A stretch of 64,000 bases of DNA. Source: Massilibacteroides sp. (GTDB lineage: Bacteria > Bacteroidota > Bacteroidia > Bacteroidales > Tannerellaceae). Every line of letters begins with the position of its first letter. The stretch's first letter is position 1. Below the pieces are notes generated by a model, which was not told the DNA's origin, did no database searches, and saw only the letters and a program-made list of their open reading frames with translations. The position numbers and the translations under genes were made by a program. Location: contig NZ_JAQWCQ010000003.1 of the NCBI RefSeq assembly GCF_028705895.1, positions 49,738-113,737 on the forward strand. Reading direction: 5' to 3'. Shown one piece after another: positions 1 through 64,000 of the stretch.

Positions 1-1103
1 TTATGGGAAGAAAAGAAAACGAGATGGCCGAAAATGTATTAGGAAATGCATTCACACTTACGTTCATCTTATCTGCCCTCACTATTACGCCCAGCTTAAT
101 CTTCATGGAAGATATGCTTGTTCTCTTTGGAGGAAGCGAACAGACCATGCCTTATGCGAAAGACTACCTATATATATCCATTCCCGGGAATGTATTAGCG
201 GCACTTAGCTTTGGATTTAATGCGATAATGCGCGCTTCGGGATATCCCCGTAAAGCTATGATATTAATGGTATTAGGCGGTGCACTTAACGTATTATTCG
301 ATTGGTTGTTTATTATCGTTATGGACTGGGGGATACGAGGAGCGGCATGGGCAACCATTATTGCCACGGCTATTTCGTCCACTTTAGTGTTAAGTCATTT
401 TTATGGAAAAGACAGCATCATACGCTTTAAAAAGAAATATTACGCCCCCAACAAACGGATCATGTTGAGCATTTTCACAATAGGTATGTCTCCGTTTGCG
501 ATGCAACTTGCAGGCAGCTTAGTCAATGTAATCATGAACCAATCTCTGAAAGAGCACGGAGGAGACCTCGCCATCGGAGCAAATGGTATTATCAGCAGTA
601 TAGGCCTATTACTCGTCTTATTAATTATGGGAATAACGCAAGGAATGCAACCAATTGTAGGCTTTAATTATGGAGCAGGAAATCGTGAAAGAGTAAAAGA
701 AACATTCCGCTTTGTAATGATTGCGGCAACCATTATTACAACAATAGGATGCACATGCAGTATCCTGTTTCCCGAATTGATAGTACGAGCCTTTACAATA
801 GATGAAGAGCTGATCAATATCGCGTCCAACGGATTACGCATCACCCTGTCGGCCTTCTTTATCGTAGGTACCCAAATCGTGATCAGTCAATTTTTTCAAA
901 GTATTGGTGTTGCCTGGAAAGCAATGTTCCTCAGTCTGAGTCGTCAATGTCTCTATTTAATCCCGGCAATCCTATTTCTTCCCTCTTTATACAACCTGAA
1001 TGGCGTTTGGTTAGCTGCCCCTTTTTCCGATGTCTTAGCAGCCATCACCTCATGGATATTCTTGTGGCATCACCTTAAGACGGAGAAGAATAAGGTTATT
1101 TGA
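1..1103 (+). CDS. MATE family multidrug/cation antiporter (5' end missing)
   Basis: This is the C-terminal part of an inner-membrane MATE exporter, which uses an ion gradient to expel drugs or metabolites. The frame is already open at the window edge, and the first ATG at position 3 lies inside a conserved loop (GRKENEMAENVLGNAF), so the real start is upstream. About 366 of the usual 440-460 residues are visible. They form a series of hydrophobic helices with typical MATE stretches such as MQPIVGFNYGAG near residue 216 and QFFQSIG near residue 300. The gene ends in TGA at 1101-1103, just before a small hairpin. The substrate cannot be inferred. Confidence 0.88.
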   Translation, partial: MGRKENEMAENVLGNAFTLTFILSALTITPSLIFMEDMLVLFGGSEQTMPYAKDYLYISIPGNVLAALSFGFNAIMRASGYPRKAMILMVLGGALNVLFDWLFIIVMDWGIRGAAWATIIATAISSTLVLSHFYGKDSIIRFKKKYYAPNKRIMLSIFTIGMSPFAMQLAGSLVNVIMNQSLKEHGGDLAIGANGIISSIGLLLVLLIMGITQGMQPIVGFNYGAGNRERVKETFRFVMIAATIITTIGCTCSILFPELIVRAFTIDEELINIASNGLRITLSAFFIVGTQIVISQFFQSIGVAWKAMFLSLSRQCLYLIPAILFLPSLYNLNGVWLAAPFSDVLAAITSWIFLWHHLKTEKNKVI

Positions 1104-1115
1104 TTGATAAAAAAC

Positions 1116-1141
1116 AAAGGGATGCTTAAAGCACCCCCTTC
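1116..1141. terminator. Small hairpin between convergent genes
   Basis: An imperfect GC-rich stem (GGGATGC paired with GCACCCC, one mismatch) lies between the convergent MATE and FKBP genes, with A-rich sequence on the left. It could stop transcription from both sides. The stem is short, so this is a modest call. Confidence 0.4.
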
Positions 1142-1160
1142 AGAAATTATATCTAAGTTT

Positions 1161-1730
1161 TTATTCTTCTACAATCTCTACAACTTCTACTTCAAATTTC
1201 AAAGTTGAATAGGCCCATGGAACTTTTGAACTTCCGGAATAGGAATCTCTGTTGCCTGTTGAGCCGTACCCTAATTTCCAGGGGATCCAGATTTCCCAAC
1301 GTTCTCCCGGATGCATAAATTGTAATGCAGTAGCAAAGCCGTCAACAACTCCACTTACTGCAAAAGTAGCTGGATCACGTAAGGGATAGTCTGATGTATC
1401 GAATAGATATTCCATTTTCCGGCTGGTTATATCCATAGACATACCATAGTAATACACTTTCACCGTACTCGTATAGAATATCTGTTCTTCTGTCAGAGTT
1501 GCAGGTGATTTGGGTTCCAACTCTTTGTAATAGATTGAACCGGCATTCGATTTGGATTTCAACTCTTTATACTCCGGATTTTGAGCTATTTCATTAAAAA
1601 CACGCTCATTATCTGCTTGCCAGGCATCGTCAACAATATAAATATCGTCATCATCGTCGCTACTGCAAGAAGAGAACATAGCTCCCGTGCATGCTATTAC
1701 TGCAAGCAGATAGAATAATTTCTTCATCAT
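1161..1730 (-). CDS. FKBP-type peptidyl-prolyl isomerase lipoprotein
   Basis: A small envelope lipoprotein with a C-terminal FKBP fold, expected to catalyse cis-trans isomerisation of prolyl bonds in exported proteins. The N-terminus is a lipoprotein signal (KKLFYLLAVIACTGAMFSSC) followed by an acidic SSDDDDD spacer. The FKBP-like core lies around residues 85-185 and includes VVDGFATALQFMHPGERWEI and IPWKLGYGS. At 189 residues it is short, and some hydrophobic active-site positions of canonical FKBPs are not obvious, so chaperone-like or reduced activity is possible. Its start is 2 bases after the glyS stop on the same strand, so the two are probably co-transcribed. Two ATGs are in tandem and either may be used. 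Confidence 0.85.
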   Translation of the reverse strand: MMKKLFYLLAVIACTGAMFSSCSSDDDDDIYIVDDAWQADNERVFNEIAQNPEYKELKSKSNAGSIYYKELEPKSPATLTEEQIFYTSTVKVYYYGMSMDITSRKMEYLFDTSDYPLRDPATFAVSGVVDGFATALQFMHPGERWEIWIPWKLGYGSTGNRDSYSGSSKVPWAYSTLKFEVEVVEIVEE

Positions 1731-1732
1731 GT

Positions 1733-3277
1733 TTATTCGATTATTTTCTTTAATAATGACTTCATGCTTACTTTCTCAGTAATAATTGCATGAAGTTGGT
1801 CAATGCTGACACGTTCTTGTTCCATCGTATCACGGAAACGGATCGTCACGCAATTGTCTTTTAGGGTATCATGATCAACCGTTATACAATAAGGAGTGCC
1901 AATAGCATCCTGACGACGGTAACGCTTACCGATCGAGTCTTTTTCATCGTACTGACAACGGAAGTCGAAGCGCAACATATTGATAATTTCTTCGGCTTTT
2001 TCAGGCAGTCCGTCCTTCTTCACCAAAGGTAATACCGCCAATTTTATCGGAGCCAAAGCTGCCGGCAATTTCAATACAACACGAGTTTCTCCGTTTTCAA
2101 GAGTTTCTTCACAATAAGAACCGGCCATTACGCTAAGAAACATACGATCCACGCCGATAGATGTTTCAATCACATATGGGGTATAACTCTTATTTAGTTC
2201 GGGATCAAAATATTGCAATTTCTTGCCGGAATACTTCTCATGCTGACTCAAGTCGAAATCCGTACGGCTATGAATACCTTCCACTTCTTTGAATCCAAAA
2301 GGCATTTCAAATTCGATATCCGTTGCTGCATTCGCATAATGGGCTAATTTATCGTGATCGTGATAACGATATTTCTCATCACCTAAGCCAAGTGCTTTAT
2401 GCCACTTCAGGCGTGTAGCCTTCCAACTTTCAAACCATTCCAATTCTTCACCCGGACGAACGAAAAACTGCATCTCCATTTGTTCAAATTCACGCATACG
2501 AAAAACGAACTGACGGGCTACGATCTCATTACGGAAAGCCTTCCCGATTTGTGCAATACCAAACGGGATCTTCATACGACCTGTTTTCTGTACGTTCAAG
2601 TAGTTTACAAAGATACCTTGAGCCGTTTCCGGACGAAGATAGATTTTGGATGCACCTTCTGCCGTAGAGCCCATCTCAGTAGAGAACATCAGGTTGAACT
2701 GACGCACCTCTGTCCAGTTGCGGGTTCCGGATATCGGACATGCAATTTCGCAGTCTAAGATCAACTGGCGTAAATCTTCAAAATTAGAGTCGTTCAGATC
2801 TTTTGCAAAACGAGCATGTATTTCGTCTCTTTTTGCCTGATTCTCCAATACCCGGGTATTTGTTGCACGAAATTGCGCTTCATCAAAAGCATCGCCAAAT
2901 TTCTTTGCGGCCTTTGCCACTTCTTTATTTATCTTTTCGTCTATCTTTGCCAGATGGTCTTCAATCAACACATCAGCACGATAGCGTTTCTTAGAATCTT
3001 TATTATCAATCAATGGATCATTGAATGCATCCACATGCCCTGAAGCCTTCCATATCGTCGGATGCATAAAGATAGCAGAGTCTATCCCTACTACGTTTTC
3101 ATGAAGCAACGTCATACTGTCCCACCAGTATTTCTTAATATTGTTCTTCAACTCCACTCCGTTTTGCCCATAGTCATAGACAGCCCCAAGACCATCATAA
3201 ATCTCTGATGAGGGAAACACGAAACCATACTCTTTGCAGTGTGAGACTAACTTCTTAAAAACATCTTCTTGTGCCAT
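1733..3277 (-). CDS. glyS: Glycine--tRNA ligase (homodimeric type)
   Basis: Class II aminoacyl-tRNA synthetase that charges tRNA-Gly in the cytoplasm. Its 514 residues fit the single-chain alpha2 GlyRS rather than the alpha/beta tetramer. Visible signatures are GLGAVYDYGQNGVELK near residue 30, motif 2 around residues 249-270 (FRNEIVARQFVFRMREFEQ), motif 3 (ETSIGVDRMF) near residue 375, and a C-terminal anticodon-binding domain starting at APIKLAVLPLV. It heads a two-gene unit with the FKBP lipoprotein downstream. Confidence 0.97.
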   Translation of the reverse strand: MAQEDVFKKLVSHCKEYGFVFPSSEIYDGLGAVYDYGQNGVELKNNIKKYWWDSMTLLHENVVGIDSAIFMHPTIWKASGHVDAFNDPLIDNKDSKKRYRADVLIEDHLAKIDEKINKEVAKAAKKFGDAFDEAQFRATNTRVLENQAKRDEIHARFAKDLNDSNFEDLRQLILDCEIACPISGTRNWTEVRQFNLMFSTEMGSTAEGASKIYLRPETAQGIFVNYLNVQKTGRMKIPFGIAQIGKAFRNEIVARQFVFRMREFEQMEMQFFVRPGEELEWFESWKATRLKWHKALGLGDEKYRYHDHDKLAHYANAATDIEFEMPFGFKEVEGIHSRTDFDLSQHEKYSGKKLQYFDPELNKSYTPYVIETSIGVDRMFLSVMAGSYCEETLENGETRVVLKLPAALAPIKLAVLPLVKKDGLPEKAEEIINMLRFDFRCQYDEKDSIGKRYRRQDAIGTPYCITVDHDTLKDNCVTIRFRDTMEQERVSIDQLHAIITEKVSMKSLLKKIIE

Positions 3278-3346
3278 ATTCGCGCAGTAGTTTAAAATAT
3301 TCTTTCAATAAGGATACAAAGTAAATGATTTTTTTGGAAAACAGAC

Positions 3347-6277
3347 TTATTCCTTCAACAAGTCCTGCCATTCCTGATCTGTAAGACTTTGCAAAGGATC
3401 GTTTTCTGAAATAAAGGTTTCCGCCAAGACACACTTCCGCTCTTGTAAAGCCCGTATCTTTTCTTCAATTGTATCATTCGAAATGAAACGATAAACAAAC
3501 ACCTGCTTTCCTTGTCCAATGCGGTGCGCACGACTTTCCGCCTGCATCTCTGCTGCCGGATTCCACCAGGGATCAATGATAAAAACATAGTCGGCTTCCG
3601 TCAGATTTAAACCGACTCCACCGGCTTTAAGAGAAATAAAGAAAGCAGAAACAGCTGGATCGTTAGAAAAACGGGCTATTTCTTTTTCTCTGTCCGATGT
3701 TCCTCCGGTCAGCATAGCATATTCCCAACCCCGTTGTTTAAATTCGCCGCCCAATAAGTCGAGATGGGTAACAAATGAAGAAAATATCAGCACTTTATGC
3801 CCTTCGCTCAACAACGTTTCGTACGTATCTATTATTTGCTCCATCTTCCCGGAGCTTCCGTCATAATCAGAATAAAGCAATTTCGGATGATTCGCCAACT
3901 GACGTAACCGTAAAATTCCGTTCAGCGCTACAATCTTATTTCGCTTCCATTCATCAAGTAAAGAACTCCGAAGACTGTTCTTCTCTTTCTGATAGACCTC
4001 TTTCTGATCGGTTCCCATCTCGCAAAAGATTATTTCCTCCGTGAGAGGAGGCAATTCTGGTGCAACTTGTTGTTTGGTGCGCCTCAGGATAAAAGGCGAA
4101 ATCAGTCGGAGCAACTTATCACGCATACGTGTATCACCCATCTTTGTGATTGGAGTAATAAATTGATTTCTGAAGAAAGACTGCGAGCCTAAAAGTCCGG
4201 GATTGATAAAATTAAGCTGCGCCCAAAGATCTTTCAATGAATTTTCAATCGGAGTTCCGGTAAGCACAAATCGATGCTCGCTCCGGAGACGCATAACGGA
4301 ATGATATGTTTGAGATTCAGGATTTTTAATGTATTGACTTTCATCTAAAACAACACATTTAAATGGATATTTCTCCAACAGTTCAATATCCCTTCGTAAT
4401 ATACCATATGTAATCAATACACAATGATACCGATTAAATACCTGAGAAATATTCTTAGCCCGCCTTTCGGCCGTATATTCGTATAAACACAAAGTGCTGA
4501 ATTTACGAATTTCCCGTCTCCAATTTGGCCGTAACGAGGTAGGCATAACAATAAGCGATGCTTGTTGCACTTCTATTGGTTTCAAATAGTCTGTTCCATC
4601 ATCTGTCAGACTTATTTCATCTCCAAACAAAGACAACTGCCCTACCTGATCGATCTTTATCGGAAAGGTATCCATCTTCTCTTCATGAGGACCCGGATCG
4701 TAAAGATATTGCAGAAGCGTAATTGTCTGTAAGGTCTTACCCAATCCCATATCATCCGCTAAACAGCCCCCTAGCTTATTCTTAGTCAGATGTGCTAACC
4801 AAGAAAAACCATCTTGCTGATAGGAACGTAATACGGCTTTTATCTTTGGAGGGACAAGAACATTCTCCTTTTCAACATAATCTTTTTTGAAAGGGCTTGC
4901 ATGCTGGAAAACCTTCTCGTCAATCATCCCGGCATGTATTTTCTTAACAATCACCTTGTCGTCTTCCGCTTCTCCCCACACAAACAAATCATTGTATTTC
5001 TCAAACCATTCATCGGGAAGTAAAGCCACTTTGCCATCAGGAAGAAGGTAGCGACGATCACCGTTGAGGATATTCTTTTTAAAACGAATGAAGGGAAACG
5101 AATACTCTCCGATCTGCACCATTATACGGACTTCGAACCAATCCATAGTGTCTGTTACTTCCTGCCTGACTTCAATTGGACCAATATAATAGGATATATC
5201 TGATACGGACTCAAAAGAAAACAACGTTTCTAACATTTCTTTATGTTGGCTAATCCAGTCAACATAAGCAAAATCAGACTCAAACTGATAATTACGGAAC
5301 AAATTACCACTTTCATGCCGGAAGCCATTTTCAATTAAAAAATTAATACATTGTTGCTCCCAGTCTTTATCTCTTTGGAAATAAAAGATAGTCGGTTCTT
5401 CCGCTTTCTTTTCTAAATAAGGATACGTACGTTTCTTCTTCTCATACGGAGAAAACGAGTTCTTACCATAAAAAAACATTAATTCCAATCTCAATGTTTG
5501 CGCAAAATTCGAAAATAAACCCAAATGCGCTCTCTTTGCCGGATACTGCTCTACTAATCTAAAACCGGAAACCTCAACAGGAAACTGTTCCATCAACGGG
5601 AGCACTATCTTTTCCAGATACCGCATCGTTTCAGAAGCAGGAGCTTCCACATATTTTTTTGTTAGAAATGGCGAAATTCGACCTGCACGAATACGATCAA
5701 AAACGAGTAGTTCCCTACCTATTAATAACAAAGCAGGTTCGACAGCAAGAACCATTAGCGGGCGTTCGTTTTGAAGCTGTATAGTCCTTCCGTCCAAAGA
5801 ACAATGCAAACCATAACGAAAATAATGATCTGTTGCTTCGCAGGCAAAAGAAACTTCGACATTACTTGTTGCTAATGACACCAAATGATGATCATATAAC
5901 AGATCAGCCCCCATATCTTTCATATAAAGAGGAATACCTTCCGCTCTGATCAAAGCAATAATATCCTGATGCCTTTTCTCTATATAAGGACGAATATTTT
6001 CATTCAATACCTTTTCAGACATTTTATGAAAAAAATCAGCCAGAGTACGCTCCTTTGAAAATGCCTTCATCAGCGTTCTCTCCGTATAGCCTTGAGCTAA
6101 GGAGATAATCTTCCTCTCCCCCTTACTTATCGCTCTTTCCTGTTTTGACTTGACTGTTGCATTCTCATCCGTCATAATAACCTTATCTGAAACCCTATGC
6201 GCAAAATAAGGAATCAATAAGGGTCCCAAAACCGGATGATTACTAATTGTTACAACAAACAAGTTGTCCGTATCCAT
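3347..6277 (-). CDS. SNF2-family DNA-dependent ATPase/helicase
   Basis: Large (976 aa) Swi2/Snf2 ATPase, a double-stranded-DNA translocase likely to remodel protein-DNA complexes. The first ~480 residues are an N-terminal region I cannot assign. The ATPase core follows: Walker A DDMGLGKT near residue 505, the DExx motif as VVLDESQYIKNP near 650, motif III VLTGTPIENSLKDLW near 675, and the C-terminal lobe with QAESRAHRIGQGKQVFVYRF near 910. All core motifs look intact. It stands alone, divergent from pdxB, with its own -7 box. The biological target is unknown. Confidence 0.93.
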   Translation of the reverse strand: MDTDNLFVVTISNHPVLGPLLIPYFAHRVSDKVIMTDENATVKSKQERAISKGERKIISLAQGYTERTLMKAFSKERTLADFFHKMSEKVLNENIRPYIEKRHQDIIALIRAEGIPLYMKDMGADLLYDHHLVSLATSNVEVSFACEATDHYFRYGLHCSLDGRTIQLQNERPLMVLAVEPALLLIGRELLVFDRIRAGRISPFLTKKYVEAPASETMRYLEKIVLPLMEQFPVEVSGFRLVEQYPAKRAHLGLFSNFAQTLRLELMFFYGKNSFSPYEKKKRTYPYLEKKAEEPTIFYFQRDKDWEQQCINFLIENGFRHESGNLFRNYQFESDFAYVDWISQHKEMLETLFSFESVSDISYYIGPIEVRQEVTDTMDWFEVRIMVQIGEYSFPFIRFKKNILNGDRRYLLPDGKVALLPDEWFEKYNDLFVWGEAEDDKVIVKKIHAGMIDEKVFQHASPFKKDYVEKENVLVPPKIKAVLRSYQQDGFSWLAHLTKNKLGGCLADDMGLGKTLQTITLLQYLYDPGPHEEKMDTFPIKIDQVGQLSLFGDEISLTDDGTDYLKPIEVQQASLIVMPTSLRPNWRREIRKFSTLCLYEYTAERRAKNISQVFNRYHCVLITYGILRRDIELLEKYPFKCVVLDESQYIKNPESQTYHSVMRLRSEHRFVLTGTPIENSLKDLWAQLNFINPGLLGSQSFFRNQFITPITKMGDTRMRDKLLRLISPFILRRTKQQVAPELPPLTEEIIFCEMGTDQKEVYQKEKNSLRSSLLDEWKRNKIVALNGILRLRQLANHPKLLYSDYDGSSGKMEQIIDTYETLLSEGHKVLIFSSFVTHLDLLGGEFKQRGWEYAMLTGGTSDREKEIARFSNDPAVSAFFISLKAGGVGLNLTEADYVFIIDPWWNPAAEMQAESRAHRIGQGKQVFVYRFISNDTIEEKIRALQERKCVLAETFISENDPLQSLTDQEWQDLLKE

Positions 6278-6300
6278 AAAGTCATTTTTAATATAACCAA

Positions 6301-6308
6301 CAAAGATA
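6301..6308 (-). promoter_or_regulatory. Predicted -7 promoter element of the SNF2 gene
   Basis: Read on the minus strand, the sequence is TATCTTTG, a match to the Bacteroidota -7 consensus TAnnTTTG. It lies 23 bases upstream of the helicase start codon. No clear -33 TTTG was found. Confidence 0.55.
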
Positions 6309-6374
6309 GCCTATCCTGACAAGAAGTAAAGAAGGTTTCAAAAAAAAACTACTCGAACGAAAAACTAAAAACCG

Positions 6375-6382
6375 TAACTTTG
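6375..6382 (+). promoter_or_regulatory. Predicted -7 promoter element of pdxB
   Basis: TAACTTTG matches TAnnTTTG and lies 28 bases before the pdxB ATG, leaving a short A-rich leader typical of Bacteroidota. The ECF sigma gene 14 bases after pdxB may be served by the same promoter. Confidence 0.6.
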
Positions 6383-6410
6383 ACAGCAAGTAGAGACTAT
6401 AACAAAGAGA

Positions 6411-7520
6411 ATGAAAATAATAGCTGACAATACAATCCCTTTCCTAAAAGGAATTCCGGAAGAATTTGCAGAAGTAACGTATCTTACTTCAGAAGAGTTT
6501 TCTCCGGAGACAATCAAGAATGCAGATGCACTAATCGTACGCAGTATTGATAAATGTACCCGTGAATTATTAGAAGGTAGTTGCGTAAAACTAATTACTA
6601 CCGCTACAATTGGATTTGATCATATTGACACCGCCTATTGCAATGAAGCCGGGATTACATGGCGTAATGCGCCGGGATGCAATGCCGTTTCGGTATCACA
6701 ATATGTAATTGCGTCTCTATTTGCAGTTTCTCTACGTAAAAATGAATCTTTAAAAGATAAAACAATCGGTATTATCGGCGTTGGCCATGTCGGAAAGGAA
6801 ATAGAAAAACGTTGTTTGGCCTTAGGAATGCACGTCCTTCGGAACGACCCTCCTCGTGCTGCTCAAGAAGGAGAACAAGGATTTGTATCGTTAGACGAAA
6901 TAGCTCATAAAGCCGATATAATAACCGTACATACCCCTTTAGAGAGAAAAGGGAAATATGCCACCTTTCATTTAGCCAATGAAGAGTTCTTTTCCAAATT
7001 AAAAAGAAAGCCCTGGTTTGTGAATGCAGCGCGAGGAAGTATCCATGATACCTCAGCCCTATTACAAGCAAAAGAGAAAGGATTAATCAGCGAACTCATT
7101 TTAGATTGTTGGGAAAACGAGCCTTCGATTAACCCGGAGTTACTTCAGATTGCAGCCATTGCAACTCCTCATATAGCCGGATTCTCGGCAGATGGAAAAG
7201 CAAATGCAACGCGAGCCTGTCTCGAACATATTTCTTCCTTCTTTAACATTCCGAATGTACGAATAGCAGACGTGCTTCCGCCACCACCGGCAGAACCCAC
7301 CATTAATCTCGAAAGATTTCAAAAGAATCGAATAGAACAAGCTGTTTTTCACAGTTTCAATCCGGATAAGATCGACAAATCCCTTCGGAATGCCCCCCCC
7401 AAATTCGAATGGTTTCGTGCGAATTATTCTCACCCGAGAGAATTCTCTGCTTATACGATTATAAAAGCTACCCCCGAAGAACGTTTGTTGTTAGAAAGAT
7501 TAGGATATCTTTGCGAATAG
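6411..7520 (+). CDS. pdxB: 4-phosphoerythronate dehydrogenase
   Basis: NAD-dependent D-2-hydroxyacid dehydrogenase acting on 4-phospho-D-erythronate in the DXP-dependent pyridoxal phosphate pathway. At 369 residues it matches PdxB length. It has the Rossmann motif GIIGVGHVGKEIEKR near residue 121, the substrate/NAD loop NAARGSIHDTSAL near 205, DCWENEP near 230, and the catalytic His region ATPHIAGFS near 250. A C-terminal extension of ~90 residues (from about 285) corresponds to the PdxB dimerisation domain and separates it from generic phosphoglycerate dehydrogenases. The ECF sigma gene starts 14 bases downstream, so a housekeeping gene may transcriptionally lead the regulatory locus. Confidence 0.93.
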   Translation: MKIIADNTIPFLKGIPEEFAEVTYLTSEEFSPETIKNADALIVRSIDKCTRELLEGSCVKLITTATIGFDHIDTAYCNEAGITWRNAPGCNAVSVSQYVIASLFAVSLRKNESLKDKTIGIIGVGHVGKEIEKRCLALGMHVLRNDPPRAAQEGEQGFVSLDEIAHKADIITVHTPLERKGKYATFHLANEEFFSKLKRKPWFVNAARGSIHDTSALLQAKEKGLISELILDCWENEPSINPELLQIAAIATPHIAGFSADGKANATRACLEHISSFFNIPNVRIADVLPPPPAEPTINLERFQKNRIEQAVFHSFNPDKIDKSLRNAPPKFEWFRANYSHPREFSAYTIIKATPEERLLLERLGYLCE

Positions 7521-7534
7521 GATAATTATTAGAC

Positions 7535-8107
7535 ATGAAAGAGCAAAAGAACATATCTAAAATTGATCAGATTTATTCTGAATACAAAGAACGTTATATT
7601 CGTTTTGCCTTATCCTATGTAAGAGATAAAGATACGGCAGAAGATATGGTAATGGAAGCTATTCTGTATTATTGGGAAAATAGAGCTTCTTTGACAGACG
7701 TTAAAAATATCCCTCTCTACATCCTCACAGTTATAAAAAACAAATGCTTAAATTATCTTCAAAGGCTAAGAAGCTGGAATGATCTATCAGACAAAATCCT
7801 GACAGATCAGGAATGGGATTTGAAAATGCGCATTTCTTCTCTCTCGTCTTGCGATCCGGCAATGTTATTTTGTGATGAAGTACAGGTCTTACTAAGAAAA
7901 GCCATAGGTGAACTTCCTGAGAAAACAAGAGCAATTTTCTTATTAAGTCGTGAAGACGAAAAAAGTTACAAAGAGATAGCAGAGATTACAGGTCTTTCAG
8001 TAAAGAGTGTAGAATTTCATATCAGCAAAGCATTAACTCATTTACGCCAACGTTTAAAAGACTACTTACCTTTGTTATTACCAGTCTTTGACTTTTTCTA
8101 CAATTAA
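7535..8107 (+). CDS. ECF-type RNA polymerase sigma factor
   Basis: 190-residue extracytoplasmic-function sigma factor of the kind that pairs with FecR anti-sigma factors in Bacteroidota. Region 2 lies around residues 15-70 (DKDTAEDMVMEAILYYWEN). Region 4 is C-terminal (ELPEKTRAIFLLSREDEKSYKEIA, then the helix-turn-helix GLSVKSVEFHISKAL). It is followed by fecR-like, susC and susD genes on the same strand. This arrangement predicts that it activates the downstream locus when its partner releases it. It likely shares the pdxB transcript. Confidence 0.93.
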   Translation: MKEQKNISKIDQIYSEYKERYIRFALSYVRDKDTAEDMVMEAILYYWENRASLTDVKNIPLYILTVIKNKCLNYLQRLRSWNDLSDKILTDQEWDLKMRISSLSSCDPAMLFCDEVQVLLRKAIGELPEKTRAIFLLSREDEKSYKEIAEITGLSVKSVEFHISKALTHLRQRLKDYLPLLLPVFDFFYN

Positions 8108-8236
8108 CAAACTCTCCTCTCCGTCCTTTTTCTAAGACGCAAGTGTAATTTTCTTTGTAAAAGGAATAAAAAGCATTTTTCCATTAGGGTAAACTGTTAG
8201 TTATTTGCCTTTTTATATGTAGCATCAAAATAGAAT

Positions 8237-9166
8237 ATGGAAAGAGAGAAACTATATAAGGTTTTTAAAGGAACTTTTTCTACCAGCGAATTAAGAGAAG
8301 TCAGACGTTGGACGGAAGAGCATCCGGATAATACGGAAAGATATATAAAGGAAAGACAGCTCTTCGATGCTATACAATTTGCTAATATATCTCATGAAAA
8401 AGAGAAGAAAAGAACAATTAAACTTTCTCTACTTATAACAAAGGTTGCCATTATTACGCTAATTTTTGGATTAGGCTACATGAGTAATTTTGTCATGATA
8501 AAAAAAGAAACAAATGAGACAGCAATGAATACTATTACTGTCCCTGCTGGACAAAGCATTAGCCTCACATTATCAGATAGTACTAAAGTTTGGCTAAACT
8601 CACGAACAAAATTTTCTTATCCGTCTTCTTTTGCTGAAGGGAACCGTGAGGTCTTTCTTGAAGGTGAAGCTTTTTTTTCTGTAAAAAAGAAACGCAACAA
8701 TATGAACTTTACGGTCAGAACTAATCAATGCGACATAGAAGTATTAGGCACTGAATTTAATGTAGAAACTTACAAAGAAACAAATATTTTTTCTACGGCC
8801 TTAATGAAAGGTTCTTTGAAAATTATAGATAAAGAAAAAAAAGACCGTTCAATTATGCTTTCTCCCAACAATATTGCTTCTGTCGTGAACGGAAATATAA
8901 AAATAAGTCCGATAAGTGATTTTGATTTATATCGATGGAAAGAAGGTTTGATTTGTTTTAAAGAAACAGAATTCCAACAATTAATAAAACGATTAGAAAG
9001 GTGTTATGACGTTAGGATTGAAATACGAAATACAGCAGTGAAAACTCAAAAATTTAATGGAAAATTCAGAATATCGGATGGTTTGGATATCATTCTAAGA
9101 GTTTTACAAACAGACTCCAATTTTAAAATCATGCGACAAAGCAATGAATCATATATTATTAATTAA
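8237..9166 (+). CDS. FecR-family anti-sigma factor
   Basis: Inner-membrane anti-sigma factor that would hold the preceding sigma factor and receive a signal from the STN domain of the SusC receptor. The first ~60 residues are the cytoplasmic sigma-binding part. One transmembrane helix is at about residues 62-85 (LLITKVAIITLIFGLGY). The periplasmic FecR domain is at about 100-210 (VPAGQSISLTLSDSTKVWLN, EVFLEGEAFF, VLGTEFNV). A C-terminal DUF4974-like domain (CFKETEFQQLIKRLERCYDV) completes it. It is separated from the sigma gene by 129 bases without a convincing promoter. Confidence 0.94.
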   Translation: MEREKLYKVFKGTFSTSELREVRRWTEEHPDNTERYIKERQLFDAIQFANISHEKEKKRTIKLSLLITKVAIITLIFGLGYMSNFVMIKKETNETAMNTITVPAGQSISLTLSDSTKVWLNSRTKFSYPSSFAEGNREVFLEGEAFFSVKKKRNNMNFTVRTNQCDIEVLGTEFNVETYKETNIFSTALMKGSLKIIDKEKKDRSIMLSPNNIASVVNGNIKISPISDFDLYRWKEGLICFKETEFQQLIKRLERCYDVRIEIRNTAVKTQKFNGKFRISDGLDIILRVLQTDSNFKIMRQSNESYIIN

Positions 9167-9254
9167 AAGAAACCGCCTATGTAATATAATCTTGTTAACC
9201 TAAAAACTATTGATGCTGATGGCATCTATATACTATTTATTAATATTAAATCAA

Positions 9255-12200
9255 ATGATTATGAAAATAAAACCCTCATTAACAAACTTCAGGTTAAGTC
9301 TGAATAGAAAACTTATTATGGTATGTTTTCTGTTTTTATCTACAATTCTCAACATCAAAGGATTCCCGATATTCGCTGAGAATAATAATTCTCAGAATGT
9401 CAAAATCTCTTTAAACAAAGAAAATACGAAACTCGAAAATATATTAAACGACATCGAAACACAAACAGATTTTTTGTTTGTTTACCATAACGATGTAAAC
9501 CTAGATAAGAAAGTATCCATACGTGCAAAAAACAAAACTATTTTTGAGATTTTAGATCAGTTATTTGATGAGTCAATAAAATACTCGATAGAAAATTCAT
9601 ATGTTATCTTATCAACAAATACTGATATAAAAAACAGAGATATTCTTTCTACTACAAAAAGCCAAGAAAAAAAAGTCACAGGGATCATTTTAGATAGCTA
9701 CAATGAGCCCATAATTGGGGCTAATGTTGTAGAAAAAGGAACGACAAATGGGACTATTAGCGACATAAACGGAATATTTAATCTTATCCTTCAAACAAAT
9801 AACCCAACTCTTGTTATCTCATATATAGGTTTTAAAACACAGGAAGTCCGCATTGGGAATGAAGAAAATCTAACCATTAAGCTGACGGAAGACACAGAAA
9901 CCTTAGAAGAGGTTGTTGTTGTTGGGTATGGAGTACAAAAACGGGCTTCAGTAACCGGGTCGGTTGCTTCCTTACAGAGTAAAGACATCGCTACTGTTAA
10001 AACACCGAACGTTACGAACACATTAGCAGGAAAACTCCCAGGACTACGTGCCGTACAACGAAGCGGTGCTCCGGGTGATGATGCGGCCTCAATTGATATT
10101 CGTGGTTTTGGAAATGCTCTTGTTATTGTAGATGGTGTAGAGCGTGACTTTACATTAATTGACGCGAATGACATTGAGTCAATCAGTGTTCTGAAAGATG
10201 CTTCTGCTTCAGTATATGGATTCAAGGGAGCAAACGGAGTAATTCTTGTTACCACTAAGAAAGGTGAAATAGGAAAACCCAAAATCAATTATTCAGGATA
10301 TTATGGGCTACAAAGTATTACCCGTTATCCAGAACTTCTGAATGGGTATGAATACGCTATGCTATACAATGAGGCACAACAAAATGTTGGTGTAGCTGCA
10401 CCTTATTCAAACGAACAGTTAGAACAATACAAGCAGGGTATCGGAACGACAGACTGGTATGACGAAGTAATACGAGGCACAATTCCTCAAATGTACCATA
10501 ATTTGAATGTATCAGGAGGCTCAGAGAAAGTCAAATATTATTTTTCTTTAGGATACACCGATCAAGAGGGAATGTATAAATCAAAAGATTATACTTATTC
10601 TAAATACAATGTAAGATCAAACATCAGTGCTGAAATTGTTAAAGGATTTACGGTGGATTTACAATTAGGAGGTTGGTTTGATAGTAGGAATAAACCATAC
10701 GAAGCAGAACCTCTGACCAGAAGTATCCAAATGGCCAAGCCTGTTTTCTCTATTTATGCGAATGACAATGAAAACTATTGGTCAAACCCCGGAGACAAAG
10801 GTAATCCCGTTCATCTTTCAGATATAGACAATGTAGGTTATGACCGCAGAGACCGCAGGGAGTTTAACGGATCAATTGCTTTAAACTGGCAAATACCTTG
10901 GGTCGAAGGACTTTCTGCAAAAGCATTGTTCGCTTATGACTACAATAATAACTATGTAAAGAAATGGTATAAAGAGTATTACGAATACGTATATAATGAA
11001 AGTACTGAAGAGTACAAAACTCAGGCAAGTCATACGATATCTGAACTTACGACAGAATTCAAAAATTATTTCAAGCCTAACGTACAAACATCTGTTAATT
11101 ATGCCAGGACTTTTAATGGGAAACATAATATTAACGCATTAGCTTTATTTGAGTCATATAATGACAGAACAGACAATGCTATGGCTTATAGACAGTTTGC
11201 AATTGGAGCTATTGATCAGATCGATGCAGGAGATAAGTTAAATATGAATAATGGAGGGACAGCTAAAGTTTCTGCTCACGCAGGTTTGGTTGGTCGGTTA
11301 AACTATGCATATGACAATAGATATATGGCAGAGGTTAGCTTCCGTTATGATGGTTCATATAAATTCAGTCCGGATAAACGTTGGGGATTCTTTCCTGCAT
11401 TATCTTTAGGATGGCGGGCTTCGGAAGAACAATTCTTTAAGGATGCATTACCTATGGTCGAGAACTTCAAACTAAGAGGATCAATCGGTAAAATAGGTGA
11501 TGAAGGAGACTTTGATGCTTATCAGTATCTAACAGGGTACACCTATCCTAATAATAGCTACGTACTTGGTTCGTCAGGACTAACAAATGGTGCAGCCGAT
11601 AGAGGCATGCCTAATACAAACCTGACATGGTATAAATCTACTACATATAATGTCGGATTTGAGACTTCTGTTTTACAAGGAAAATTTAATGCCGAATTTG
11701 ATTATTTTGTTCGCAAAAGGGATGGATTGCTCGCTACTCGCATATTAACATTACCTACGACCTTCGGCCAAGCTTTACCTCAGGAGAATCTCAATTCCGA
11801 CAGAACAAAGGGCTTTGAAATTGTAATTGGACATAGAAACAAAATCAACGATTTCACTTATGAAATTAAAGCAAACTTCTCTTCTACAAGACAATACAAT
11901 GATTATATCGAACGTGCAGAATCCTCCAATATGTATGATAACTGGAAAAACAACTCGAATGACAGATATAAAGACATTAAATGGGGTAAAAAATATATCG
12001 GACAATTCCAAAGTTTTGACGAAATATTAAATGCTCCTGTTCAGGATGGCAATGGTAATAAGTCGTTATTGCCGGGAGACTTACAATTCGAAGATGTAAA
12101 CAATGATGGAATCATTGACGATAAAGACAATCTTCCTATCGGATATAGTAGTAGTCCTCGAATGTATTACGGCATCAATCTATATGGAGCATATAAAGGT

Positions 12201-12668
12201 TTCGACTTAACCATATTCTTCCAAGGAGCTGCTGGTCATAGTGTATTTATGGGTGGAGACCTTATGGATCCATTTATTCAGCAAGGATTAGGAAATGGTC
12301 TTGCCATGTGGCTTGATCGTTGGCATAGAGAAGATCCCACAGATATGAACAGTAAATGGATACCTGGATATATGCCGGCTCTACGACCAACAGGATATCA
12401 AAACAACACACAAAACAGTACATGGACTTTACAAAAAGCCGACTATTTAAGACTAAAAACTCTTGAAATCGGTTATACTCTCCCGAAATCAGTTCTCTCT
12501 AAACTTTCTATTGAGGCGTTAAGAGTATATGTAAATAGTTTCAACCCTTTGACTTTTACCAACCGAACAGGTATCATGAAGTATATGGACCCTGAAAATG
12601 ATAATTCATCTTTACGCTATTACCCTCAGATGAAATCTTTCAATTTTGGAGTAAGTCTTACATTTTAA
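9255..12668 (+). CDS. SusC/RagA-type TonB-dependent receptor with STN domain
   Basis: Outer-membrane transporter that imports glycans or similar oligomers with its SusD lid, energised by TonB. I prefer the ATG at 9255 or 9261 over the upstream ATG at 9210, because it places a signal peptide close to the N-terminus and avoids starting in a small hairpin. In order: signal sequence, STN domain (VKISLNKENTKLENILNDI to SYVILS, sensor for FecR systems), carboxypeptidase-like domain (VTGIILDSYNEPIIGANVVE), EEVVVVGYG box, plug domain (NTLAGKLPGLRAVQRSGAPG, SISVLKDASASVYG), and a large barrel ending in FNFGVSLTF. About 1135 residues is normal for STN-bearing SusC. The substrate is not known; the neighbouring GH130-like gene hints at mannosides. 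Confidence 0.95.
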   Translation: MIMKIKPSLTNFRLSLNRKLIMVCFLFLSTILNIKGFPIFAENNNSQNVKISLNKENTKLENILNDIETQTDFLFVYHNDVNLDKKVSIRAKNKTIFEILDQLFDESIKYSIENSYVILSTNTDIKNRDILSTTKSQEKKVTGIILDSYNEPIIGANVVEKGTTNGTISDINGIFNLILQTNNPTLVISYIGFKTQEVRIGNEENLTIKLTEDTETLEEVVVVGYGVQKRASVTGSVASLQSKDIATVKTPNVTNTLAGKLPGLRAVQRSGAPGDDAASIDIRGFGNALVIVDGVERDFTLIDANDIESISVLKDASASVYGFKGANGVILVTTKKGEIGKPKINYSGYYGLQSITRYPELLNGYEYAMLYNEAQQNVGVAAPYSNEQLEQYKQGIGTTDWYDEVIRGTIPQMYHNLNVSGGSEKVKYYFSLGYTDQEGMYKSKDYTYSKYNVRSNISAEIVKGFTVDLQLGGWFDSRNKPYEAEPLTRSIQMAKPVFSIYANDNENYWSNPGDKGNPVHLSDIDNVGYDRRDRREFNGSIALNWQIPWVEGLSAKALFAYDYNNNYVKKWYKEYYEYVYNESTEEYKTQASHTISELTTEFKNYFKPNVQTSVNYARTFNGKHNINALALFESYNDRTDNAMAYRQFAIGAIDQIDAGDKLNMNNGGTAKVSAHAGLVGRLNYAYDNRYMAEVSFRYDGSYKFSPDKRWGFFPALSLGWRASEEQFFKDALPMVENFKLRGSIGKIGDEGDFDAYQYLTGYTYPNNSYVLGSSGLTNGAADRGMPNTNLTWYKSTTYNVGFETSVLQGKFNAEFDYFVRKRDGLLATRILTLPTTFGQALPQENLNSDRTKGFEIVIGHRNKINDFTYEIKANFSSTRQYNDYIERAESSNMYDNWKNNSNDRYKDIKWGKKYIGQFQSFDEILNAPVQDGNGNKSLLPGDLQFEDVNNDGIIDDKDNLPIGYSSSPRMYYGINLYGAYKGFDLTIFFQGAAGHSVFMGGDLMDPFIQQGLGNGLAMWLDRWHREDPTDMNSKWIPGYMPALRPTGYQNNTQNSTWTLQKADYLRLKTLEIGYTLPKSVLSKLSIEALRVYVNSFNPLTFTNRTGIMKYMDPENDNSSLRYYPQMKSFNFGVSLTF

Positions 12669-12681
12669 ACACGACAAACGT

Positions 12682-14532
12682 ATGAAAACAACTATAATAA
12701 AAACAATCGCTTTGGGTGCTATTATTGCAGGGAGTATTTCTTGTAATGATTATTTGGAAAAAGAGTCATTCAATATTATCACACCTGAACAGGTATGGCA
12801 AAACCCGAAGTTGATAAATGCGACATTAGTGAATCTATACGCAAATCTGCAATTAGAAGACTTTAATTATTGGTATCGAGACTCCTGGCGTTTAATGAAT
12901 CCGACAACACTTTCTGACGAAGCACAAGGATCATTCCAGAAGGATCCGATGTTTGATAATGGAAACGCAAGTTACACTTATGAAGATGCTTTATTTGAGC
13001 AGAAATTTTCAGACAGATATAAATATATTAGAAATTGTAATGATTTTTTGACGCAACTTGCCGATGCAACTGCTTTGACAGAGACTGAAAAGAAAGAATT
13101 GGGAGCTGAGGTACGGTTTCTCAGAGCAATGCATTACTTCACTCTGGTGAAACGATATGGAGGTGTACCTCTTGTGACCTCTCCTCAAGAATATAATCCG
13201 GGAGATTTGGAATCTCTTTTAATTGAACGTAACAAAGAACAAGAGATATACGATTTTATTATTACTGAGACAAAGGAAGCGGCAAAAGATTTACCTGTAA
13301 CACGTAATTCAGAAAACAAATATCGTGCTAATAGTGGAGCAGCATTAGCCTTATGTTCTCGTGCTGCATTATACGCTGGATCTATATCCAAGTATGGAAC
13401 AGTGCAATTAAATGGAATTATTGGTATCCCATCCTCAGAAACCTCTCGTTTATTTCAAGAAGCTTATGACGCCTCTAACAGTTTACTTGCTCTAAATGAA
13501 TATTCTCTTTACAATAAGAAACCGGATGATAAATCACAGAACTATTGTGATATTTTCTTAAAAGGAAATGGCGATAATGGAGAATATATTTTCCAAAAGC
13601 AATACAATGTTGCCGGAGGTAAAGGTCATGATTGGGATAAACGTAACGCTCCTTTCTCATATCGAGCTGGAGGTTGGGGTTGTGGTGTAGCACCAACACT
13701 TGAGATGATTGAAGAATACGAATATGTGGATGGTAGAGAAGGAACACTTATTCTTACCGATAATACAGGAAAACCTCGTCGCTTTGATAGTATGTATGAG
13801 TTATTCGAGGGTAAAGATCCTCGTTTATATGCATCTGTTTATCTACCTGGATCACCGTGTCAGACCACCCAAGTTGAATGGATTAGAGGGATTATTGTTT
13901 CAGATAATGTACGCCACGTTGCAACCAGTCAACCCGATGGAGGAAATACTGTTGATGTAGATGGGGTAGTTTACAGTACTTCAGGAAAAGATGGAGGGGC
14001 AGATGCTGGAGACGCATCTAAAACAGGTTTCTATCAAAAGAAATTCTGGGATGAAACTCTTACAGATATGAATATGGGAAAGTCAGAGACGCCATGGCCG
14101 GTATTTCGTTTAGGAGAAACATATCTAAACCTTGCCGAAGCTGCTTATGAACTTGGGAAAAACAGTGAAGCTCTTACTGCCATAAACACCATCCGTGAAC
14201 GTAGCGGTTTGAAAGCACTTACCGACATCACAATGGATAAAATCAGACATGAACGGAAAATAGAATTGGCATTTGAAGGACATCGTTACTGGGATATGAA
14301 ACGTTGGAGAATTGCTCATTTAGATGTTGAACAAGGAGGCTTAAATGGATTCAGAGGCTCTGCTCTGTATCCATGGTTTGACATCAGAGACAACAAATAC
14401 ATCTTTGAAAAAAGTAGTAGTACTCCAAAACAAAAGCGTGTATTCCTTGAGAAGAACTATTACACAAAGATTAATTCGGATGATATGAACTCGAATCCGA
14501 AATTAGTCCAAAACCCGGGTTATACAAACTAA
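12682..14532 (+). CDS. SusD/RagB-family glycan-binding lipoprotein
   Basis: Surface lipoprotein that caps the preceding SusC barrel and binds the imported glycan. The signal peptide ends in a lipobox (AIIAGSISC, Cys 21). The N-terminal SusD_like region has EVRFLRAMHYFTLVKRYGGVPLV near residue 140, written here only in part as RAMHYFTLVKRYGG. The C-terminal RagB/SusD region has IRERSGLKALTD and RKIELAFEGHRYWDMKRW near 535-550. Its 616 residues fit the family. It starts 13 bases after susC, so it is in the same operon. Confidence 0.95.
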   Translation: MKTTIIKTIALGAIIAGSISCNDYLEKESFNIITPEQVWQNPKLINATLVNLYANLQLEDFNYWYRDSWRLMNPTTLSDEAQGSFQKDPMFDNGNASYTYEDALFEQKFSDRYKYIRNCNDFLTQLADATALTETEKKELGAEVRFLRAMHYFTLVKRYGGVPLVTSPQEYNPGDLESLLIERNKEQEIYDFIITETKEAAKDLPVTRNSENKYRANSGAALALCSRAALYAGSISKYGTVQLNGIIGIPSSETSRLFQEAYDASNSLLALNEYSLYNKKPDDKSQNYCDIFLKGNGDNGEYIFQKQYNVAGGKGHDWDKRNAPFSYRAGGWGCGVAPTLEMIEEYEYVDGREGTLILTDNTGKPRRFDSMYELFEGKDPRLYASVYLPGSPCQTTQVEWIRGIIVSDNVRHVATSQPDGGNTVDVDGVVYSTSGKDGGADAGDASKTGFYQKKFWDETLTDMNMGKSETPWPVFRLGETYLNLAEAAYELGKNSEALTAINTIRERSGLKALTDITMDKIRHERKIELAFEGHRYWDMKRWRIAHLDVEQGGLNGFRGSALYPWFDIRDNKYIFEKSSSTPKQKRVFLEKNYYTKINSDDMNSNPKLVQNPGYTN

Positions 14533-14550
14533 ATTTAAATTGAGTAGATT

Positions 14551-15243
14551 ATGAAAACAATAAATTTAATATTATTTTCCTTCATTATTGGTTTCACAAG
14601 TTGTCTGAATGATATAGACAATTATGATGCACCAAACGGAGGAGTAAGTGGGTCTATTCTTGATTCGGAGACTAATACACCGATACCGTTACCAGTATCC
14701 GGTTCTACTGGAGTTATTATCAATTTGTATGAGCAGAATACGGACGCAACAAAATCAATAGACTTTTACGCTAAGGCAGAAGGTATATATGAAAATTCAA
14801 AAGTTTTTAACGGGGAATATAAAATAGTGGTAAATGGACCTTTTATTATGCCATGCGAAAGTAATTTAAAAATCAATGGGCAGACTAAATTAGACCTGGT
14901 TGCTACTCCCTATTCCAGAATTAGTGCAACAGCATCGATTTCGGGAACAACTGTTTCAATCTCTTATAAGGTTGTTCCTACTAATTCTTCATATAAGGTA
15001 ACAAGTATATTCGGGTTATGGAATTTTGCTCCTGGAGTTGATAATGGTCAGGCAAATCAGGCAGGAAAGAAAACAGGTGAAAATTTGGAGGGAACCATTG
15101 TTTTTAATCTGGCAGATGATAATAATTACAAATCGAACTTGTACAAAATACAGTCAAATGGTAATAAAGTATATGTACGTATGGGTGCAACTATTAATAA
15201 TGTTGTAAATTACAGTCCTATTTTAGAAGTAACATTACAATAA
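14551..15243 (+). CDS. DUF3823-family lipoprotein
   Basis: A 230-residue lipoprotein with signal MKTINLILFSFIIGFTSC (Cys 18). The characteristic DUF3823 opening (NYDAPNGGVSGSILD) is followed by a carboxypeptidase-regulatory-like beta domain and a second C-terminal beta domain ending VVNYSPILEVTLQ. In other Bacteroidales such proteins sit directly after susD and are thought to be additional surface glycan-binding components, like SusE/SusF in position. It begins 18 bases after susD and ends just before a strong hairpin terminator. The binding specificity cannot be read from sequence. Confidence 0.85.
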   Translation: MKTINLILFSFIIGFTSCLNDIDNYDAPNGGVSGSILDSETNTPIPLPVSGSTGVIINLYEQNTDATKSIDFYAKAEGIYENSKVFNGEYKIVVNGPFIMPCESNLKINGQTKLDLVATPYSRISATASISGTTVSISYKVVPTNSSYKVTSIFGLWNFAPGVDNGQANQAGKKTGENLEGTIVFNLADDNNYKSNLYKIQSNGNKVYVRMGATINNVVNYSPILEVTLQ

Positions 15244-15253
15244 GAAATAAAAT

Positions 15254-15289
15254 TTGTCATCCCGGCTATGATCCGGGGTGACAATTTTA
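15254..15289 (+). terminator. Intrinsic terminator after the SusC/SusD/DUF3823 genes
   Basis: A 12-bp stem (15254-15265 TTGTCATCCCGG with 15273-15284 CCGGGGTGACAA, one G-T wobble) with a 7-base loop is followed directly by TTTTAT. The ATG at 15268 sits in the loop, so it is unlikely to start translation. The hairpin may reduce expression of the following GH130-like gene relative to susCD, a common arrangement in glycan-utilisation operons. Confidence 0.75.
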
Positions 15290-15324
15290 TGAAAAATCTT
15301 GTTTTAGATATTATTAGAAACGAA

Positions 15325-16491
15325 ATGAACAATTTGAAATGGTTTTTAGGTGTATGGGCACCTGTTTTGCTTTTGGCTTGTAATCCGAAAACGGAAAATA
15401 ACAGCATTAATAACTTACCTGAATGGGCGTTGGGTGGCTTTGAAAGGCCTGAGGGTGTAAATCCATTGATTACACCGAATGCCAATACAAAATTTTTCTG
15501 TCCGATGCAGAACGATTCTGTCGGTTGGGAAGAAAGCGATACGTTTAATCCGGCGGCAACTGTAATAGGAGAGAGTTTGTATGTGTTATATCGGGCTGAG
15601 GATAATTCGGCAACAGGGATAGGTAAACGTACTTCCAGAATCGGATTGGCTCGATCTGGTGATGGACTACATATGGAGAGGGGAAAGCTTCCGGTCTTAT
15701 TTCCTGCAGAGGATAATATGAAGGAATACGAATGGCCGGGGGGATGTGAAGATCCGCGGGTTTGTGTAACGGAAGATGGATTATATGTGATGACTTATAC
15801 GTCATGGAATCGCCAGGTTCCCCGCCTTTGTATTGCAACATCACGTGATTTAAAAAACTGGGAAAAACACGGTCCGGCATTCGAGGATGCTTATGAGGGC
15901 AGATTTAAGGATATGGCTTGTAAGTCTGGTTCTATCGTTACTGAAATTAAGAACGGAAAACAAGTAATTTCTAAAGTTAACGGACGCTATTTCATGTACT
16001 GGGGTGAACATCAGGTTTGTATGGCTGTGTCGGACGATCTGTTAGACTGGACGCCTCTGTTGAATGACAAGAACGAATTGAGCTATGTTATAAAGCCTCG
16101 TAAAGGATATTTTGATAGTGCGCTTACTGAATGTGGCCCTCCTGCTGTTAAAACGAAAGACGGAATTCTTCTGTTGTATAATGGTAAAAATTCGAATAAA
16201 GCAGAAGACAGCGATAAACGCTTTACGACAGGTGCATATTGTGCCGGACAGGTTTTGATGGACAAAAATGATCCGACAAAGATGATCGCTCGTTTAGATG
16301 TTCCATTCTTTCGCCCAATGGCCTCTTTCGAAAAAAGCGGACAATATGTGGACGGTACCGTTTTTATTGAAGGATTAGTTTTCTTTAAAGGAAAATGGTT
16401 TTTATATTATGGCTGTGCAGATTCTCAAGTAGGGGTAGCGGTCTATGACCCAAGCAAGACAACGCCGGGTGATGCGTTGCCTGTATTATAA
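15325..16491 (+). CDS. GH130-like glycosidase lipoprotein (mannoside-active family)
   Basis: Five-bladed propeller enzyme of the GH130 type, a family that breaks beta-mannosidic bonds by phosphorolysis or, in some subgroups, by hydrolysis. Supporting motifs are FNPAATVIGESLYVLYRAED, the GGCEDPRV catalytic-Asp region, and ECGPPAV followed by LLLYNGKNS. I choose the ATG at 15325 because it gives a compact lipoprotein signal (FLGVWAPVLLLAC, Cys 19). The ATGs at 15268 (in the terminator loop) and 15289 would add an odd charged extension. A lipidated, exported form suggests hydrolysis, since free phosphate use outside the cytoplasm is unlikely. It is the last gene of the sigma-FecR-susCD locus. 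Confidence 0.8.
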   Translation: MNNLKWFLGVWAPVLLLACNPKTENNSINNLPEWALGGFERPEGVNPLITPNANTKFFCPMQNDSVGWEESDTFNPAATVIGESLYVLYRAEDNSATGIGKRTSRIGLARSGDGLHMERGKLPVLFPAEDNMKEYEWPGGCEDPRVCVTEDGLYVMTYTSWNRQVPRLCIATSRDLKNWEKHGPAFEDAYEGRFKDMACKSGSIVTEIKNGKQVISKVNGRYFMYWGEHQVCMAVSDDLLDWTPLLNDKNELSYVIKPRKGYFDSALTECGPPAVKTKDGILLLYNGKNSNKAEDSDKRFTTGAYCAGQVLMDKNDPTKMIARLDVPFFRPMASFEKSGQYVDGTVFIEGLVFFKGKWFLYYGCADSQVGVAVYDPSKTTPGDALPVL

Positions 16492-16571
16492 AACTTGACT
16501 TTTGATATAAAAAGTGATGAGCCCACTATAAAAACCCAAGAACTTCAAAGCTAATAGTAGTTCTAAAATTT

Positions 16572-16648
16572 TTGAGGCGCTTCAACTTGTTTGCTGAGGC
16601 GCTTGGAAACGAAAGTTGAAGCGCCTCAACATTCGTTTCCAGGCGCCT
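16572..16648 (+). repeat. Two interleaved 17-bp inverted repeats, probable terminator or switch
   Basis: Arms A (16572-16588) and A' (16613-16629) are perfect 17-bp complements. Arms B (16597-16613) and B' (16632-16648) are 17-bp complements with one G-T wobble. The order is A-B-A'-B', so the two long stems either exclude each other or form a pseudoknot. A and B also share GAGGCGCTT. The B' arm is followed by TTTAATTTTTTTA, so the B stem could act as terminator for the GH130-like gene. The rest of 16492-16802 has two weaker inverted repeats (16702-16708 with 16734-16740; 16752-16758 with 16779-16785) and no gene. Confidence 0.7.
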
Positions 16649-16802
16649 TTAATTTTTTTAAGTCGTTTATTTCAAAAGAAAAATAAAGGAAGAATGTTTT
16701 TTATTCCCCTAACATTAAGAAAGAAGGAGTAGCGGGAATAAGATTTTATCCGTTGAAAAAATGTAATATTGTATATTGTTTCAACATTTAAGTATCAAGT
16801 AT

Positions 16803-19523
16803 ATGGTTTTTAGAATTCTGACAATATCTTCTTGTTTGTTATTAAGTGCATTTTTTGTCTCAGCGCAGGAGAAAAATCGGGCTTTGACACCTGAGCAATT
16901 AGTAGATTGGCAACGGGTAACGCAGAGTAGTATATCGAATAATGGAAAATTTGTTGCCGTTAAGCATGAGCCTTGGCAGGGTGATGCGACTGTTTTGCTG
17001 TTTAACAGATCTGGTAAGGAATTGGCACGGATTATTCCCGCAGGATTCGTCAAGTTTTCAACTTCTTCGGATTATCTGCTTGTGGAAAAGAAAACACCTT
17101 TAGCCGAAATAGAGGCTTTAAAACTGAAGAAAACAAAAAAGGATAAGATGCCTTTGGATAAGTTAGTACTTGTCAGCATGGATGGCAGGCAGGAGGTTCT
17201 TGACTCTATTCGGAAGTCTAAGCTTTCTGAAGTTTCCGATTGGATGGCTTTTCATCAGGGAGATAAAAAAGACTCCACTTTATATGTTCGTTCTTTGGAC
17301 GGAAAAATGAATGATAGCATTCCCGCTGTAATGGATTATGGATTTGCGAAAGAAGGGGATGTGATGTATTTTATCACAGGTGGTGATTCGTTAGGAACTA
17401 AAGCAGGACTTTATGTTTATCAACCAAAGATGCCGAAGCAAAGGCTTATAAAAGAGGGAAAAGGCAACTTCAAACAGATCGCATTCAACAAACCGGGTGA
17501 TAAACTGACGTTTTTATATGCGGATACGTTAAGTAAGGATTCTGCTGATAGTAAGGAAAACAAGTATGCGCTTTATTTGTCTGTAACTTGTGATCCGGCA
17601 AAACGAATAGTTGAAGCGGGAAACGAAGCGATTCCGGAGAAATGGATTATCAGTGAGAACGGAGATCTTCGTTTTTCAGAGAATGGGGAATTTCTTTTTT
17701 TTGGAACCTCACCGGAGCCTCGTCAACGGGATACTACCGTATTGGATGAAAACAGGCCGAATGTGCAGGTATGGAGTTGGAATGAATCTGTTCAATATAC
17801 GCAACAGACGGTGGACAAAAAAGAAAATGAACGTAAAACTTATACGGCTGCATATCATCTGTCTTCAGGTAAGGTTAGCCAACTTAGCACATTAGAGCTG
17901 CCATATCTTCAGCTTCCGGAGAATGGAACGTTAGCGTTAGCTTCTACTTCTGATCCTTATGGCACAGAGCGCATGTGGACAGGTAAAAGCAAACAAGACA
18001 TTTATATTGTAGATATACAGACAGGAACGCGTACTCCTCTTTTACAGGCAAGTGAAGCGAGGGTTCGTATCTCTCCGGCCGGAAAATATGGGTTCTGGTA
18101 TAGTGCACCGGATAGTTCTTGGTTTACAGTAGATTTAAACAGTCAGAAAATATACAGACTTACAACACCGGATACATTCGCTGCATGGGATACGGACAAT
18201 GATGTTCCGGATTATCCCGGTTCATACGGGTCTGCCGGCTGGAGCAAGGATGATAAGTCTCTGCTACTGTATGACAGGAACGATATCTGGAGTTTTGATC
18301 CCACAGGGGCAGGCTCACCCATAAACTTAACCGTAAACGGCAAGAAAGAGAGCTTGCGTTATCAACTACGCCCAGTCGACAAGGATATAAAATACGTAAA
18401 ATTGGATGAACCTCAATTATTAATCGGGTTCAACGAGAAGACGAAGGCTTCAGGTTTCTATTCTGCTAATCTTAAGAAAGCAGGTATTCCGAAAGCGCTG
18501 CTAACGAGTGAATTTAAAGTTGGCTTTAAAGAGAAAGCTAAAGATTCAGACGCGATTATCTATACGACTGAAACATTCGAGCGTTACCCCGAGATTATGT
18601 ACTCAAATCTACGTTTCCAGAATCCTGTACAGCTAACAAGCTTAGGGAACCAACAAGACAGTATCCTTTGGGGAACGGCGGAACTGACTTCGTGGACTTC
18701 GTTGGACGGAAAAGTATTAGAGGGTGTGATATACAAACCGGCGAATTTTAACCCGAACAAGAAATACCCGCTTATCGTCAATTTCTATGAACGAAATTCG
18801 GAAACTCTGTATAATTACCGCACGCCGGAGCCACATCGTTCTACGGTTGACTATCGCCTGTATAACAGCAACGAGTATATCATCTTCAATCCGGATATCC
18901 GCTATGAAGATGGTTACCCCGGAGAAAGTTGTTTCAATAGCGTAATGCCCGGTATAGCATCCCTTATTGCCAAAGGATATATTAATGAAAAGGCAATCGC
19001 AGCGCAAGGGCATAGCTGGGGAGGTTATCAGGTTGCTTATTTAGCAACACGAACCAATCTTTTTGCTGCAATAGAAAGTGGTGCTCCGGTTGTCAATATG
19101 TTCAGCGCCTACGGTGGTATCCGCTGGGGAACAGGGCTAAATCGCTCTTTCCAATACGAACACGGACAAAGTCGTATTGATGGAACGCCATGGGATGCAC
19201 CTCTGCGCTACGAAACAAACTCTCCGCTCTTCACGATGGATAAAGTAAACACTCCGATCCTGATTATGCACAACGATGCCGACGGACATGTACCCTGGTA
19301 TCAGGGAATCGAATATTTTGTAGCATTAAAGCGCTTACAAAAACCGGTATGGTTACTAAACTATACAGGTGAACCACATTGGCCAATGCGAATGGCAAAC
19401 CGTATTGATTTCCAGAAACGGATGTTCCAGTTCTTTAATCACTATCTGAAAGGAGAGGCTATGCCAAAATGGATGAAGGAAGGAGTAAAGGCCGTAGATC
19501 AGCCATATGAATTAGGATACTAA
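16803..19523 (+). CDS. S9-family prolyl oligopeptidase-like peptidase, exported
   Basis: Alpha/beta-hydrolase serine peptidase with an N-terminal beta-propeller, expected to cut short peptides in the periplasm. I start at the ATG 16803, giving a signal peptide (MVFRILTISSCLLLSAFFVS then AQEKN); an upstream TTG at 16776 would also be in frame but is less likely. The catalytic Ser lies in AAQGHSWGGYQ near residue 740, the Asp in HNDADGHVPW near 825, and the His in GEPHWPMR near 860. About 906 residues is long but usual for Bacteroidota S9 proteins of this type. It ends just before a shared bidirectional terminator. Confidence 0.92.
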   Translation: MVFRILTISSCLLLSAFFVSAQEKNRALTPEQLVDWQRVTQSSISNNGKFVAVKHEPWQGDATVLLFNRSGKELARIIPAGFVKFSTSSDYLLVEKKTPLAEIEALKLKKTKKDKMPLDKLVLVSMDGRQEVLDSIRKSKLSEVSDWMAFHQGDKKDSTLYVRSLDGKMNDSIPAVMDYGFAKEGDVMYFITGGDSLGTKAGLYVYQPKMPKQRLIKEGKGNFKQIAFNKPGDKLTFLYADTLSKDSADSKENKYALYLSVTCDPAKRIVEAGNEAIPEKWIISENGDLRFSENGEFLFFGTSPEPRQRDTTVLDENRPNVQVWSWNESVQYTQQTVDKKENERKTYTAAYHLSSGKVSQLSTLELPYLQLPENGTLALASTSDPYGTERMWTGKSKQDIYIVDIQTGTRTPLLQASEARVRISPAGKYGFWYSAPDSSWFTVDLNSQKIYRLTTPDTFAAWDTDNDVPDYPGSYGSAGWSKDDKSLLLYDRNDIWSFDPTGAGSPINLTVNGKKESLRYQLRPVDKDIKYVKLDEPQLLIGFNEKTKASGFYSANLKKAGIPKALLTSEFKVGFKEKAKDSDAIIYTTETFERYPEIMYSNLRFQNPVQLTSLGNQQDSILWGTAELTSWTSLDGKVLEGVIYKPANFNPNKKYPLIVNFYERNSETLYNYRTPEPHRSTVDYRLYNSNEYIIFNPDIRYEDGYPGESCFNSVMPGIASLIAKGYINEKAIAAQGHSWGGYQVAYLATRTNLFAAIESGAPVVNMFSAYGGIRWGTGLNRSFQYEHGQSRIDGTPWDAPLRYETNSPLFTMDKVNTPILIMHNDADGHVPWYQGIEYFVALKRLQKPVWLLNYTGEPHWPMRMANRIDFQKRMFQFFNHYLKGEAMPKWMKEGVKAVDQPYELGY

Positions 19524-19536
19524 CAACGCTTACCTA

Positions 19537-19585
19537 AAAAAAGAAACCTCTTATTATCCGATCGATAATAAGAGGTTTCTTTTTT
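19537..19585. terminator. Strong bidirectional intrinsic terminator
   Basis: A 22-bp perfect stem (19537-19558 with 19564-19585) has a 5-base loop CGATC. The A-rich left edge and T-rich right edge make it work in both directions. It ends the S9 peptidase transcript from the left and the tRNA-Gln transcript from the right. Confidence 0.88.
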
Positions 19586-19588
19586 CTG

Positions 19589-19659
19589 TTGTCTCACGAG
19601 GATTCGAACCTCGACAGACAGAACCAAAAACTGTAGTGCTACCATTACACCATGAGACA
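19589..19659 (-). tRNA. tRNA-Gln (anticodon TTG)
   Basis: A 71-nt cloverleaf reads on the minus strand. The acceptor is TGTCTCA/TGAGACA, the D arm GTG/CAC with AATGGTA, and the anticodon arm reads CAG-TTTTTGG-TTCTG with TTG at the anticodon position. The T arm is CGAGG-TTCGAAT-CCTCG and the discriminator is A. CCA is not encoded (CAG follows). A consensus promoter lies upstream and a strong terminator directly downstream. Confidence 0.95.
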
Positions 19660-19684
19660 ATCCGACGCTTTCATTAAAGCGATG

Positions 19685-19716
19685 CAAAGGTAAGAACTAA
19701 ATTTAAACTTTGCAAA
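19685..19716 (-). promoter_or_regulatory. tRNA-Gln promoter (-7 and -33 elements)
   Basis: On the minus strand TACCTTTG (19685-19692) is preceded by TTTG (19713-19716) with a 20-base spacer, a full Bacteroidota housekeeping promoter. A 6-bp hairpin (19666-19671 with 19676-19681) lies between promoter and tRNA, in the leader to be removed. Confidence 0.75.
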
Positions 19717-19732
19717 TTTTGTTGTCGTTTTG

Positions 19733-21025
19733 TTATTTTGCAATAAGCAGAAAATAGTTTTTCTTTCCGCGTTGTACTAACAAATATTTCTCATCAAGTA
19801 AAGAGGCATCTGTAATTACAGCATCTGCTTCTGCCAGCTTTTCTTTATTTACACTTACACCGCCACTTTGAACAAGTTTACGCATTTCTCCTTTTGAGGG
19901 GAATACAGAGGCTTTTTCTGTGAACAAATCGGACGCTTTCACTCCGGTTTTTAGTTCGTCCAAAGAAACCTCAAACTGAGGAACTCCATCAAAAACGGCC
20001 AACAAGGTTTCTTCATCTAATTTTTTTAATGCTTCGGAAGTAGAGTTTCCAAACAGAATATTAGAAGCTTCGACAGCAGCGTCATAATCTTCTATGGAGT
20101 GAACCATTACGGTTACTTCTTTTGCCAATCGTTTCTGCAGAGGACGAAGATGTGGAGCTGCAGCTTGTTCTGCTTCAAGAGTTGCAATTTCTTCTTGTGA
20201 CAATGCGGTGAATATTTTGATATATTTAGCAGCGTCATCATCGCTCACATTCAACCAGAATTGATAAAACTTATATGGGGATGTATATCGTCTGTCCAAC
20301 CAAACATTACCGGATTCGGTCTTTCCGAATTTTCCTCCGTCTGCTTTCGTGATTAACGGACATGTTAAAGCAAAAGCCTCACCTCCTAATTTACGACGGA
20401 TCAGCTCCGTTCCGGTGGTAATATTCCCCCATTGATCAGAACCACCCATTTGCAAACGACATCCCTCGTGTTCATATAAATAAAGGAAATCATAACCCTG
20501 CAATAACTGATAAGAAAATTCAGTAAATGACATGCCCACATTTGACTCACTACTCAAGCGTTTCTTCACTGAATCCTTCGCCATCATATAGTTCACCGTT
20601 AAGTGCTTACCAATATCGCGAATAAAATTAAGAAAAGAGTAGTCCTTCATCCAGTCGTAATTGTTTACCAACTTAGCCGAATTGGGAGCATCAGAATCAA
20701 AATCAAGAAATTTAGCCAATTGCTTTTTGATACTATCCTGATTATGACGCAGGGTAGCCTCATCTAAAAGGTTACGTTCAGCCGATTTAAGAGAAGGATC
20801 TCCAATCATACCGGTGGCACCTCCAACTAAAGCGATCGGACGATGTCCTGCACGCTGAAAATGTTTTAGCATCATTACACTGACCAAGTGTCCGATATGT
20901 AACGAATCAGCTGTAGGATCAATACCAACATAAGCCGATGTCATTTCCTTCTGCAACTGTTCTTCTGTACCCGGCATCATATCGTGTATCATGCCTCTCC
21001 ATCTTAATTCTTCTACAAAATTCAT
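19733..21025 (-). CDS. tyrS: Tyrosine--tRNA ligase
   Basis: Class I synthetase charging tRNA-Tyr. It has 430 residues. The HIGH box is [13 protein letters not shown] near residue 37, the tyrosine-binding [17 protein letters not shown] and [12 protein letters not shown] lie near 170-200, and the KMSKS-type loop is KFGKTESG near 230. A C-terminal S4-like RNA-binding domain ([16 protein letters not shown] onward) is present. It lies between tatD and tRNA-Gln on the minus strand and has its own predicted promoter. Confidence 0.97.
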
Positions 21026-21068
21026 CGTATTATTTATTCTGTGTTCTTGTTTCTTTAAATTCAGAAAA

Positions 21069-21097
21069 CAAAGGTACGACTTATTTTTAGAATCAAA
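21069..21097 (-). promoter_or_regulatory. tyrS promoter (-7 and weak -33)
   Basis: On the minus strand TACCTTTG (21069-21076) has an upstream TTTG (21094-21097) with a 17-base spacer, 43 bases before the tyrS start. The -33 part overlaps the end of the tatD-like gene. Confidence 0.6.
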
Positions 21098-21734
21098 CAG
21101 AAAAGACTTCCTTAACGTTTCGTCTTAATGTTAAGGCTAATAAGTCTATAGAGATATCTAACGAATCTGCCGCAAGGCGATAGATCTCCTCAATTTGTTT
21201 ATCGGATTCATCTGTTTCAAGAAAAAGATAATCCGGCCATGCCACACGTAACGCTTCAGGATTGAATTTTTCACCAAAAGAAAGCCGAAGCCCTTTTCTG
21301 ATAAGTTGCTCTGCAAGTTGTCTGTTACCACGAAAACCATGTATTACCCAGATATCAGAGGAAGAAAAATCTTTTCTGACGGCCAATAGCTCGTCCCACG
21401 CTTTTACGCAGTGGATCACAAGCGGCTTACCCATCTCTGCTGCAAGTTTTGCCTGTTCAGAAAACACTCTTACTTGTTCACCGATAGGCTTTTCGGCCTG
21501 TTTATCTAATCCGGCCTCTCCTATCGCGACAACAGAAGGATGTAATACGGCTTCTGTGAGTAAAAGATATTGCATCTCAAAGTCCGTTATATACCAAGGA
21601 TGAATGCCGTACGAATATAGGCAACCAGGCAAGAAACATTGCGACCGCTGCATATCCACAATCTTATTGACAATAACGATTCTATCATCAGACGAGATCT
21701 GCGTCTTATGGGTATGTATATCGCAGTATGTCAT
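21093..21734 (-). CDS. TatD-family metal-dependent hydrolase
   Basis: TIM-barrel metallohydrolase of the TatD family, members of which act as 3'-5' exonucleases or deoxyribonucleases. Metal-ligand motifs are visible in order: DIHTH near residue 5, GIHPWY near 44, GEAGLDK near 72, [12 protein letters not shown] near 106, WVIHGFRG near 132, and ETDESD near 175. At 213 residues it is shorter than E. coli TatD (~260), lacking some peripheral loops, as is common in Bacteroidota. It starts 3 bases after the yidD stop and is probably co-transcribed with it. Substrate is unproven. Confidence 0.85.
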
Positions 21735-21737
21735 ATC

Positions 21738-21959
21738 TTAGGGTACAGGATCATAACCACTACCACCCCAAGGGTGACAACTTAGGATACGCTTCGTTGC
21801 TAAATACAAGCCCTTAATCGGTCCATGTTTTTTCAACGCCTGCACAGCATATTCCGAACAGGTAGGCGTATATCTACAGGAAGGAGGCGTGTAAGGAGAA
21901 ATGCAATATTTATAAAAGTAAACCGGCAAAAGAAGGACTGCCGTAAAGAAACGTTTCAT
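21738..21959 (-). CDS. yidD: Membrane protein insertion efficiency factor YidD
   Basis: A 73-residue YidD protein, an inner-membrane-associated factor that assists YidC-dependent membrane protein insertion. It shows the conserved [11 protein letters not shown] core, [20 protein letters not shown] and the [12 protein letters not shown] ending. The start overlaps the rnpA stop by 4 bases (ATGA), matching the conserved rnpA-yidD order seen across bacteria. Confidence 0.93.
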
Positions 21960-22348
21960 TTTATATTCTCCATTAATAGTCCGATCGTTTTCCGCATAGC
22001 TTTTTCTATTGTGGTATGAGGATGAATCTCCTTATCTAAATAGAGAAAAGCAATCAACAGATTTTTATCTCTGTCTTTGAGAAAGGTAATCAATTCCGGC
22101 TTTTGAAGCCGATAGGCTTCTCTTATTTGCCGTTTGACTTTGTTACGCTTTACCGCCCGTTTGAATTTCTTCTTTGATACGCTGATAAGAATCGAAGAAG
22201 TGGCGGGCATTTCCGGCTCGACAGTTAAGTAGATAACCCGTAATGGAAACGCTACAAACGACTGTCCTTTTTCAAACAACAAGTCAATGTAGCGTTTCCA
22301 TGACAGGCGTTCCTCTTTCGATAGAGTAAACCTATTCTTATCTGTCAT
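21956..22348 (-). CDS. rnpA: Ribonuclease P protein component
   Basis: Small basic protein subunit of RNase P, which matures the 5' ends of tRNAs. The 130 residues contain the family signature [20 protein letters not shown] around residues 68-87 and the N-terminal [19 protein letters not shown]. It overlaps yidD by 4 bases and abuts hemD (1-base overlap). No rpmH or dnaA lies beside it, unlike in many other phyla. Confidence 0.94.
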
Positions 22349-23112
22349 TATTTCTTTTTATCGCTCAACTCTTTCTTCAGGAATAATTCCAAAGCAGCCG
22401 TCATTGATGGCGCTTCAGGCGAAGGAGCTTCCACATCTAATCTCAAACCTGCTTCTTTAACAGCTTTGGCTGTAGTGGGCCCGAAACATCCGATTTTTAT
22501 ATCATCCTGTTTGAAATCCGGAAAGTTTTTCAACAAGGAGGTAATTCCGGACGGACTAAAGAAGACAAGCATGTCGTAATCAAATGCTTCATCTTTTGCA
22601 AAATCATTACTCACCGTACGGTACATTACCGCTTTAGTAAAGTTTATTTTTTTAGTTTCCAGCATCCGCATCAAATCATCTTTGTGCACGTCAGATACAG
22701 GAATAAAATACTTTTCTTTTGCATGCTTGCCAATAATTGTAACAAGCTCATCCATTTTCCCTGTCTGACCATAAAATATCTTACGTTTACGAAAGACAAT
22801 ATATTTCTGCAGATAAACAGCAATTGCTTCTGTCATACAGAAATATTTCATCGTCTCAGGAACAGTGACCCTCAATTCTTCACATAAATGGAAGAAATGA
22901 TCAATAGCAGTACGTGCTGTAAAAATAACAGCAGAATAATCTAAAATGGATACTTTTTGTTGTCTGAACTCTTTAGAGCTTAACGGTTCTACTTTAATGA
23001 AAGGACGAAAATCTATTTCTACTCCATATTTTTCTGCAATATCAAAATAGGGTGATTTTTCGGTCGTAGGGCGGGGTTGCGATACTAATACTTTCTTTAT
23101 ACTCAATGCCAT
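22348..23112 (-). CDS. hemD: Uroporphyrinogen-III synthase
   Basis: Cytoplasmic enzyme that cyclises hydroxymethylbilane to uroporphyrinogen III in heme and corrinoid synthesis. The family is weakly conserved; the call rests on 254-residue length, the VLVSQPRPTTEKSPYFDIAEKYG-type N-terminus (here KVLVSQPRPTTEKSPYFDIA), the FTARTAIDHFF segment near residue 62, and FFSPSGITSLLKNFP plus GCFGPTTAKAVKEAG near 180-215. Its start overlaps the DUF4271 gene by 10 bases, so it belongs to that operon. Confidence 0.88.
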   Translation of the reverse strand: MALSIKKVLVSQPRPTTEKSPYFDIAEKYGVEIDFRPFIKVEPLSSKEFRQQKVSILDYSAVIFTARTAIDHFFHLCEELRVTVPETMKYFCMTEAIAVYLQKYIVFRKRKIFYGQTGKMDELVTIIGKHAKEKYFIPVSDVHKDDLMRMLETKKINFTKAVMYRTVSNDFAKDEAFDYDMLVFFSPSGITSLLKNFPDFKQDDIKIGCFGPTTAKAVKEAGLRLDVEAPSPEAPSMTAALELFLKKELSDKKK

Positions 23113-23834
23113 AAAGTACTTGTCTTGATAAAGTTATACAAATAAACCATACCTTCGTACAAAAATACCAGAGGTAAAATTTCTTGGGCGCAAAGGTACA
23201 AACTTATATATAATAAACCTGTGTTTTTCTTGTGAAATATCCGTAATGTCTTTACAATAATTGCAAAACGACACAAAAAATACGAAATAACGAACAAAAC
23301 AATGGGTACTATTGGATATTTTCCCCAGAGCGAGAGCCATACAACCGGAATATAGAGCAGAATACCCCAAGTTCCCATAATTGCAATATAACTATTTTGC
23401 CAAAGTCTATATTTTTGTACATCCGAAAATATAACACCGGTTATCGCGTATAAAAGCCATTTGAAAAAAAAGAACAGAACAACAACCCCAAAAACACCTC
23501 CGATACACAAAAGTATATTCTTGCCGGTCAAATCAAAGGTGAGATAATTCTTAGAATAAAAATAGGAGAAGAGAAAAAGAGAACAAAGAAAAAGCGTCTG
23601 CAAAATCATAAAGAAACGGAAATAGGAATCAGGTACTACGCGTTTTTCAAAAAGGCTTTGTCGTTCTTTCAGATAGAAAACATCTTTCAGCATGGTAAGA
23701 AAAGCCCGATAATTAAAGCGAAAGGCCAGAGCAAAGAGAAGCAGGGCAAAGAAAATCAGCGTGAATAATAAATCATTCAACACCTGTCCGTCCCATAAAC
23801 GAATCCCTACATATCCTTCAAACAAATCATTCAT
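23103..23834 (-). CDS. DUF4271 membrane protein
   Basis: A 243-residue inner-membrane protein with about six hydrophobic segments (for example LLFTLIFFALLLFALAF, FMILQTLFLCSLFLFSYFY and GVFGVVVLFFFFKWLLYAI). It matches the Bacteroidota DUF4271 family, which regularly sits directly upstream of hemD. No enzymatic motif is visible and the role is unknown. It is the first gene of the DUF4271-hemD-rnpA-yidD-tatD run and has a predicted -7 element 28 bases upstream. Confidence 0.8.
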   Translation of the reverse strand: MNDLFEGYVGIRLWDGQVLNDLLFTLIFFALLLFALAFRFNYRAFLTMLKDVFYLKERQSLFEKRVVPDSYFRFFMILQTLFLCSLFLFSYFYSKNYLTFDLTGKNILLCIGGVFGVVVLFFFFKWLLYAITGVIFSDVQKYRLWQNSYIAIMGTWGILLYIPVVWLSLWGKYPIVPIVLFVISYFLCRFAIIVKTLRIFHKKNTGLLYISLYLCAQEILPLVFLYEGMVYLYNFIKTSTLWH

Positions 23835-23861
23835 GCCTTATATCACCCTCTTTTTCAAGCG

Positions 23862-23869
23862 CAAAGATA
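23862..23869 (-). promoter_or_regulatory. Predicted -7 element of the DUF4271-hemD-rnpA operon
   Basis: TATCTTTG on the minus strand, 28 bases before the DUF4271 start codon. It is divergent from the nadB promoter in the same intergenic region. Confidence 0.55.
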
Positions 23870-23958
23870 TGGAAAATTTCAAGAGTAGTTTATCTTTATT
23901 ACCATATGATCTTTCATCATATTTTGTTTTATATGAGCTATCGAACTGTTTTAATTTT

Positions 23959-23966
23959 TATTTTTG
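23959..23966 (+). promoter_or_regulatory. Predicted -7 element of nadB
   Basis: TATTTTTG matches TAnnTTTG and is 19-22 bases before the tandem ATGs of nadB. The -33 element is not clear. Confidence 0.55.
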
Positions 23967-23984
23967 TAAGTCTAAACAAAGTAA

Positions 23985-25565
23985 GTGATGATAAAAAGAT
24001 ATGATTTCTTAGTAATCGGTTCAGGAATTGCGGGAATGAGTTTTGCGCTGAAAGTAGCAGGTAAAGGAACAGTTGCCTTAATATCAAAAACAAATCTGGA
24101 AGAAGCAAACACCTATTTCGCGCAAGGCGGAATAGCATCGGTTACAAATCTGATCACAGATAATTTCGAGAAACACATTGAAGATACCATGATTGCGGGA
24201 GATCAGCTTAGCAGTCGTGAAGCTGTAGAGAAAGTAGTTCGTAATGCTCCTGCACAGATAAAGGAGTTGATTAGCTGGGGAGTTGATTTTGACAAAGATG
24301 ACAAAGGTAATTTTGACCTCCATCGGGAAGGGGGACACTCCGAATTCCGAATACTACATCATAAAGATAATACCGGAGCAGAGATACAGGACAGCTTGAT
24401 CAAAGCCGTACAGAAGCATCCGAATATTGACATCTACGAGAATCATTTCACGATAGAGATTTTAACACAACACCATTTAGGCGTAACAGTGACTCGCCAG
24501 ACTCCGGACATCGAATGCTACGGCGCTTATGTGATGGACATGACGACGGGTAAAATAGATACATTTCTATCCAAAATCACCTTGATGGCAACAGGCGGTA
24601 TAGGTGCAATCTATCAGACCACCACAAATCCAATGGTAGCAACAGGGGATGGGATTGCGATGGTGTATCGTGCTAAAGGAACCGTGAAAGATATGGAATT
24701 TGTTCAATTCCACCCAACTGCGCTTTATCATCCGGGAGACCGCCCCTCTTTTCTTATTACCGAAGCGATGCGTGGATACGGAGGGGTACTTCGCACAAAA
24801 GACGGAAAAGAGTTCATGCAGAAATACGACTCTCGTTTATCACTTGCTCCAAGAGATATTGTTGCTCGGGCGATAGACAACGAAATGAAAAACCAGGGAG
24901 ATGAACATGTCTATTTGGACGTTACACACAAAGACGCAGAGGAAACGAAGAAACATTTTCCCAACATTTATAAAAAATGCCTTGAAATCGGTATTGATAT
25001 AACGCGTGAATATATACCTGTTGCACCGGCTGCCCATTACCTCTGTGGAGGAATAAAAGTAGATCTGGATGCACGCTCATCCATCAGCCGACTCTATGCG
25101 GTAGGAGAATGTTCCTGTACAGGTTTGCACGGTGGTAACCGTTTAGCATCAAACTCACTGATCGAAGCCGTCGTTTATGCCGATGCGGCAGCGAAGCACA
25201 GCAGCTCCATATTAAACAGCCTTTCATATCAGGAAAACATTCCCGAGTGGAATGACGAAGGCACAAGTTCTCCGGAAGAATTAGTACTTATCACGCAAAG
25301 CATCAAGGAGGTTGGACAGATTATGAGTACCTATGTCGGAATTGTGCGTTCGGATATTCGTCTGAAACGCGCATGGAACAGATTAGACATTATCTACGAA
25401 GAAACAGAAAGCCTCTTCAAACGCTCCGTCGCCTCAAAAGACATCTGTGAACTCCGCAACATGGTCAACACCGGTTACCTGATCATGCGTCAGGCCATCG
25501 AACGCAAAGAAAGCAGAGGGTTGCATTATACGCTGGATTATCCTCCGGTTGAGACAAAGAAGTAA
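23985..25565 (+). CDS. nadB: L-aspartate oxidase
   Basis: FAD enzyme oxidising L-aspartate to iminoaspartate, the first step of de novo NAD synthesis. It has the N-terminal FAD motif VIGSGIAGMSFAL, TYFAQGGIASV near residue 44, the catalytic-region GGHSEFRILHHKDNTG near 118, FHPTALYHPGDRPSFLITEA near 246, and the C-terminal FAD motif YAVGECSCTGLHGGNRLAS near 370. Length (526) fits. ATG codons at 23985 and 23988 are both possible. nadA and nadC are not adjacent in this window. Confidence 0.96.
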   Translation: MMIKRYDFLVIGSGIAGMSFALKVAGKGTVALISKTNLEEANTYFAQGGIASVTNLITDNFEKHIEDTMIAGDQLSSREAVEKVVRNAPAQIKELISWGVDFDKDDKGNFDLHREGGHSEFRILHHKDNTGAEIQDSLIKAVQKHPNIDIYENHFTIEILTQHHLGVTVTRQTPDIECYGAYVMDMTTGKIDTFLSKITLMATGGIGAIYQTTTNPMVATGDGIAMVYRAKGTVKDMEFVQFHPTALYHPGDRPSFLITEAMRGYGGVLRTKDGKEFMQKYDSRLSLAPRDIVARAIDNEMKNQGDEHVYLDVTHKDAEETKKHFPNIYKKCLEIGIDITREYIPVAPAAHYLCGGIKVDLDARSSISRLYAVGECSCTGLHGGNRLASNSLIEAVVYADAAAKHSSSILNSLSYQENIPEWNDEGTSSPEELVLITQSIKEVGQIMSTYVGIVRSDIRLKRAWNRLDIIYEETESLFKRSVASKDICELRNMVNTGYLIMRQAIERKESRGLHYTLDYPPVETKK

Positions 25566-25582
25566 GTCCCGATCCATCAAAA

Positions 25583-25648
25583 TTTAGAGGTAGGTCTAAT
25601 CACATTTAGAGGTAGGTATAAATTTGTTTAGAGGTAGGTATAAATTAG
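25583..25648 (+). repeat. Three direct repeats with an exact 22-bp period
   Basis: TTTAGAGGTAGGT occurs at 25583-25595, 25605-25617 and 25627-25639, exactly 22 bases apart, so all copies face the same side of the helix. Copies 2 and 3 extend further with TATAAATT. They lie 18 bases after nadB and about 35-100 bases before the predicted -7 element of the acetyltransferase, a position suited to a cooperative regulator. TAAATTTG at 25619-25626, within copy 2, also resembles a -7 box. Confidence 0.75.
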
Positions 25649-25682
25649 AAAACCTTCTGAGAACATCGGTATCAAAATAATG

Positions 25683-25690
25683 ATACATTT
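25683..25690 (+). promoter_or_regulatory. Predicted -7 element of the acetyltransferase gene
   Basis: TACATTTG matches TAnnTTTG. Transcription would begin near 25697, which favours the ATG at 25712 over the GTG at 25694. Confidence 0.5.
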
Positions 25691-25711
25691 GCAGTGAATT
25701 TACAAAGAATC

Positions 25712-26929
25712 ATGCAAGGCCATAAATTACGGGAGCAATTAGTATTAAAACCGGTTAGCATTAAATACTTAGATCAGTACAACGAACTGTTGCGCTATGT
25801 TTTTCAAGTAACCAATCAGGAATTAGAAGAGAGTGGTTATGAAGATGGTGAAATAGTCCGAGCGAAACGCCCGGTACTGCAGAAGTCGGAAGTACTGGGT
25901 TGGTTCAACGGAGAGCGACTTATTTCACAAATCTGTATTTATCCCTGTATTGTGAATATACATGGCAAGCTCTTCAAGATGGGAGGGCTCACCGGTGTAG
26001 GGACATACCCGGAATATACGAATATGGGGCTGATGAATGAACTTATTAAAGTAGGGCTCAACAAAATGCGTGAGAAGAAACAATGGATTTCTTATCTCTA
26101 TCCCTATTCTATTGCTTACTATCGGCGCAAAGGCTGGGAAATTATCTCTGAACACCTTACTTTTACATTAAAAGACACACAGATACCGACTTATCCTAAT
26201 TTACCCGGCTATGTTGAACGTGTGCCGATTGATGACAAAGACGTGATAGACACTTATGATCGTTTTGCAAGAAGTAATCATGGCGCTATGATCCGGGAAA
26301 AATTAGAATGGGACGAATACTGGCGTTGGGAGAATGAAGACGAACGAAATGCTGCTGTCTATTATGATGGCGACAACCAACCAATGGGTTATATTATGTA
26401 TTGGATTGAGGACGATGTGTTTCACATCAAGGAATTTATCTATCTCAATCAAGAAGCCCGGAGAGGATTGTGGAACTTTATTCATGCTCACGATTCCATG
26501 ATAGACAAATTAGAAGGGCACGACTATAAGAATGAACCCATAGCTTATTTATTGCAAGACAGCCAGATAGTAGAATCCATCGAACCCTATTTTATGGGAC
26601 GGATTGTGGATGTAGAGGCTTTTCTGAAAGAATATCCCTTTGCCATGAAAGGACGGGCGTTCCACTTTGTTGTCACCGATCCGATAGCAGATTGGAATTG
26701 TGGAGTCTTTGGAGTAAGCTGGACAAAAGATGGTAAGATTGAGATCTCTCGTGAAAAGACAGGTAGGTCAGTAAAATTAACCATCCAGACTTTAACCGCC
26801 ATGCTGATGAGTTTCCGTCGTCCGTCTTACTTCTATAAAGTAGAACATCTCCAAACAGATGCAAAAACACTAAAGATGTTGGAAAACATTATTCCGAACG
26901 AGACTCCTTTCTTTTCGGATTACTTTTAG
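25712..26929 (+). CDS. Eis-like GNAT N-acetyltransferase
   Basis: About 405 residues with tandem GNAT folds and a C-terminal SCP2-like domain, the arrangement of Eis-type acetyltransferases that modify small amines or peptides. The acetyl-CoA region is MGGLTGVGTYPEYTNMGLMN near residue 90, followed by YLYPYSIAYYRRKGWEI. The middle GNAT part has NQPMGYIMYWIEDDVFHIKE, and the C-terminal part has CGVFGVSWTKDGKIEISRE. I place the start at ATG 25712 because the predicted promoter leaves no leader for the upstream GTG. It is preceded by three 22-bp repeats. Substrate unknown. Confidence 0.82.
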   Translation: MQGHKLREQLVLKPVSIKYLDQYNELLRYVFQVTNQELEESGYEDGEIVRAKRPVLQKSEVLGWFNGERLISQICIYPCIVNIHGKLFKMGGLTGVGTYPEYTNMGLMNELIKVGLNKMREKKQWISYLYPYSIAYYRRKGWEIISEHLTFTLKDTQIPTYPNLPGYVERVPIDDKDVIDTYDRFARSNHGAMIREKLEWDEYWRWENEDERNAAVYYDGDNQPMGYIMYWIEDDVFHIKEFIYLNQEARRGLWNFIHAHDSMIDKLEGHDYKNEPIAYLLQDSQIVESIEPYFMGRIVDVEAFLKEYPFAMKGRAFHFVVTDPIADWNCGVFGVSWTKDGKIEISREKTGRSVKLTIQTLTAMLMSFRRPSYFYKVEHLQTDAKTLKMLENIIPNETPFFSDYF

Positions 26930-26980
26930 AATAAAAGCTTATACTTAGCGTTTTATAATTGAATCACAAATCTAATTATT

Positions 26981-28708
26981 ATGAAACGCGTTTGTTGTTT
27001 TGTGTTTATTATCACACTTGCTATTCTGAACATCTCCTGTTCAAGGAATCAGACACCTTCGTCCGATAATGAATTTGATTATAGTTCACAAATTTCTGAG
27101 ATAGCAATTAACTCGGATAATATAAACACGCTTAAAGAGGTCGGACTAATCTGGGGATTTCTAAAATACCACCATCCAGCCATAGCTGAGGGAGCATATA
27201 ATTGGGATTATGAATTATTTCGGATTATCCCTAAAGTTATAGATAAGAACAGCCGAAAGGAAAAAGACAAGATTTTTTCTGAATGGATTGATCTGCTTGG
27301 GAAATTTAAGACAGAAAAGACTGATAATCAACCGGATGATAAGATTAAGATTAAGCCGGATCTGGATTGGATCAATCAATCTGGTTTTTCAAAAGAATTA
27401 GTAAAAAAACTAAACGATATAAGACGTGCTAAACGAAAAGATAGTCATCATTATATACAGTTTGTCCCGGGAGTCAAAAATCCTCAATTTACAAACGAAA
27501 AAGCGTATGAAAATGCAATAATTTCAGACATGGGATACCGGCTTCTTTCCTTATTTAGGTATTGGAATTCAATACAATATTATTTTCCATACAAAAACCT
27601 GATCGAACAAGACTGGAAAGATGTACTCGAAGAGTTTATTCCTCAATTTATCAAGGCAAATGATGAAACAAAATATGCACTGACAACACTGGCTCTTATC
27701 GCCCATATTCATGATACGCATGCTACTGTGATGAATAATTATGAGGTAGAAAAGTATAAAGGGGGTTTCTATGCTGCTCCACGAATACGATTCATAGAAA
27801 ACAAGGCCGTTGTTACAGGATTTTACAATGAAGGATATGGAAAACACACAGGCTTACAAATTGGTGATATATTAACCGAAATAAGCGGAAAGACAATTGA
27901 AACAATCATTGAAGAAAGGTTACCATTCACGCCCGCTTCAAATTATCCAACTCAACTAAGGAATATAGCACAAGATTTATTGCGAACTAACGCTCAAAGT
28001 ATTGATGTGGAATATATAAGAAATAATCTTCATAATAAAGTAACATTGACAACATACAAGTCGAACGAGATTAATGCCCATTTTCTTTCAACGAGCGACA
28101 CGAGTTTCAAGTTGTTACAGAATGACATAGCTTATCTATTTCCCGGTTCATTAAAAAGAGGAGAAATCCACGAATTATGGAATAAGGTTAAAGACACCAA
28201 AGGGCTCATCATCGATCTCAGATGTTATCCTTCTGATTTTATTGTTTTTTCTTTAGGAGAGAAATTGATGCCTGAGGCAACCCCTTTTGCACGATTCACT
28301 CATGGCAGCGTAAAAATTCCGGGACTATTTACTTTTACAGAATCACTCTCAGTAGGGAAAAAGAATCCCGATTATTATAAGGGAAAAATTGTCATTTTAA
28401 TAAATGAGACCACACAAAGTCAGGCAGAATACACTACAATGGCATTCAGAGCAGCTCCAAACACGACCGTAGTCGGTTCTACAACAGCCGGAGCAGACGG
28501 CAATGTATCAACAATCGTTTTACCCGGAGGTATTAATTCTTGGATAAGCGGAATCGGCGTATATTATCCAGATAAGACAGAAACCCAACAAATCGGGATA
28601 GTCCCCGACATCCAACTTCTCCCCACCATTCAAGGTATTATTGAAGGGAGGGACGAGTTGCTGGAGAAGGCCTTGGAAATTATCTGGAAAGTAAACGGTA
28701 AAACATAA
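26981..28708 (+). CDS. S41-family (C-terminal processing) peptidase lipoprotein
   Basis: Exported serine peptidase related to tail-specific proteases. The signal is lipoprotein-type (FVFIITLAILNISC, Cys ~20). A long N-terminal region precedes a PDZ-like segment (HTGLQIGDILTEISGKTIE near residue 290). The protease core has LIIDLRCYPSDF near 410, the nucleophile region INETTQSQAEYTTMAFRAAP near 480 and VVGSTTAGADGNVSTIVLPG near 510. The Ser and the downstream residues are in the expected order, although the general base normally a Lys is not obvious to me. It stands alone after the acetyltransferase. Substrate unknown. Confidence 0.86.
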   Translation: MKRVCCFVFIITLAILNISCSRNQTPSSDNEFDYSSQISEIAINSDNINTLKEVGLIWGFLKYHHPAIAEGAYNWDYELFRIIPKVIDKNSRKEKDKIFSEWIDLLGKFKTEKTDNQPDDKIKIKPDLDWINQSGFSKELVKKLNDIRRAKRKDSHHYIQFVPGVKNPQFTNEKAYENAIISDMGYRLLSLFRYWNSIQYYFPYKNLIEQDWKDVLEEFIPQFIKANDETKYALTTLALIAHIHDTHATVMNNYEVEKYKGGFYAAPRIRFIENKAVVTGFYNEGYGKHTGLQIGDILTEISGKTIETIIEERLPFTPASNYPTQLRNIAQDLLRTNAQSIDVEYIRNNLHNKVTLTTYKSNEINAHFLSTSDTSFKLLQNDIAYLFPGSLKRGEIHELWNKVKDTKGLIIDLRCYPSDFIVFSLGEKLMPEATPFARFTHGSVKIPGLFTFTESLSVGKKNPDYYKGKIVILINETTQSQAEYTTMAFRAAPNTTVVGSTTAGADGNVSTIVLPGGINSWISGIGVYYPDKTETQQIGIVPDIQLLPTIQGIIEGRDELLEKALEIIWKVNGKT

Positions 28709-28720
28709 GATAGGTGGAGG

Positions 28721-29962
28721 CTATCGTTTAAGCAGATTGCCAATACTGAATTGAGACTTTAATTTTTCCTGAAATTGTTCATCCGTCATTTTTTCGTATC
28801 CTGTGGGTATGATAAACTGTCCTTCATCAACCAATTGGTCAAACAGTATTTTCTTCAATTCATAAATCACCTCATTGCCTTTTTCATCTTTGATCTTATA
28901 GGCAACCATGACTCCCGGTGTTTTTTGCGCCTGTTTCATATTCTGGGTAATTGCTTTGGGTAATTTATTTTTTAAATCTTCGGTAAAGAAGGCCTCTATA
29001 AAGATTTTAGCATCCGGGGAATACGTTACTTTCTCTGATTCGGGAGAGAAATCCCCGGAAAGCATTTGATGGAATGAATGAAGTGTATGGTCAGGCTTGC
29101 CTTCTTTGTCTTTACCTTCACGAACCGGGATTTCGATCAAATGGGCCTGACAGTTATAAGCGGAATATTTGTCTGTCCGTTTGCTTACTTTAGCATCCGG
29201 AGTATTGTATAGCTTAAGGAAATAGTCAGAGAATCCAAGTTCGTTTGTTTCATTATTTATAGGAGAGGTTATCGCGGCCTTTACGCCAAAAGTATTTATT
29301 AGCGAATATGAGACATTAGCTTCCATATCAAGAATAACAACGGAAGATCCTATCATTTGCATAATGGAGTTCGGTTGTTCTTCCTTTTGCAACTCTACTC
29401 TTGTATAGTTGGGTGTGTAAGTATAAATAAACGTTCCAACAAAAGCTTTCACCAACATGGCTGGCGACAACTTTAAATTATCACTAATATCGTAATCTTC
29501 TTCACTTTCTTCTTCCGCTTTTGCCGACATTTTAGCAATTAACTGGGGATTCTCCAAGTAAGCTGCTATCACTTCTTTATCACTTCCGGACAAACCATAC
29601 TTCCGACATTCTGCAGCCAGTTTTTTCCCGTTCGGATGTGCCGCTAATGTTTCAATATCCTTTTCGAGATTATAGCCATACTCCAGAATTGCCGCATTGA
29701 CCTTTTTCCCGGTTTCAGGGAATTTAATTTCTCTGTCGGCCATGTTTTTATTCAACAAATTCTCAATATCTTCATCATCAATACTATCTGAGTCAATTAT
29801 CGATCCATTTGCTTCATTCTTTTCGGGAAGACTTTTTTCCACCACTTTCCCGGCTAATTTCTCCACAGCCTTATTTAACAATCCCCCAAACTGAGCGTAT
29901 ATTTTACAAGGAAACAAAATAGCCAAAACAAAGGCTATACATATTAATAATTCTTTTCTCAT
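28721..29962 (-). CDS. Exported protein of unknown function
   Basis: I do not recognise this 413-residue protein. It has a cleavable signal peptide (ELLICIAFVLAILFPCKIYA followed by QFGG), an acidic low-complexity segment around residues 55-70 and another near 155 (AEEESEEDYD), and a C-terminal half predicted to be alpha/beta without a clear domain. It starts with GGLLNKAVEKLAGKVVEK, an amphipathic helix. Probably periplasmic or surface. It converges with the S41 peptidase, 12 bases apart, and is followed by umuDC on the same strand but with a 94-base gap, so linkage to them is doubtful. Confidence 0.6.
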   Translation of the reverse strand: MRKELLICIAFVLAILFPCKIYAQFGGLLNKAVEKLAGKVVEKSLPEKNEANGSIIDSDSIDDEDIENLLNKNMADREIKFPETGKKVNAAILEYGYNLEKDIETLAAHPNGKKLAAECRKYGLSGSDKEVIAAYLENPQLIAKMSAKAEEESEEDYDISDNLKLSPAMLVKAFVGTFIYTYTPNYTRVELQKEEQPNSIMQMIGSSVVILDMEANVSYSLINTFGVKAAITSPINNETNELGFSDYFLKLYNTPDAKVSKRTDKYSAYNCQAHLIEIPVREGKDKEGKPDHTLHSFHQMLSGDFSPESEKVTYSPDAKIFIEAFFTEDLKNKLPKAITQNMKQAQKTPGVMVAYKIKDEKGNEVIYELKKILFDQLVDEGQFIIPTGYEKMTDEQFQEKLKSQFSIGNLLKR

Positions 29963-30056
29963 TGTTTTATTGTTGACTTTATGTTAATCTACAAATAAAA
30001 CATTTCATCTATATATTTGGATGAAGAAATTATGAAGATTTTATTAAGAAACGAGA

Positions 30057-31316
30057 TTAAATTTTAATCTTAATGACTTCCTTTAAATTAGTTGTGTAAC
30101 GTCTTGAGAGGTGTTCCTGTTTAATTTTTAGTTTATAACCTTCCCCTTCTACAGCTACCTTGATAGCTTCACGGCCGTATTTGTGGGTAATCATATCTAA
30201 GGCCTTGGAAAGACGAGTCTGTTTTTCGCGGTCTATCGGGTCAAACAAATCGCGTTGTACATATTCTTCTCGGATAAGGTCAAGCAGAACAACACCCGCT
30301 CTTTTATATTCAAGTCCTTCTTTATATATCTCGTTTAATGCTTTGTGGCAATACGTAGCCACTTCGGCAAGGTCTGATGTGTAGAAAGACAGGACTATTT
30401 CCTTCGAAGATTTATAAGCATCTGCGTCAAAACGATTTGTCTGGACAAAGACATAAATTCCTTTTGTTAAAGTTTTTTGCTTGCGAAGTTTTCCGACACC
30501 AAGAGACGCAAGAGCCACAACAGCCTCGACCAGTTCTGATTGGCTTGTGATTGGCTGGCCAAAACTTCGCGAGGTACATATCTGTCGTTTTTCCGTTGTC
30601 AGATCATCTTTTTCGACACAGGGAATGCCATTCAATTCCATCCAGGTTCGTTCTCCGATAACTGTCATTTTCGATCGAACCCATGAGCGACTTTTTTGTG
30701 TAAAATCAAATGCTGTTTTCACACTATAATATTCTAACATCTTCCTGTGGTTTCGCCCAATCCCCCAGACATCTCCGATCTCCGTCTGTTGCAAGGCCTT
30801 TATGCGCTTCTCTTCGGAATCTATAATGCAGACATTCTTATAACCGGTATATTTTTTTGCAAAATGATTCGCTATTTTACCTAATGTTTTCGTTGGTGCG
30901 ACTCCAATAGAAACAGGGATTCCGGTACTTTTTAAAACAGTCTTGACAATATGCCGGGAATAATTATAGAGGTCTTCTATTCCATGTAAATGTAAAAAAG
31001 CTTCGTCAACAGAATAGACTTCCATTTCCGGAACAAGTCCGGATAGAATCGTCATTACCCGGTCGGACATATCTCCATACAAGGTAAAATTCGTTGAATA
31101 GACGGCTACCTGATGTTTTTCGACAAGTTGTTTTACCTGATAAAAGGGCACGCCCATTGCTATACCTAATTGTTTGGCTTCATTACTCCGGGCAATAACA
31201 CAGCCATCATTGTTGCTGAGAACAACAACCGGACGTCCGTTCAGTGCAGGATTAAACACCCGCTCACACGAAACAAAGAAATTATTGCAGTCGATCAAAG
31301 CGTACATATACGACAA
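30057..31316 (-). CDS. umuC: Y-family DNA polymerase, UmuC (Pol V catalytic subunit)
   Basis: Error-prone translesion polymerase acting after DNA damage. The palm begins with the metal-binding [16 protein letters not shown], then [15 protein letters not shown] near residue 28, the catalytic [12 protein letters not shown] near 98, and [20 protein letters not shown] near 135. The little-finger domain follows, and the C-terminal DUF4113-like tail ([17 protein letters not shown] then [12 protein letters not shown]) is typical of UmuC. It starts one base after the umuD stop, so the two form an operon. Confidence 0.96.
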
Positions 31317-31317
31317 G

Positions 31318-31755
31318 CTACCGTTGTTTTTTGATAGAATAAGTTACAATCCCCCAGATCAGAAAATCATTCTCTTCTGTAATCCTGATCGGTTCATATT
31401 TATTATTTGCTGGAACAAGCCAAACAACTTCCCTTTCTGTTTTTATATACTTAATAGTAAATTCGCCATCCACAAAACAAACGGCCATATCCCCGTCACG
31501 CGGTTCCAATGATTTGTCGATAATCAGGATATCTCCATCATATACCCCCGCATCAATCATACTATCACCAGTCACCCGACCGTAAAAGGTGCTGGCAGGA
31601 TGTTTCACCAATTCCTTATTGAGATCAATCACCAAATCCATAAAATCCTGAGCGGGGTTGGGAAATCCGGCCTTTATTCCGCCATCAGCTATCGGTAATG
31701 AAAGCTCGGAAGAGGTGTCCGCAGAAAAAAGTTCTAAGCCACTACATTTATGCAT
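31318..31755 (-). CDS. umuD: UmuD-type self-cleaving S24 peptidase
   Basis: LexA-fold protein that cleaves itself on RecA nucleoprotein to give the active Pol V accessory subunit. I place the start at ATG 31755 (145 aa); an upstream in-frame ATG at 31806 would overlap the rnr end. The cleavage site is visible as [11 protein letters not shown] near residue 28 (Ala-Gly, where E. coli has Cys-Gly). The catalytic Ser lies in [14 protein letters not shown] near 62, and the Lys in FTIKYIK near 98. The gene starts 16 bases after the rnr stop, so it may be read from rnr as well as from its own damage-inducible promoter. I found no clear LexA box. Confidence 0.93.
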
Positions 31756-31771
31756 CTTCTGAATTTGGATA

Positions 31772-33964
31772 TTACACCAACATAAAGTCAAGTTGCTTAC
31801 GTTCAAGATTAGCTTGCGCCACCTTGATCGTAATCGGATCGCCCAAACGATATTGCTGTTTCTTACGACGACCGATCAGGCAATAGCTCTTCTCGTCAAA
31901 CTCATAATAGTCATCATCTAAGTCGCGAATAGGCACCAAACCTTCACATTTGTTCTCATTCAGCTCTACATAAAGCCCCCATTCCGTCACTCCCGAGATC
32001 ACGCCATCATACACCCGGCCTAATTTATCACTCATAAATTCCACCTGTTTGTACTTGATAGATGCCCGCTCTGCATTTGCGGCAGTCTGTTCCATCGTAG
32101 AACAATGTTCGCAAATCTCTTCGTACTTACTTTTAATCACACTGAGTCCGCCAGCCAAATAACGTTCCAGCAAGCGATGCACCACCATGTCCGGATAACG
32201 ACGGATAGGCGATGTAAAATGAGTGTAATAAGTAAATGCCAAACCATAGTGGCCTGCGTTGTCCGTTGAATATTTTGCTTTCTGCATAGCACGTATAGCC
32301 ACAGTCTCAATGAGGTTTTCTTCAGGCTTTCCCTGTACGGAGTCCAACAGGCCATTAATACCCTTAGACACTTCTGTTTTACTGCCATCTGTTTTAAGTT
32401 TATAACCAAACCGGCGAATAAAAGACGCGAAGTTTTCCATCTTATCCGGATCCGGCAACTCATGGATACGATAAACAAAGGTTTTTTTAGCTTGTCCTTT
32501 TTTCACCTTGCCCACAAATTCAGCAACAGTCCGGTTAGCCAGCAACATAAATTCTTCGATCAGCTTGTTGGCGTCTTTAGATTCTTTAAAATAAACACTC
32601 AAAGGTTTACCGTTTTCGTCTATTTCGAACTTAACCTCATAACGTTCAAAATTAATCGCTCCGTCTTTAAAACGACGTTCCCGTATTTTCTTTGCTAATC
32701 CATTCAGTATAAGTATAGCTTCTTTATTATCCCCCTCGCCTGTTTCTATAATCTCCTGTGCTTCTTCATACGTATAGCGGCGATCGCTATTAATAACCGT
32801 TCTGCCGATACGTGAATTCAACACCTCAGCCTCTTTGCTCATTTCGAAAACAGCAGAGAAACAGAGTTTTTCTTCATTAGGGCGAAGTGAGCAAATCTGG
32901 TTACACAAGCGCTCTGGAAGCATGGGGATCGTACGATCTACCAAGTAAACAGATGTTGCCCGGCTTTCAGCCTCACGATCTATAATACTTCCGGGCGTTA
33001 CATAATGCGTCACATCCGCAATATGTACTCCGATCTCGTAATTCCCATTATCCAACACGCGGAAGGAAAGCGCATCATCAAAGTCTTTCGCATCTTTCGG
33101 GTCTATCGTAAAAGTCAGGACACCACGAAAATCCTCACGCTTCGCAATCTCCTCCGCAGAGATAACATCAGGTATTTTATCTGCCGCCTTTTCCACAGAA
33201 ACAGGGTATTTATACGGCAATCCGAATTCGGCCAGAATAGCATGCATCTCGGCATTGTTCTGTCCGGCTGTCCCCAAGATATCGACAACTTCACCAAGTG
33301 GATTTTTGGCTTCATCCGGCCATTCTACGATTCGTACGATTGCTTTATCACCATTCTTACCACCTTTAAGCTTTTCTTTCGGAATAAAAATATCATTCGC
33401 CAACGTCTTATTTTCCGTCACTAAAAAGGCAAAACCTCTGGCAACTTGCAGTTTTCCTACAAAAGTACGTTCCTTACTTTCCAGAATCTCCACCACTTCG
33501 GCTTCCGGTTCAGCTCCTCGTCGTTTAGCCAATAACTGCACCTTCACTTTATCACCATCCATGGCATGCATCGCATTCCGTTCAGCCACAAAAACAGGAC
33601 TACCTCCATCCTCAGGAATAAAGGAATTCTTTCCATTACTACGGCGGGAAAAAGTTCCTACAGCAACCGTCCCCAAACTATTCAGCCGATAGCGTCCACG
33701 ATCTATTTCCGTAATAACATCCTCGGCACAAAGATCATAGAGAATATCAGCGACCTGTAATTTCTGCACCGCATTATCCACACCAATAATCTTACTTACC
33801 TGCTTATAATTGAACGGCTCCTTAGGCGAAGAATGAAAAAGAGACATTATCGCTGTCAGCATAGCCTCTTTACGCATACGGGTTCCTTTTGATTTACTCT
33901 TATTATTCTTATCTAAGTCTTTCTTTTTTCCTGATTTATTTCTATTCTTTGTCATATCTTTCAT
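31772..33964 (-). CDS. rnr: Ribonuclease R
   Basis: RNB-family 3'-5' exoribonuclease degrading structured RNA. I start at ATG 33964 or 33955, since the preceding codons in frame read as a hydrophobic, cysteine-rich leader without family similarity. A very basic N-terminal tail (KNRNKSGKKKDLDKNNKSKS) leads into a winged-helix segment, then cold-shock domains, the catalytic RNB domain with FTIDPKDAKDFDDALSF near residue 290 and HIADVTHYVTPGS near 318, RAMQKAKYSTDNAGHYGLAF near 580, and a C-terminal S1 domain (YDGVISGVTEWGLYVELNEN). It is followed by umuDC. Confidence 0.96.
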   Translation of the reverse strand: MKDMTKNRNKSGKKKDLDKNNKSKSKGTRMRKEAMLTAIMSLFHSSPKEPFNYKQVSKIIGVDNAVQKLQVADILYDLCAEDVITEIDRGRYRLNSLGTVAVGTFSRRSNGKNSFIPEDGGSPVFVAERNAMHAMDGDKVKVQLLAKRRGAEPEAEVVEILESKERTFVGKLQVARGFAFLVTENKTLANDIFIPKEKLKGGKNGDKAIVRIVEWPDEAKNPLGEVVDILGTAGQNNAEMHAILAEFGLPYKYPVSVEKAADKIPDVISAEEIAKREDFRGVLTFTIDPKDAKDFDDALSFRVLDNGNYEIGVHIADVTHYVTPGSIIDREAESRATSVYLVDRTIPMLPERLCNQICSLRPNEEKLCFSAVFEMSKEAEVLNSRIGRTVINSDRRYTYEEAQEIIETGEGDNKEAILILNGLAKKIRERRFKDGAINFERYEVKFEIDENGKPLSVYFKESKDANKLIEEFMLLANRTVAEFVGKVKKGQAKKTFVYRIHELPDPDKMENFASFIRRFGYKLKTDGSKTEVSKGINGLLDSVQGKPEENLIETVAIRAMQKAKYSTDNAGHYGLAFTYYTHFTSPIRRYPDMVVHRLLERYLAGGLSVIKSKYEEICEHCSTMEQTAANAERASIKYKQVEFMSDKLGRVYDGVISGVTEWGLYVELNENKCEGLVPIRDLDDDYYEFDEKSYCLIGRRKKQQYRLGDPITIKVAQANLERKQLDFMLV

Positions 33965-34046
33965 TTTTTGTTTCACTAATTTATAAAAGCATGCTATACA
34001 AAGATAATACATGTTATGAACATAACCTTTTCAAAGACAGAATCTC

Positions 34047-35474
34047 TTAAGCCAAAAATTCTTTTGGCAGATTCACTAAATACAGACGATGCGTGGCGCG
34101 TGTCAGTGCTGTATAAAGCCAACGATAGAAGTCTTCTCCAAGCATTTCTTCGGTAATATAGCCAACATCCAGAAAGACATTCATCCACTGTCCGCCTTGC
34201 GCTTTGTGACAGGTCATCGCATACGCATATTTTACCTGCAATGCATTATACCAGGGATCGGTTTTAAGTTTCTTCATTTTTGCAGGTTTTGTAGCTATAT
34301 CTGCATAATCTTCAAGAATAGCATAAAAGAGTTGTTCGTTTTGTTCTTTAGATAGAGCAGGGGCTTCACTTTGCAAAGTATCAAGAAGGATTTTAATGTC
34401 TGCTTCTGAATCGTCTTCCTGAAAACGAACTAAAACATCGGCAAAACGAAAACCATATAAATCCATAGTTCTACGTACCCGGAGAACTTGTACTACTTCC
34501 CCATTTGCTATAAAGTCCGCTGTTTTCACCTCGGGCTTTTCTTTCGATTTCCAGTAATAATTATTTCGGACAACCATCAGTCGATCTCCACCCGACAACT
34601 CTTCTTCACGATATAATATGCGATTTCGTATGCCATTATTATAGATATTTGCTCGTTTGTTTGAACGCGTAATAATCATGGTTTCTTCAACACCATCACG
34701 ACTATAAGACGATGAAATAGTTTCTATCAGGTCTTCCCCTGAAACTAAGCGCAGATCGGAATAACCCTTAGTAAAAAGTCTGGGGAACATCTCCACTTCA
34801 TTCTTGCGCAAATGCTCCCGGATCATAGTCGCGTTAAAAAGGATTCCGGATTCCTCATCTTGTCTGACAACCTGTGTAAGAGATGCTTCATAAACCAAGA
34901 GACCATAGCCTTTCAATACATCCACATTCAAAGCCGGACTTTCAGTCTGCGTTACCGGAGGAAGCTGAGCCGTGTCGCCCAACAATAACAGCCGGCAATT
35001 CTCCCCTGAATAGACATAATGGATCAGATCATCCAACAAACGGCCTGTTCCAAACAAAGAAGAATCAAACCCGTCATTTGAAATCATTGACGCTTCATCT
35101 ACCACAAATAACGTATCTTTATGCGCATTATAAGCAGCCCCAAAACCCATCAACTCATTAACAGCTGATTTCTGACGATATATTTTCTTATGTATTGTAT
35201 TTGCTGGTTGATTGGCATAAGTTGAAAACACTTTGGCCGCCCTACCCGTCAGAGCCAAAAGAACCGTCGGTTGATTCAGTGCTTTCATAGTCTTAACTAA
35301 TGCGCCAACCAAAGATGTTTTCCCCGTTCCCGCATACCCCGAAAGTAAGAAAACCGAATCGTTCTCTTTGGATAACAAAAAGTCGCAAAGCATTTTTAAA
35401 GCGAAAAACTGATTTTCGGTAGGAATATGTAAGAAATTTTGTATAACTTGGTCGCGTAAATAGCTATTTATCAT
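34047..35474 (-). CDS. RecD-like superfamily 1 DNA helicase
   Basis: 475-residue helicase of the RecD/TraA type, found widely in Bacteroidota without RecBC partners. Walker A is LLSGYAGTGKTSLVGAL near residue 43, Walker B is TLFVVDEASMIS near 125, a further motif is LLLGDTAQLPPV near 165, and the UvrD_C_2 signature YAMTCHKAQGGQW is near 430. Arg-finger region YTALTRATHRLYLV closes the core. No nuclease domain is seen. It lies upstream of rnr on the same strand with an 82-base gap. Its role in repair or replication is inferred only from family. Confidence 0.9.
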   Translation of the reverse strand: MINSYLRDQVIQNFLHIPTENQFFALKMLCDFLLSKENDSVFLLSGYAGTGKTSLVGALVKTMKALNQPTVLLALTGRAAKVFSTYANQPANTIHKKIYRQKSAVNELMGFGAAYNAHKDTLFVVDEASMISNDGFDSSLFGTGRLLDDLIHYVYSGENCRLLLLGDTAQLPPVTQTESPALNVDVLKGYGLLVYEASLTQVVRQDEESGILFNATMIREHLRKNEVEMFPRLFTKGYSDLRLVSGEDLIETISSSYSRDGVEETMIITRSNKRANIYNNGIRNRILYREEELSGGDRLMVVRNNYYWKSKEKPEVKTADFIANGEVVQVLRVRRTMDLYGFRFADVLVRFQEDDSEADIKILLDTLQSEAPALSKEQNEQLFYAILEDYADIATKPAKMKKLKTDPWYNALQVKYAYAMTCHKAQGGQWMNVFLDVGYITEEMLGEDFYRWLYTALTRATHRLYLVNLPKEFLA

Positions 35475-35525
35475 TTTGAGAATAATAATTTTAATGATAA
35501 AGATAGTGCATTAAAGATTCTTTTT

Positions 35526-35533
35526 TAAATTTG
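35526..35533 (+). promoter_or_regulatory. Predicted -7 element of the 35567-37588 operon
   Basis: TAAATTTG, a consensus TAnnTTTG, 34 bases before the start codon at 35567, in the divergent gap with the RecD-like gene. Confidence 0.55.
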
Positions 35534-35566
35534 CCGGACGAAATAAATTAAAATAAAATATAAACC

Positions 35567-36193
35567 ATGAAAATTGTATTACAAATTGTATTAGCCGCAG
35601 CAATTGTCTTGTTGACTTATATGTGCTATGAAAGCATCATGACACCAATACGGTTTGACGAGGCTGTTAAAGAACGCACAGAAGCCATCACTGCACGTCT
35701 GATTGACATCCGTAAAGCACAGATTGAATATAAGAACAAATACGGTGTACACGCTGCTAATTTTGACGAGTTGGCTCATTTCTTAAATGAAGATAAAATT
35801 CCATTTGTCCTTAAAGTGGGAGTCTTAACAGACGAACAATTGGAAAAGGGAATGACAGAACAGGAAGCTGTAAAGAAAGGGATCATAACCCGTGATACAT
35901 CCTGGATTATAGCTAAGGACACAATCTTAGGCCCAAATTACGATGTTGCATCTATGCGTTTTGTTCCTGGAACTCAGACCACATTCTCTATGGATACAGC
36001 CACGATCATTTCTCCGACAGGATATACAGTAAAGGTATTTGAATGTGGTGTACCGTATGATAAATATTTGGGAGATCTTAATCCTCAGTTATTATACAAC
36101 ATGAAGCAAAAAGCAGAAGTGTACGAAAAATATGCAGGCTTACGTGTTGGTTCACTGAAAGAGATCAACAACAACGCTGGTAACTGGGAGTAA
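35567..36193 (+). CDS. Membrane-anchored protein of unknown function
   Basis: 208 residues with one N-terminal transmembrane helix (VLQIVLAAAIVLLTYMCYES) followed by a helix rich in charged residues (FDEAVKERTEAITARLIDIR) and a mixed domain with no motif I can name. The layout resembles a signal-anchored periplasmic protein, vaguely pilin-like in having an anchor helix continuing into a long helix, but no prepilin cleavage site is visible. It is the first gene in a run with DUF3822 (22-base gap) and rsmD, so it may be co-expressed with them. Confidence 0.65.
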   Translation: MKIVLQIVLAAAIVLLTYMCYESIMTPIRFDEAVKERTEAITARLIDIRKAQIEYKNKYGVHAANFDELAHFLNEDKIPFVLKVGVLTDEQLEKGMTEQEAVKKGIITRDTSWIIAKDTILGPNYDVASMRFVPGTQTTFSMDTATIISPTGYTVKVFECGVPYDKYLGDLNPQLLYNMKQKAEVYEKYAGLRVGSLKEINNNAGNWE

Positions 36194-36215
36194 TAACAAA
36201 AAAAACAAAAGTTTT

Positions 36216-37037
36216 ATGGCGGTCAGTATTCCTGATACGTTAACAATAGAAACTTCTGAAAGATATATATTATCCATCCGGATTACTCCGGATGGATTTT
36301 CTTTTTCAGGATCTATCCCTTCAAAAAGTAGTAGTTTCTTTTACAAACGAATAACTTTTGAACGGTCAAAAGATTATGCAACGTCTTTAAAAGAAGCCTT
36401 TTTTGAAGAGGAATGTTTAACCTGGTCGTACGAGAAAATAAAAATATTTTGCTTTACCCCTAATTATATTTTTACTCCGGACGAATACTATCGGGAAGAT
36501 AAGAAAGAAGAGTTATTCCAATATACGTTCTTCTCATCATCTAAAAAAACTCTTTCAACTCCGATTGACCCGGATTCGGGAAAGCTCCTTTATGAAATAG
36601 ACCCGGAAGTTTATTCCTTTCTCTCGCGTTCATTTATTAACCCGGAGTTTATCCATCATATGGCTCTTCCGCTTAAGAACTGGAAGCAACAAAGCGCATT
36701 GTCTTTCTCTGGACAGATGTATGTCTTATTAAACAATAAAACGGTTGACATTACATGCTTCAGGCATGGACAACCAATCTTTCTCAATTCATTTGATTAT
36801 TCCACTCCGGAAGATATTCTTTATTTTGTTTCCTGTATCTGGAAGCAAGCAGAATTAGATCAGTTAAAAGATCATTTATATATTTTCGGAAATGCCGACT
36901 ATAAAAAAGACCTAATGAACAATATCAGACAGTATATTCACTATGTCTCCGAGATAGAACTTCCTGCAGACGTTTACCTGCGCAACCCCGAAATAAAACA
37001 AGCTCCTTACGACATAATATTATCTGTATGCGAATAA
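36216..37037 (+). CDS. DUF3822 family protein
   Basis: 273-residue cytoplasmic protein of the Bacteroidota DUF3822 family, which regularly precedes rsmD. The family has been described as having an actin/HSP70-like ATPase fold; here two similar-looking halves are suggested by FCFTPNYIFTPDEYYRED in the first half and FSGQMYVLLNNKTVDITCFR in the second, but I cannot confirm nucleotide-binding loops by eye. It overlaps rsmD by 10 bases, pointing to translational coupling. Function unknown. Confidence 0.75.
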   Translation: MAVSIPDTLTIETSERYILSIRITPDGFSFSGSIPSKSSSFFYKRITFERSKDYATSLKEAFFEEECLTWSYEKIKIFCFTPNYIFTPDEYYREDKKEELFQYTFFSSSKKTLSTPIDPDSGKLLYEIDPEVYSFLSRSFINPEFIHHMALPLKNWKQQSALSFSGQMYVLLNNKTVDITCFRHGQPIFLNSFDYSTPEDILYFVSCIWKQAELDQLKDHLYIFGNADYKKDLMNNIRQYIHYVSEIELPADVYLRNPEIKQAPYDIILSVCE

Positions 37038-37588
37038 TAAGTGGAAAATACGGACATCGTCGTTTTTCTGTGCCGTCTTCATTCGAAGCACGACCTACGA
37101 CTGATTTTGCTAAAGAAAATCTATTCAATGTATTGATGAACCTTATCGATCTGGAAGAGACGACAGATGCTTTAGACCTGTTTTCTGGAACAGGAAGCAT
37201 CGCTTTCGAACTGATCTCAAGAGGTTGCAATAAAGTAACAGCCATTGAAAAAAACCGAACGCACGCAGGATTTATCACAAAGGTGGCGAAAGAGCTTAAG
37301 ACCGACTCTCTTAATCTAATTTGTGGAGATGCCTTCCGTTTCTTAAAAACTGCCAGACAGGAATCGTATGATTTCATCTTTGCAGATCCTCCTTATGCTT
37401 TAGACAACCTGGAACAAATACCTCATTTAATTCTTGAACGCGATCTGTTAAGAACAGGGGGAATCTTTGTCATGGAGCATCCAAAGGAATATGACTTCTC
37501 GGATCTTTCTTATTTTTCTCAGAAACGGATTTACGGGTCAGTAAATTTTTCGTTGTTCATCAAAACAGTGGAGAAAACAAACGCATAA
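37028..37588 (+). CDS. rsmD: 16S rRNA (guanine(966)-N2)-methyltransferase
   Basis: SAM-dependent enzyme that methylates G966 of 16S rRNA. The 186 residues start with the typical RIISGKYGHRRFSVP, have the clamp ARPTTDFAKENLFNVL, the SAM loop DLFSGTGSIAFELISRG near residue 55, and the catalytic FIFADPPYA near 118. Its last 29 bases overlap the end of the convergent cls gene. It is translationally coupled to the DUF3822 gene. Confidence 0.95.
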   Translation: MRIISGKYGHRRFSVPSSFEARPTTDFAKENLFNVLMNLIDLEETTDALDLFSGTGSIAFELISRGCNKVTAIEKNRTHAGFITKVAKELKTDSLNLICGDAFRFLKTARQESYDFIFADPPYALDNLEQIPHLILERDLLRTGGIFVMEHPKEYDFSDLSYFSQKRIYGSVNFSLFIKTVEKTNA

Positions 37589-39002
37589 AAGATTCAATAA
37601 ACCGTTGTTTCAAAGGTCTCTTTAACCAGACAGAGGCAATCAATAATTCACATTCTTTCATATCATCAAAGAAAACCTGCTTCATATTTCGTGCAAATTC
37701 TTCTTGATAGACAAAAGCATTAACCTCAAAGTTATGCTCAAAACTACGGAAGTCCATATTCGCAGAACCAACAATAGTCAGTTCATCATCAACGACAATT
37801 AGTTTTGCATGCAAAAAACCGGGTTTATACAAATAAACCTTTACTCCTGCTTTCTCCATTTCATCAATGAATGAATGGCTGGCCATATTAACTAAGCGTG
37901 TATCTGATTTATTCGGCAGCATCAAACGCACGTCGATACCGGCGAGAGCTGCCGTTTGAAGCGCCTGATTTAGCCCTTCCGTCGGCAGGAAATAAGGCGT
38001 TTGTATATAGATATATTTCTTCGCATTCGCTATAGCATAAATAGTAGCCTGCAACAGCGTACGCCAAAGCCCGGTTGGGCCGCTACTAACAATCTGCATC
38101 AAATTATCTGTATAAACGTCTGTTTTAGGATAATAAACCGGCGTATCAATCAGAATCTTCGTCACCACATACCAATCTACCAGAAATGCTGCTTGCAATC
38201 CATGCACCCCTTTTCCTGTAAACTTAAAATGAGAATCTCTCCATTTTCCCCACTTCATGCCGTTGATATACCGGTCGGCAATATTCATCCCTCCCATAAA
38301 ACCGACAGTTCCGTCTATAACAACTATTTTTCGGTGATTACGGTAATTAACCTTACTGGTTAGGATAGGAAAAACAACCTTCAGGAAAGGATGTACTTCC
38401 ACCCCGCCCTCAGTCATTTCTTTAAAAAAACGGCTCTTCACTTTCCATGATCCCACATCATCATAAAGAACGCGCACATGAACACCTTCTTGCGCTTTAG
38501 CAATCAAGGCATTCTTTATTTCCGTTCCAATTTTATCATCGCAAAAAATATAATATTGGAGATGTATATGATGTTTCGCATTCCGGATCGCATCCAATAA
38601 GTCATTGAATTTTTCTTCTCCCGTAGTGTAGATTTTAATCTTCGTTCCATACAGAAGAGCGGCCTGGTTACTGGATTCAAGGAGTGTGATTAAAGGATTA
38701 TATTTTTCAGGAGGCAAACAAATATCTTTTTTATACCCTCCCTGCAACGGTCGTTTTTTTATACGTTTATACGTACGCCTCGAAATAACTTTTTGTTTCC
38801 GGTTATCTTGTCCGAAGAAGAAATAAAAGACAATACCAAGACCGGGAATAAACAACAACACAATTACCCATGGAATAGTTTTCAACGGATTACGGTTCTC
38901 GGTAATGATCACAAGGATCAGTCCGAGAATCGTAATTACGTACAAAAGAAAAAAAATTGTACTTAAAACAGTCTGTATTTGTATTGTCAGAAACATTTCC
39001 AT
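37560..39002 (-). CDS. cls: Cardiolipin synthase (phospholipase D type)
   Basis: Inner-membrane enzyme condensing phosphatidylglycerol to cardiolipin. Two N-terminal transmembrane helices (VLSTIFFLLYVITILGLILV and TIPWVIVLLFIPGLGIVFYF) are followed by two PLD domains with complete HKD motifs: RNHRKIVVIDGTVGFMGG near residue 222 and HAKLIVVDDELTIVGSANMD near 400. Length (480) is normal. It overlaps the end of rsmD from the opposite strand, giving a 29-bp antisense region at both 3' ends. Confidence 0.95.
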   Translation of the reverse strand: MEMFLTIQIQTVLSTIFFLLYVITILGLILVIITENRNPLKTIPWVIVLLFIPGLGIVFYFFFGQDNRKQKVISRRTYKRIKKRPLQGGYKKDICLPPEKYNPLITLLESSNQAALLYGTKIKIYTTGEEKFNDLLDAIRNAKHHIHLQYYIFCDDKIGTEIKNALIAKAQEGVHVRVLYDDVGSWKVKSRFFKEMTEGGVEVHPFLKVVFPILTSKVNYRNHRKIVVIDGTVGFMGGMNIADRYINGMKWGKWRDSHFKFTGKGVHGLQAAFLVDWYVVTKILIDTPVYYPKTDVYTDNLMQIVSSGPTGLWRTLLQATIYAIANAKKYIYIQTPYFLPTEGLNQALQTAALAGIDVRLMLPNKSDTRLVNMASHSFIDEMEKAGVKVYLYKPGFLHAKLIVVDDELTIVGSANMDFRSFEHNFEVNAFVYQEEFARNMKQVFFDDMKECELLIASVWLKRPLKQRFIESFMRLFSPLF

Positions 39003-39074
39003 CCTATTTTTTTATCGTAACAGGCAAATAAAGATAGAGAATGATATCGAATAAACAAACTAAGTTGCAAAAGA

Positions 39075-41879
39075 TCAAGGACGTCCGCCACCCGGAGGAG
39101 GTCCGCCGAAGCCTCTTCTACCACCAGGTCCTCGCATATCAGAGGCCGATCCTCCACCTTTAAAGATACTGAACTTATAGATCAAATGAACCATAAAGTA
39201 GCTATTCAGCGTATTGTATTCCGAATAAGTCGTTGCGGTTGCTGTAGTGCTATATGAGATATTACTTCGTTGTTGCAATATATCATAAATCTTGAACCGT
39301 AAAGTTCCCTGATTTCCTTTAAGAAAACTTTTTGACAAAGCGGCATTCCAAAGCAACTCTTCCTGCTCATATCCATTGGCATAACCAGAGTTAGTCGAGT
39401 AATTTATATCACTCTCTAACTTAAAGTTATATGGAAGATAGACCGTTGTAGTTCCTCCTAATCTGTAATTAAATGTTTCCAGATTATTCTGAGACTGGAT
39501 GGTATTTTTTGTTTTGCTATACGAGATGCTTCCATTCATACCCAAGTCAAACAAATCGGAACGATAATCAATACCGGCATTTTCCGAAAGAGTCAGCCTT
39601 CTGTTCCTATTCTTTTCTCCATTAGAAAAACCATTACTGTTCTGGAAGGAAGCAAACGTCATGCTATTAACAGAAAATTTCTTATTCTTCAACGGTGTAT
39701 TCACGATCACACGTACATTCCCGTTATAATTTCCATTCATATTCTCGTAAGTAGTTTCTCTTTTTCCGGCTTCGGTTTTACTGTAAACAGAAGAAGAGAC
39801 AATATCATTTATTATATAATTTCCATTCGCCATTACCATAAACGCTGTTTGCTGTTCAGGAACAAACCGATGGAAACGAACCGAAAGGTTATTCGTATAA
39901 GTCGGTTTCAAATCAGGGTTACCTTTAATTGTATTCAACGGATCTGAAATATCCGGAACAGGCTGCAACTGAGTCATGCTCGGCTGACTTGTTCTACCAT
40001 TATACCAAACGCGTAAATTGGATTGTTTACTAAACATATAATTAAACTGCGCTGTCGGCGAGAGATTAATCACATTACGTGAGAAGCTGGAAAGCGTCGA
40101 GTCTCCAACAAAATTTTCGCTTTTACTATAAGACGGATCCACATTAAATCCGATCGTATAATTATACTTTTCGCGTTGCGCCTTAAAGCTAACACCAGCT
40201 CGTTGAGAGATGAAATCGTTCCGGAAATTCTTACTGTAAGCTGTATCCAATTGATTGTATTCGCCGGAAGCAAAGTCAAGATTATACGAGTTTTTTAAAG
40301 ACTCTTGTCTTCGCTGACTAAAACTATACGTAACCTGGAGGAAATTATTCCGCCCTAACGGTTCTACCCAAGAAGCAAAAGCACGATAATTAAAACCGGA
40401 ATTATCATAGCGGATTCGCTGATCAAGAATACTATCATTTCCATTTAATACCTCTTCCTTATAATAATAATCTTCGTCGCTGTATGAATCACTTAGTCCT
40501 CCGGACAAAGAGGCGCTAAACACCCGACCGCGAGAATTAAGTTTACGGCTGAACTCTAACCGACCACTTAAATCATAACCTTCTCCATCCGAATTATTCT
40601 GCGAATTTACTCTGCGGACTGTATCCATTTCGTTGTTCATCACATCCGTCAATTCATTACCGGCTGAAGAACTACGGCTATACCCTATCTCCGGACGGAA
40701 TATGATATTTGTTAATGTATCAGGTTTCCACTCCAAACGGAATTCGGCTCCGATATTGTCGCTTACAGGATTACTTTTACTTTTAGAATATTCAAGCAGC
40801 GTACTATCCTGAGCAACAAAGCTCTCTTTACGAACATTGCTTTCAGCATCGTTATCAGAGTGAGAGTAGCGGGTATTACCGGACAAGGTTAGCTTCGAGT
40901 TAAACTCTTTACTAAAATTCAGGCCGGCATTTCCGGAAGAAGTGATACCATTTCCGGCACCTCCACCACTAAAACGTCTTCCTCCGCCTCCCATTCCCGA
41001 AAACATGGTTGATGCCAGATCAGAGAAACCCATATTATTTGTATTGTTGAGTCCCCCCATGAAAGTCATCTGGTCATTATTTATAAAACGGTTAACCATC
41101 GCATTACCTTCATATCTGTCCTTACTGCCATAACCGGCAAAAGCATTTCCAAACCAGCCTTGTTTCATCCCCGGCTTTACCGTAAGATTGATCGTAGCTT
41201 CCTCATCTCCATCATCAAAGCCGGTCATCATCGTCATATCACTCTTCCTGTCATATACCTGTACCTTCTCTACCATTTGTGCCGGAAGATTCTTAGAAGC
41301 CACCTTGGGATCATTCGTAAAGAATTCTTTTCCGTCCACCATGATTTTTTTTATCTCTTTCCCATTCACCGTTACTTTTCCGTCAGAACTTACTTCTACT
41401 CCCGGCATCTTTTTCAGCAAGTCTTCCAGCATGGAGCCTTCTGTTACTTTATACGAATCGGCATTATATTCTACGGTATCGTTCTTTACAACGACCTCAG
41501 GCGCTTTCCCAATCACAACAGCTTCACCTAATTGAATCACTCCATCACTTAAAGCCAGTTTCCCCACATTGACCGGATTCTTCTTTCCCGTAATACTAAG
41601 CGGCTGATACAAATGATCAAAACCAACAAAAGACACATGAAGCAAATAGTTACCCGGACGAATGCTTTTCAACGTGAAATTACCACTCTTTTCAGTAACC
41701 ACACCACCTATCAATGTACTGTCTTTCACACTAAGCAGTCTGACTGTTGCTTGTTCAATAGGAGAGTCATTTCCTTCTTCAACCACCTGCCCTATAACAC
41801 TCACCTTGTTTTGCTGCGCAAAAACCAATATTGGAGAAACCAATAACCACACAATAAAAAGGAAACGATGTAATTTCAT
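39075..41879 (-). CDS. Outer-membrane beta-barrel receptor with carboxypeptidase-like and plug domains
   Basis: 934-residue outer-membrane protein. A signal peptide (FLFIVWLLVSPILVFA then QQNK) is followed by a carboxypeptidase-regulatory-like domain (VSVIGQVVEEGNDSPIEQ), a TonB plug-like domain (GSMLEDLLKKMPGVEVSSDG, KKIMVDGKEFFTNDPKVA) and a long barrel of the OMP_b-brl_3 type. The C-terminus ends in a Gly/Pro-rich tail (RRGFGGPPPGGGRP) instead of a classical barrel-ending aromatic residue, so the tail may be exposed. There is no SusD partner, so it probably is not a glycan importer. It stands alone with its own divergent promoter. Confidence 0.86.
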   Translation of the reverse strand: MKLHRFLFIVWLLVSPILVFAQQNKVSVIGQVVEEGNDSPIEQATVRLLSVKDSTLIGGVVTEKSGNFTLKSIRPGNYLLHVSFVGFDHLYQPLSITGKKNPVNVGKLALSDGVIQLGEAVVIGKAPEVVVKNDTVEYNADSYKVTEGSMLEDLLKKMPGVEVSSDGKVTVNGKEIKKIMVDGKEFFTNDPKVASKNLPAQMVEKVQVYDRKSDMTMMTGFDDGDEEATINLTVKPGMKQGWFGNAFAGYGSKDRYEGNAMVNRFINNDQMTFMGGLNNTNNMGFSDLASTMFSGMGGGGRRFSGGGAGNGITSSGNAGLNFSKEFNSKLTLSGNTRYSHSDNDAESNVRKESFVAQDSTLLEYSKSKSNPVSDNIGAEFRLEWKPDTLTNIIFRPEIGYSRSSSAGNELTDVMNNEMDTVRRVNSQNNSDGEGYDLSGRLEFSRKLNSRGRVFSASLSGGLSDSYSDEDYYYKEEVLNGNDSILDQRIRYDNSGFNYRAFASWVEPLGRNNFLQVTYSFSQRRQESLKNSYNLDFASGEYNQLDTAYSKNFRNDFISQRAGVSFKAQREKYNYTIGFNVDPSYSKSENFVGDSTLSSFSRNVINLSPTAQFNYMFSKQSNLRVWYNGRTSQPSMTQLQPVPDISDPLNTIKGNPDLKPTYTNNLSVRFHRFVPEQQTAFMVMANGNYIINDIVSSSVYSKTEAGKRETTYENMNGNYNGNVRVIVNTPLKNKKFSVNSMTFASFQNSNGFSNGEKNRNRRLTLSENAGIDYRSDLFDLGMNGSISYSKTKNTIQSQNNLETFNYRLGGTTTVYLPYNFKLESDINYSTNSGYANGYEQEELLWNAALSKSFLKGNQGTLRFKIYDILQQRSNISYSTTATATTYSEYNTLNSYFMVHLIYKFSIFKGGGSASDMRGPGGRRGFGGPPPGGGRP

Positions 41880-42032
41880 AATCAGTTCGTACTAATATAT
41901 TTTTCAACTTGAATTCATAGACAAAACAATGAATAGTACGTTTAATCTCCATTATTATATTTTGCATTTATTAACCTTCGGATAATGGCCGAATTTATCA
42001 ATTGCCAAAGCATAGTATTAAATGAAAATTAT

Positions 42033-42060
42033 AAAGGATATAATTGCAAAAATATCCTTT
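42033..42060 (-). promoter_or_regulatory. Palindrome overlapping a -7 element of the outer-membrane receptor gene
   Basis: AAAGGATA (42033-42040) and TATCCTTT (42053-42060) form an 8-bp inverted repeat around a minus-strand TATTTTTG (42047-42054), a consensus -7 box for the gene starting at 41879 (leader ~160 bases). The right arm belongs to an imperfect direct repeat: 42049-42066 and 42070-42087 match at 16 of 18 positions, 21 bases apart. This looks like an operator. The remaining 41880-42233 holds no gene. Confidence 0.45.
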
Positions 42061-42082
42061 ATTTTTCCCAAAATAACCTTTA

Positions 42083-42108
42083 TATTTTTGCGTTCATTTT
42101 TATCTTTG
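42083..42108 (+). promoter_or_regulatory. Two candidate -7 elements for the GNAT gene
   Basis: TATTTTTG (42083-42090) and TATCTTTG (42101-42108) both match TAnnTTTG. They lie about 140-160 bases before the GNAT start, implying a long leader or alternative promoters. Confidence 0.45.
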
Positions 42109-42245
42109 ATTTTCAATGAGATTACAACAGCCTTGTAACAGCAAACAACTTGTGAATAATTTAAAATTTCAGCCAAGTTGTTTCACATTAATTCACAAAC
42201 CAAACCCACACAGTTCACCGCTTATCACTATTTTTGGATGGAAAA

Positions 42246-42758
42246 ATGAAGACAATGGAACATGTTATTTTTCGAATTGCCAGGCAAGAAGATTTAGTTA
42301 AAATTGTTGATATATATAACTCAACAATACCTTCCCGCATTGTTACAGCAGACACAGAACCTGTTTCTGTAGAAAGCAGACAAGGTTGGTTTGAGGCGCA
42401 TCAACCCGAAAAACATCCTTTATGGGTGATGGAGAATGATGAAAATGAGATTATAGGCTGGGCAAGTTACCAACCTTTCTATGGGCGACCTGCTTATGCT
42501 GCAACTGCAGAAATCAGTATTTATTTAGCAGAATCAGCACGTGGAAAAGGGCTGGGCAAACAAACACTTTTGTTTTGCATTGAAAAAGCACCTGAATACG
42601 GAATCAAAACGCTTCTGGGTTTTATCTTCGAGCATAATAAGTCCAGCATGACTCTTTTTGAGAACTCAGGCTTTACCCTTTGGGGGAAATTACCTCGTAT
42701 TGCTCTACTCGATGGACAGGAGTATAATCTCTGTATCTTGGGCAAACGTTTACTATAA
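42246..42758 (+). CDS. GNAT acetyltransferase, phosphinothricin acetyltransferase-like
   Basis: About 170 residues resembling the Pat/Bar-like GNAT subgroup, which acetylates amines such as phosphinothricin, methionine sulfoximine or related compounds. It has FRIARQEDLVKIVDIYN at the N-terminus, an internal WASYQPFYGRPAYAATAEIS stretch and the acetyl-CoA loop ESARGKGLGKQTL, then HNKSSMTLFENSGFTLWG. The ATG at 42246 (or 42255, before the FRIAR start) is chosen; 42234 is also in frame. It is single, ahead of sulP. Natural substrate not known. Confidence 0.82.
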   Translation: MKTMEHVIFRIARQEDLVKIVDIYNSTIPSRIVTADTEPVSVESRQGWFEAHQPEKHPLWVMENDENEIIGWASYQPFYGRPAYAATAEISIYLAESARGKGLGKQTLLFCIEKAPEYGIKTLLGFIFEHNKSSMTLFENSGFTLWGKLPRIALLDGQEYNLCILGKRLL

Positions 42759-42791
42759 ACAGGTGAATTTAAGTTTGATCTTGATTTTTCG

Positions 42792-42799
42792 TATCTTTG
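42792..42799 (+). promoter_or_regulatory. Predicted -7 element of the sulP operon
   Basis: TATCTTTG, 58 bases before the sulP start. A hairpin (CGGAG 42835-42839, loop AATTA, CTCCG 42845-42849) ends 8 bases before the ATG and could affect translation initiation. Confidence 0.55.
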
Positions 42800-42857
42800 C
42801 GGTCATCTACTTTGAAATACTAACAAGATATTGGCGGAGAATTACTCCGATTGATTT

Positions 42858-44582
42858 ATGATTAAATTAAAACTCAAAAACGGGATTGATTTTCATCCTC
42901 GTTTATTTGATTCATTAAAGGATTACTCTAAAGAAAAATTTATGTCTGACCTGATGGCAGGCATTATTGTAGGAATTGTGGCGTTGCCTTTAGCGATTGC
43001 CTTTGGTATCGCGTCGGGTGTAAGTCCTGAGAAAGGTCTTATCACAGCCATAATTGGTGGATTTATCGTTTCTTTTCTTGGGGGGAGTTCTGTACAGATC
43101 GGCGGACCTACCGGAGCATTTATTGTTATTGTTTACGGGATTGTTCAGAATTTTGGGATTGAAGGACTGGCTATCGCCACCGTTGTGGCAGGAGTCATGT
43201 TGTTGATTATGGGGTTTCTAAAATTAGGTACAGTTATTAAGTTCATCCCCTACCCGATCATCGTCGGTTTCACCAGTGGCATCGCTGTTACGATATTTAC
43301 GACACAGATAAAAGACTGGTTCGGACTTGAAATAGAGAAAATACCGGCCGATTTTCTCACAAAATGGTTGGTTTATTTTCAACACATCCACACATTCAAT
43401 TTCTGGCCTTTTCTTATAGGAGCATTCAGTCTGCTGATTATTATTTTTTCACCTCGATTCACCAAGAAGATACCCGGATCCTTGATTGCTATTGTTGTTA
43501 TGACAATCATTGCTTATGTGCTACGTCATTATCTTGGTATTACTCAGATTGAAACCATTGGCGACAGGTTTACGATTGACCCTTCATTGCCACAGCCTGA
43601 ATCAATTACGTTCAACATTGAAACGATCAATTTACTCCTCCCATCGGCATTTACGATTGCCATGTTGGGGGCCATCGAATCATTACTCTCTGCCACAGTG
43701 GCAGACGGGGTAATTGGTAAAAAGCACAACTCCAACACAGAGTTGATTGCTCAGGGGGCTGCCAATATCATCGTCCCCATCTTTGGAGGAATACCTGTAA
43801 CAGGAGCCATCGCACGCACAATGACAAATATAAATAACGGGGGGAAAACGCCGGTAGCAGGAATTATTCATGCAGTGGTATTGCTCTTAATCCTTCTGTT
43901 TTTAGGGCCATTAACAAAACATATTCCTATGGCTTGCCTGGCAGGAGTTCTTATAATTGTGGCCTATAATATGAGTGAATGGCGTACATTCCGTTCACTG
44001 CTGAAAAATTCACCAAGTGATGTCACCGTTTTATTAGTTACCTTCTTTCTTACCGTAATCTTTGATTTAACGATTGCAATTGAGATAGGGTTACTGATTG
44101 CCATGTTCCTGTTCATGAAGCGTGTTGCTGAGACAACACAAGTATCCGTCACTACAGATGAAATTGATCTCTCGTCGGAAAGTGATGTATATCGGGATGA
44201 AGAGAAGCTCATTTTACCCAAGGGGGTTGAGGTGTATGAGATAGATGGTCCGTTCTTCTTTGGAATAGCCAATAAGTTTGACGGCGTAATGCAGATTTTA
44301 GGAGATAAGCCCAAAGTACGTATTATCAGAATGCGTAAAGTCTCTTTTATTGATTCTACGGGATTACATAACCTGAGTAGTTTGCATCGTCTATCTGAGA
44401 AGGAAGGGATAAGATTGATCTTGTCGGGGGTTAATGAGCGCGTTCGTGACGTACTTGTTAAAACAGGCTTTAAAGAAAAAATCGGTGAAGAAAATATCTG
44501 TAGCCATATTAGCGAGGCAGTAGAAAAAGCAACAAATTATGTAGAGAACCATATAGAGAAACAAAATGAAACAGTCAGGTAG
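42858..44582 (+). CDS. SulP-family inorganic anion transporter with STAS domain
   Basis: 574-residue SLC26/SulP membrane protein moving sulfate, bicarbonate or a similar anion. The N-terminus has DLMAGIIVGIVALPLAIAFG near residue 32, followed by 10 or more transmembrane helices including IGGPTGAFIVIVYG near 82 and ESLLSATVADGVIGKKHNSN near 275. The C-terminal STAS domain (about 455-560) contains RKVSFIDSTGLHNLSSLHRL. Its last 17 bases overlap the next gene, suggesting translational coupling. The substrate is not decided by sequence. Confidence 0.93.
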   Translation: MIKLKLKNGIDFHPRLFDSLKDYSKEKFMSDLMAGIIVGIVALPLAIAFGIASGVSPEKGLITAIIGGFIVSFLGGSSVQIGGPTGAFIVIVYGIVQNFGIEGLAIATVVAGVMLLIMGFLKLGTVIKFIPYPIIVGFTSGIAVTIFTTQIKDWFGLEIEKIPADFLTKWLVYFQHIHTFNFWPFLIGAFSLLIIIFSPRFTKKIPGSLIAIVVMTIIAYVLRHYLGITQIETIGDRFTIDPSLPQPESITFNIETINLLLPSAFTIAMLGAIESLLSATVADGVIGKKHNSNTELIAQGAANIIVPIFGGIPVTGAIARTMTNINNGGKTPVAGIIHAVVLLLILLFLGPLTKHIPMACLAGVLIIVAYNMSEWRTFRSLLKNSPSDVTVLLVTFFLTVIFDLTIAIEIGLLIAMFLFMKRVAETTQVSVTTDEIDLSSESDVYRDEEKLILPKGVEVYEIDGPFFFGIANKFDGVMQILGDKPKVRIIRMRKVSFIDSTGLHNLSSLHRLSEKEGIRLILSGVNERVRDVLVKTGFKEKIGEENICSHISEAVEKATNYVENHIEKQNETVR

Positions 44583-45669
44583 ATTACTTTCGTTAGACGT
44601 AATGCGAGGCATTACAATTGCAGGAATGATCATGGTAAATAATCCGGGGACCTGGGAATATGTATTTAAACCATTAGGTCATGCGAAATGGGATGGCTTC
44701 ACACCAACGGATCTGGTATTTCCTTTTTTTATGTTTATCATGGGCGTTTCCATGTTTTTCTCACTTAGAAAGTACGACTTCAAGCTAAGTAAGAAAAGCG
44801 TAACAAAGGTACTAAGAAGGACTGTTCTTATTTTTTTAGTCGGTTTTGGTCTGAATCTTTTCGGGCATATTTGCCGGAATGGATTTGATCATTTTGAAAA
44901 TCTTCGTATTCTGGGGGTTATGCAACGACTTGCTCTTGCCTATGGCACAGGATCGTTAATCGGATTAGCCATTAATCACAAATATATTCTTCATACAGCA
45001 GCCGGCATACTGCTCTTTTATGCGGCACTACTGGGCTTTACGGGAAGCACCGTTTTGTCTGCCGACAATATCATTGCAGTAGTGGATCGCGCGTTGTTCG
45101 GCGAGACACATATGTACAAAGATACCTTAGCCGATGGAACGCGCATTGCATTCGATCCGGAAGGTTTTTTAAGTACAATCGGCAGTGTGGCTCACGTATT
45201 GATTGGCTTTTATGTGGGGAAACTAATCTTAGATGCCAAAAAGAACAATGAACTAATTATCAGAAATCTCTTCATTCTTGGAACGATCATAACCTTTGCC
45301 GGATTATTATTAAGCTATGGTTGCCCGATCAATAAGAAAATCTGGAGCAGCACATTTGTGTTAACTACTTGTGGGTTAGGCTCTTTATTTCTTGCTCTGC
45401 TAATCTGGATTATTGACATAAACGGGAAACAACGCTGGTCAAAATTCTTCGAATCTTTCGGGATCAACCCGCTTTACCTATATGTTCAGGCAGCAATATT
45501 ATCAACCGTATTTTCAATGATCGGTTTTACTTCTTTTATGTATAATACAATTTTTAATCCTATATTTGGTGACTACGGGGGTTCATTAGCATGGGCACTT
45601 TTCTTTGTTATACTGAACTGGATACCTGGATATTTGTTATATAAGAAACAAATCTATATAAAATTATAA
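44566..45669 (+). CDS. NagX-like membrane acyltransferase (DUF5009)
   Basis: Polytopic membrane protein of 367 residues related to heparan-alpha-glucosaminide N-acetyltransferase and bacterial NagX. The opening SLDVMRGITIAGMIMVNNPG and WDGFTPTDLVFPFFMFIMG are the family hallmarks, followed by about ten helices. The active-site His of the human enzyme cannot be placed with confidence. The family is linked to transmembrane acetylation of amino sugars, but the acceptor here is unknown. It overlaps sulP by 17 bases and is followed 4 bases later by the T9SS protease gene, so the three form an operon. Confidence 0.88.
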   Translation: MKQSGRLLSLDVMRGITIAGMIMVNNPGTWEYVFKPLGHAKWDGFTPTDLVFPFFMFIMGVSMFFSLRKYDFKLSKKSVTKVLRRTVLIFLVGFGLNLFGHICRNGFDHFENLRILGVMQRLALAYGTGSLIGLAINHKYILHTAAGILLFYAALLGFTGSTVLSADNIIAVVDRALFGETHMYKDTLADGTRIAFDPEGFLSTIGSVAHVLIGFYVGKLILDAKKNNELIIRNLFILGTIITFAGLLLSYGCPINKKIWSSTFVLTTCGLGSLFLALLIWIIDINGKQRWSKFFESFGINPLYLYVQAAILSTVFSMIGFTSFMYNTIFNPIFGDYGGSLAWALFFVILNWIPGYLLYKKQIYIKL

Positions 45670-45673
45670 ACTT

Positions 45674-48469
45674 ATGATCAGGAGAATACTTATCTCCTTT
45701 TTTACGTTCTTTATTCTGTTTCAGGTAAAAGCGCAAATCAGCGAAGGAGGACTTCCACCAAGTTTTAGTTACGAGACAAATCTTCGAAGCGAAATTGCCG
45801 TTACGGATATTTCGGTACCTTTTAATGTGGAAGATTTAATTTTAGTAGATGAATGGCAGGTCTCTAATGGAGCTCCTCTGAAAGTAGCAACGTCCATTCC
45901 GGTAGATTTAACTTTGACAAATTCCGGAAACTGGCAGGTTCTTCCGGGAGGAGAAAAAATCTGGCAACTTCGCATTCAGGCTAAAGAGGCTATCGCTCTG
46001 ATGCTTTATTATAAAACTTTTCGTATTCCGGAAGGAGGAAAACTATTTATTTACAACGCCGACAAAACGCAGGTGTTAGGGGCATACACTCATCGTACAA
46101 ACCCGCGTGGCGACCGATTTGCAACAGAGTTTATTGCGGGCGATGATCTGATACTTGAATATGTACCTGCTCCTTCAGGAGAAGTTGCCGATATTGAAAT
46201 CGAAGAAATCGGATATGGATATAACCATTTGCAAGTCTTTGATAGTAACGAACTGAGAAGCAGCGGCAGTTGTATGGTAAATATAAATTGTTCAGAAGGA
46301 GCGGCCTGGCAGAAAGAGAAAGCAGGCGTTTGCTATACAATTCAAAAGATTGGCTCCAATTCTTATATTTGTTCCGGTTCGCTGGTAAATAATACGGCAC
46401 AGGATTTTAAACCGTATGTACTTATGGCTTATCATTGCATGGAAGAGACTCAGAGCGATGATGTATCGGTAGTAAGTACACCGGAAGATATGAAACAGTG
46501 GATGTTTTATTTTAATCGTGAAAGGCAGGGATGCTCCGATTCTTCTCCGGCTATTCAACGAACGATGACCGGTTGTAAAAAAGTGGCCGCCACGAATATA
46601 GATGGAGGTTCGGATGGTTTGCTGTTATTATTAGATCAGGATGTGCCTGAAAGCTATAATGTATATTATAATGGATGGGACAGGCGAAATATTGCGGCTC
46701 AGTCCGGTGTCGGCATTCACCATCCGGAAGGCGATTATAAAAAAATATCGACCTATACTTCCCAAGCTAAAGCAACGACATGGAATGGAACAAACTCAAC
46801 GGTCGGCGCAAAAAATGCTCATTGGAACGTTATCTTTTCAGAAACAGAAAACGGACATGGAGTTACTGAAGGAGGTTCTTCCGGTTCTCCTCTTTTTAAT
46901 GAGAATCATTTAATTGTGGGAACTCTTTCCGGAGGAACGTCTTCTTGTGAGAAACCCACAGGAGTAAACCTCTACGGAAAACTGAGCTACCATTGGAACA
47001 AATTCACACAAGATGATAGTACGCGTATGGATGTCTGGTTAGATCCTGACAATACGGGAGCAGAAACCTTATCCGGATTATCACATACAGTAAGTAAACC
47101 TTCACCCACCTATTTGCAGATTAGCTATATGAATAAGACTGTAAATCTCTCTTGGCAAGCTCCTGTGTCAACTGAAACCCCGACACTTTATTCTATTTAT
47201 AGAACAAATCAACTAATAGGAACAACACAAAACACGAACTATTCGGACATGAATGTTGATGTCGTCGGAGAAGTAATCTATAGTGTTACAGCAGAATATG
47301 CAGACGAGAGCGAGTCTTTACCTCTAATGGGATCGATCGTTATTCAGGAATACAAAGCTCCATCGGATCTGACATTGAGCACGGAAGCAGGGGGCGTGGT
47401 TCTTAATTGGGACGCTCCAATTTATAAACAAGCTATTTCGTGGTCAACCGGAGATCCCAACAGCGTATTGGGAGTCGATATTCCGATTTATTTCGGACAT
47501 CTATGGGAAGCAGATGACCTTAAAGGCATAGCGAACAACACAATAACAGCAGTAGAATTTTATGCTGCAAAGGAAGCTACGTATTCATTGGCTTTAATTC
47601 AGGGGAATAATCGTTATACACAGGCAGTCGTCTCTCCTGCAACATCGGGCATTCTTTCTGTAGAGTTGACAACGCCCTTTGTGATTGATGCTACAAAAGA
47701 ACTTATTGTTGCACTATACACATATAGTTCAAACGATGAAGTGGGAACAATGGGAATTGATGAAGGTCCGGCAGTTATAGGTAAAGGGAATTTAATTTCA
47801 GAAGACGCTGTGAAATGGTTCGTCTTGTATGACGGAACGGAGGATTCGGAAAATCAGTTTGACAATAATTTTTATCTGGCAGCAATCGTAAGTTCTGAAC
47901 AAGGAACTACAACCCGAATGGGAGCAGCTGCAGCAGAGGCTGAAAATACGAAGAAAGCTTATCCGGTTTCTGTGATAAAAACAGATATACCGAATCTTTC
48001 CCTAAGGGCTATTTCAGCAACCCGATCTACTCAATTACAATATCCGGCCGCTTTCCCGGAAATAACAGGATATAATGTTTATCGTAATTCCATCTTGTTA
48101 AACTCTGAGCCTGTTAAAGGTCTTGAATATACAGACAAGGCCGCTAAGGGTGTGTATTCATATGGAGTCTCAACTGTATATTCTGGGGAGGAGAGCGAAC
48201 AGGTTTTATTGTCCTCAATCAGCGTTTCGAATGCACAAATACCTGAAAACGGAGTGTATCTATCGCCGGCAGTATTTAAGGAACAAATCCGGATTCTAAA
48301 TGCAGATAAGGTGACACAATTGGAGATCTATTCGATCTCCGGACAATTGATAACACGTATAGTTTCTCCGGAAGAAACGATAAATACGTCTGCGCTTATT
48401 CCGGGTGCTTATATCTTTAAACTATACACCAAAGATGGAATAAAATCGGTTCAAACCATAAAGAAATAA
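45674..48469 (+). CDS. Trypsin-like (lysyl endopeptidase-type) protease with T9SS C-terminal domain
   Basis: 931-residue secreted serine protease. Signal peptide (LISFFTFFILFQVKA), a propeptide-like N-terminal part, then a chymotrypsin-fold domain resembling Achromobacter lysyl endopeptidase: catalytic His 254 in YVLMAYHCMEE, a probable Asp in IDGGSDGLLLLLD near 316, and Ser 403 in TEGGSSGSPLF. Fibronectin-like domains fill about 475-850. The last ~75 residues (QIRILNADKVTQLEIYSISG to the KTI-type end) form a type A sorting domain for type IX secretion and surface attachment. The specificity for Lys is only inferred from family. Confidence 0.88.
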   Translation: MIRRILISFFTFFILFQVKAQISEGGLPPSFSYETNLRSEIAVTDISVPFNVEDLILVDEWQVSNGAPLKVATSIPVDLTLTNSGNWQVLPGGEKIWQLRIQAKEAIALMLYYKTFRIPEGGKLFIYNADKTQVLGAYTHRTNPRGDRFATEFIAGDDLILEYVPAPSGEVADIEIEEIGYGYNHLQVFDSNELRSSGSCMVNINCSEGAAWQKEKAGVCYTIQKIGSNSYICSGSLVNNTAQDFKPYVLMAYHCMEETQSDDVSVVSTPEDMKQWMFYFNRERQGCSDSSPAIQRTMTGCKKVAATNIDGGSDGLLLLLDQDVPESYNVYYNGWDRRNIAAQSGVGIHHPEGDYKKISTYTSQAKATTWNGTNSTVGAKNAHWNVIFSETENGHGVTEGGSSGSPLFNENHLIVGTLSGGTSSCEKPTGVNLYGKLSYHWNKFTQDDSTRMDVWLDPDNTGAETLSGLSHTVSKPSPTYLQISYMNKTVNLSWQAPVSTETPTLYSIYRTNQLIGTTQNTNYSDMNVDVVGEVIYSVTAEYADESESLPLMGSIVIQEYKAPSDLTLSTEAGGVVLNWDAPIYKQAISWSTGDPNSVLGVDIPIYFGHLWEADDLKGIANNTITAVEFYAAKEATYSLALIQGNNRYTQAVVSPATSGILSVELTTPFVIDATKELIVALYTYSSNDEVGTMGIDEGPAVIGKGNLISEDAVKWFVLYDGTEDSENQFDNNFYLAAIVSSEQGTTTRMGAAAAEAENTKKAYPVSVIKTDIPNLSLRAISATRSTQLQYPAAFPEITGYNVYRNSILLNSEPVKGLEYTDKAAKGVYSYGVSTVYSGEESEQVLLSSISVSNAQIPENGVYLSPAVFKEQIRILNADKVTQLEIYSISGQLITRIVSPEETINTSALIPGAYIFKLYTKDGIKSVQTIKK

Positions 48470-48498
48470 TCCGTAAGTCATAGGAACCCGAATGGATA

Positions 48499-49791
48499 TT
48501 ATCGGGTAATCCATGGAGCGGGATTCAGCTTGGTTCGTTCTTTCCATAGCTGAAAGTGCAGAATAGTAGAGTTACCGTCTTCTTTGTCTGTAAATATTTT
48601 ACCCAACAACTGGCGGGTAGCAACCTTTTCGCCTTGTTTAACATACACCTGACTCAGATTACTATATACCGTCAGGTAATTTCCATGACGGACTATTACC
48701 GAGTTATTATATCCCGGAACAACGAAAACACGGGTTACTTCTCCACTAAATATAGCCTGAGCATCTGCTCCAGGCTTCACCTGCAGATCGATTCCATTAT
48801 TATTCATACGGATATTCTTTAACTCCTGATGTTGTTGTTCACCAAAGTAAGAAACAATCGTATATGTTGAATTTACGGGAGCCGGAAGTCGTCCTTTATT
48901 ACTTGCAAAATCGGTAGAGAGTTTCCGTTCGGCTTGTGTCATGGCATATCCTCCCTTCGTATCAGCAACGCGTTTCTTAGATTCTGTCTCAGGCTCAGTT
49001 GTCTTTTCTCCTTTTTTCTCACGTGCCAATCGTTCGCGCTCTTCTCTTCTGGCTTCTTCTTCAGCGCGCGCAATCTCTTCGGCAATTAATTTTTCTATTT
49101 GCTTATTCAAGGCAGCGGCTTGCTGTCTTTTCTTTCGGAGTTCTGCCTGTAGCTCTTTCTGTTTTTTATTGAGTTGTTGTACTTCCGTTTTCTGAGTTGA
49201 CTCCTCCTGTTGCAGTTTGTTTTTTTCTTGCTCCCTGACCTGCACCAACGCTTCCTTCTCGGCTCTTGTCTTCTGTAAAGCTTCCCGCTTAGATTCTATT
49301 TCCTTTTGTTTTTCGATAATTTCGGTCGCTTGAAGCTTTTGCCAATTTCCATATTCACGCAGGTAACGCATACGCCTCATCGATTGAGAAAAATTATCAG
49401 CAGAGAGGATGAACAAAAGTTTATCTTGTGATGATCTGTGTTTCTGAATGCTTTGAGCAGACTTCTTGTAGTTTTCCCGTTTTACTGTCAACTCATTTTC
49501 CAGTGACGCTATTTCCTGACGCATAGATTCCATCTGATTATCTATCGCAGTCATTTCCTGAGTCAGAAGACTTAACACTTTCTTCCTGTTCAGAAGTTGG
49601 TTAGATAGGAGAGTCAATCGCTTAAGAGAATTCTTTGCTGTAAGCGTAGTTTCTTTCAACAGTTTATCTGTTTCTGCAATTTCAGCCAAAGCCTCTTTAC
49701 GTTGCCTTTCCAGCTCTTTCACTCGAGATGAATTCTGAGCTGTGGCAGCTAATGTAGATACGCATAATATGGCCAACCAGAGAAACTTCAT
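48499..49791 (-). CDS. EnvC-like murein hydrolase activator (degenerate M23 domain)
   Basis: Exported 430-residue protein with two long coiled-coil regions (about residues 20-115 and 150-260, rich in E, K, Q and R) and a C-terminal LytM/M23 fold. The usual zinc ligands are partly lost: the first His is Asn (NNNGIDL), the YAHL-type His is Asn (VYSNL), while LHFQLWKE keeps one His. This pattern fits EnvC/NlpD-type activators, which bind and activate amidases at the division site without cutting peptidoglycan themselves. It directly follows the DUF4292 gene and is the last gene of the dut operon. Confidence 0.88.
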   Translation of the reverse strand: MKFLWLAILCVSTLAATAQNSSRVKELERQRKEALAEIAETDKLLKETTLTAKNSLKRLTLLSNQLLNRKKVLSLLTQEMTAIDNQMESMRQEIASLENELTVKRENYKKSAQSIQKHRSSQDKLLFILSADNFSQSMRRMRYLREYGNWQKLQATEIIEKQKEIESKREALQKTRAEKEALVQVREQEKNKLQQEESTQKTEVQQLNKKQKELQAELRKKRQQAAALNKQIEKLIAEEIARAEEEARREERERLAREKKGEKTTEPETESKKRVADTKGGYAMTQAERKLSTDFASNKGRLPAPVNSTYTIVSYFGEQQHQELKNIRMNNNGIDLQVKPGADAQAIFSGEVTRVFVVPGYNNSVIVRHGNYLTVYSNLSQVYVKQGEKVATRQLLGKIFTDKEDGNSTILHFQLWKERTKLNPAPWITR

Positions 49792-50640
49792 TTAGTCTGT
49801 TTTACTATTTCTTAAACTTTTGACTATCTGTGCAAAGGTAACACGTTTATACTTTGAAGGAATAGAAAAACTCAAATTAACCGGAACATCCGGCTCTACA
49901 CGCGAAAAAGAGAATGTTGCTTTACCCGTTTGTTTATTGTTCGCAACAATCCGTACATCCATCAACATCGGAAATGGTTGCTTCTCCACAAGTCTGAAAT
50001 CTTGATAATCCCAATATAAATTATAACGTTCGTCTTTATCGGTCACATGCAAGGACAATAGCTTTTCTTCTCCGTCTGCAAGAAACGTATAAAGTAAATC
50101 CATTACATCTTGTGTTTTAGCTATAGCCTTGACTCCTTCCTGAGAAAGTTTGAATCGATTGTATTTTTCAGGGGTTATATCCTGTTCTCCAGGAAGAAAA
50201 ATACGGTTGGTAAACAAGGCCTGCAGATTATAATAGTTAAAATCTACCGGAAGGCTTCCTTTCATCCCTTCATATCCTTCTGCTACATAACGCTTGTTCA
50301 AGCGATCCAGCACCTTTACGCTATCCAGAGTGAATTCAATCCGAAAAAGTTCGATCCCTAACATTGGAACAACAGACAATTGGAAGGCACTATCCTTTAC
50401 CATCTTCATGTCCACTCTTGAACTTAATGTTTTATCTGTAGTCGTAATCTCCGCGTTCATACGCGCTGAAAGAGTCGTGTATTGAAAAGCCTGTTCTTTC
50501 ATCGAATCAAAGAATTCTTTATGCGCTTTAGCCGTTCCCAATCCGACTGTTCCGACTTTCTGAGATGATTTACAGCCAGACAAAAGGAGCAGCAATAAGA
50601 TTCCCGCATAGCTTAAATTACGAACCGTTTTTTTCATCAT
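49792..50640 (-). CDS. DUF4292 lipoprotein
   Basis: 282-residue envelope lipoprotein of the Bacteroidota DUF4292 family. The lipobox is GILLLLLLSGC. The remainder is a beta-rich domain that resembles LolA/LolB-like lipid-binding folds in pattern (SARMNAEITTTDKTLSSRVD, then the basic C-terminal KYKRVTFAQIVKSL), so a role in outer-membrane lipid or lipoprotein handling is possible but unproven. It abuts envC (no gap) and overlaps the TPR gene by 4 bases, so the three genes are translationally coupled. Confidence 0.78.
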   Translation of the reverse strand: MMKKTVRNLSYAGILLLLLLSGCKSSQKVGTVGLGTAKAHKEFFDSMKEQAFQYTTLSARMNAEITTTDKTLSSRVDMKMVKDSAFQLSVVPMLGIELFRIEFTLDSVKVLDRLNKRYVAEGYEGMKGSLPVDFNYYNLQALFTNRIFLPGEQDITPEKYNRFKLSQEGVKAIAKTQDVMDLLYTFLADGEEKLLSLHVTDKDERYNLYWDYQDFRLVEKQPFPMLMDVRIVANNKQTGKATFSFSRVEPDVPVNLSFSIPSKYKRVTFAQIVKSLRNSKTD

Positions 50641-52397
50641 TTCGCGTTTTCGTCTTCTATATATATCCCTTCACTTATCTTACGATCCAATACGTCTCCT
50701 TCTTTTCCCAACTCTTTAGCCTTTTTCCACTGTTCCACCGCTTTCTCTTTATCACCCATCATATAAAGAATATCTCCGTAATGATCATGCAGTTCTGAAC
50801 TATTTGTTTTGTCTTTCTCTAAAGCACTTTCTATATAGATCTTAGCCAACGTATAATTTCCTTGCATAAAAAAGATCCAGGCATAGGTGTCTAAATAAGT
50901 TGCATTATCGGGTTCCAATTTTATACATTGCGCACTCATTCTCTCAGCCCGCTTCAAATCTTTCTTAGCAAGCGACAAGAAATAACTATAATTGTTCAGA
51001 ACCACGACATTCTTATCATTATATTTCAAGGCTTCATCATAGGCCACAAATGCGCTATCCAATTGATCTATCTGATAATATATATCTCCTATCTGACCAT
51101 AGAAATCTGATTTCAGCGGCAAATTTTCTGCTGGAATTATCTCAATTCCCGCTTTATATACGTCCAATGCCTTTTCGTATTCTTTCTGTTGGTAATGGGC
51201 AATTCCAAGATAAAAATAGAATTCGGGGGATTCCGGGAAAAGCTCCATACAGCGATTACAAATACGAATAACTTCATCAGTATCTTCCGAACGGAGAGCT
51301 AAATTCAATAATTGTTGCCATGCTCCGATATTATCCGGTTCCATTTCCGTTACAAGCTGAATCTGAAACTTTGCTTCGTCAAGTTTATTCTGAGATGCAA
51401 GCAAACTGGCATACATCATCTTGATTTCCGTATCCTCGGGATGTTGCTCTAAGAGTGTTTTAAACAAATTATTAGCCCGCTCCGATCCTTTTTCCGTCTG
51501 CCCCAGTTTTAATATATAACGAGAGAGGATCCCGACTTTTACGTCCACGTCTAACTTCTCATTAACTAAAGCATCATTGATTTGAGTTTCAGCGGCTTCT
51601 TTGTCTCCTTTTGCTTCATAATAATTCGCCATGGAAACAATATAATACGGATTCTCCGGGTCTATACTTTTAGCTTTTGTATAATGCTCTAACGCTTTCT
51701 CCAATTCTCCTTTTTCTAAATACAAATCACCCATGATAATCTGATAGCGGGACTCCATCGGATATTTCTCAGCTAATTTTTCAATTTCCCTGAATGCTTC
51801 GGCCGGCTTTTCCAGCGTATTATACAACTTATATTTTTGCATCGACAGAGCCTCATTCATTCCAATAACAGACTCTAACGCATCAAAGGCGTCTATCGCT
51901 TTACCAATTTCACCCTGTTGCGTCAACGATTCAGCAAGATAGTAATTCAGATCCGCTTTCGCCGGATATTCTTTAACCAACTCCTCAAACTCTTCAGCAG
52001 CTTCACCATACAAGCCCATGTTCCGGGAAAATGTAGCCAACCTCATTCTGTACGTGAAGTTATTGTTACTATTTGCAACCGCTCGTTTCAACATATCCAA
52101 TGCCTTTTCGGGACGTTGCTGTTGTATGTAAAACGAAGAAAGCTCGAAAAGAACGGGAGCGGCTGTCGAATCAATAGAGAGGCAATGAGAAAAAGCCTCG
52201 TAAGCCGCATCATATTTCTCTGCGTTCTTAAGATTCAATCCTTCATAAAAGAAATAGTCAAATTTCCGCTTTTGAGATTCACTCAGTTCCTTTTTTAAAG
52301 AAATTGTCTCTTTCTTTTCAGCCCAGGAGAAGGCAGAGAAAAAGGCAGCAAACACAAAAACAAAAAAGAAAAAACGGTATGGCTGTCGTGTCAACAT
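50637..52397 (-). CDS. Exported tetratricopeptide-repeat protein
   Basis: 586-residue protein with a signal peptide (RFFFFVFVFAAFFSAFSWA) and a long array of TPR units. Examples are AAPVLFELSSFYIQQQRPEK, ELEKALEHYTKAKSIDPENP and YEKALDVYKAGIEI, spaced at about 34 residues from residue 45 to 570. It probably scaffolds an envelope complex. It lies 12 bases after dut and overlaps the DUF4292 gene by 4 bases. No catalytic domain is present. Confidence 0.88.
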   Translation of the reverse strand: MLTRQPYRFFFFVFVFAAFFSAFSWAEKKETISLKKELSESQKRKFDYFFYEGLNLKNAEKYDAAYEAFSHCLSIDSTAAPVLFELSSFYIQQQRPEKALDMLKRAVANSNNNFTYRMRLATFSRNMGLYGEAAEEFEELVKEYPAKADLNYYLAESLTQQGEIGKAIDAFDALESVIGMNEALSMQKYKLYNTLEKPAEAFREIEKLAEKYPMESRYQIIMGDLYLEKGELEKALEHYTKAKSIDPENPYYIVSMANYYEAKGDKEAAETQINDALVNEKLDVDVKVGILSRYILKLGQTEKGSERANNLFKTLLEQHPEDTEIKMMYASLLASQNKLDEAKFQIQLVTEMEPDNIGAWQQLLNLALRSEDTDEVIRICNRCMELFPESPEFYFYLGIAHYQQKEYEKALDVYKAGIEIIPAENLPLKSDFYGQIGDIYYQIDQLDSAFVAYDEALKYNDKNVVVLNNYSYFLSLAKKDLKRAERMSAQCIKLEPDNATYLDTYAWIFFMQGNYTLAKIYIESALEKDKTNSSELHDHYGDILYMMGDKEKAVEQWKKAKELGKEGDVLDRKISEGIYIEDENAK

Positions 52398-52409
52398 AAT
52401 TAATCTGAT

Positions 52410-52844
52410 TTATTGCTTTCCGGTATGTCCGAATCCACCAGCACCTCGTTCCGTGTCATCTAAAGTTTCTTCCGGCTGCCATTCTACATGACCATGCGCA
52501 GCAATTACCATCTGGCAAATACGCTCACCATCATTTACGACAAAAGGCTCATTGGATAGATTGATCAGGATAATTCCTATTTCGCCACGATAATCCGCAT
52601 CGATCGTTCCGGGCGTATTCAACAAAGAAATACCATGCTTAATGGCCAGCCCACTACGCGGACGCATCTGTGCTTCATAACCCTCAGGGAGAGCAATATA
52701 TAATCCTGTCGGAATTAACCTACGTTCTAAAGGTTTGATTTCAACCGGTTCTGTCAGAAAAGCACGAATATCCATCCCCGCAGACAGAGGTGTTGCATAT
52801 TGAGGTAACGGGTGATGAGATTTATTTATAATCTTTACTTTCAT
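52410..52844 (-). CDS. dut: dUTP diphosphatase
   Basis: Trimeric dUTPase hydrolysing dUTP to dUMP, protecting DNA from uracil and feeding thymidylate synthesis. All five motifs are visible in 144 residues: AGMDIRAF near 24, [12 protein letters not shown] near 62, [20 protein letters not shown] near 77, RICQMVIA near 107, and the C-terminal [10 protein letters not shown]. It heads an operon with TPR, DUF4292 and EnvC-like genes; a nucleotide enzyme in front of envelope genes is unusual but I draw no functional link. Confidence 0.96.
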
Positions 52845-52866
52845 TGAATTATTTTTTATTTATACC

Positions 52867-52874
52867 CAAATTTA
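52867..52874 (-). promoter_or_regulatory. Predicted -7 element of the dut operon
   Basis: On the minus strand TAAATTTG matches TAnnTTTG, 22 bases before the dut start. Hairpin H1 of the transposase unit (52878-52890) begins 3 bases further upstream and hairpin H2 (52903-52921) next, so the -33 position falls inside the repeat unit. Confidence 0.6.
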
Positions 52875-52877
52875 TTA

Positions 52878-52956
52878 AGGCTGAAAGCCTGATATAACTT
52901 AGCCCAACGCAACGCGTTGGGTATATAATTAAGATTTATCAACGCCCTGAATGGGC
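52878..52956 (+). repeat. Left hairpin set H1-H2-H3
   Basis: H1 52878-52890: AGGCT-GAA-AGCCT. H2 52903-52921: CCCAACGC-AAC-GCGTTGGG. H3 52944-52956: GCCC-TGAAT-GGGC. H3 ends 12 bases before the transposase stop (on the minus strand, just beyond the 3' end); H1 faces the dut promoter. Confidence 0.8.
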
Positions 52957-52968
52957 AGTATAATAATT

Positions 52969-53421
52969 TCAATTCCATAAATATTGTTCATTAAAATCAA
53001 TATTATACTCACTTAAAAAGCGAAGATATTCATCTTTAAATGAATATTTTTTATGATGCTCTTTCTGCAAGTTTATATATTCTTTCACAACCTTAACTTT
53101 AGACTGACTAACGGAATATCCCGCATAACCTCCCTGCCATGCAAAATTTTCATAATATCGATCTTTAGCTTTTATCCAACGACTACTATTACGTTTTATG
53201 TCCTCAACCAAAGTTGACAAGGCAATATTCTTTGACATAACACATAAAATATGAATGTGATTTTCCGTTCCATTAAGGAGTATTGGAATAGAGCCGGACT
53301 GTTTAATAATTGCACCAATATAAGCATACAATTCAGCCTCTATCTCAGACTTAATTAAACAAGTATTATCTTTTACATGAAAAATAACATGTATGTATAA
53401 TTTGGATAACGATTGTGCCAT
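52969..53421 (-). CDS. IS200/RAYT-type HUH tyrosine transposase
   Basis: 150-residue Y1_Tnp-family protein that would nick and rejoin single-stranded DNA at hairpins. The HUH pair is visible in NGTENHIHILCVM near residue 55, and the catalytic Tyr in VKEYINLQKEHHKKYSF near residue 114 with the following Q and HH typical of the family. Both ends look intact: MAQSLSKLYIHVIFHVKD at the start and the YNIDFNEQYLWN ending shared with many lone Y1 transposases. There is no TnpB. The start codon lies 8 bases from hairpin H3', which could restrict translation. Whether it moves itself or only its hairpins is unknown. Confidence 0.92.
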   Translation of the reverse strand: MAQSLSKLYIHVIFHVKDNTCLIKSEIEAELYAYIGAIIKQSGSIPILLNGTENHIHILCVMSKNIALSTLVEDIKRNSSRWIKAKDRYYENFAWQGGYAGYSVSQSKVKVVKEYINLQKEHHKKYSFKDEYLRFLSEYNIDFNEQYLWN

Positions 53422-53429
53422 TTTATATT

Positions 53430-53507
53430 GTCCTTACAGGACGCTTTGTTCGTTACATAAATACCCAATGCGTTGCATTGGGCTATATTATTTAGGGCTT
53501 TCAGCCC
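53430..53507 (-). repeat. Right hairpin set H3'-H2'-H1' (inverted copy)
   Basis: Read on the minus strand: H1' 53495-53507 GGGCT-GAA-AGCCC; H2' 53464-53482 CCCAATGC-AAC-GCATTGGG (read as its complement the loop is GTT); H3' 53430-53442 GTCC-TGTAA-GGAC. Relative to the left set, H1 changes A-T to G-C, H2 changes C-G to T-A, and H3 changes C-G to T-A, always keeping the pair. Beyond it, 53508-53812 contains only two short hairpins (53665-53677, GAAGC-AAA-GCTTC; a CCTAA/TTAGG pair near 53738-53757 that might weakly end ispG transcription) and no gene. Confidence 0.8.
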
Positions 53508-53812
53508 ATATTTTTCTTAGATTGAGTCATAAAAACTATCAACCGAAAACACGACGTTTTTAATCTCTCCGATACTCATGTGAAACATTTTCTCCTTTCG
53601 TTGCGAATATACTGTTTTTGAGTGAGAAAACTTATGAAATGAACAGTTTTTCACACCTTGTAACGAAGCAAAGCTTCAAATTAAATTTTTATTTCAATTA
53701 TACGTTTTATTTATCGAACTGAGGAATCATTTAACCAGCCTAATACATTTACGTTAGGTAATGATGGCTATATCTTTCGTACTGAAAGGACATGATAGAA
53801 ATTTCTGACAGC

Positions 53813-55648
53813 TTAGTTTTGCCAGTCTCCGTTCTCTTTTATTAACTGAACTAAGCGTTCTACGGCTTCTGCTTCGGGGACACTGCGCACGATACAGGTC
53901 TTTCCTTTGTACAGGCTGATCTGGCCCTTTCCGGCTCCAACGTAGCCGTAATCGGCATCAGCCATTTCTCCGGGACCATTAACGATGCAGCCCATGATTC
54001 CTATTTTAAGGCCTTTCAGGTGCGAGGTGGCTGCTTTTACGCGGGCAATAGTGGATTGGAGATTGTATAATGTTCGTCCACAACCCGGACAAGAGATAAA
54101 TTCGGTCTTGCTGATTCTTGTTCTCGTTGCCTGAAGGATACCAAACATGCAGTTATCAATGACTAATGCATCTAAGTTTTCATCCTGCAGCAGGATTCCG
54201 TCTCCAAATCCATCCAAGAAAAGTGCTCCGAAATCGGAAGCTGACTCAAGTTGCAGGGATTCTTTATCGGCTTCGGTATATTCTCTGTTCAGAATGACAG
54301 GGACATCGCATCCGGCTGTTAATAATTTATGCATAGCTGCCCGCTGGTGACCTAACCCGTTCACATGGCTTGTTGTCAGAATAACAACGGCTGTTTCATC
54401 TTCTTTAAGGAAGGTAATTACTTCTTCAGACAGATCATCATAAGAGAGCCGAATGAATTTAAGTTCTGCTTTACAGGAAACAGCGCTCCCCACTTCATCG
54501 GCTCTGAAGTAAGGATACGTGTCCTTCTCTCCTTTCCATGCGGATCCATCCAAGATCAACGGTACGCCTTGAGGTAAGTTTTCGGGGACAATCGTTCCTG
54601 TATAGAAATAATCAGGAACAGCATTTTTATCTATTGCATAATTTCCATTTCTACGATCAGAAATCACTACAGGAGGATGGGGAAAACCAATTCCTTTAAC
54701 TACACGGGAATGACGACGTTCCGTTGTTATCGGATCAAACCCGGGAGTGGATTCTGCGTTGATCGAAGCATGTCCTTTTCTTTTCTCGATATAAGCCAGC
54801 AGTTTCCTTCCAACCGGCACTTCTACCTCCGGTTCTTCGCTTAACGAGACACGGATTGTATCTCCTATCCCATCAGCCAATAAAGTACCGATACCTACGG
54901 CGCTTTTGATACGTCCGTCTTCTCCGTCGCCAGCCTCCGTCACACCCAGATGTAGCGGATAGTGCATATCTTCCGCATCCATCGTGCGAACTAACAAGCG
55001 TACGGCACGAACCATCAATACCGTATTCGAAGCCTTCATGGAGATGGCCACATCATGAAAATTTTCATCACGGCATATCCTCAGAAACTCCATGCACGAA
55101 GCCACCATTCCTTCAGGGGTATCACCGTAGCGGCTCATGATTCGATCCGAGAGCGAACCATGGTTCACTCCGATTCGCACAGCGGTATGATGTTCTTTAC
55201 ATAAATTGAGAAAAGGCACAAAACGCGCTCTGATTTTTTCTAATTCTGCGGCGTATTCCTCTTCGGTATATTCAATATGATTAAACGTCTTTTGTTTGTC
55301 CACATAATTACCGGGATTCACGCGTACTTTCTCGACTGTCGTAGCGGCAACATCAGCAGCACGTGGATTAAAGTGTATATCGGCAATCAAGGGCGTACGG
55401 TATCCCTGTTCATCTAAAAGCTGTCGGATCACGCCTAAATTACGCGACTCACGCTCACCCTGAGCCGTGAAACGCACATAATCTGCTCCGGCATCAATAA
55501 TACGTATAGCTTGTTGTACTGCGGCTTCGGTATCCATTGTAGATACGCTGGCCATGGACTGAACACGAACGGGGTTTTCGCCTCCCAGCGGTGTATCTCC
55601 TATACGGGTAACAGAAGATACGCGGCGTTTATAATTGAAATAATCCAT
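53813..55648 (-). CDS. ispG: 4-hydroxy-3-methylbut-2-en-1-yl diphosphate synthase (GcpE)
   Basis: [4Fe-4S] enzyme of the MEP isoprenoid pathway, converting MEcPP to HMBPP. At 611 residues it is the long form with a large insert between the N-terminal TIM barrel and the C-terminal cluster domain, as in Bacteroidota, Chlamydiae and plants. N-terminal landmarks are NPVRVQSMASVSTMDTEA near residue 26 and FNPRAADVAATTVEKVRVNP near 98. Cluster ligands lie in SCPGCGRTLYNLQ near 515 and IGIMGCIVNGPGEMADADYG near 550. It follows purE by 15 bases and is the last gene of the rpoN-to-ispG run. Confidence 0.97.
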   Translation of the reverse strand: MDYFNYKRRVSSVTRIGDTPLGGENPVRVQSMASVSTMDTEAAVQQAIRIIDAGADYVRFTAQGERESRNLGVIRQLLDEQGYRTPLIADIHFNPRAADVAATTVEKVRVNPGNYVDKQKTFNHIEYTEEEYAAELEKIRARFVPFLNLCKEHHTAVRIGVNHGSLSDRIMSRYGDTPEGMVASCMEFLRICRDENFHDVAISMKASNTVLMVRAVRLLVRTMDAEDMHYPLHLGVTEAGDGEDGRIKSAVGIGTLLADGIGDTIRVSLSEEPEVEVPVGRKLLAYIEKRKGHASINAESTPGFDPITTERRHSRVVKGIGFPHPPVVISDRRNGNYAIDKNAVPDYFYTGTIVPENLPQGVPLILDGSAWKGEKDTYPYFRADEVGSAVSCKAELKFIRLSYDDLSEEVITFLKEDETAVVILTTSHVNGLGHQRAAMHKLLTAGCDVPVILNREYTEADKESLQLESASDFGALFLDGFGDGILLQDENLDALVIDNCMFGILQATRTRISKTEFISCPGCGRTLYNLQSTIARVKAATSHLKGLKIGIMGCIVNGPGEMADADYGYVGAGKGQISLYKGKTCIVRSVPEAEAVERLVQLIKENGDWQN

Positions 55649-55663
55649 AGAGGAAATAAGATG

Positions 55664-56170
55664 TCAATTGGTTTTATACTTGAACTTTACAGTGGCCAAT
55701 TCTTCATTAGCCTTCACGATCTTTTTCTTCAGATCTTCTTTGTAAAGAACAAGCTTATCCTGCAATTGTTCATCTCCGGTAGAGAGTATTTGTACTGCCA
55801 GAATAGCCGCATTCAAAGCTCCGTTGATTCCTACCGTAGCTACGGGGATACCCGGAGGCATTTGTACGATCGCCAATAGGGCATCCATTCCGTCAAGTGT
55901 AGAATTAATCGGAACTCCAATAACAGGCAAAGTCGTCATAGAAGCGATAACCCCACATAAATGAGCCGCCATACCTGCTGCGGCAATAATAACTTTAATA
56001 CCACGACCTTTTGCTTCTTTTGCAAAGGCCTCTACTTCTTCGGGGGTACGATGCGCAGATAATGCATGGATCTCAAACGGGATTTCCATTTCATCCAATA
56101 ACTTAGCTGCTTTTTCCATTACAGGCAGATCCGAAGTACTGCCCATTATTATACTTACGATTGGAGTCAT
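55664..56170 (-). CDS. purE: N5-carboxyaminoimidazole ribonucleotide mutase
   Basis: Class I PurE, converting N5-CAIR to CAIR in purine synthesis. With the start at ATG 56170 the protein has 168 residues, opening with [20 protein letters not shown], then [18 protein letters not shown] near 38 (the His-containing active-site loop) and [20 protein letters not shown] near 65. The frame stays open for 64 further codons upstream through the 200-bp repeat element, but that stretch is repeat DNA. purK is not adjacent. It lies between the repeat and ispG. Confidence 0.96.
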
Positions 56171-56191
56171 TTTTTGTTTACTTAAGAGATG

Positions 56192-56391
56192 ACCCCTAAA
56201 TCCCCTGAAGGGGACTTTTTGAAAAACCAACAAACAAACGTCCCTGATAGGTAGGAAACCTTGCGTTGGATGTGTCTGGGGCTTTTGAGCCCAAAAACAA
56301 AGTCTCCTGATAGTCAGTAATAACTTTGGATTGGATATGCTCGGAGCTTTTGAAACCAACAAACAAAGTCCCCTTCAGGGGATTTAGGGGT
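56192..56391. repeat. 200-bp MITE-like element with 27-bp terminal inverted repeats
   Basis: The ends 56192-56218 and 56365-56391 are perfect 27-bp inverted repeats; each contains the palindrome TCCCC-TGAA-GGGGA. Inside are three related units of about 64-65 bases starting at 56227, 56291 and 56356 (each opening CCAACAAACAAA-like, then GTC..CTGATAG-like in the first two). A short hairpin GGGCT-TTTG-AGCCC (56279-56292) occurs in the first unit. No coding capacity. No convincing target-site duplication is seen at its edges. It separates gcvH from purE in what otherwise looks like a continuous operon. Confidence 0.8.
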
Positions 56392-56404
56392 TATAATAAA
56401 TATC

Positions 56405-56785
56405 TTATTTTGCAATCAAGGCCTTATAGTCCTCAGCCGACAATAGTTCGTTCAAGTCTGCTGCATCTTTTACTGAAATCTTGATCAGCCAGCCTTTACC
56501 ATACGCGTCTTCGTTTACTAATTCCGGCTTGTCTTCCAGCTCTGCGTTTACTTCAAGTACTTCTCCGCTGACAGGCATAAACAAATCAGATACCGTTTTA
56601 ACGGCTTCAATAGTTCCGAACACTTCTTCTTTATCTACCGTTTCGCCTTCTGTTGTTATATCAACATAAACGATTTCGCCAAGTTCGCCTTGCGCATAAT
56701 CCGTGATACCGATGTAAGCCACATCACCTTCCACACGAATCCATTCGTGGTCTTTCGTGTACTTTAATTCAGCAGGAAAATTCAT
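56405..56785 (-). CDS. gcvH: Glycine cleavage system H protein
   Basis: Lipoyl carrier of the glycine cleavage complex, 126 residues. It shows [20 protein letters not shown] at the N-terminus, the lipoylated Lys in [20 protein letters not shown] near residue 62, and the [20 protein letters not shown] ending. gcvT and gcvP are not in the window. It starts 18 bases after the PAP2-like gene, and a 200-bp repeat element lies between its stop and purE. Confidence 0.96.
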
Positions 56786-56803
56786 AATCTCCGTGTTTTT
56801 AAG

Positions 56804-57424
56804 TTAGATTAATAAATATATATAACTAAATATAGATGCAACAAATGTACATATAAATCCCAAACAAATACCCGCATACATCTGCATTGGCGTATGCTTA
56901 TTTAAAATTATCCGGGCGGTAGCTACTAATCCCGCAGTAAGGATCAAAATAATGAACAGCCAATAAGCATTCATCATATGAATCCGGGCTATTCCCATAA
57001 CGGCTCCGATCAATCCTCCGATACCGACTCCGTGAATACTGATTTTCCAATAAAAATTAACTAACAGAGACAATAGTAGTGCTGCAGCAACCCCAATCAA
57101 CAATCCAATCAGCCAGAATGGAACTTGCATCCTTCGGATAAAAAACACAAAAACCAGTACGGAAAAAATCATAATCAAAAAAGGGAGTACCCGCTCACGC
57201 CTGTCGGTAAGTTCAAGATCTGAAATACTGCCGCTATATTTAAGCAGAAGGATAAACAATCCGGGGATCACTGTCGTACAAGCAAAAGCTCCGCCAATCA
57301 TAATCAATTTCATGTTTACCGGATAGATTGCCAGATAGGTATATAAAAGCGTCAAAACCATACCATAAGTAATCATCAATAAAGGATGAAACACGGTGGA
57401 GACTATATTTGCAAAAAGTTTCAT
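56804..57424 (-). CDS. PAP2-like integral membrane protein with altered catalytic motifs
   Basis: 206-residue protein with six hydrophobic helices, matching the PAP2/acid phosphatase membrane fold in outline. The three phosphatase motifs are degraded: motif 1 reads DRRERVLPF, motif 2 reads SIHGVG in place of PSGH, and motif 3 reads ARIILNKHTPMQ, where the expected SR-x5-H-x3-D ends in Gln. It may be an inactive relative or use another mechanism. It lies 5 bases after rpoN and 18 bases before gcvH, so it is probably expressed with both. Confidence 0.68.
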   Translation of the reverse strand: MKLFANIVSTVFHPLLMITYGMVLTLLYTYLAIYPVNMKLIMIGGAFACTTVIPGLFILLLKYSGSISDLELTDRRERVLPFLIMIFSVLVFVFFIRRMQVPFWLIGLLIGVAAALLLSLLVNFYWKISIHGVGIGGLIGAVMGIARIHMMNAYWLFIILILTAGLVATARIILNKHTPMQMYAGICLGFICTFVASIFSYIYLLI

Positions 57425-57429
57425 GTTAT

Positions 57430-58884
57430 TTAGATTTCTTTACGTAAGCGTGCTACAGGAATATCCATCTGTTCCCGATACTTGGCAACAGTCCGGCGGG
57501 CGATAACATACCCGTTTTCTTTCAGGATAGCGGTTATCTCTTCATCCGTCAGCGGTTTCCGTTTGTTTTCCGCTTCAATATGTTCTTTCATTATTTTTTT
57601 TACCTCACGGGTAGATATTTCTTCACCGCTATCGGTCTGCATCGATTCCGAAAAGAAATATTTTAACGGGTATATGCCGAAGTTTGTTTGCACATACTTA
57701 CTATTGCTTACCCGCGAAATAGTTGATATATCATATCCGGCTCGCTCAGCCACATCTTTAAGAATCATCGGTTTCAGAGAGGCTTCATCACCGGTCAGGA
57801 AAAAATCCCGTTGCAAAACCATGATAGTCTCCATCGTGCGTCTCAAGGTATCGTTTCGTTGCTTGATAGCTTCGATAAACCATTGTGCAGAATCCAGTTT
57901 TTGTTTTACGAACTGCACCGCATCACGCATTTCAGAAGTCTGATTACTTTTATTCGCCACATAATCCTGAAACATTTCCGTATATTCACGATTTACGCGC
58001 ATTTCCGGAACTCCACGATTATTCATACTCAGGAACAATTCACCATTTACCGCTTCTACAAGAAAATCCGGAGTAACACGACTCATCGCCGTCTCCATCG
58101 CTCCCCCGAGAAAGCCGCCCGGTTTCGGATTAAGCAGAGTTATCTCGTGAAACACTTTTTTAAGCGTTTCCTCGTCAATAGAGAGCCCTCTCAGTATTTT
58201 ATCATAATGCTTTCGGGTAAATTCCTCAAAATAGTTTTTTACGACCTGAATAGCCAGATCGGTAACCGATGTCGGTTCTTTTTTCTCCAATTGAATCAGG
58301 AGACATTCCTGCAACGTACGCGCCCCTACCCCGGTCGGTTCAAGATCCTGAATTACGTAGAGCATCTCCTCTACCTCCTTTTCATCCACATCCTGCCCTT
58401 CCTGAAAGATCAGGTCGTCTGCAATGGCTCCGAGGTCACGCCTCAGATATCCATCGTCATCCATATTACCTATAATATATTCGGCTATTTTTCGATTCTT
58501 TTCCGGCAGATCACGCAGACCGAGTTGCTGAAGCAAACTTTCATTCAACGACTGACTAACAGAAAAAGGAATATCTTCTTTCTGTTCCGTTCGCTCACGC
58601 ATTTCTCTCAATTTATAATCCGGAATATCATCCTCGGTCAGATAGTCTCCAAGAGAAATATCCAGATCAGAATCACCGGAAGAAAGCTCATCGGCTCCTG
58701 TTTCGTCATTTATATCAAAATCTTCGACTGGTTCAGCCCCTTCTTCGAGCGCCGGATTTTCCTCCAGTTCATGTTTGATCCTTTCTTCCAATTCAATGGC
58801 AGGAAGCTCAAGCAAACGGATCAACTGAATCTGTTGCGGGGAAAGCTTTTGCTGTAATTTCTGCTGTAAATGCTGTCTTAACAT
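57430..58884 (-). CDS. rpoN: RNA polymerase sigma-54 factor
   Basis: 484-residue sigma-54. Region I is Gln/Leu-rich (LQQKLQQKLSPQQIQLIRLL), followed by the acidic region II (about residues 45-95), the core-binding domain (LGLRDLPEKNRKIAEYIIGN; LEPTGVGARTLQECLLIQLE) and the RpoN box ARRTVAKYREQ near 463. No sigma-54-dependent activator is seen in the window, so its regulon must lie elsewhere. It is the first gene of the rpoN-PAP2-gcvH-purE-ispG run. Confidence 0.97.
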   Translation of the reverse strand: MLRQHLQQKLQQKLSPQQIQLIRLLELPAIELEERIKHELEENPALEEGAEPVEDFDINDETGADELSSGDSDLDISLGDYLTEDDIPDYKLREMRERTEQKEDIPFSVSQSLNESLLQQLGLRDLPEKNRKIAEYIIGNMDDDGYLRRDLGAIADDLIFQEGQDVDEKEVEEMLYVIQDLEPTGVGARTLQECLLIQLEKKEPTSVTDLAIQVVKNYFEEFTRKHYDKILRGLSIDEETLKKVFHEITLLNPKPGGFLGGAMETAMSRVTPDFLVEAVNGELFLSMNNRGVPEMRVNREYTEMFQDYVANKSNQTSEMRDAVQFVKQKLDSAQWFIEAIKQRNDTLRRTMETIMVLQRDFFLTGDEASLKPMILKDVAERAGYDISTISRVSNSKYVQTNFGIYPLKYFFSESMQTDSGEEISTREVKKIMKEHIEAENKRKPLTDEEITAILKENGYVIARRTVAKYREQMDIPVARLRKEI

Positions 58885-58920
58885 TTGACTAAACCCATTT
58901 ATGGATTAACAATAACTATG

Positions 58921-58928
58921 CAAATATA
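58921..58928 (-). promoter_or_regulatory. Predicted -7 element of rpoN
   Basis: TATATTTG on the minus strand, 36 bases before the rpoN start codon; no good -33 partner. Confidence 0.5.
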
Positions 58929-59049
58929 ACCCTTTGTCAAAAAAACCGACAGGGGGAAACGTTAATAGTCGTTGAAAGGGACAGGTTTAAAAAATGTATT
59001 TCTGCTTTAACACATTGAAAAGGAATATTTATTGGTTCTATTATTCTCT

Positions 59050-59136
59050 TTTTCGACAACTGTAGTAAAGCTTTTCGATAGTTGTCGAAAAACTTTACTA
59101 CAGTTGTCGAAAAGTTTTTCCATATATATGGAAAAA
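59050..59136. repeat. Nested palindromes: 21-bp inverted repeat with competing inner arm, then a 22-bp perfect palindrome
   Basis: Arms 59050-59070 and 59093-59113 are perfect 21-bp complements. The 22-base interior (59071-59092) carries a third copy of AGTTGTCGAAAA, so the left arm half (TTTTCGACAACT) can pair with either. Two bases on, 59115-59136 is a perfect 22-bp palindrome centred on CATATATATG. Read on the minus strand, this palindrome ends in a T-rich stretch 17 bases after the phosphoesterase stop, so it is a good terminator. The rest of 58885-59153 holds the rpoN promoter and no gene. Confidence 0.7.
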
Positions 59137-59153
59137 GGGAAACACAAATAATC

Positions 59154-60107
59154 TTATTTCTTGGTTCTCGTTATTTTATGCAATACCTCAGCATTCTTGT
59201 TTAGCAAATACAGGTCCAGTGTTTTATTGGTAGCCGACATAACGGAGAATCCGGTTTCAGGATTACAGAACACTGTTCCTTCGATAGGTTTCACTTTTCG
59301 GCTACGTGACGCAGAGGTGTTAACGACAAAGTCCGTATCAAATCCGTCTTTTCGGATATGTTGAAAGTTATGAATATGTCCACAGATGTAGTAATCAACC
59401 TTGTATTTCTTCAACAAAGGAGCCACACGTGCCTGCATATCCGTTCTTTCGTTTTCGTCCTTCGAGGTCTCGGCAAAGACCGGATGATGACCAACTACAA
59501 TTTTCCAGGTTTCTGTTGAAGCATTCAGTGTAGAATCAATCCAGGCTAATTGTTTCTCCATGTCCTGATGACCTGCATCCGGGTATTTTTTCTTTCCGTT
59601 ACGGTATTTGTCAATAAGCGAAGGAGTATCAATATAGACGATACGAAGCGTTGCGCCGTTCTCCAAGTCGTACGACTGCGTGTAATACCGGTCGGGCATA
59701 CACCAGCGACGGCTTACCTGACTATAATCAATCACCGCTTGTGTATTTCCTCTATATTCGTGATTTCCCAGTAACGGATACCATTCTACCTGAAGTTCCG
59801 GATGAGAATAGATCGATTCAAAATTAGTCATCCACAGTGGGTCGTTCACACTCTGAACACCATCATAATGGAACACATCACCAGAGGCAATCACAAACTC
59901 AATACCCAATTGGTCTGCCGTTTCACCCATCTGATGCGCTATCGGCTTCTGATCGTAATACCCGTTACGACCAAGATCAGTCGCGATGATGAAATTAAAA
60001 CTATTATCAGGTAATTCACTTAACTTTTGCGCGTTCAATGATTGAACACAAGTACTTAATACAATCGCAAATGCGAATAAGACACATTCTCTAAACTTCT
60101 TAATCAT
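59154..60107 (-). CDS. Exported metallophosphoesterase (purple-acid-phosphatase-like)
   Basis: Periplasmic two-metal phosphoesterase. I take ATG 60107 as start (317 aa), giving the signal peptide CVLFAFAIVLSTCVQSLNA; the upstream ATG at 60137 lies near the receptor remnant. Metal motifs are all visible: IIATDLGRNGYY, VIASGDVFHYDG, PLLGNHEYRG, IVVGHHPVF and YYICGHIHNFQ. It follows the remnant of a TonB-dependent receptor, so it once formed a pair for uptake and processing of a phosphorylated compound. Substrate not known. Confidence 0.9.
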   Translation of the reverse strand: MIKKFRECVLFAFAIVLSTCVQSLNAQKLSELPDNSFNFIIATDLGRNGYYDQKPIAHQMGETADQLGIEFVIASGDVFHYDGVQSVNDPLWMTNFESIYSHPELQVEWYPLLGNHEYRGNTQAVIDYSQVSRRWCMPDRYYTQSYDLENGATLRIVYIDTPSLIDKYRNGKKKYPDAGHQDMEKQLAWIDSTLNASTETWKIVVGHHPVFAETSKDENERTDMQARVAPLLKKYKVDYYICGHIHNFQHIRKDGFDTDFVVNTSASRSRKVKPIEGTVFCNPETGFSVMSATNKTLDLYLLNKNAEVLHKITRTKK

Positions 60108-60126
60108 AGCTTTTATTCTATTGAAT

Positions 60127-60264
60127 TTATAAATCAAATTTTAATCCTACGGTGAATGAAGGTTTATAATATTCCAACTGCATCATGCGGTCTTTATCTC
60201 CCTGATAATAACGCAACGGCTGATTGGTCAGATTGTTTGCTTCGGCAAAAACCTTCTCATTTGT
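60127..60264 (-). pseudogene. 3' remnant of a deleted TonB-dependent receptor gene
   Basis: On the minus strand the last 45 codons of a TonB-dependent receptor remain in frame: NEKVFAEANNLTNQPLRYYQ, then GDKDRMMQLEYYKPSFTVGL and a KFDL ending with TAA at 60127-60129. Upstream of the remnant the frame meets a stop at 60265-60267 and the sequence turns AT-rich, so the rest of the gene is lost. The remnant lies 19 bases before the phosphoesterase start. The remainder of 60268-60459 shows nothing convincing apart from AT-rich sequence before doxX. Confidence 0.85.
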
Positions 60265-60459
60265 TCAATTATTTTAAAAAGTGAATGATCGTTAATATTT
60301 CGCAACAAAGAACAGGAATTGATATTACAGAAAAGCCCCATTATTATTACATAGAGATTAAGAGCCTAAAAAAGAATATTATGTGGTTTCATAAAAGCAG
60401 ACATGAACAACTTAGACAAACTTATTGTTGTTTAAATTGAATTATAAACTCAAATTATC

Positions 60460-60870
60460 ATGACTATTTTAGATAAAAACACCAGTTTAGGATTATTGGT
60501 GCTTCGGTTAAGCCTGGGTATATTAATGTTATTACATGGCGTATCGAAACTTTTTCACGGCATAGGGTTTATTGAACAGATTGTTGTTGGTGCAGATCTA
60601 CCTTCTTTTGTTGCCTACGGAGTGTATATAGGTGAAATCATTGTACCGATCCTATTGATTCTGGGTTATGCCACGCGGTTTTCTGCTTTGATCTTCGCCA
60701 TTAATTGTTTATTTGCCGTATTCCTGGCGCATGGAGCAGAACTATTTACATTAAGTCAACACGGAGGATGGGCTGTAGAATTATTAGGATTGTACTTCTT
60801 CGGGGCATTGACATTAGTATTTACCGGTGGTGGCAAGTATGCCGTCAGTCATAAACATTGGTGGGATTAA
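60460..60870 (+). CDS. DoxX family membrane protein
   Basis: 136-residue four-helix membrane protein. The DoxX pattern is clear: LGLLVLRLSLGILMLLHGVS at the start with the following KLFHGIG, VAYGVYIGEIIVPILLILGY near residue 55, and GGWAVELLGLYFFGALTLVF near 100. Members are linked to oxidoreductase or thiol homeostasis complexes, but no specific role can be claimed. Its last 26 bases overlap the end of the convergent DUF4369/SUMF1 gene. Confidence 0.9.
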   Translation: MTILDKNTSLGLLVLRLSLGILMLLHGVSKLFHGIGFIEQIVVGADLPSFVAYGVYIGEIIVPILLILGYATRFSALIFAINCLFAVFLAHGAELFTLSQHGGWAVELLGLYFFGALTLVFTGGGKYAVSHKHWWD

Positions 60871-62623
60871 TGTCTTTCACCAATCTGAAGCCATTGTTAA
60901 AATGTTTGCTGGAAGCATAAATGTAATAACGACAGGTCGGGCGACAAATGGCTCGTTCAATAAACCATGAACCACCTCTGACATGAGCGTACAGTCGGTC
61001 GTCCTGAAAAAATATATTCGAACACCACTCCCAGACATTACCACTCATGTCGTAAAGTCCCAGTTCATTCGGACTTTTCATCCCCACAGGATGAGGTTTC
61101 CCTTCAGAATTGGCCTCGTACCAGCCCAAACTGTCTAACTCCATACCACCGCTATAGAGGTGATCTTTGTTACCTCTATGGCCTCCTCGTGCAGCATACT
61201 CCCACTCTTCTTCCGTTGGTAGCCGACCTCCTGCCCATCTACAATATTCATTGGCTCCAAACCAAGTTATATAAATCGCAGGGTGTGCTTCATAACCTTT
61301 CACTGGCCTTCCTCCTTCAATTCCCCAATTACATTCGTAGTAAAGTATTTCACCCGTGTATTCACCGTTTTTTACTTTATTGCTTTTGTAATCGCTCAAG
61401 AAAGCAGCAAACTGGTTATTCGTGATTTCATATTTGCTAATCTGAAAATCACCGACTTCTACACTATGTTCCGGATTATTATCTTCCGGATAAGTAGAAC
61501 CCATAACAAAAGTACCTCCTTTTATTTGTAACATTTCAGGTTTCGTATTCGTAGCAAGGTCTTTTCGATAAATTATCTCATCAATCCGTTTCTGCACGAC
61601 CTCCCGTTCGGATTCCCTGACATTAGGGGCCGACATAAACAATTGAAGATATTTAATGGAAATATCAAACGCTTCGATACCCCGGCAAGAAAGCAAACGA
61701 TCATACAAACCTCCAATAGCAATATAGCCATCCAATCGGTCAGGATCAAGACGGACACCTTGTTCGTATAGCTTGAAAGCCTCTTCAACATAGCGAAATT
61801 CTTCCGCCGGAGTGTTCGCTTTCATCGACAACAGGTCGTTAGCCTGACGAATACAGGCTTCTGCATAAGGATTGATCTGATTACTTAGCATACGGGCAAA
61901 TTTCGAATGCTTCATATCCATCGGTATCAGCCGGTAGAATTGCCTCAAAGAGTCAATCGAGACTTGTTTCATAAAACGTGTCAGCAAGAATTGTCCCGCA
62001 TAGGTATCCATATGTTTATAGACATAATCCAAACGTATAGAATCTCGCAGATGTTCAACATCCTTCAACTCCCAATCCACGTCTAACCCCATTCGCTTAT
62101 CACTATTTTCTGCGCTTATATTCTTTTTCCTGAACGGGCTATTTACGACTCCTGCTTTTCCCTTCCCTGTGCCCCATGCTCCCAACTCGTGAAACAATGT
62201 GGAAAGAACATGTAAACTATCCCGTTGCCGATTAAGGTCACTGACTAAATCAAGATAGCGTCCATACTCTACCTGCGTATTTGCACCCCGAAACTTCAGA
62301 TAATAGGGAAAATCGGTAATACTGCCTTCAATATATAGCGTATCCCGATCAAGCAACAAATCACAATAGTGAAACACATCATCAATAGTAGTACAAAGCC
62401 ATAGATGCTGAGGCACATCGGCTAATTCTCCAACAATAACCAATCTTCCTTTCTCGATTTGTCCTGCATTAATAACACGTTGTGTATCAAACTGCCTTAG
62501 ATTGAATATAGTTCCATCTTTGACCCCGCTGATTCGTGCATCAATAACAAACACACTGGCCAAGGCAGGAAACGAAAACCATACAACAGAAAAAAAAAGA
62601 CTTACTTTCAGAAACTTCATCAT
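60845..62623 (-). CDS. DUF4369 and SUMF1/FGE-domain fusion protein, exported
   Basis: 592-residue exported protein. After a signal peptide (FFSVVWFSFPALA), residues ~25-125 look like a DUF4369 domain (SGVKDGTIFNLRQFDTQRVI), which in Bacteroidota usually precedes a thioredoxin fold. A helical middle follows (~150-365). Residues ~370-590 form a formylglycine-generating-enzyme-like C-lectin fold: IKGGTFVMGSTYPEDNNPEH, WAGGRLPTEEEWEYAARGG, DMSGNVWEWC, GGSWFIERAICRPTCRYY, FNNGFRLV. The CRPTC spacing differs from catalytic FGE, so enzyme activity is doubtful; related folds serve in gliding/T9SS proteins. Alone with a propeller lipoprotein upstream. Confidence 0.8.
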   Translation of the reverse strand: MMKFLKVSLFFSVVWFSFPALASVFVIDARISGVKDGTIFNLRQFDTQRVINAGQIEKGRLVIVGELADVPQHLWLCTTIDDVFHYCDLLLDRDTLYIEGSITDFPYYLKFRGANTQVEYGRYLDLVSDLNRQRDSLHVLSTLFHELGAWGTGKGKAGVVNSPFRKKNISAENSDKRMGLDVDWELKDVEHLRDSIRLDYVYKHMDTYAGQFLLTRFMKQVSIDSLRQFYRLIPMDMKHSKFARMLSNQINPYAEACIRQANDLLSMKANTPAEEFRYVEEAFKLYEQGVRLDPDRLDGYIAIGGLYDRLLSCRGIEAFDISIKYLQLFMSAPNVRESEREVVQKRIDEIIYRKDLATNTKPEMLQIKGGTFVMGSTYPEDNNPEHSVEVGDFQISKYEITNNQFAAFLSDYKSNKVKNGEYTGEILYYECNWGIEGGRPVKGYEAHPAIYITWFGANEYCRWAGGRLPTEEEWEYAARGGHRGNKDHLYSGGMELDSLGWYEANSEGKPHPVGMKSPNELGLYDMSGNVWEWCSNIFFQDDRLYAHVRGGSWFIERAICRPTCRYYIYASSKHFNNGFRLVKDINPTNVYD

Positions 62624-62758
62624 GGGGTAACATCATAGATGTTTACTAATGTATAGTATTTATTTCTATGCAGCATCCATCAGATGGCTATAACATGCTA
62701 ATATTTAACGCATATTTCACCAAAAGCTTTATGTTTTAACATCTTTATTCCAAAAACC

Positions 62759-63862
62759 TCATTCAAGAATTTCAATAATTACCATTTCCCTCTCTTTTCG
62801 ATTTACCGGATCGGATCTGTCGTCTAATAGATAGAGAAGGATTGAACTATCACTGTCTGTTCTCCCATCAGCACTATGCGATAGTTGTAGAAAATCATTT
62901 TTTTGAGGGTAGATATCATTCGTTAAGTAATTATGCTTGTTGGGAATTGTTTCCATCGTATTAAACTTCTTATTATTTCTTCGAATAGAAAGAAATTCTT
63001 TCTCTTTATAACTGAATCCAAGCAATTCCACATTCCCTTTCTTCGCGATATTCGTAATACAATAATAACTATTTGAAGCAGATTGGGTGCCTTTTCTGGC
63101 TCCTTGTTTCTTTATCAATTCTGTCAATTTCTCAAGGGTGCTGGTGTAGGGATTATCTTCAATAAGTAACTTCTCTTTAATTTGATTTGTTTTCTTGTCG
63201 TAACAACCGACCAAAGTTGTATGAGAATACTGTACATAATAATTTTCATCATAAGAAAGAAAAACATTACTGTCGAAACTGTCTTTATCTCTCTTTTTTA
63301 ACCCTACCGTATTTATCTTTCCATTAAAGTCTGATACCCCCATCAGATAATGATTATTAGCCAAAACTAAGAGTATTTTATCCTCCTCAATCACTCTAAA
63401 ATCAAAAAATGGATATTCTGTTTTTATCACCCCTCTCCCTTGTCCGTCTTCCAATGAAAAACGGAATAACTTTTGTTCTTTAAAGCCTGAGGCAATCCAC
63501 AATTCCGGTGTTCCGTTGATCATACAAATATCATAGCCGGTTACCCATGAGTTCTCATTTTCCAAAGGGTTAGGATAAGTTATTTTTCTCACCAAATTCC
63601 CATCCATATCATAAACAACACAGAATTCACTGGTCGGGATATAGAAAAAGTTTTGTCGTTTTATTACGCGCGGAAAGGCAGATATAAGAAGCGCACTGTC
63701 TCTCTTTAGTTTGACAACGCGATGATTTCCCAGAAAAGAGGACAATGTTGTTGGTGTATAAGAGTTTTTTTGCAGATCAACATCTCCAAGTATCGTTTTT
63801 TCCTTACAACCTGTAGAAAGAAAAACCAATCCCACAGCGAAAAAAAATAGTACTTTTTTCAT
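62759..63862 (-). CDS. Six-bladed propeller lipoprotein (BF3164-like)
   Basis: 367-residue lipoprotein (FFFAVGLVFLSTGC lipobox, Cys 19) with a TolB/6-bladed beta-propeller pattern: repeated short beta segments such as FYIPTSEFCVVYDMDGNLVR, DICMINGTPELWIASGFKEQ and NHYLMGVSDFNGKINTVGLK. It resembles the 6-bladed propeller BF3164 lipoproteins common in Bacteroidales. No catalytic residues; likely a binding protein at the envelope. It lies 135 bases upstream of the SUMF1-type gene on the same strand. Beyond it, 63863-64000 contains only small inverted repeats. Confidence 0.78.
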   Translation of the reverse strand: MKKVLFFFAVGLVFLSTGCKEKTILGDVDLQKNSYTPTTLSSFLGNHRVVKLKRDSALLISAFPRVIKRQNFFYIPTSEFCVVYDMDGNLVRKITYPNPLENENSWVTGYDICMINGTPELWIASGFKEQKLFRFSLEDGQGRGVIKTEYPFFDFRVIEEDKILLVLANNHYLMGVSDFNGKINTVGLKKRDKDSFDSNVFLSYDENYYVQYSHTTLVGCYDKKTNQIKEKLLIEDNPYTSTLEKLTELIKKQGARKGTQSASNSYYCITNIAKKGNVELLGFSYKEKEFLSIRRNNKKFNTMETIPNKHNYLTNDIYPQKNDFLQLSHSADGRTDSDSSILLYLLDDRSDPVNRKEREMVIIEILE

Positions 63863-64000
63863 AAATCTAATTTATAAATCACTATTAACCGACTAAAATT
63901 CCAGACAGTCGGATTTGTTTAATTACACGGTCTGTATCGTGTTATATTTCTTTTTTTCGAAACCCTACCCCCTGTTTATAAAGCCAGCCTAAGCTGGATT

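Follow-up and report, generated by a model that had tools for sequence, protein, structure and literature searches.

Within the window (the whole stretch of 64,000 nucleotides that was analysed), a gene for a Y1 (HUH) transposase, tnpA, is set between two modules of three hairpins each, the right one inverted relative to the left (Table 1). The neighbouring open reading frames (ORFs), at 52410-52844 and 53813-55648, are those of genes that we take to be dut and ispG. On either side the hairpins H1, H2 and H3 follow one another from the outside to the inside, with spacers of 12 nt (H1–H2) and 22 nt (H2–H3) on the left and of 12 and 21 nt on the right, and only 8 nt separate the right H3 from the tnpA start codon that follows it; the coordinates, hairpin order and spacings given in an earlier note on this DNA all agree with the sequence. 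The two flanks together form a 54-nt inverted repeat that is 81% complementary. A search of the whole window for H2-type hairpins with up to three mismatches returns two matches against a shuffled mean of 0.06, more than chance would give, and one of 100 shuffled windows also reaches two. At the edges of the unit, where the window junctions are not clean, inspection by eye finds neither a TIR beyond the modules nor a target-site duplication.

Table 1. Features of the unit in window coordinates. Both modules are rows in the 52-row alignment behind covariance model R1, with which they are scored here.
Feature	Position	Strand	Remarks
Left triple-hairpin module (H1-H2-H3, outside to inside)	52876..52959	+	R1, 73.4 bits
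Rfam RF01687 (Acido-Lenti-1) match, H2 then H1, inside to outside	52877..52921	-	43.1 bits; gathering score 37
Left H1, AGGCTGAAAGCCT	52878-52890	+	5-bp stem in a 13-nt hairpin
Left H2, CCCAACGCAACGCGTTGGG	52903-52921	+	8-bp stem; TTAG just 5'
Left H3, GCCCTGAATGGGC	52944-52956	+	Four pairs; loop-closing position mismatched (T.T)
Y1 (HUH) transposase gene, subclass 1.2 type	52969..53421	-	150 aa; HIH and YINLQKEHH
Right triple-hairpin module, inverted	53427..53509	-	R1, 66.6 bits
Right H3, GTCCTGTAAGGAC	53430..53442 (minus-strand reading 53442-53430)	-	
Right H2, CCCAATGCAACGCATTGGG	53464..53482 (minus-strand reading 53482-53464)	-	ATAG just 5' on the minus strand
RF01687 match, sub-threshold	53464..53508	+	29.7 bits (gathering score 37); E 0.00022
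Right H1, GGGCTGAAAGCCC	53495..53507 (minus-strand reading 53507-53495)	-	

Between the left and right sides, each hairpin shows a compensated pair change, A-T to G-C in H1 and C-G to T-A in both H2 and H3. The earlier note had counted one compensated pair per hairpin, which is correct for H1, H2 and H3, except that the left H3 also carries a broken pair: its fifth, loop-closing pair is T.T instead of T-A. Since the H3 loops differ between the two sides as well, H3 was not altered by compensation alone.

The product of tnpA matches PF01797 (Y1_Tnp) with 75 bits and is the single Y1_Tnp match in its genome at E 0.001. Residues H55, H57, Y115, Q119, H122 and H123 are invariant across 48 aligned relatives, in which the HUH, W-Q-x-GY and Y---Q--HH motifs are kept. 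A search of the PDB with the single TnpA sequence gave no match, whereas a profile search did. The structure predicted by AlphaFold2 (pLDDT 91) was compared by Foldseek, with 2vhg as the best match (E 1.4e-8) and the TnpA proteins of IS608 and ISDra2 as the nearest folds; the TnpAREP structure 4er8 appears only at rank 30.

In the passages of Quentin et al. 2018 (PMC6006769) drawn on here, Y---Q--HH characterizes TnpA subclass 1.2, and by this motif the enzyme of the window belongs to that subclass. It shares with the subclass, besides the motif, a length of about 150 aa, a C-terminal extension and a low copy number, and the loci analysed here are mostly from Bacteroidetes; the same passages (PMC6006769) place the subclass mostly in Cyanobacteria and Bacteroidetes. 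The reading of the gene as a RAYT, put forward earlier, does not hold, because the classical RAYT is a class 2 enzyme with Y---NP and a GTAG foot. According to those passages (PMC6006769), subclass 1.2 is generally without the typical terminal secondary structures of the IS200 type and is entered with 'no' in the REP column. The relatives examined here differ in this respect, since 74 of 81 genes have a module on one or both flanks, the absence of terminal structures being a described and not a defining trait of the subclass.

The relatives comprise 80 named loci, the best 80 of 581 confirmed, together with those genomes of the family that hold a tnpA homologue (29 of 123). A detector of perfect stems, applied to 92 tnpA genes (three of 95 were left out for flanks that were too short), finds H1–H2 upstream of 43, downstream of 44 and on both sides of 31; 1900 control pairs placed 700 bp or more away give 0.63% single-sided hits and no two-sided ones. 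With R1, and with a module scored as flanking when it lies within 200 bp of the gene, the 81 genes in the best 80 of 581 loci have modules on both sides in 51 cases, on one side in 23 and on neither in 7. For 51 genes from loci outside the building of the model, the corresponding counts are 23, 21 and 7, and 16000 pseudo-genes give none with modules on both sides and 726 with a module on one. The nearest module has the expected orientation in 63 cases against 5 upstream and in 58 against 9 downstream. Within the family set, 11 of 29 tnpA loci have no module match nearby, and these are the more distant homologues (28-41% identity). Carriers beyond Bacteroidota are found in Phycisphaerae, other Planctomycetota, Verrucomicrobiaceae and Ignavibacteria, as well as in a Methylococcaceae bin and a Thermoanaerobaculia bin. 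Three hairpins per side, which the earlier note had called a richer arrangement than that of known RAYT units, is thus not peculiar to the unit in the window, and most of the relatives examined are flanked by the same set. Two variants of the layout are seen: two adjoining tnpA genes with modules on both sides of each (L142:2877-4672), and tandem H1–H2 doublets on either side of tnpA (L046:1185-2167).

The general module consists of H1 (13 nt), about 12 nt, H2 (19-20 nt), about 24 nt and H3 (13 nt). The consensus of 52 units (57 three-hairpin units listed by the detector minus six, namely L036, L044, two of L142, L179 and L195, plus the left module of the window) reads AGCCCTGAAAGGGCG, about 10 bases, TAG, CCCAGGGC AAC GCCCTGGG, about 24 bases, AGCCCTGAAAGGGCG. 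Immediately 5' of H2 stands NYAG in 47 of the 52 units (AG in 48, GTAG in 2). An AG foot is also present at H1 in 24 and at H3 in 26 units, and a CCC..GGG core occupies H1 in 23; judged by these feet and this core, H1, H2 and H3 seem to share a single polarity.

The earlier proposal that structure rather than sequence is conserved is borne out by covariation. In the 52-unit set (A2), both partners vary in 16 of the 18 base pairs, and the double-change cells number 165, where shuffles average 42 and slid controls do not exceed 47; pairing in A2 is, however, inflated by its selection for perfect stems. Two further sets, A3 and A4, whose units were found by R1 and not by perfect stems, and which are hence also biased towards the model, contain 265 and 206 double-change cells, far above shuffles and slides, and 97.8% and 98.7% paired cells. 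Of the paired cells outside the loop-closing positions, about 5% and 2% in the two model-found sets are wobble pairs, a low share whose meaning is limited by the training of R1 on Watson–Crick stems. Covariation of this kind cannot separate folding as DNA from folding as RNA.

The outer two hairpins lead to a family already in Rfam. The RF01687 (Acido-Lenti-1) consensus is composed of an 8-bp hairpin, a 12-nt linker starting with CUA and a 5-bp hairpin with the loop UUC. Read from inside to outside, H2–H1 of the module is the same two-hairpin motif, including the 3-nt loop of the smaller hairpin; RF01687 differs in being typed as an sRNA and catalogued as a probable RNA from Acidobacteria and Lentisphaerae, and H3 and the inverted transposase context lie outside the family. 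Among loci preselected for tnpA or modules, a choice that says nothing on the location of RF01687 in general, 23 of 24 RF01687 matches lie inside an R1 module, on its H2–H1 part, while the remaining match, at L171, overlaps a module that belongs to an array. In three sets of loci, 6 of 9, 5 of 20 and 0 of 11 reach the gathering score, and the Rfam model therefore covers part of the module diversity. Locus L149 (Acidobacteriota, Thermoanaerobaculia), which has tnpA and R1 modules, is without an RF01687 match at E 0.01. Copies of Acido-Lenti-1 are on record close to group II introns. The passages of Weinberg et al. 2010 (PMC2864571) used here introduce the family as probably an RNA, from Acidobacteria and Lentisphaerae, and multiple copies are mentioned for Vibrio anguillarum in part of another paper (PMC10059132). 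The portions of a 2026 paper (PMC13298647) on which we draw describe its function as little known and mention no transposases near the copies under discussion. Our search of the literature, which covered main texts and, for most papers, listing entries, largely from open-access journals, found no link between Acido-Lenti-1 and a transposase, and the hairpin strings of the module, searched for in papers, were not found.

The modules are also present without the gene. In the genome of the window (G000), the left flank as a query gives 51 matches at E up to 10; these are not independent transpositions, a reading that we considered and rejected, because about 22 copies represent one cassette nested in a TIR element. 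The composite contains a cassette, H1-H2-H3...H3-H2-H1, within a TIR element with the ends CCAATGTCATCAACT and an 8-bp target duplication TTTAGAGA, which is itself within a larger repeat. The 22 copies of one flank that lead into the nested cassette include three that end at a contig end inside H1 (L100, L108 and L111), one collapsed cassette (L032) and five shortened cassettes, e.g., L023. Six copies of the larger repeat are without the TIR element and show the empty site. Independent of the composite are one cassette (L028) and one module (L029). We note that the nest has three layers at L117-L122 and L003, where the outermost larger repeat starts with GGATCAGGC, and that the TIR of this genome resembles CAATGTCATTGACTTAAG, located near modules in Flavipsychrobacter stenotrophus (G149).

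Among 123 genomes of the family, under stricter filters and with up to 36 candidates scored per genome, module matches occur in at least 52, at least 31 of which have no tnpA match. The tnpA-negative G078 (99% complete) holds many modules, its candidates reaching this limit of 36. Modules are present in 21 of 29 tnpA-positive genomes, where the gene's own flank modules are included, versus 31 of 94 tnpA-negative ones (odds ratio 5.3, p 2e-4); the other 8 tnpA-positive genomes have no module among the candidates scored. All 22 named carriers hold modules, 2-83 each, counts that include the flank modules of the gene itself and possibly nothing else in G140 and G156. The layouts seen are solos, plus/minus pairs with a short gap, minus/plus pairs and direct tandems, and gene-less copies, either solitary or as inverted pairs that measure about 170-210 bp, sit between genes. 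None of 53 modules checked (the best 52 plus L276:4031, out of 68 modules in 20 regions, at least four of the 53 flanking a tnpA, two in L264 and two in L270) lies inside an ORF of at least 150 aa, although such ORFs make up 78% of the bases.

Dispersed modules were compared with the tnpA flanks of 12 genomes. The flank from the same genome is the best match for 5 of 5 modules in G000, 13 of 13 in G024, 2 of 2 in G088 and 1 of 1 in G139, for 6 of 18 in G149 (the gene's own other flank having been dropped from 19), and for 0 of 11 in G120, where the own flank ranks second behind G024 and where the flanks of two of the four tnpA genes were left out of the matching. The tnpA-positive G120 and G024, with 4 and 2 tnpA matches, contain 18 gene-less inverted cassettes of 173-211 bp, whose shared sequence often stops at the H1 feet. 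At least 7 of these cassettes are bordered, on one side or on both, by an outer motif, GGGCTGTTAAATTCTC, others sit between other inverted sequences, and TIR-like flanks surround modules in G149, G120 and G024. Two single loci are described here for their structure: in L338, a module-bearing TIR element with AAGTGTTCGAAAC ends has apparently inserted in the H2 loop region of another module, and the cassette at L372:406-608 has different inverted-repeat types on the left and on the right, as if cassettes recombine between carriers.

Related strains were compared at several sites, where gene and modules are present or absent together. In Bacteroides xylanisolvens XB1A, about six tandem H1-bearing partial repeats, a module, tnpA and a second module make up a block, about 1.1 kb long, that follows the stop codon of a gene. 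These partial modules, 63-67 bp long with H1 and a broken H2, lie beside the tnpA module at L158:2515-2900. The unit is missing at the same site in six of seven relatives (0-159 bp there), the seventh having another gene, and the block was presumably gained in XB1A, not lost elsewhere. A solo module of XB1A, close to the tnpA flank module with spacers included, is missing from the syntenic gap of G204, with flanks 91% and 97% identical. In the congeners G030 and G031, the gap between the neighbour genes measures 35 and 38 bp, versus 960 in the genome of the window, and neither a tnpA match nor a module match was found in these two. On the other hand, the 7 of 81 genes in the named loci and the 11 of 29 family loci mentioned above have the gene and no module match. 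About 300 bp to the right of the unit (53508-53813) have no counterpart in the congeners' gap of 35-38 bp and are assigned to no element.

An exact junction is available in G078. Two module-bearing elements of 370-400 bp with CCCARATTMCGC ends lie at L276:3985-4380 and 6372-6750; the element studied, the second, has a 5-bp duplication, TTGAA, and an exact empty site in G081. This site was considered as a cassette insertion and discarded as such, the inserted DNA being a TIR element with a 5-bp duplication. For a stand-alone cassette, no exact empty site was obtained among the strain pairs compared: the Marinilabilia pair G141/G142 shows absence of the cassette and no exact junction, and G120 is too divergent from its genus for site comparison (long syntenic matches of 65-83% identity). 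The modules inside the TIR carriers of G000 and G078 multiply with the carrier, and the 8-bp and 5-bp duplications of these carriers imply that spread there was not by the Y1 enzyme; the carriers would have been moved by DDE transposases. Amplification as a passenger is thus common, and the part of the Y1 enzyme would lie in the movement of cassettes. Of the earlier suggestion that the transposase mobilises hairpin cassettes around the genome, the occurrence of the hairpins elsewhere in this genome and of transposase-free H1-H2-H3 cassettes here and in other genomes stands, but copy number in the genome of the window is no evidence for Y1-driven movement.

The system has features of several known ones. 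Like a REPtron (TnpAREP/RAYT), it has a single gene with inverted palindromes at its two sides, related palindromes scattered over intergenic sites, inverted pairs and hairpins with a 5' foot motif. In contrast to a REPtron, the enzyme is of class 1 and lacks the class 2 Y---NP, the foot is NYAG on H2 (47 of 52 units, against two with GTAG) instead of GT[AG]G, and each half has three hairpins of one polarity. Dispersal between genes is seen in other genomes, whereas in the genome of the window it is mostly by nesting. We therefore judge the system to be likely REPtron-like in its working and, for want of the class 2 motif and the GTAG foot, no REPtron by membership. With IS200/IS605 elements (IS608, ISDra2) it shares the HUH-Y1 fold, the catalytic residues and subterminal hairpins. 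Those hairpins are on the same strand in IS200/IS605, whereas here the ends are inverted with three hairpins per end, and the genome of the window has no further tnpA copies. The GTAG- and CGTC-tagged REPs, as they appear in the parts of Di Nocera et al. 2013 (PMC3733652) used here, are likewise short palindromes, form dimers and in some cases lie within larger palindromes. Their CGTC class includes Bacteroidetes and has no known transposase in that account (PMC3733652), whereas the present modules consist of three hairpins and adjoin a Y1 gene. In G000 and G078, the elements that carry dispersed modules have the TIR and target duplication of a DDE-type MITE. Compared with the ends described in this literature, the module end is richer.

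We consider it somewhat probable that these loci form a REPtron-like system, in which a subclass 1.2 enzyme recognizes three-hairpin ends and moves cassettes of modules. Recognition and mobilization by TnpA would proceed as follows. Single strands exposed at replication would fold into the module hairpins, and TnpA would recognize the modules as folded single-stranded DNA. The enzyme may bind H2 together with the NYAG foot, which would be analogous to the 5' guide sequences reported, in the passages of PMC6006769 drawn on here, for IS608 TnpA and TnpAREP; NYAG is in this sense a candidate guide sequence, and H1 and H3 would be extra sites of the same polarity as H2. Cutting and rejoining at the ends would move the cassette, and the gene of TnpA itself would be moved more rarely.

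The nested modules with a target duplication of 8 bp in G000 and of 5 bp in G078, the latter with its exact empty site in G081, the TIR-like flanks in G149, G120 and G024, the many modules in tnpA-negative genomes and the single copy of tnpA in the genome of the window would also be expected if the modules were mere passengers of DDE-type TIR elements and the Y1 enzyme a domesticated nuclease that processes or removes hairpins and mobilizes nothing. We hold this to be unlikely, because the outer repeats vary by lineage while the module architecture is constant, which suggests repeated entry into carriers, because solo modules without visibly shared flanks occur (L273, several in G149), and because tnpA and modules co-occur. 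An ordinary IS200/IS605 insertion sequence that moves whole, with dispersed modules as its decayed ends, is highly improbable in our view: the ends here are inverted, unlike the same-strand subterminal hairpins of IS608, the genome of the window has one copy of the gene, and G120 and G024 hold 18 gene-less cassettes versus their 4 and 2 tnpA matches. It would nevertheless fit the lineage-specific block of gene and modules in B. xylanisolvens and in the genus of the window, the patchy distribution of tnpA (29 of 123 family genomes) and the two adjoining module-flanked genes in L142.

The hairpins could instead act as RNA, either as an sRNA or as a 3'-end or terminator, their place by the transposase reflecting gene control or chance. 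H2–H1 does reach the gathering score of RF01687, an sRNA family, on the left side in the window and at other loci, the right H3 is 8 nt from a start codon, and covariation is blind to DNA versus RNA. Mirror modules on both sides in 51 of 81 relatives would however be superfluous for an RNA control element, the copies are scattered and sit within mobile elements, and wobble pairs are just about 5% and 2% of paired cells outside the loop-closing positions, though R1 was trained on Watson–Crick stems; we regard a role as RNA as quite unlikely. A wider form of the REPtron-like reading stands, in our judgement, at an even balance: subclass 1.2 Y1 enzymes would be the engine of a widespread, so far undescribed class of single-strand DNA elements whose ends are three NYAG-footed hairpins of the same polarity, Acido-Lenti-1 would be the outer two DNA hairpins of these elements and not an RNA, and the cassettes would repeatedly ride DDE-type MITEs, giving two-layer elements.

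The modules are a probable DNA substrate for a transposase subclass previously left without one, and a possible explanation for an Rfam RNA family of little-known function. If this is true, Acido-Lenti-1 'ncRNA' annotations near genes would mark mobile DNA, and the multi-hairpin end would be a new test case for the choice of cleavage site by HUH enzymes.
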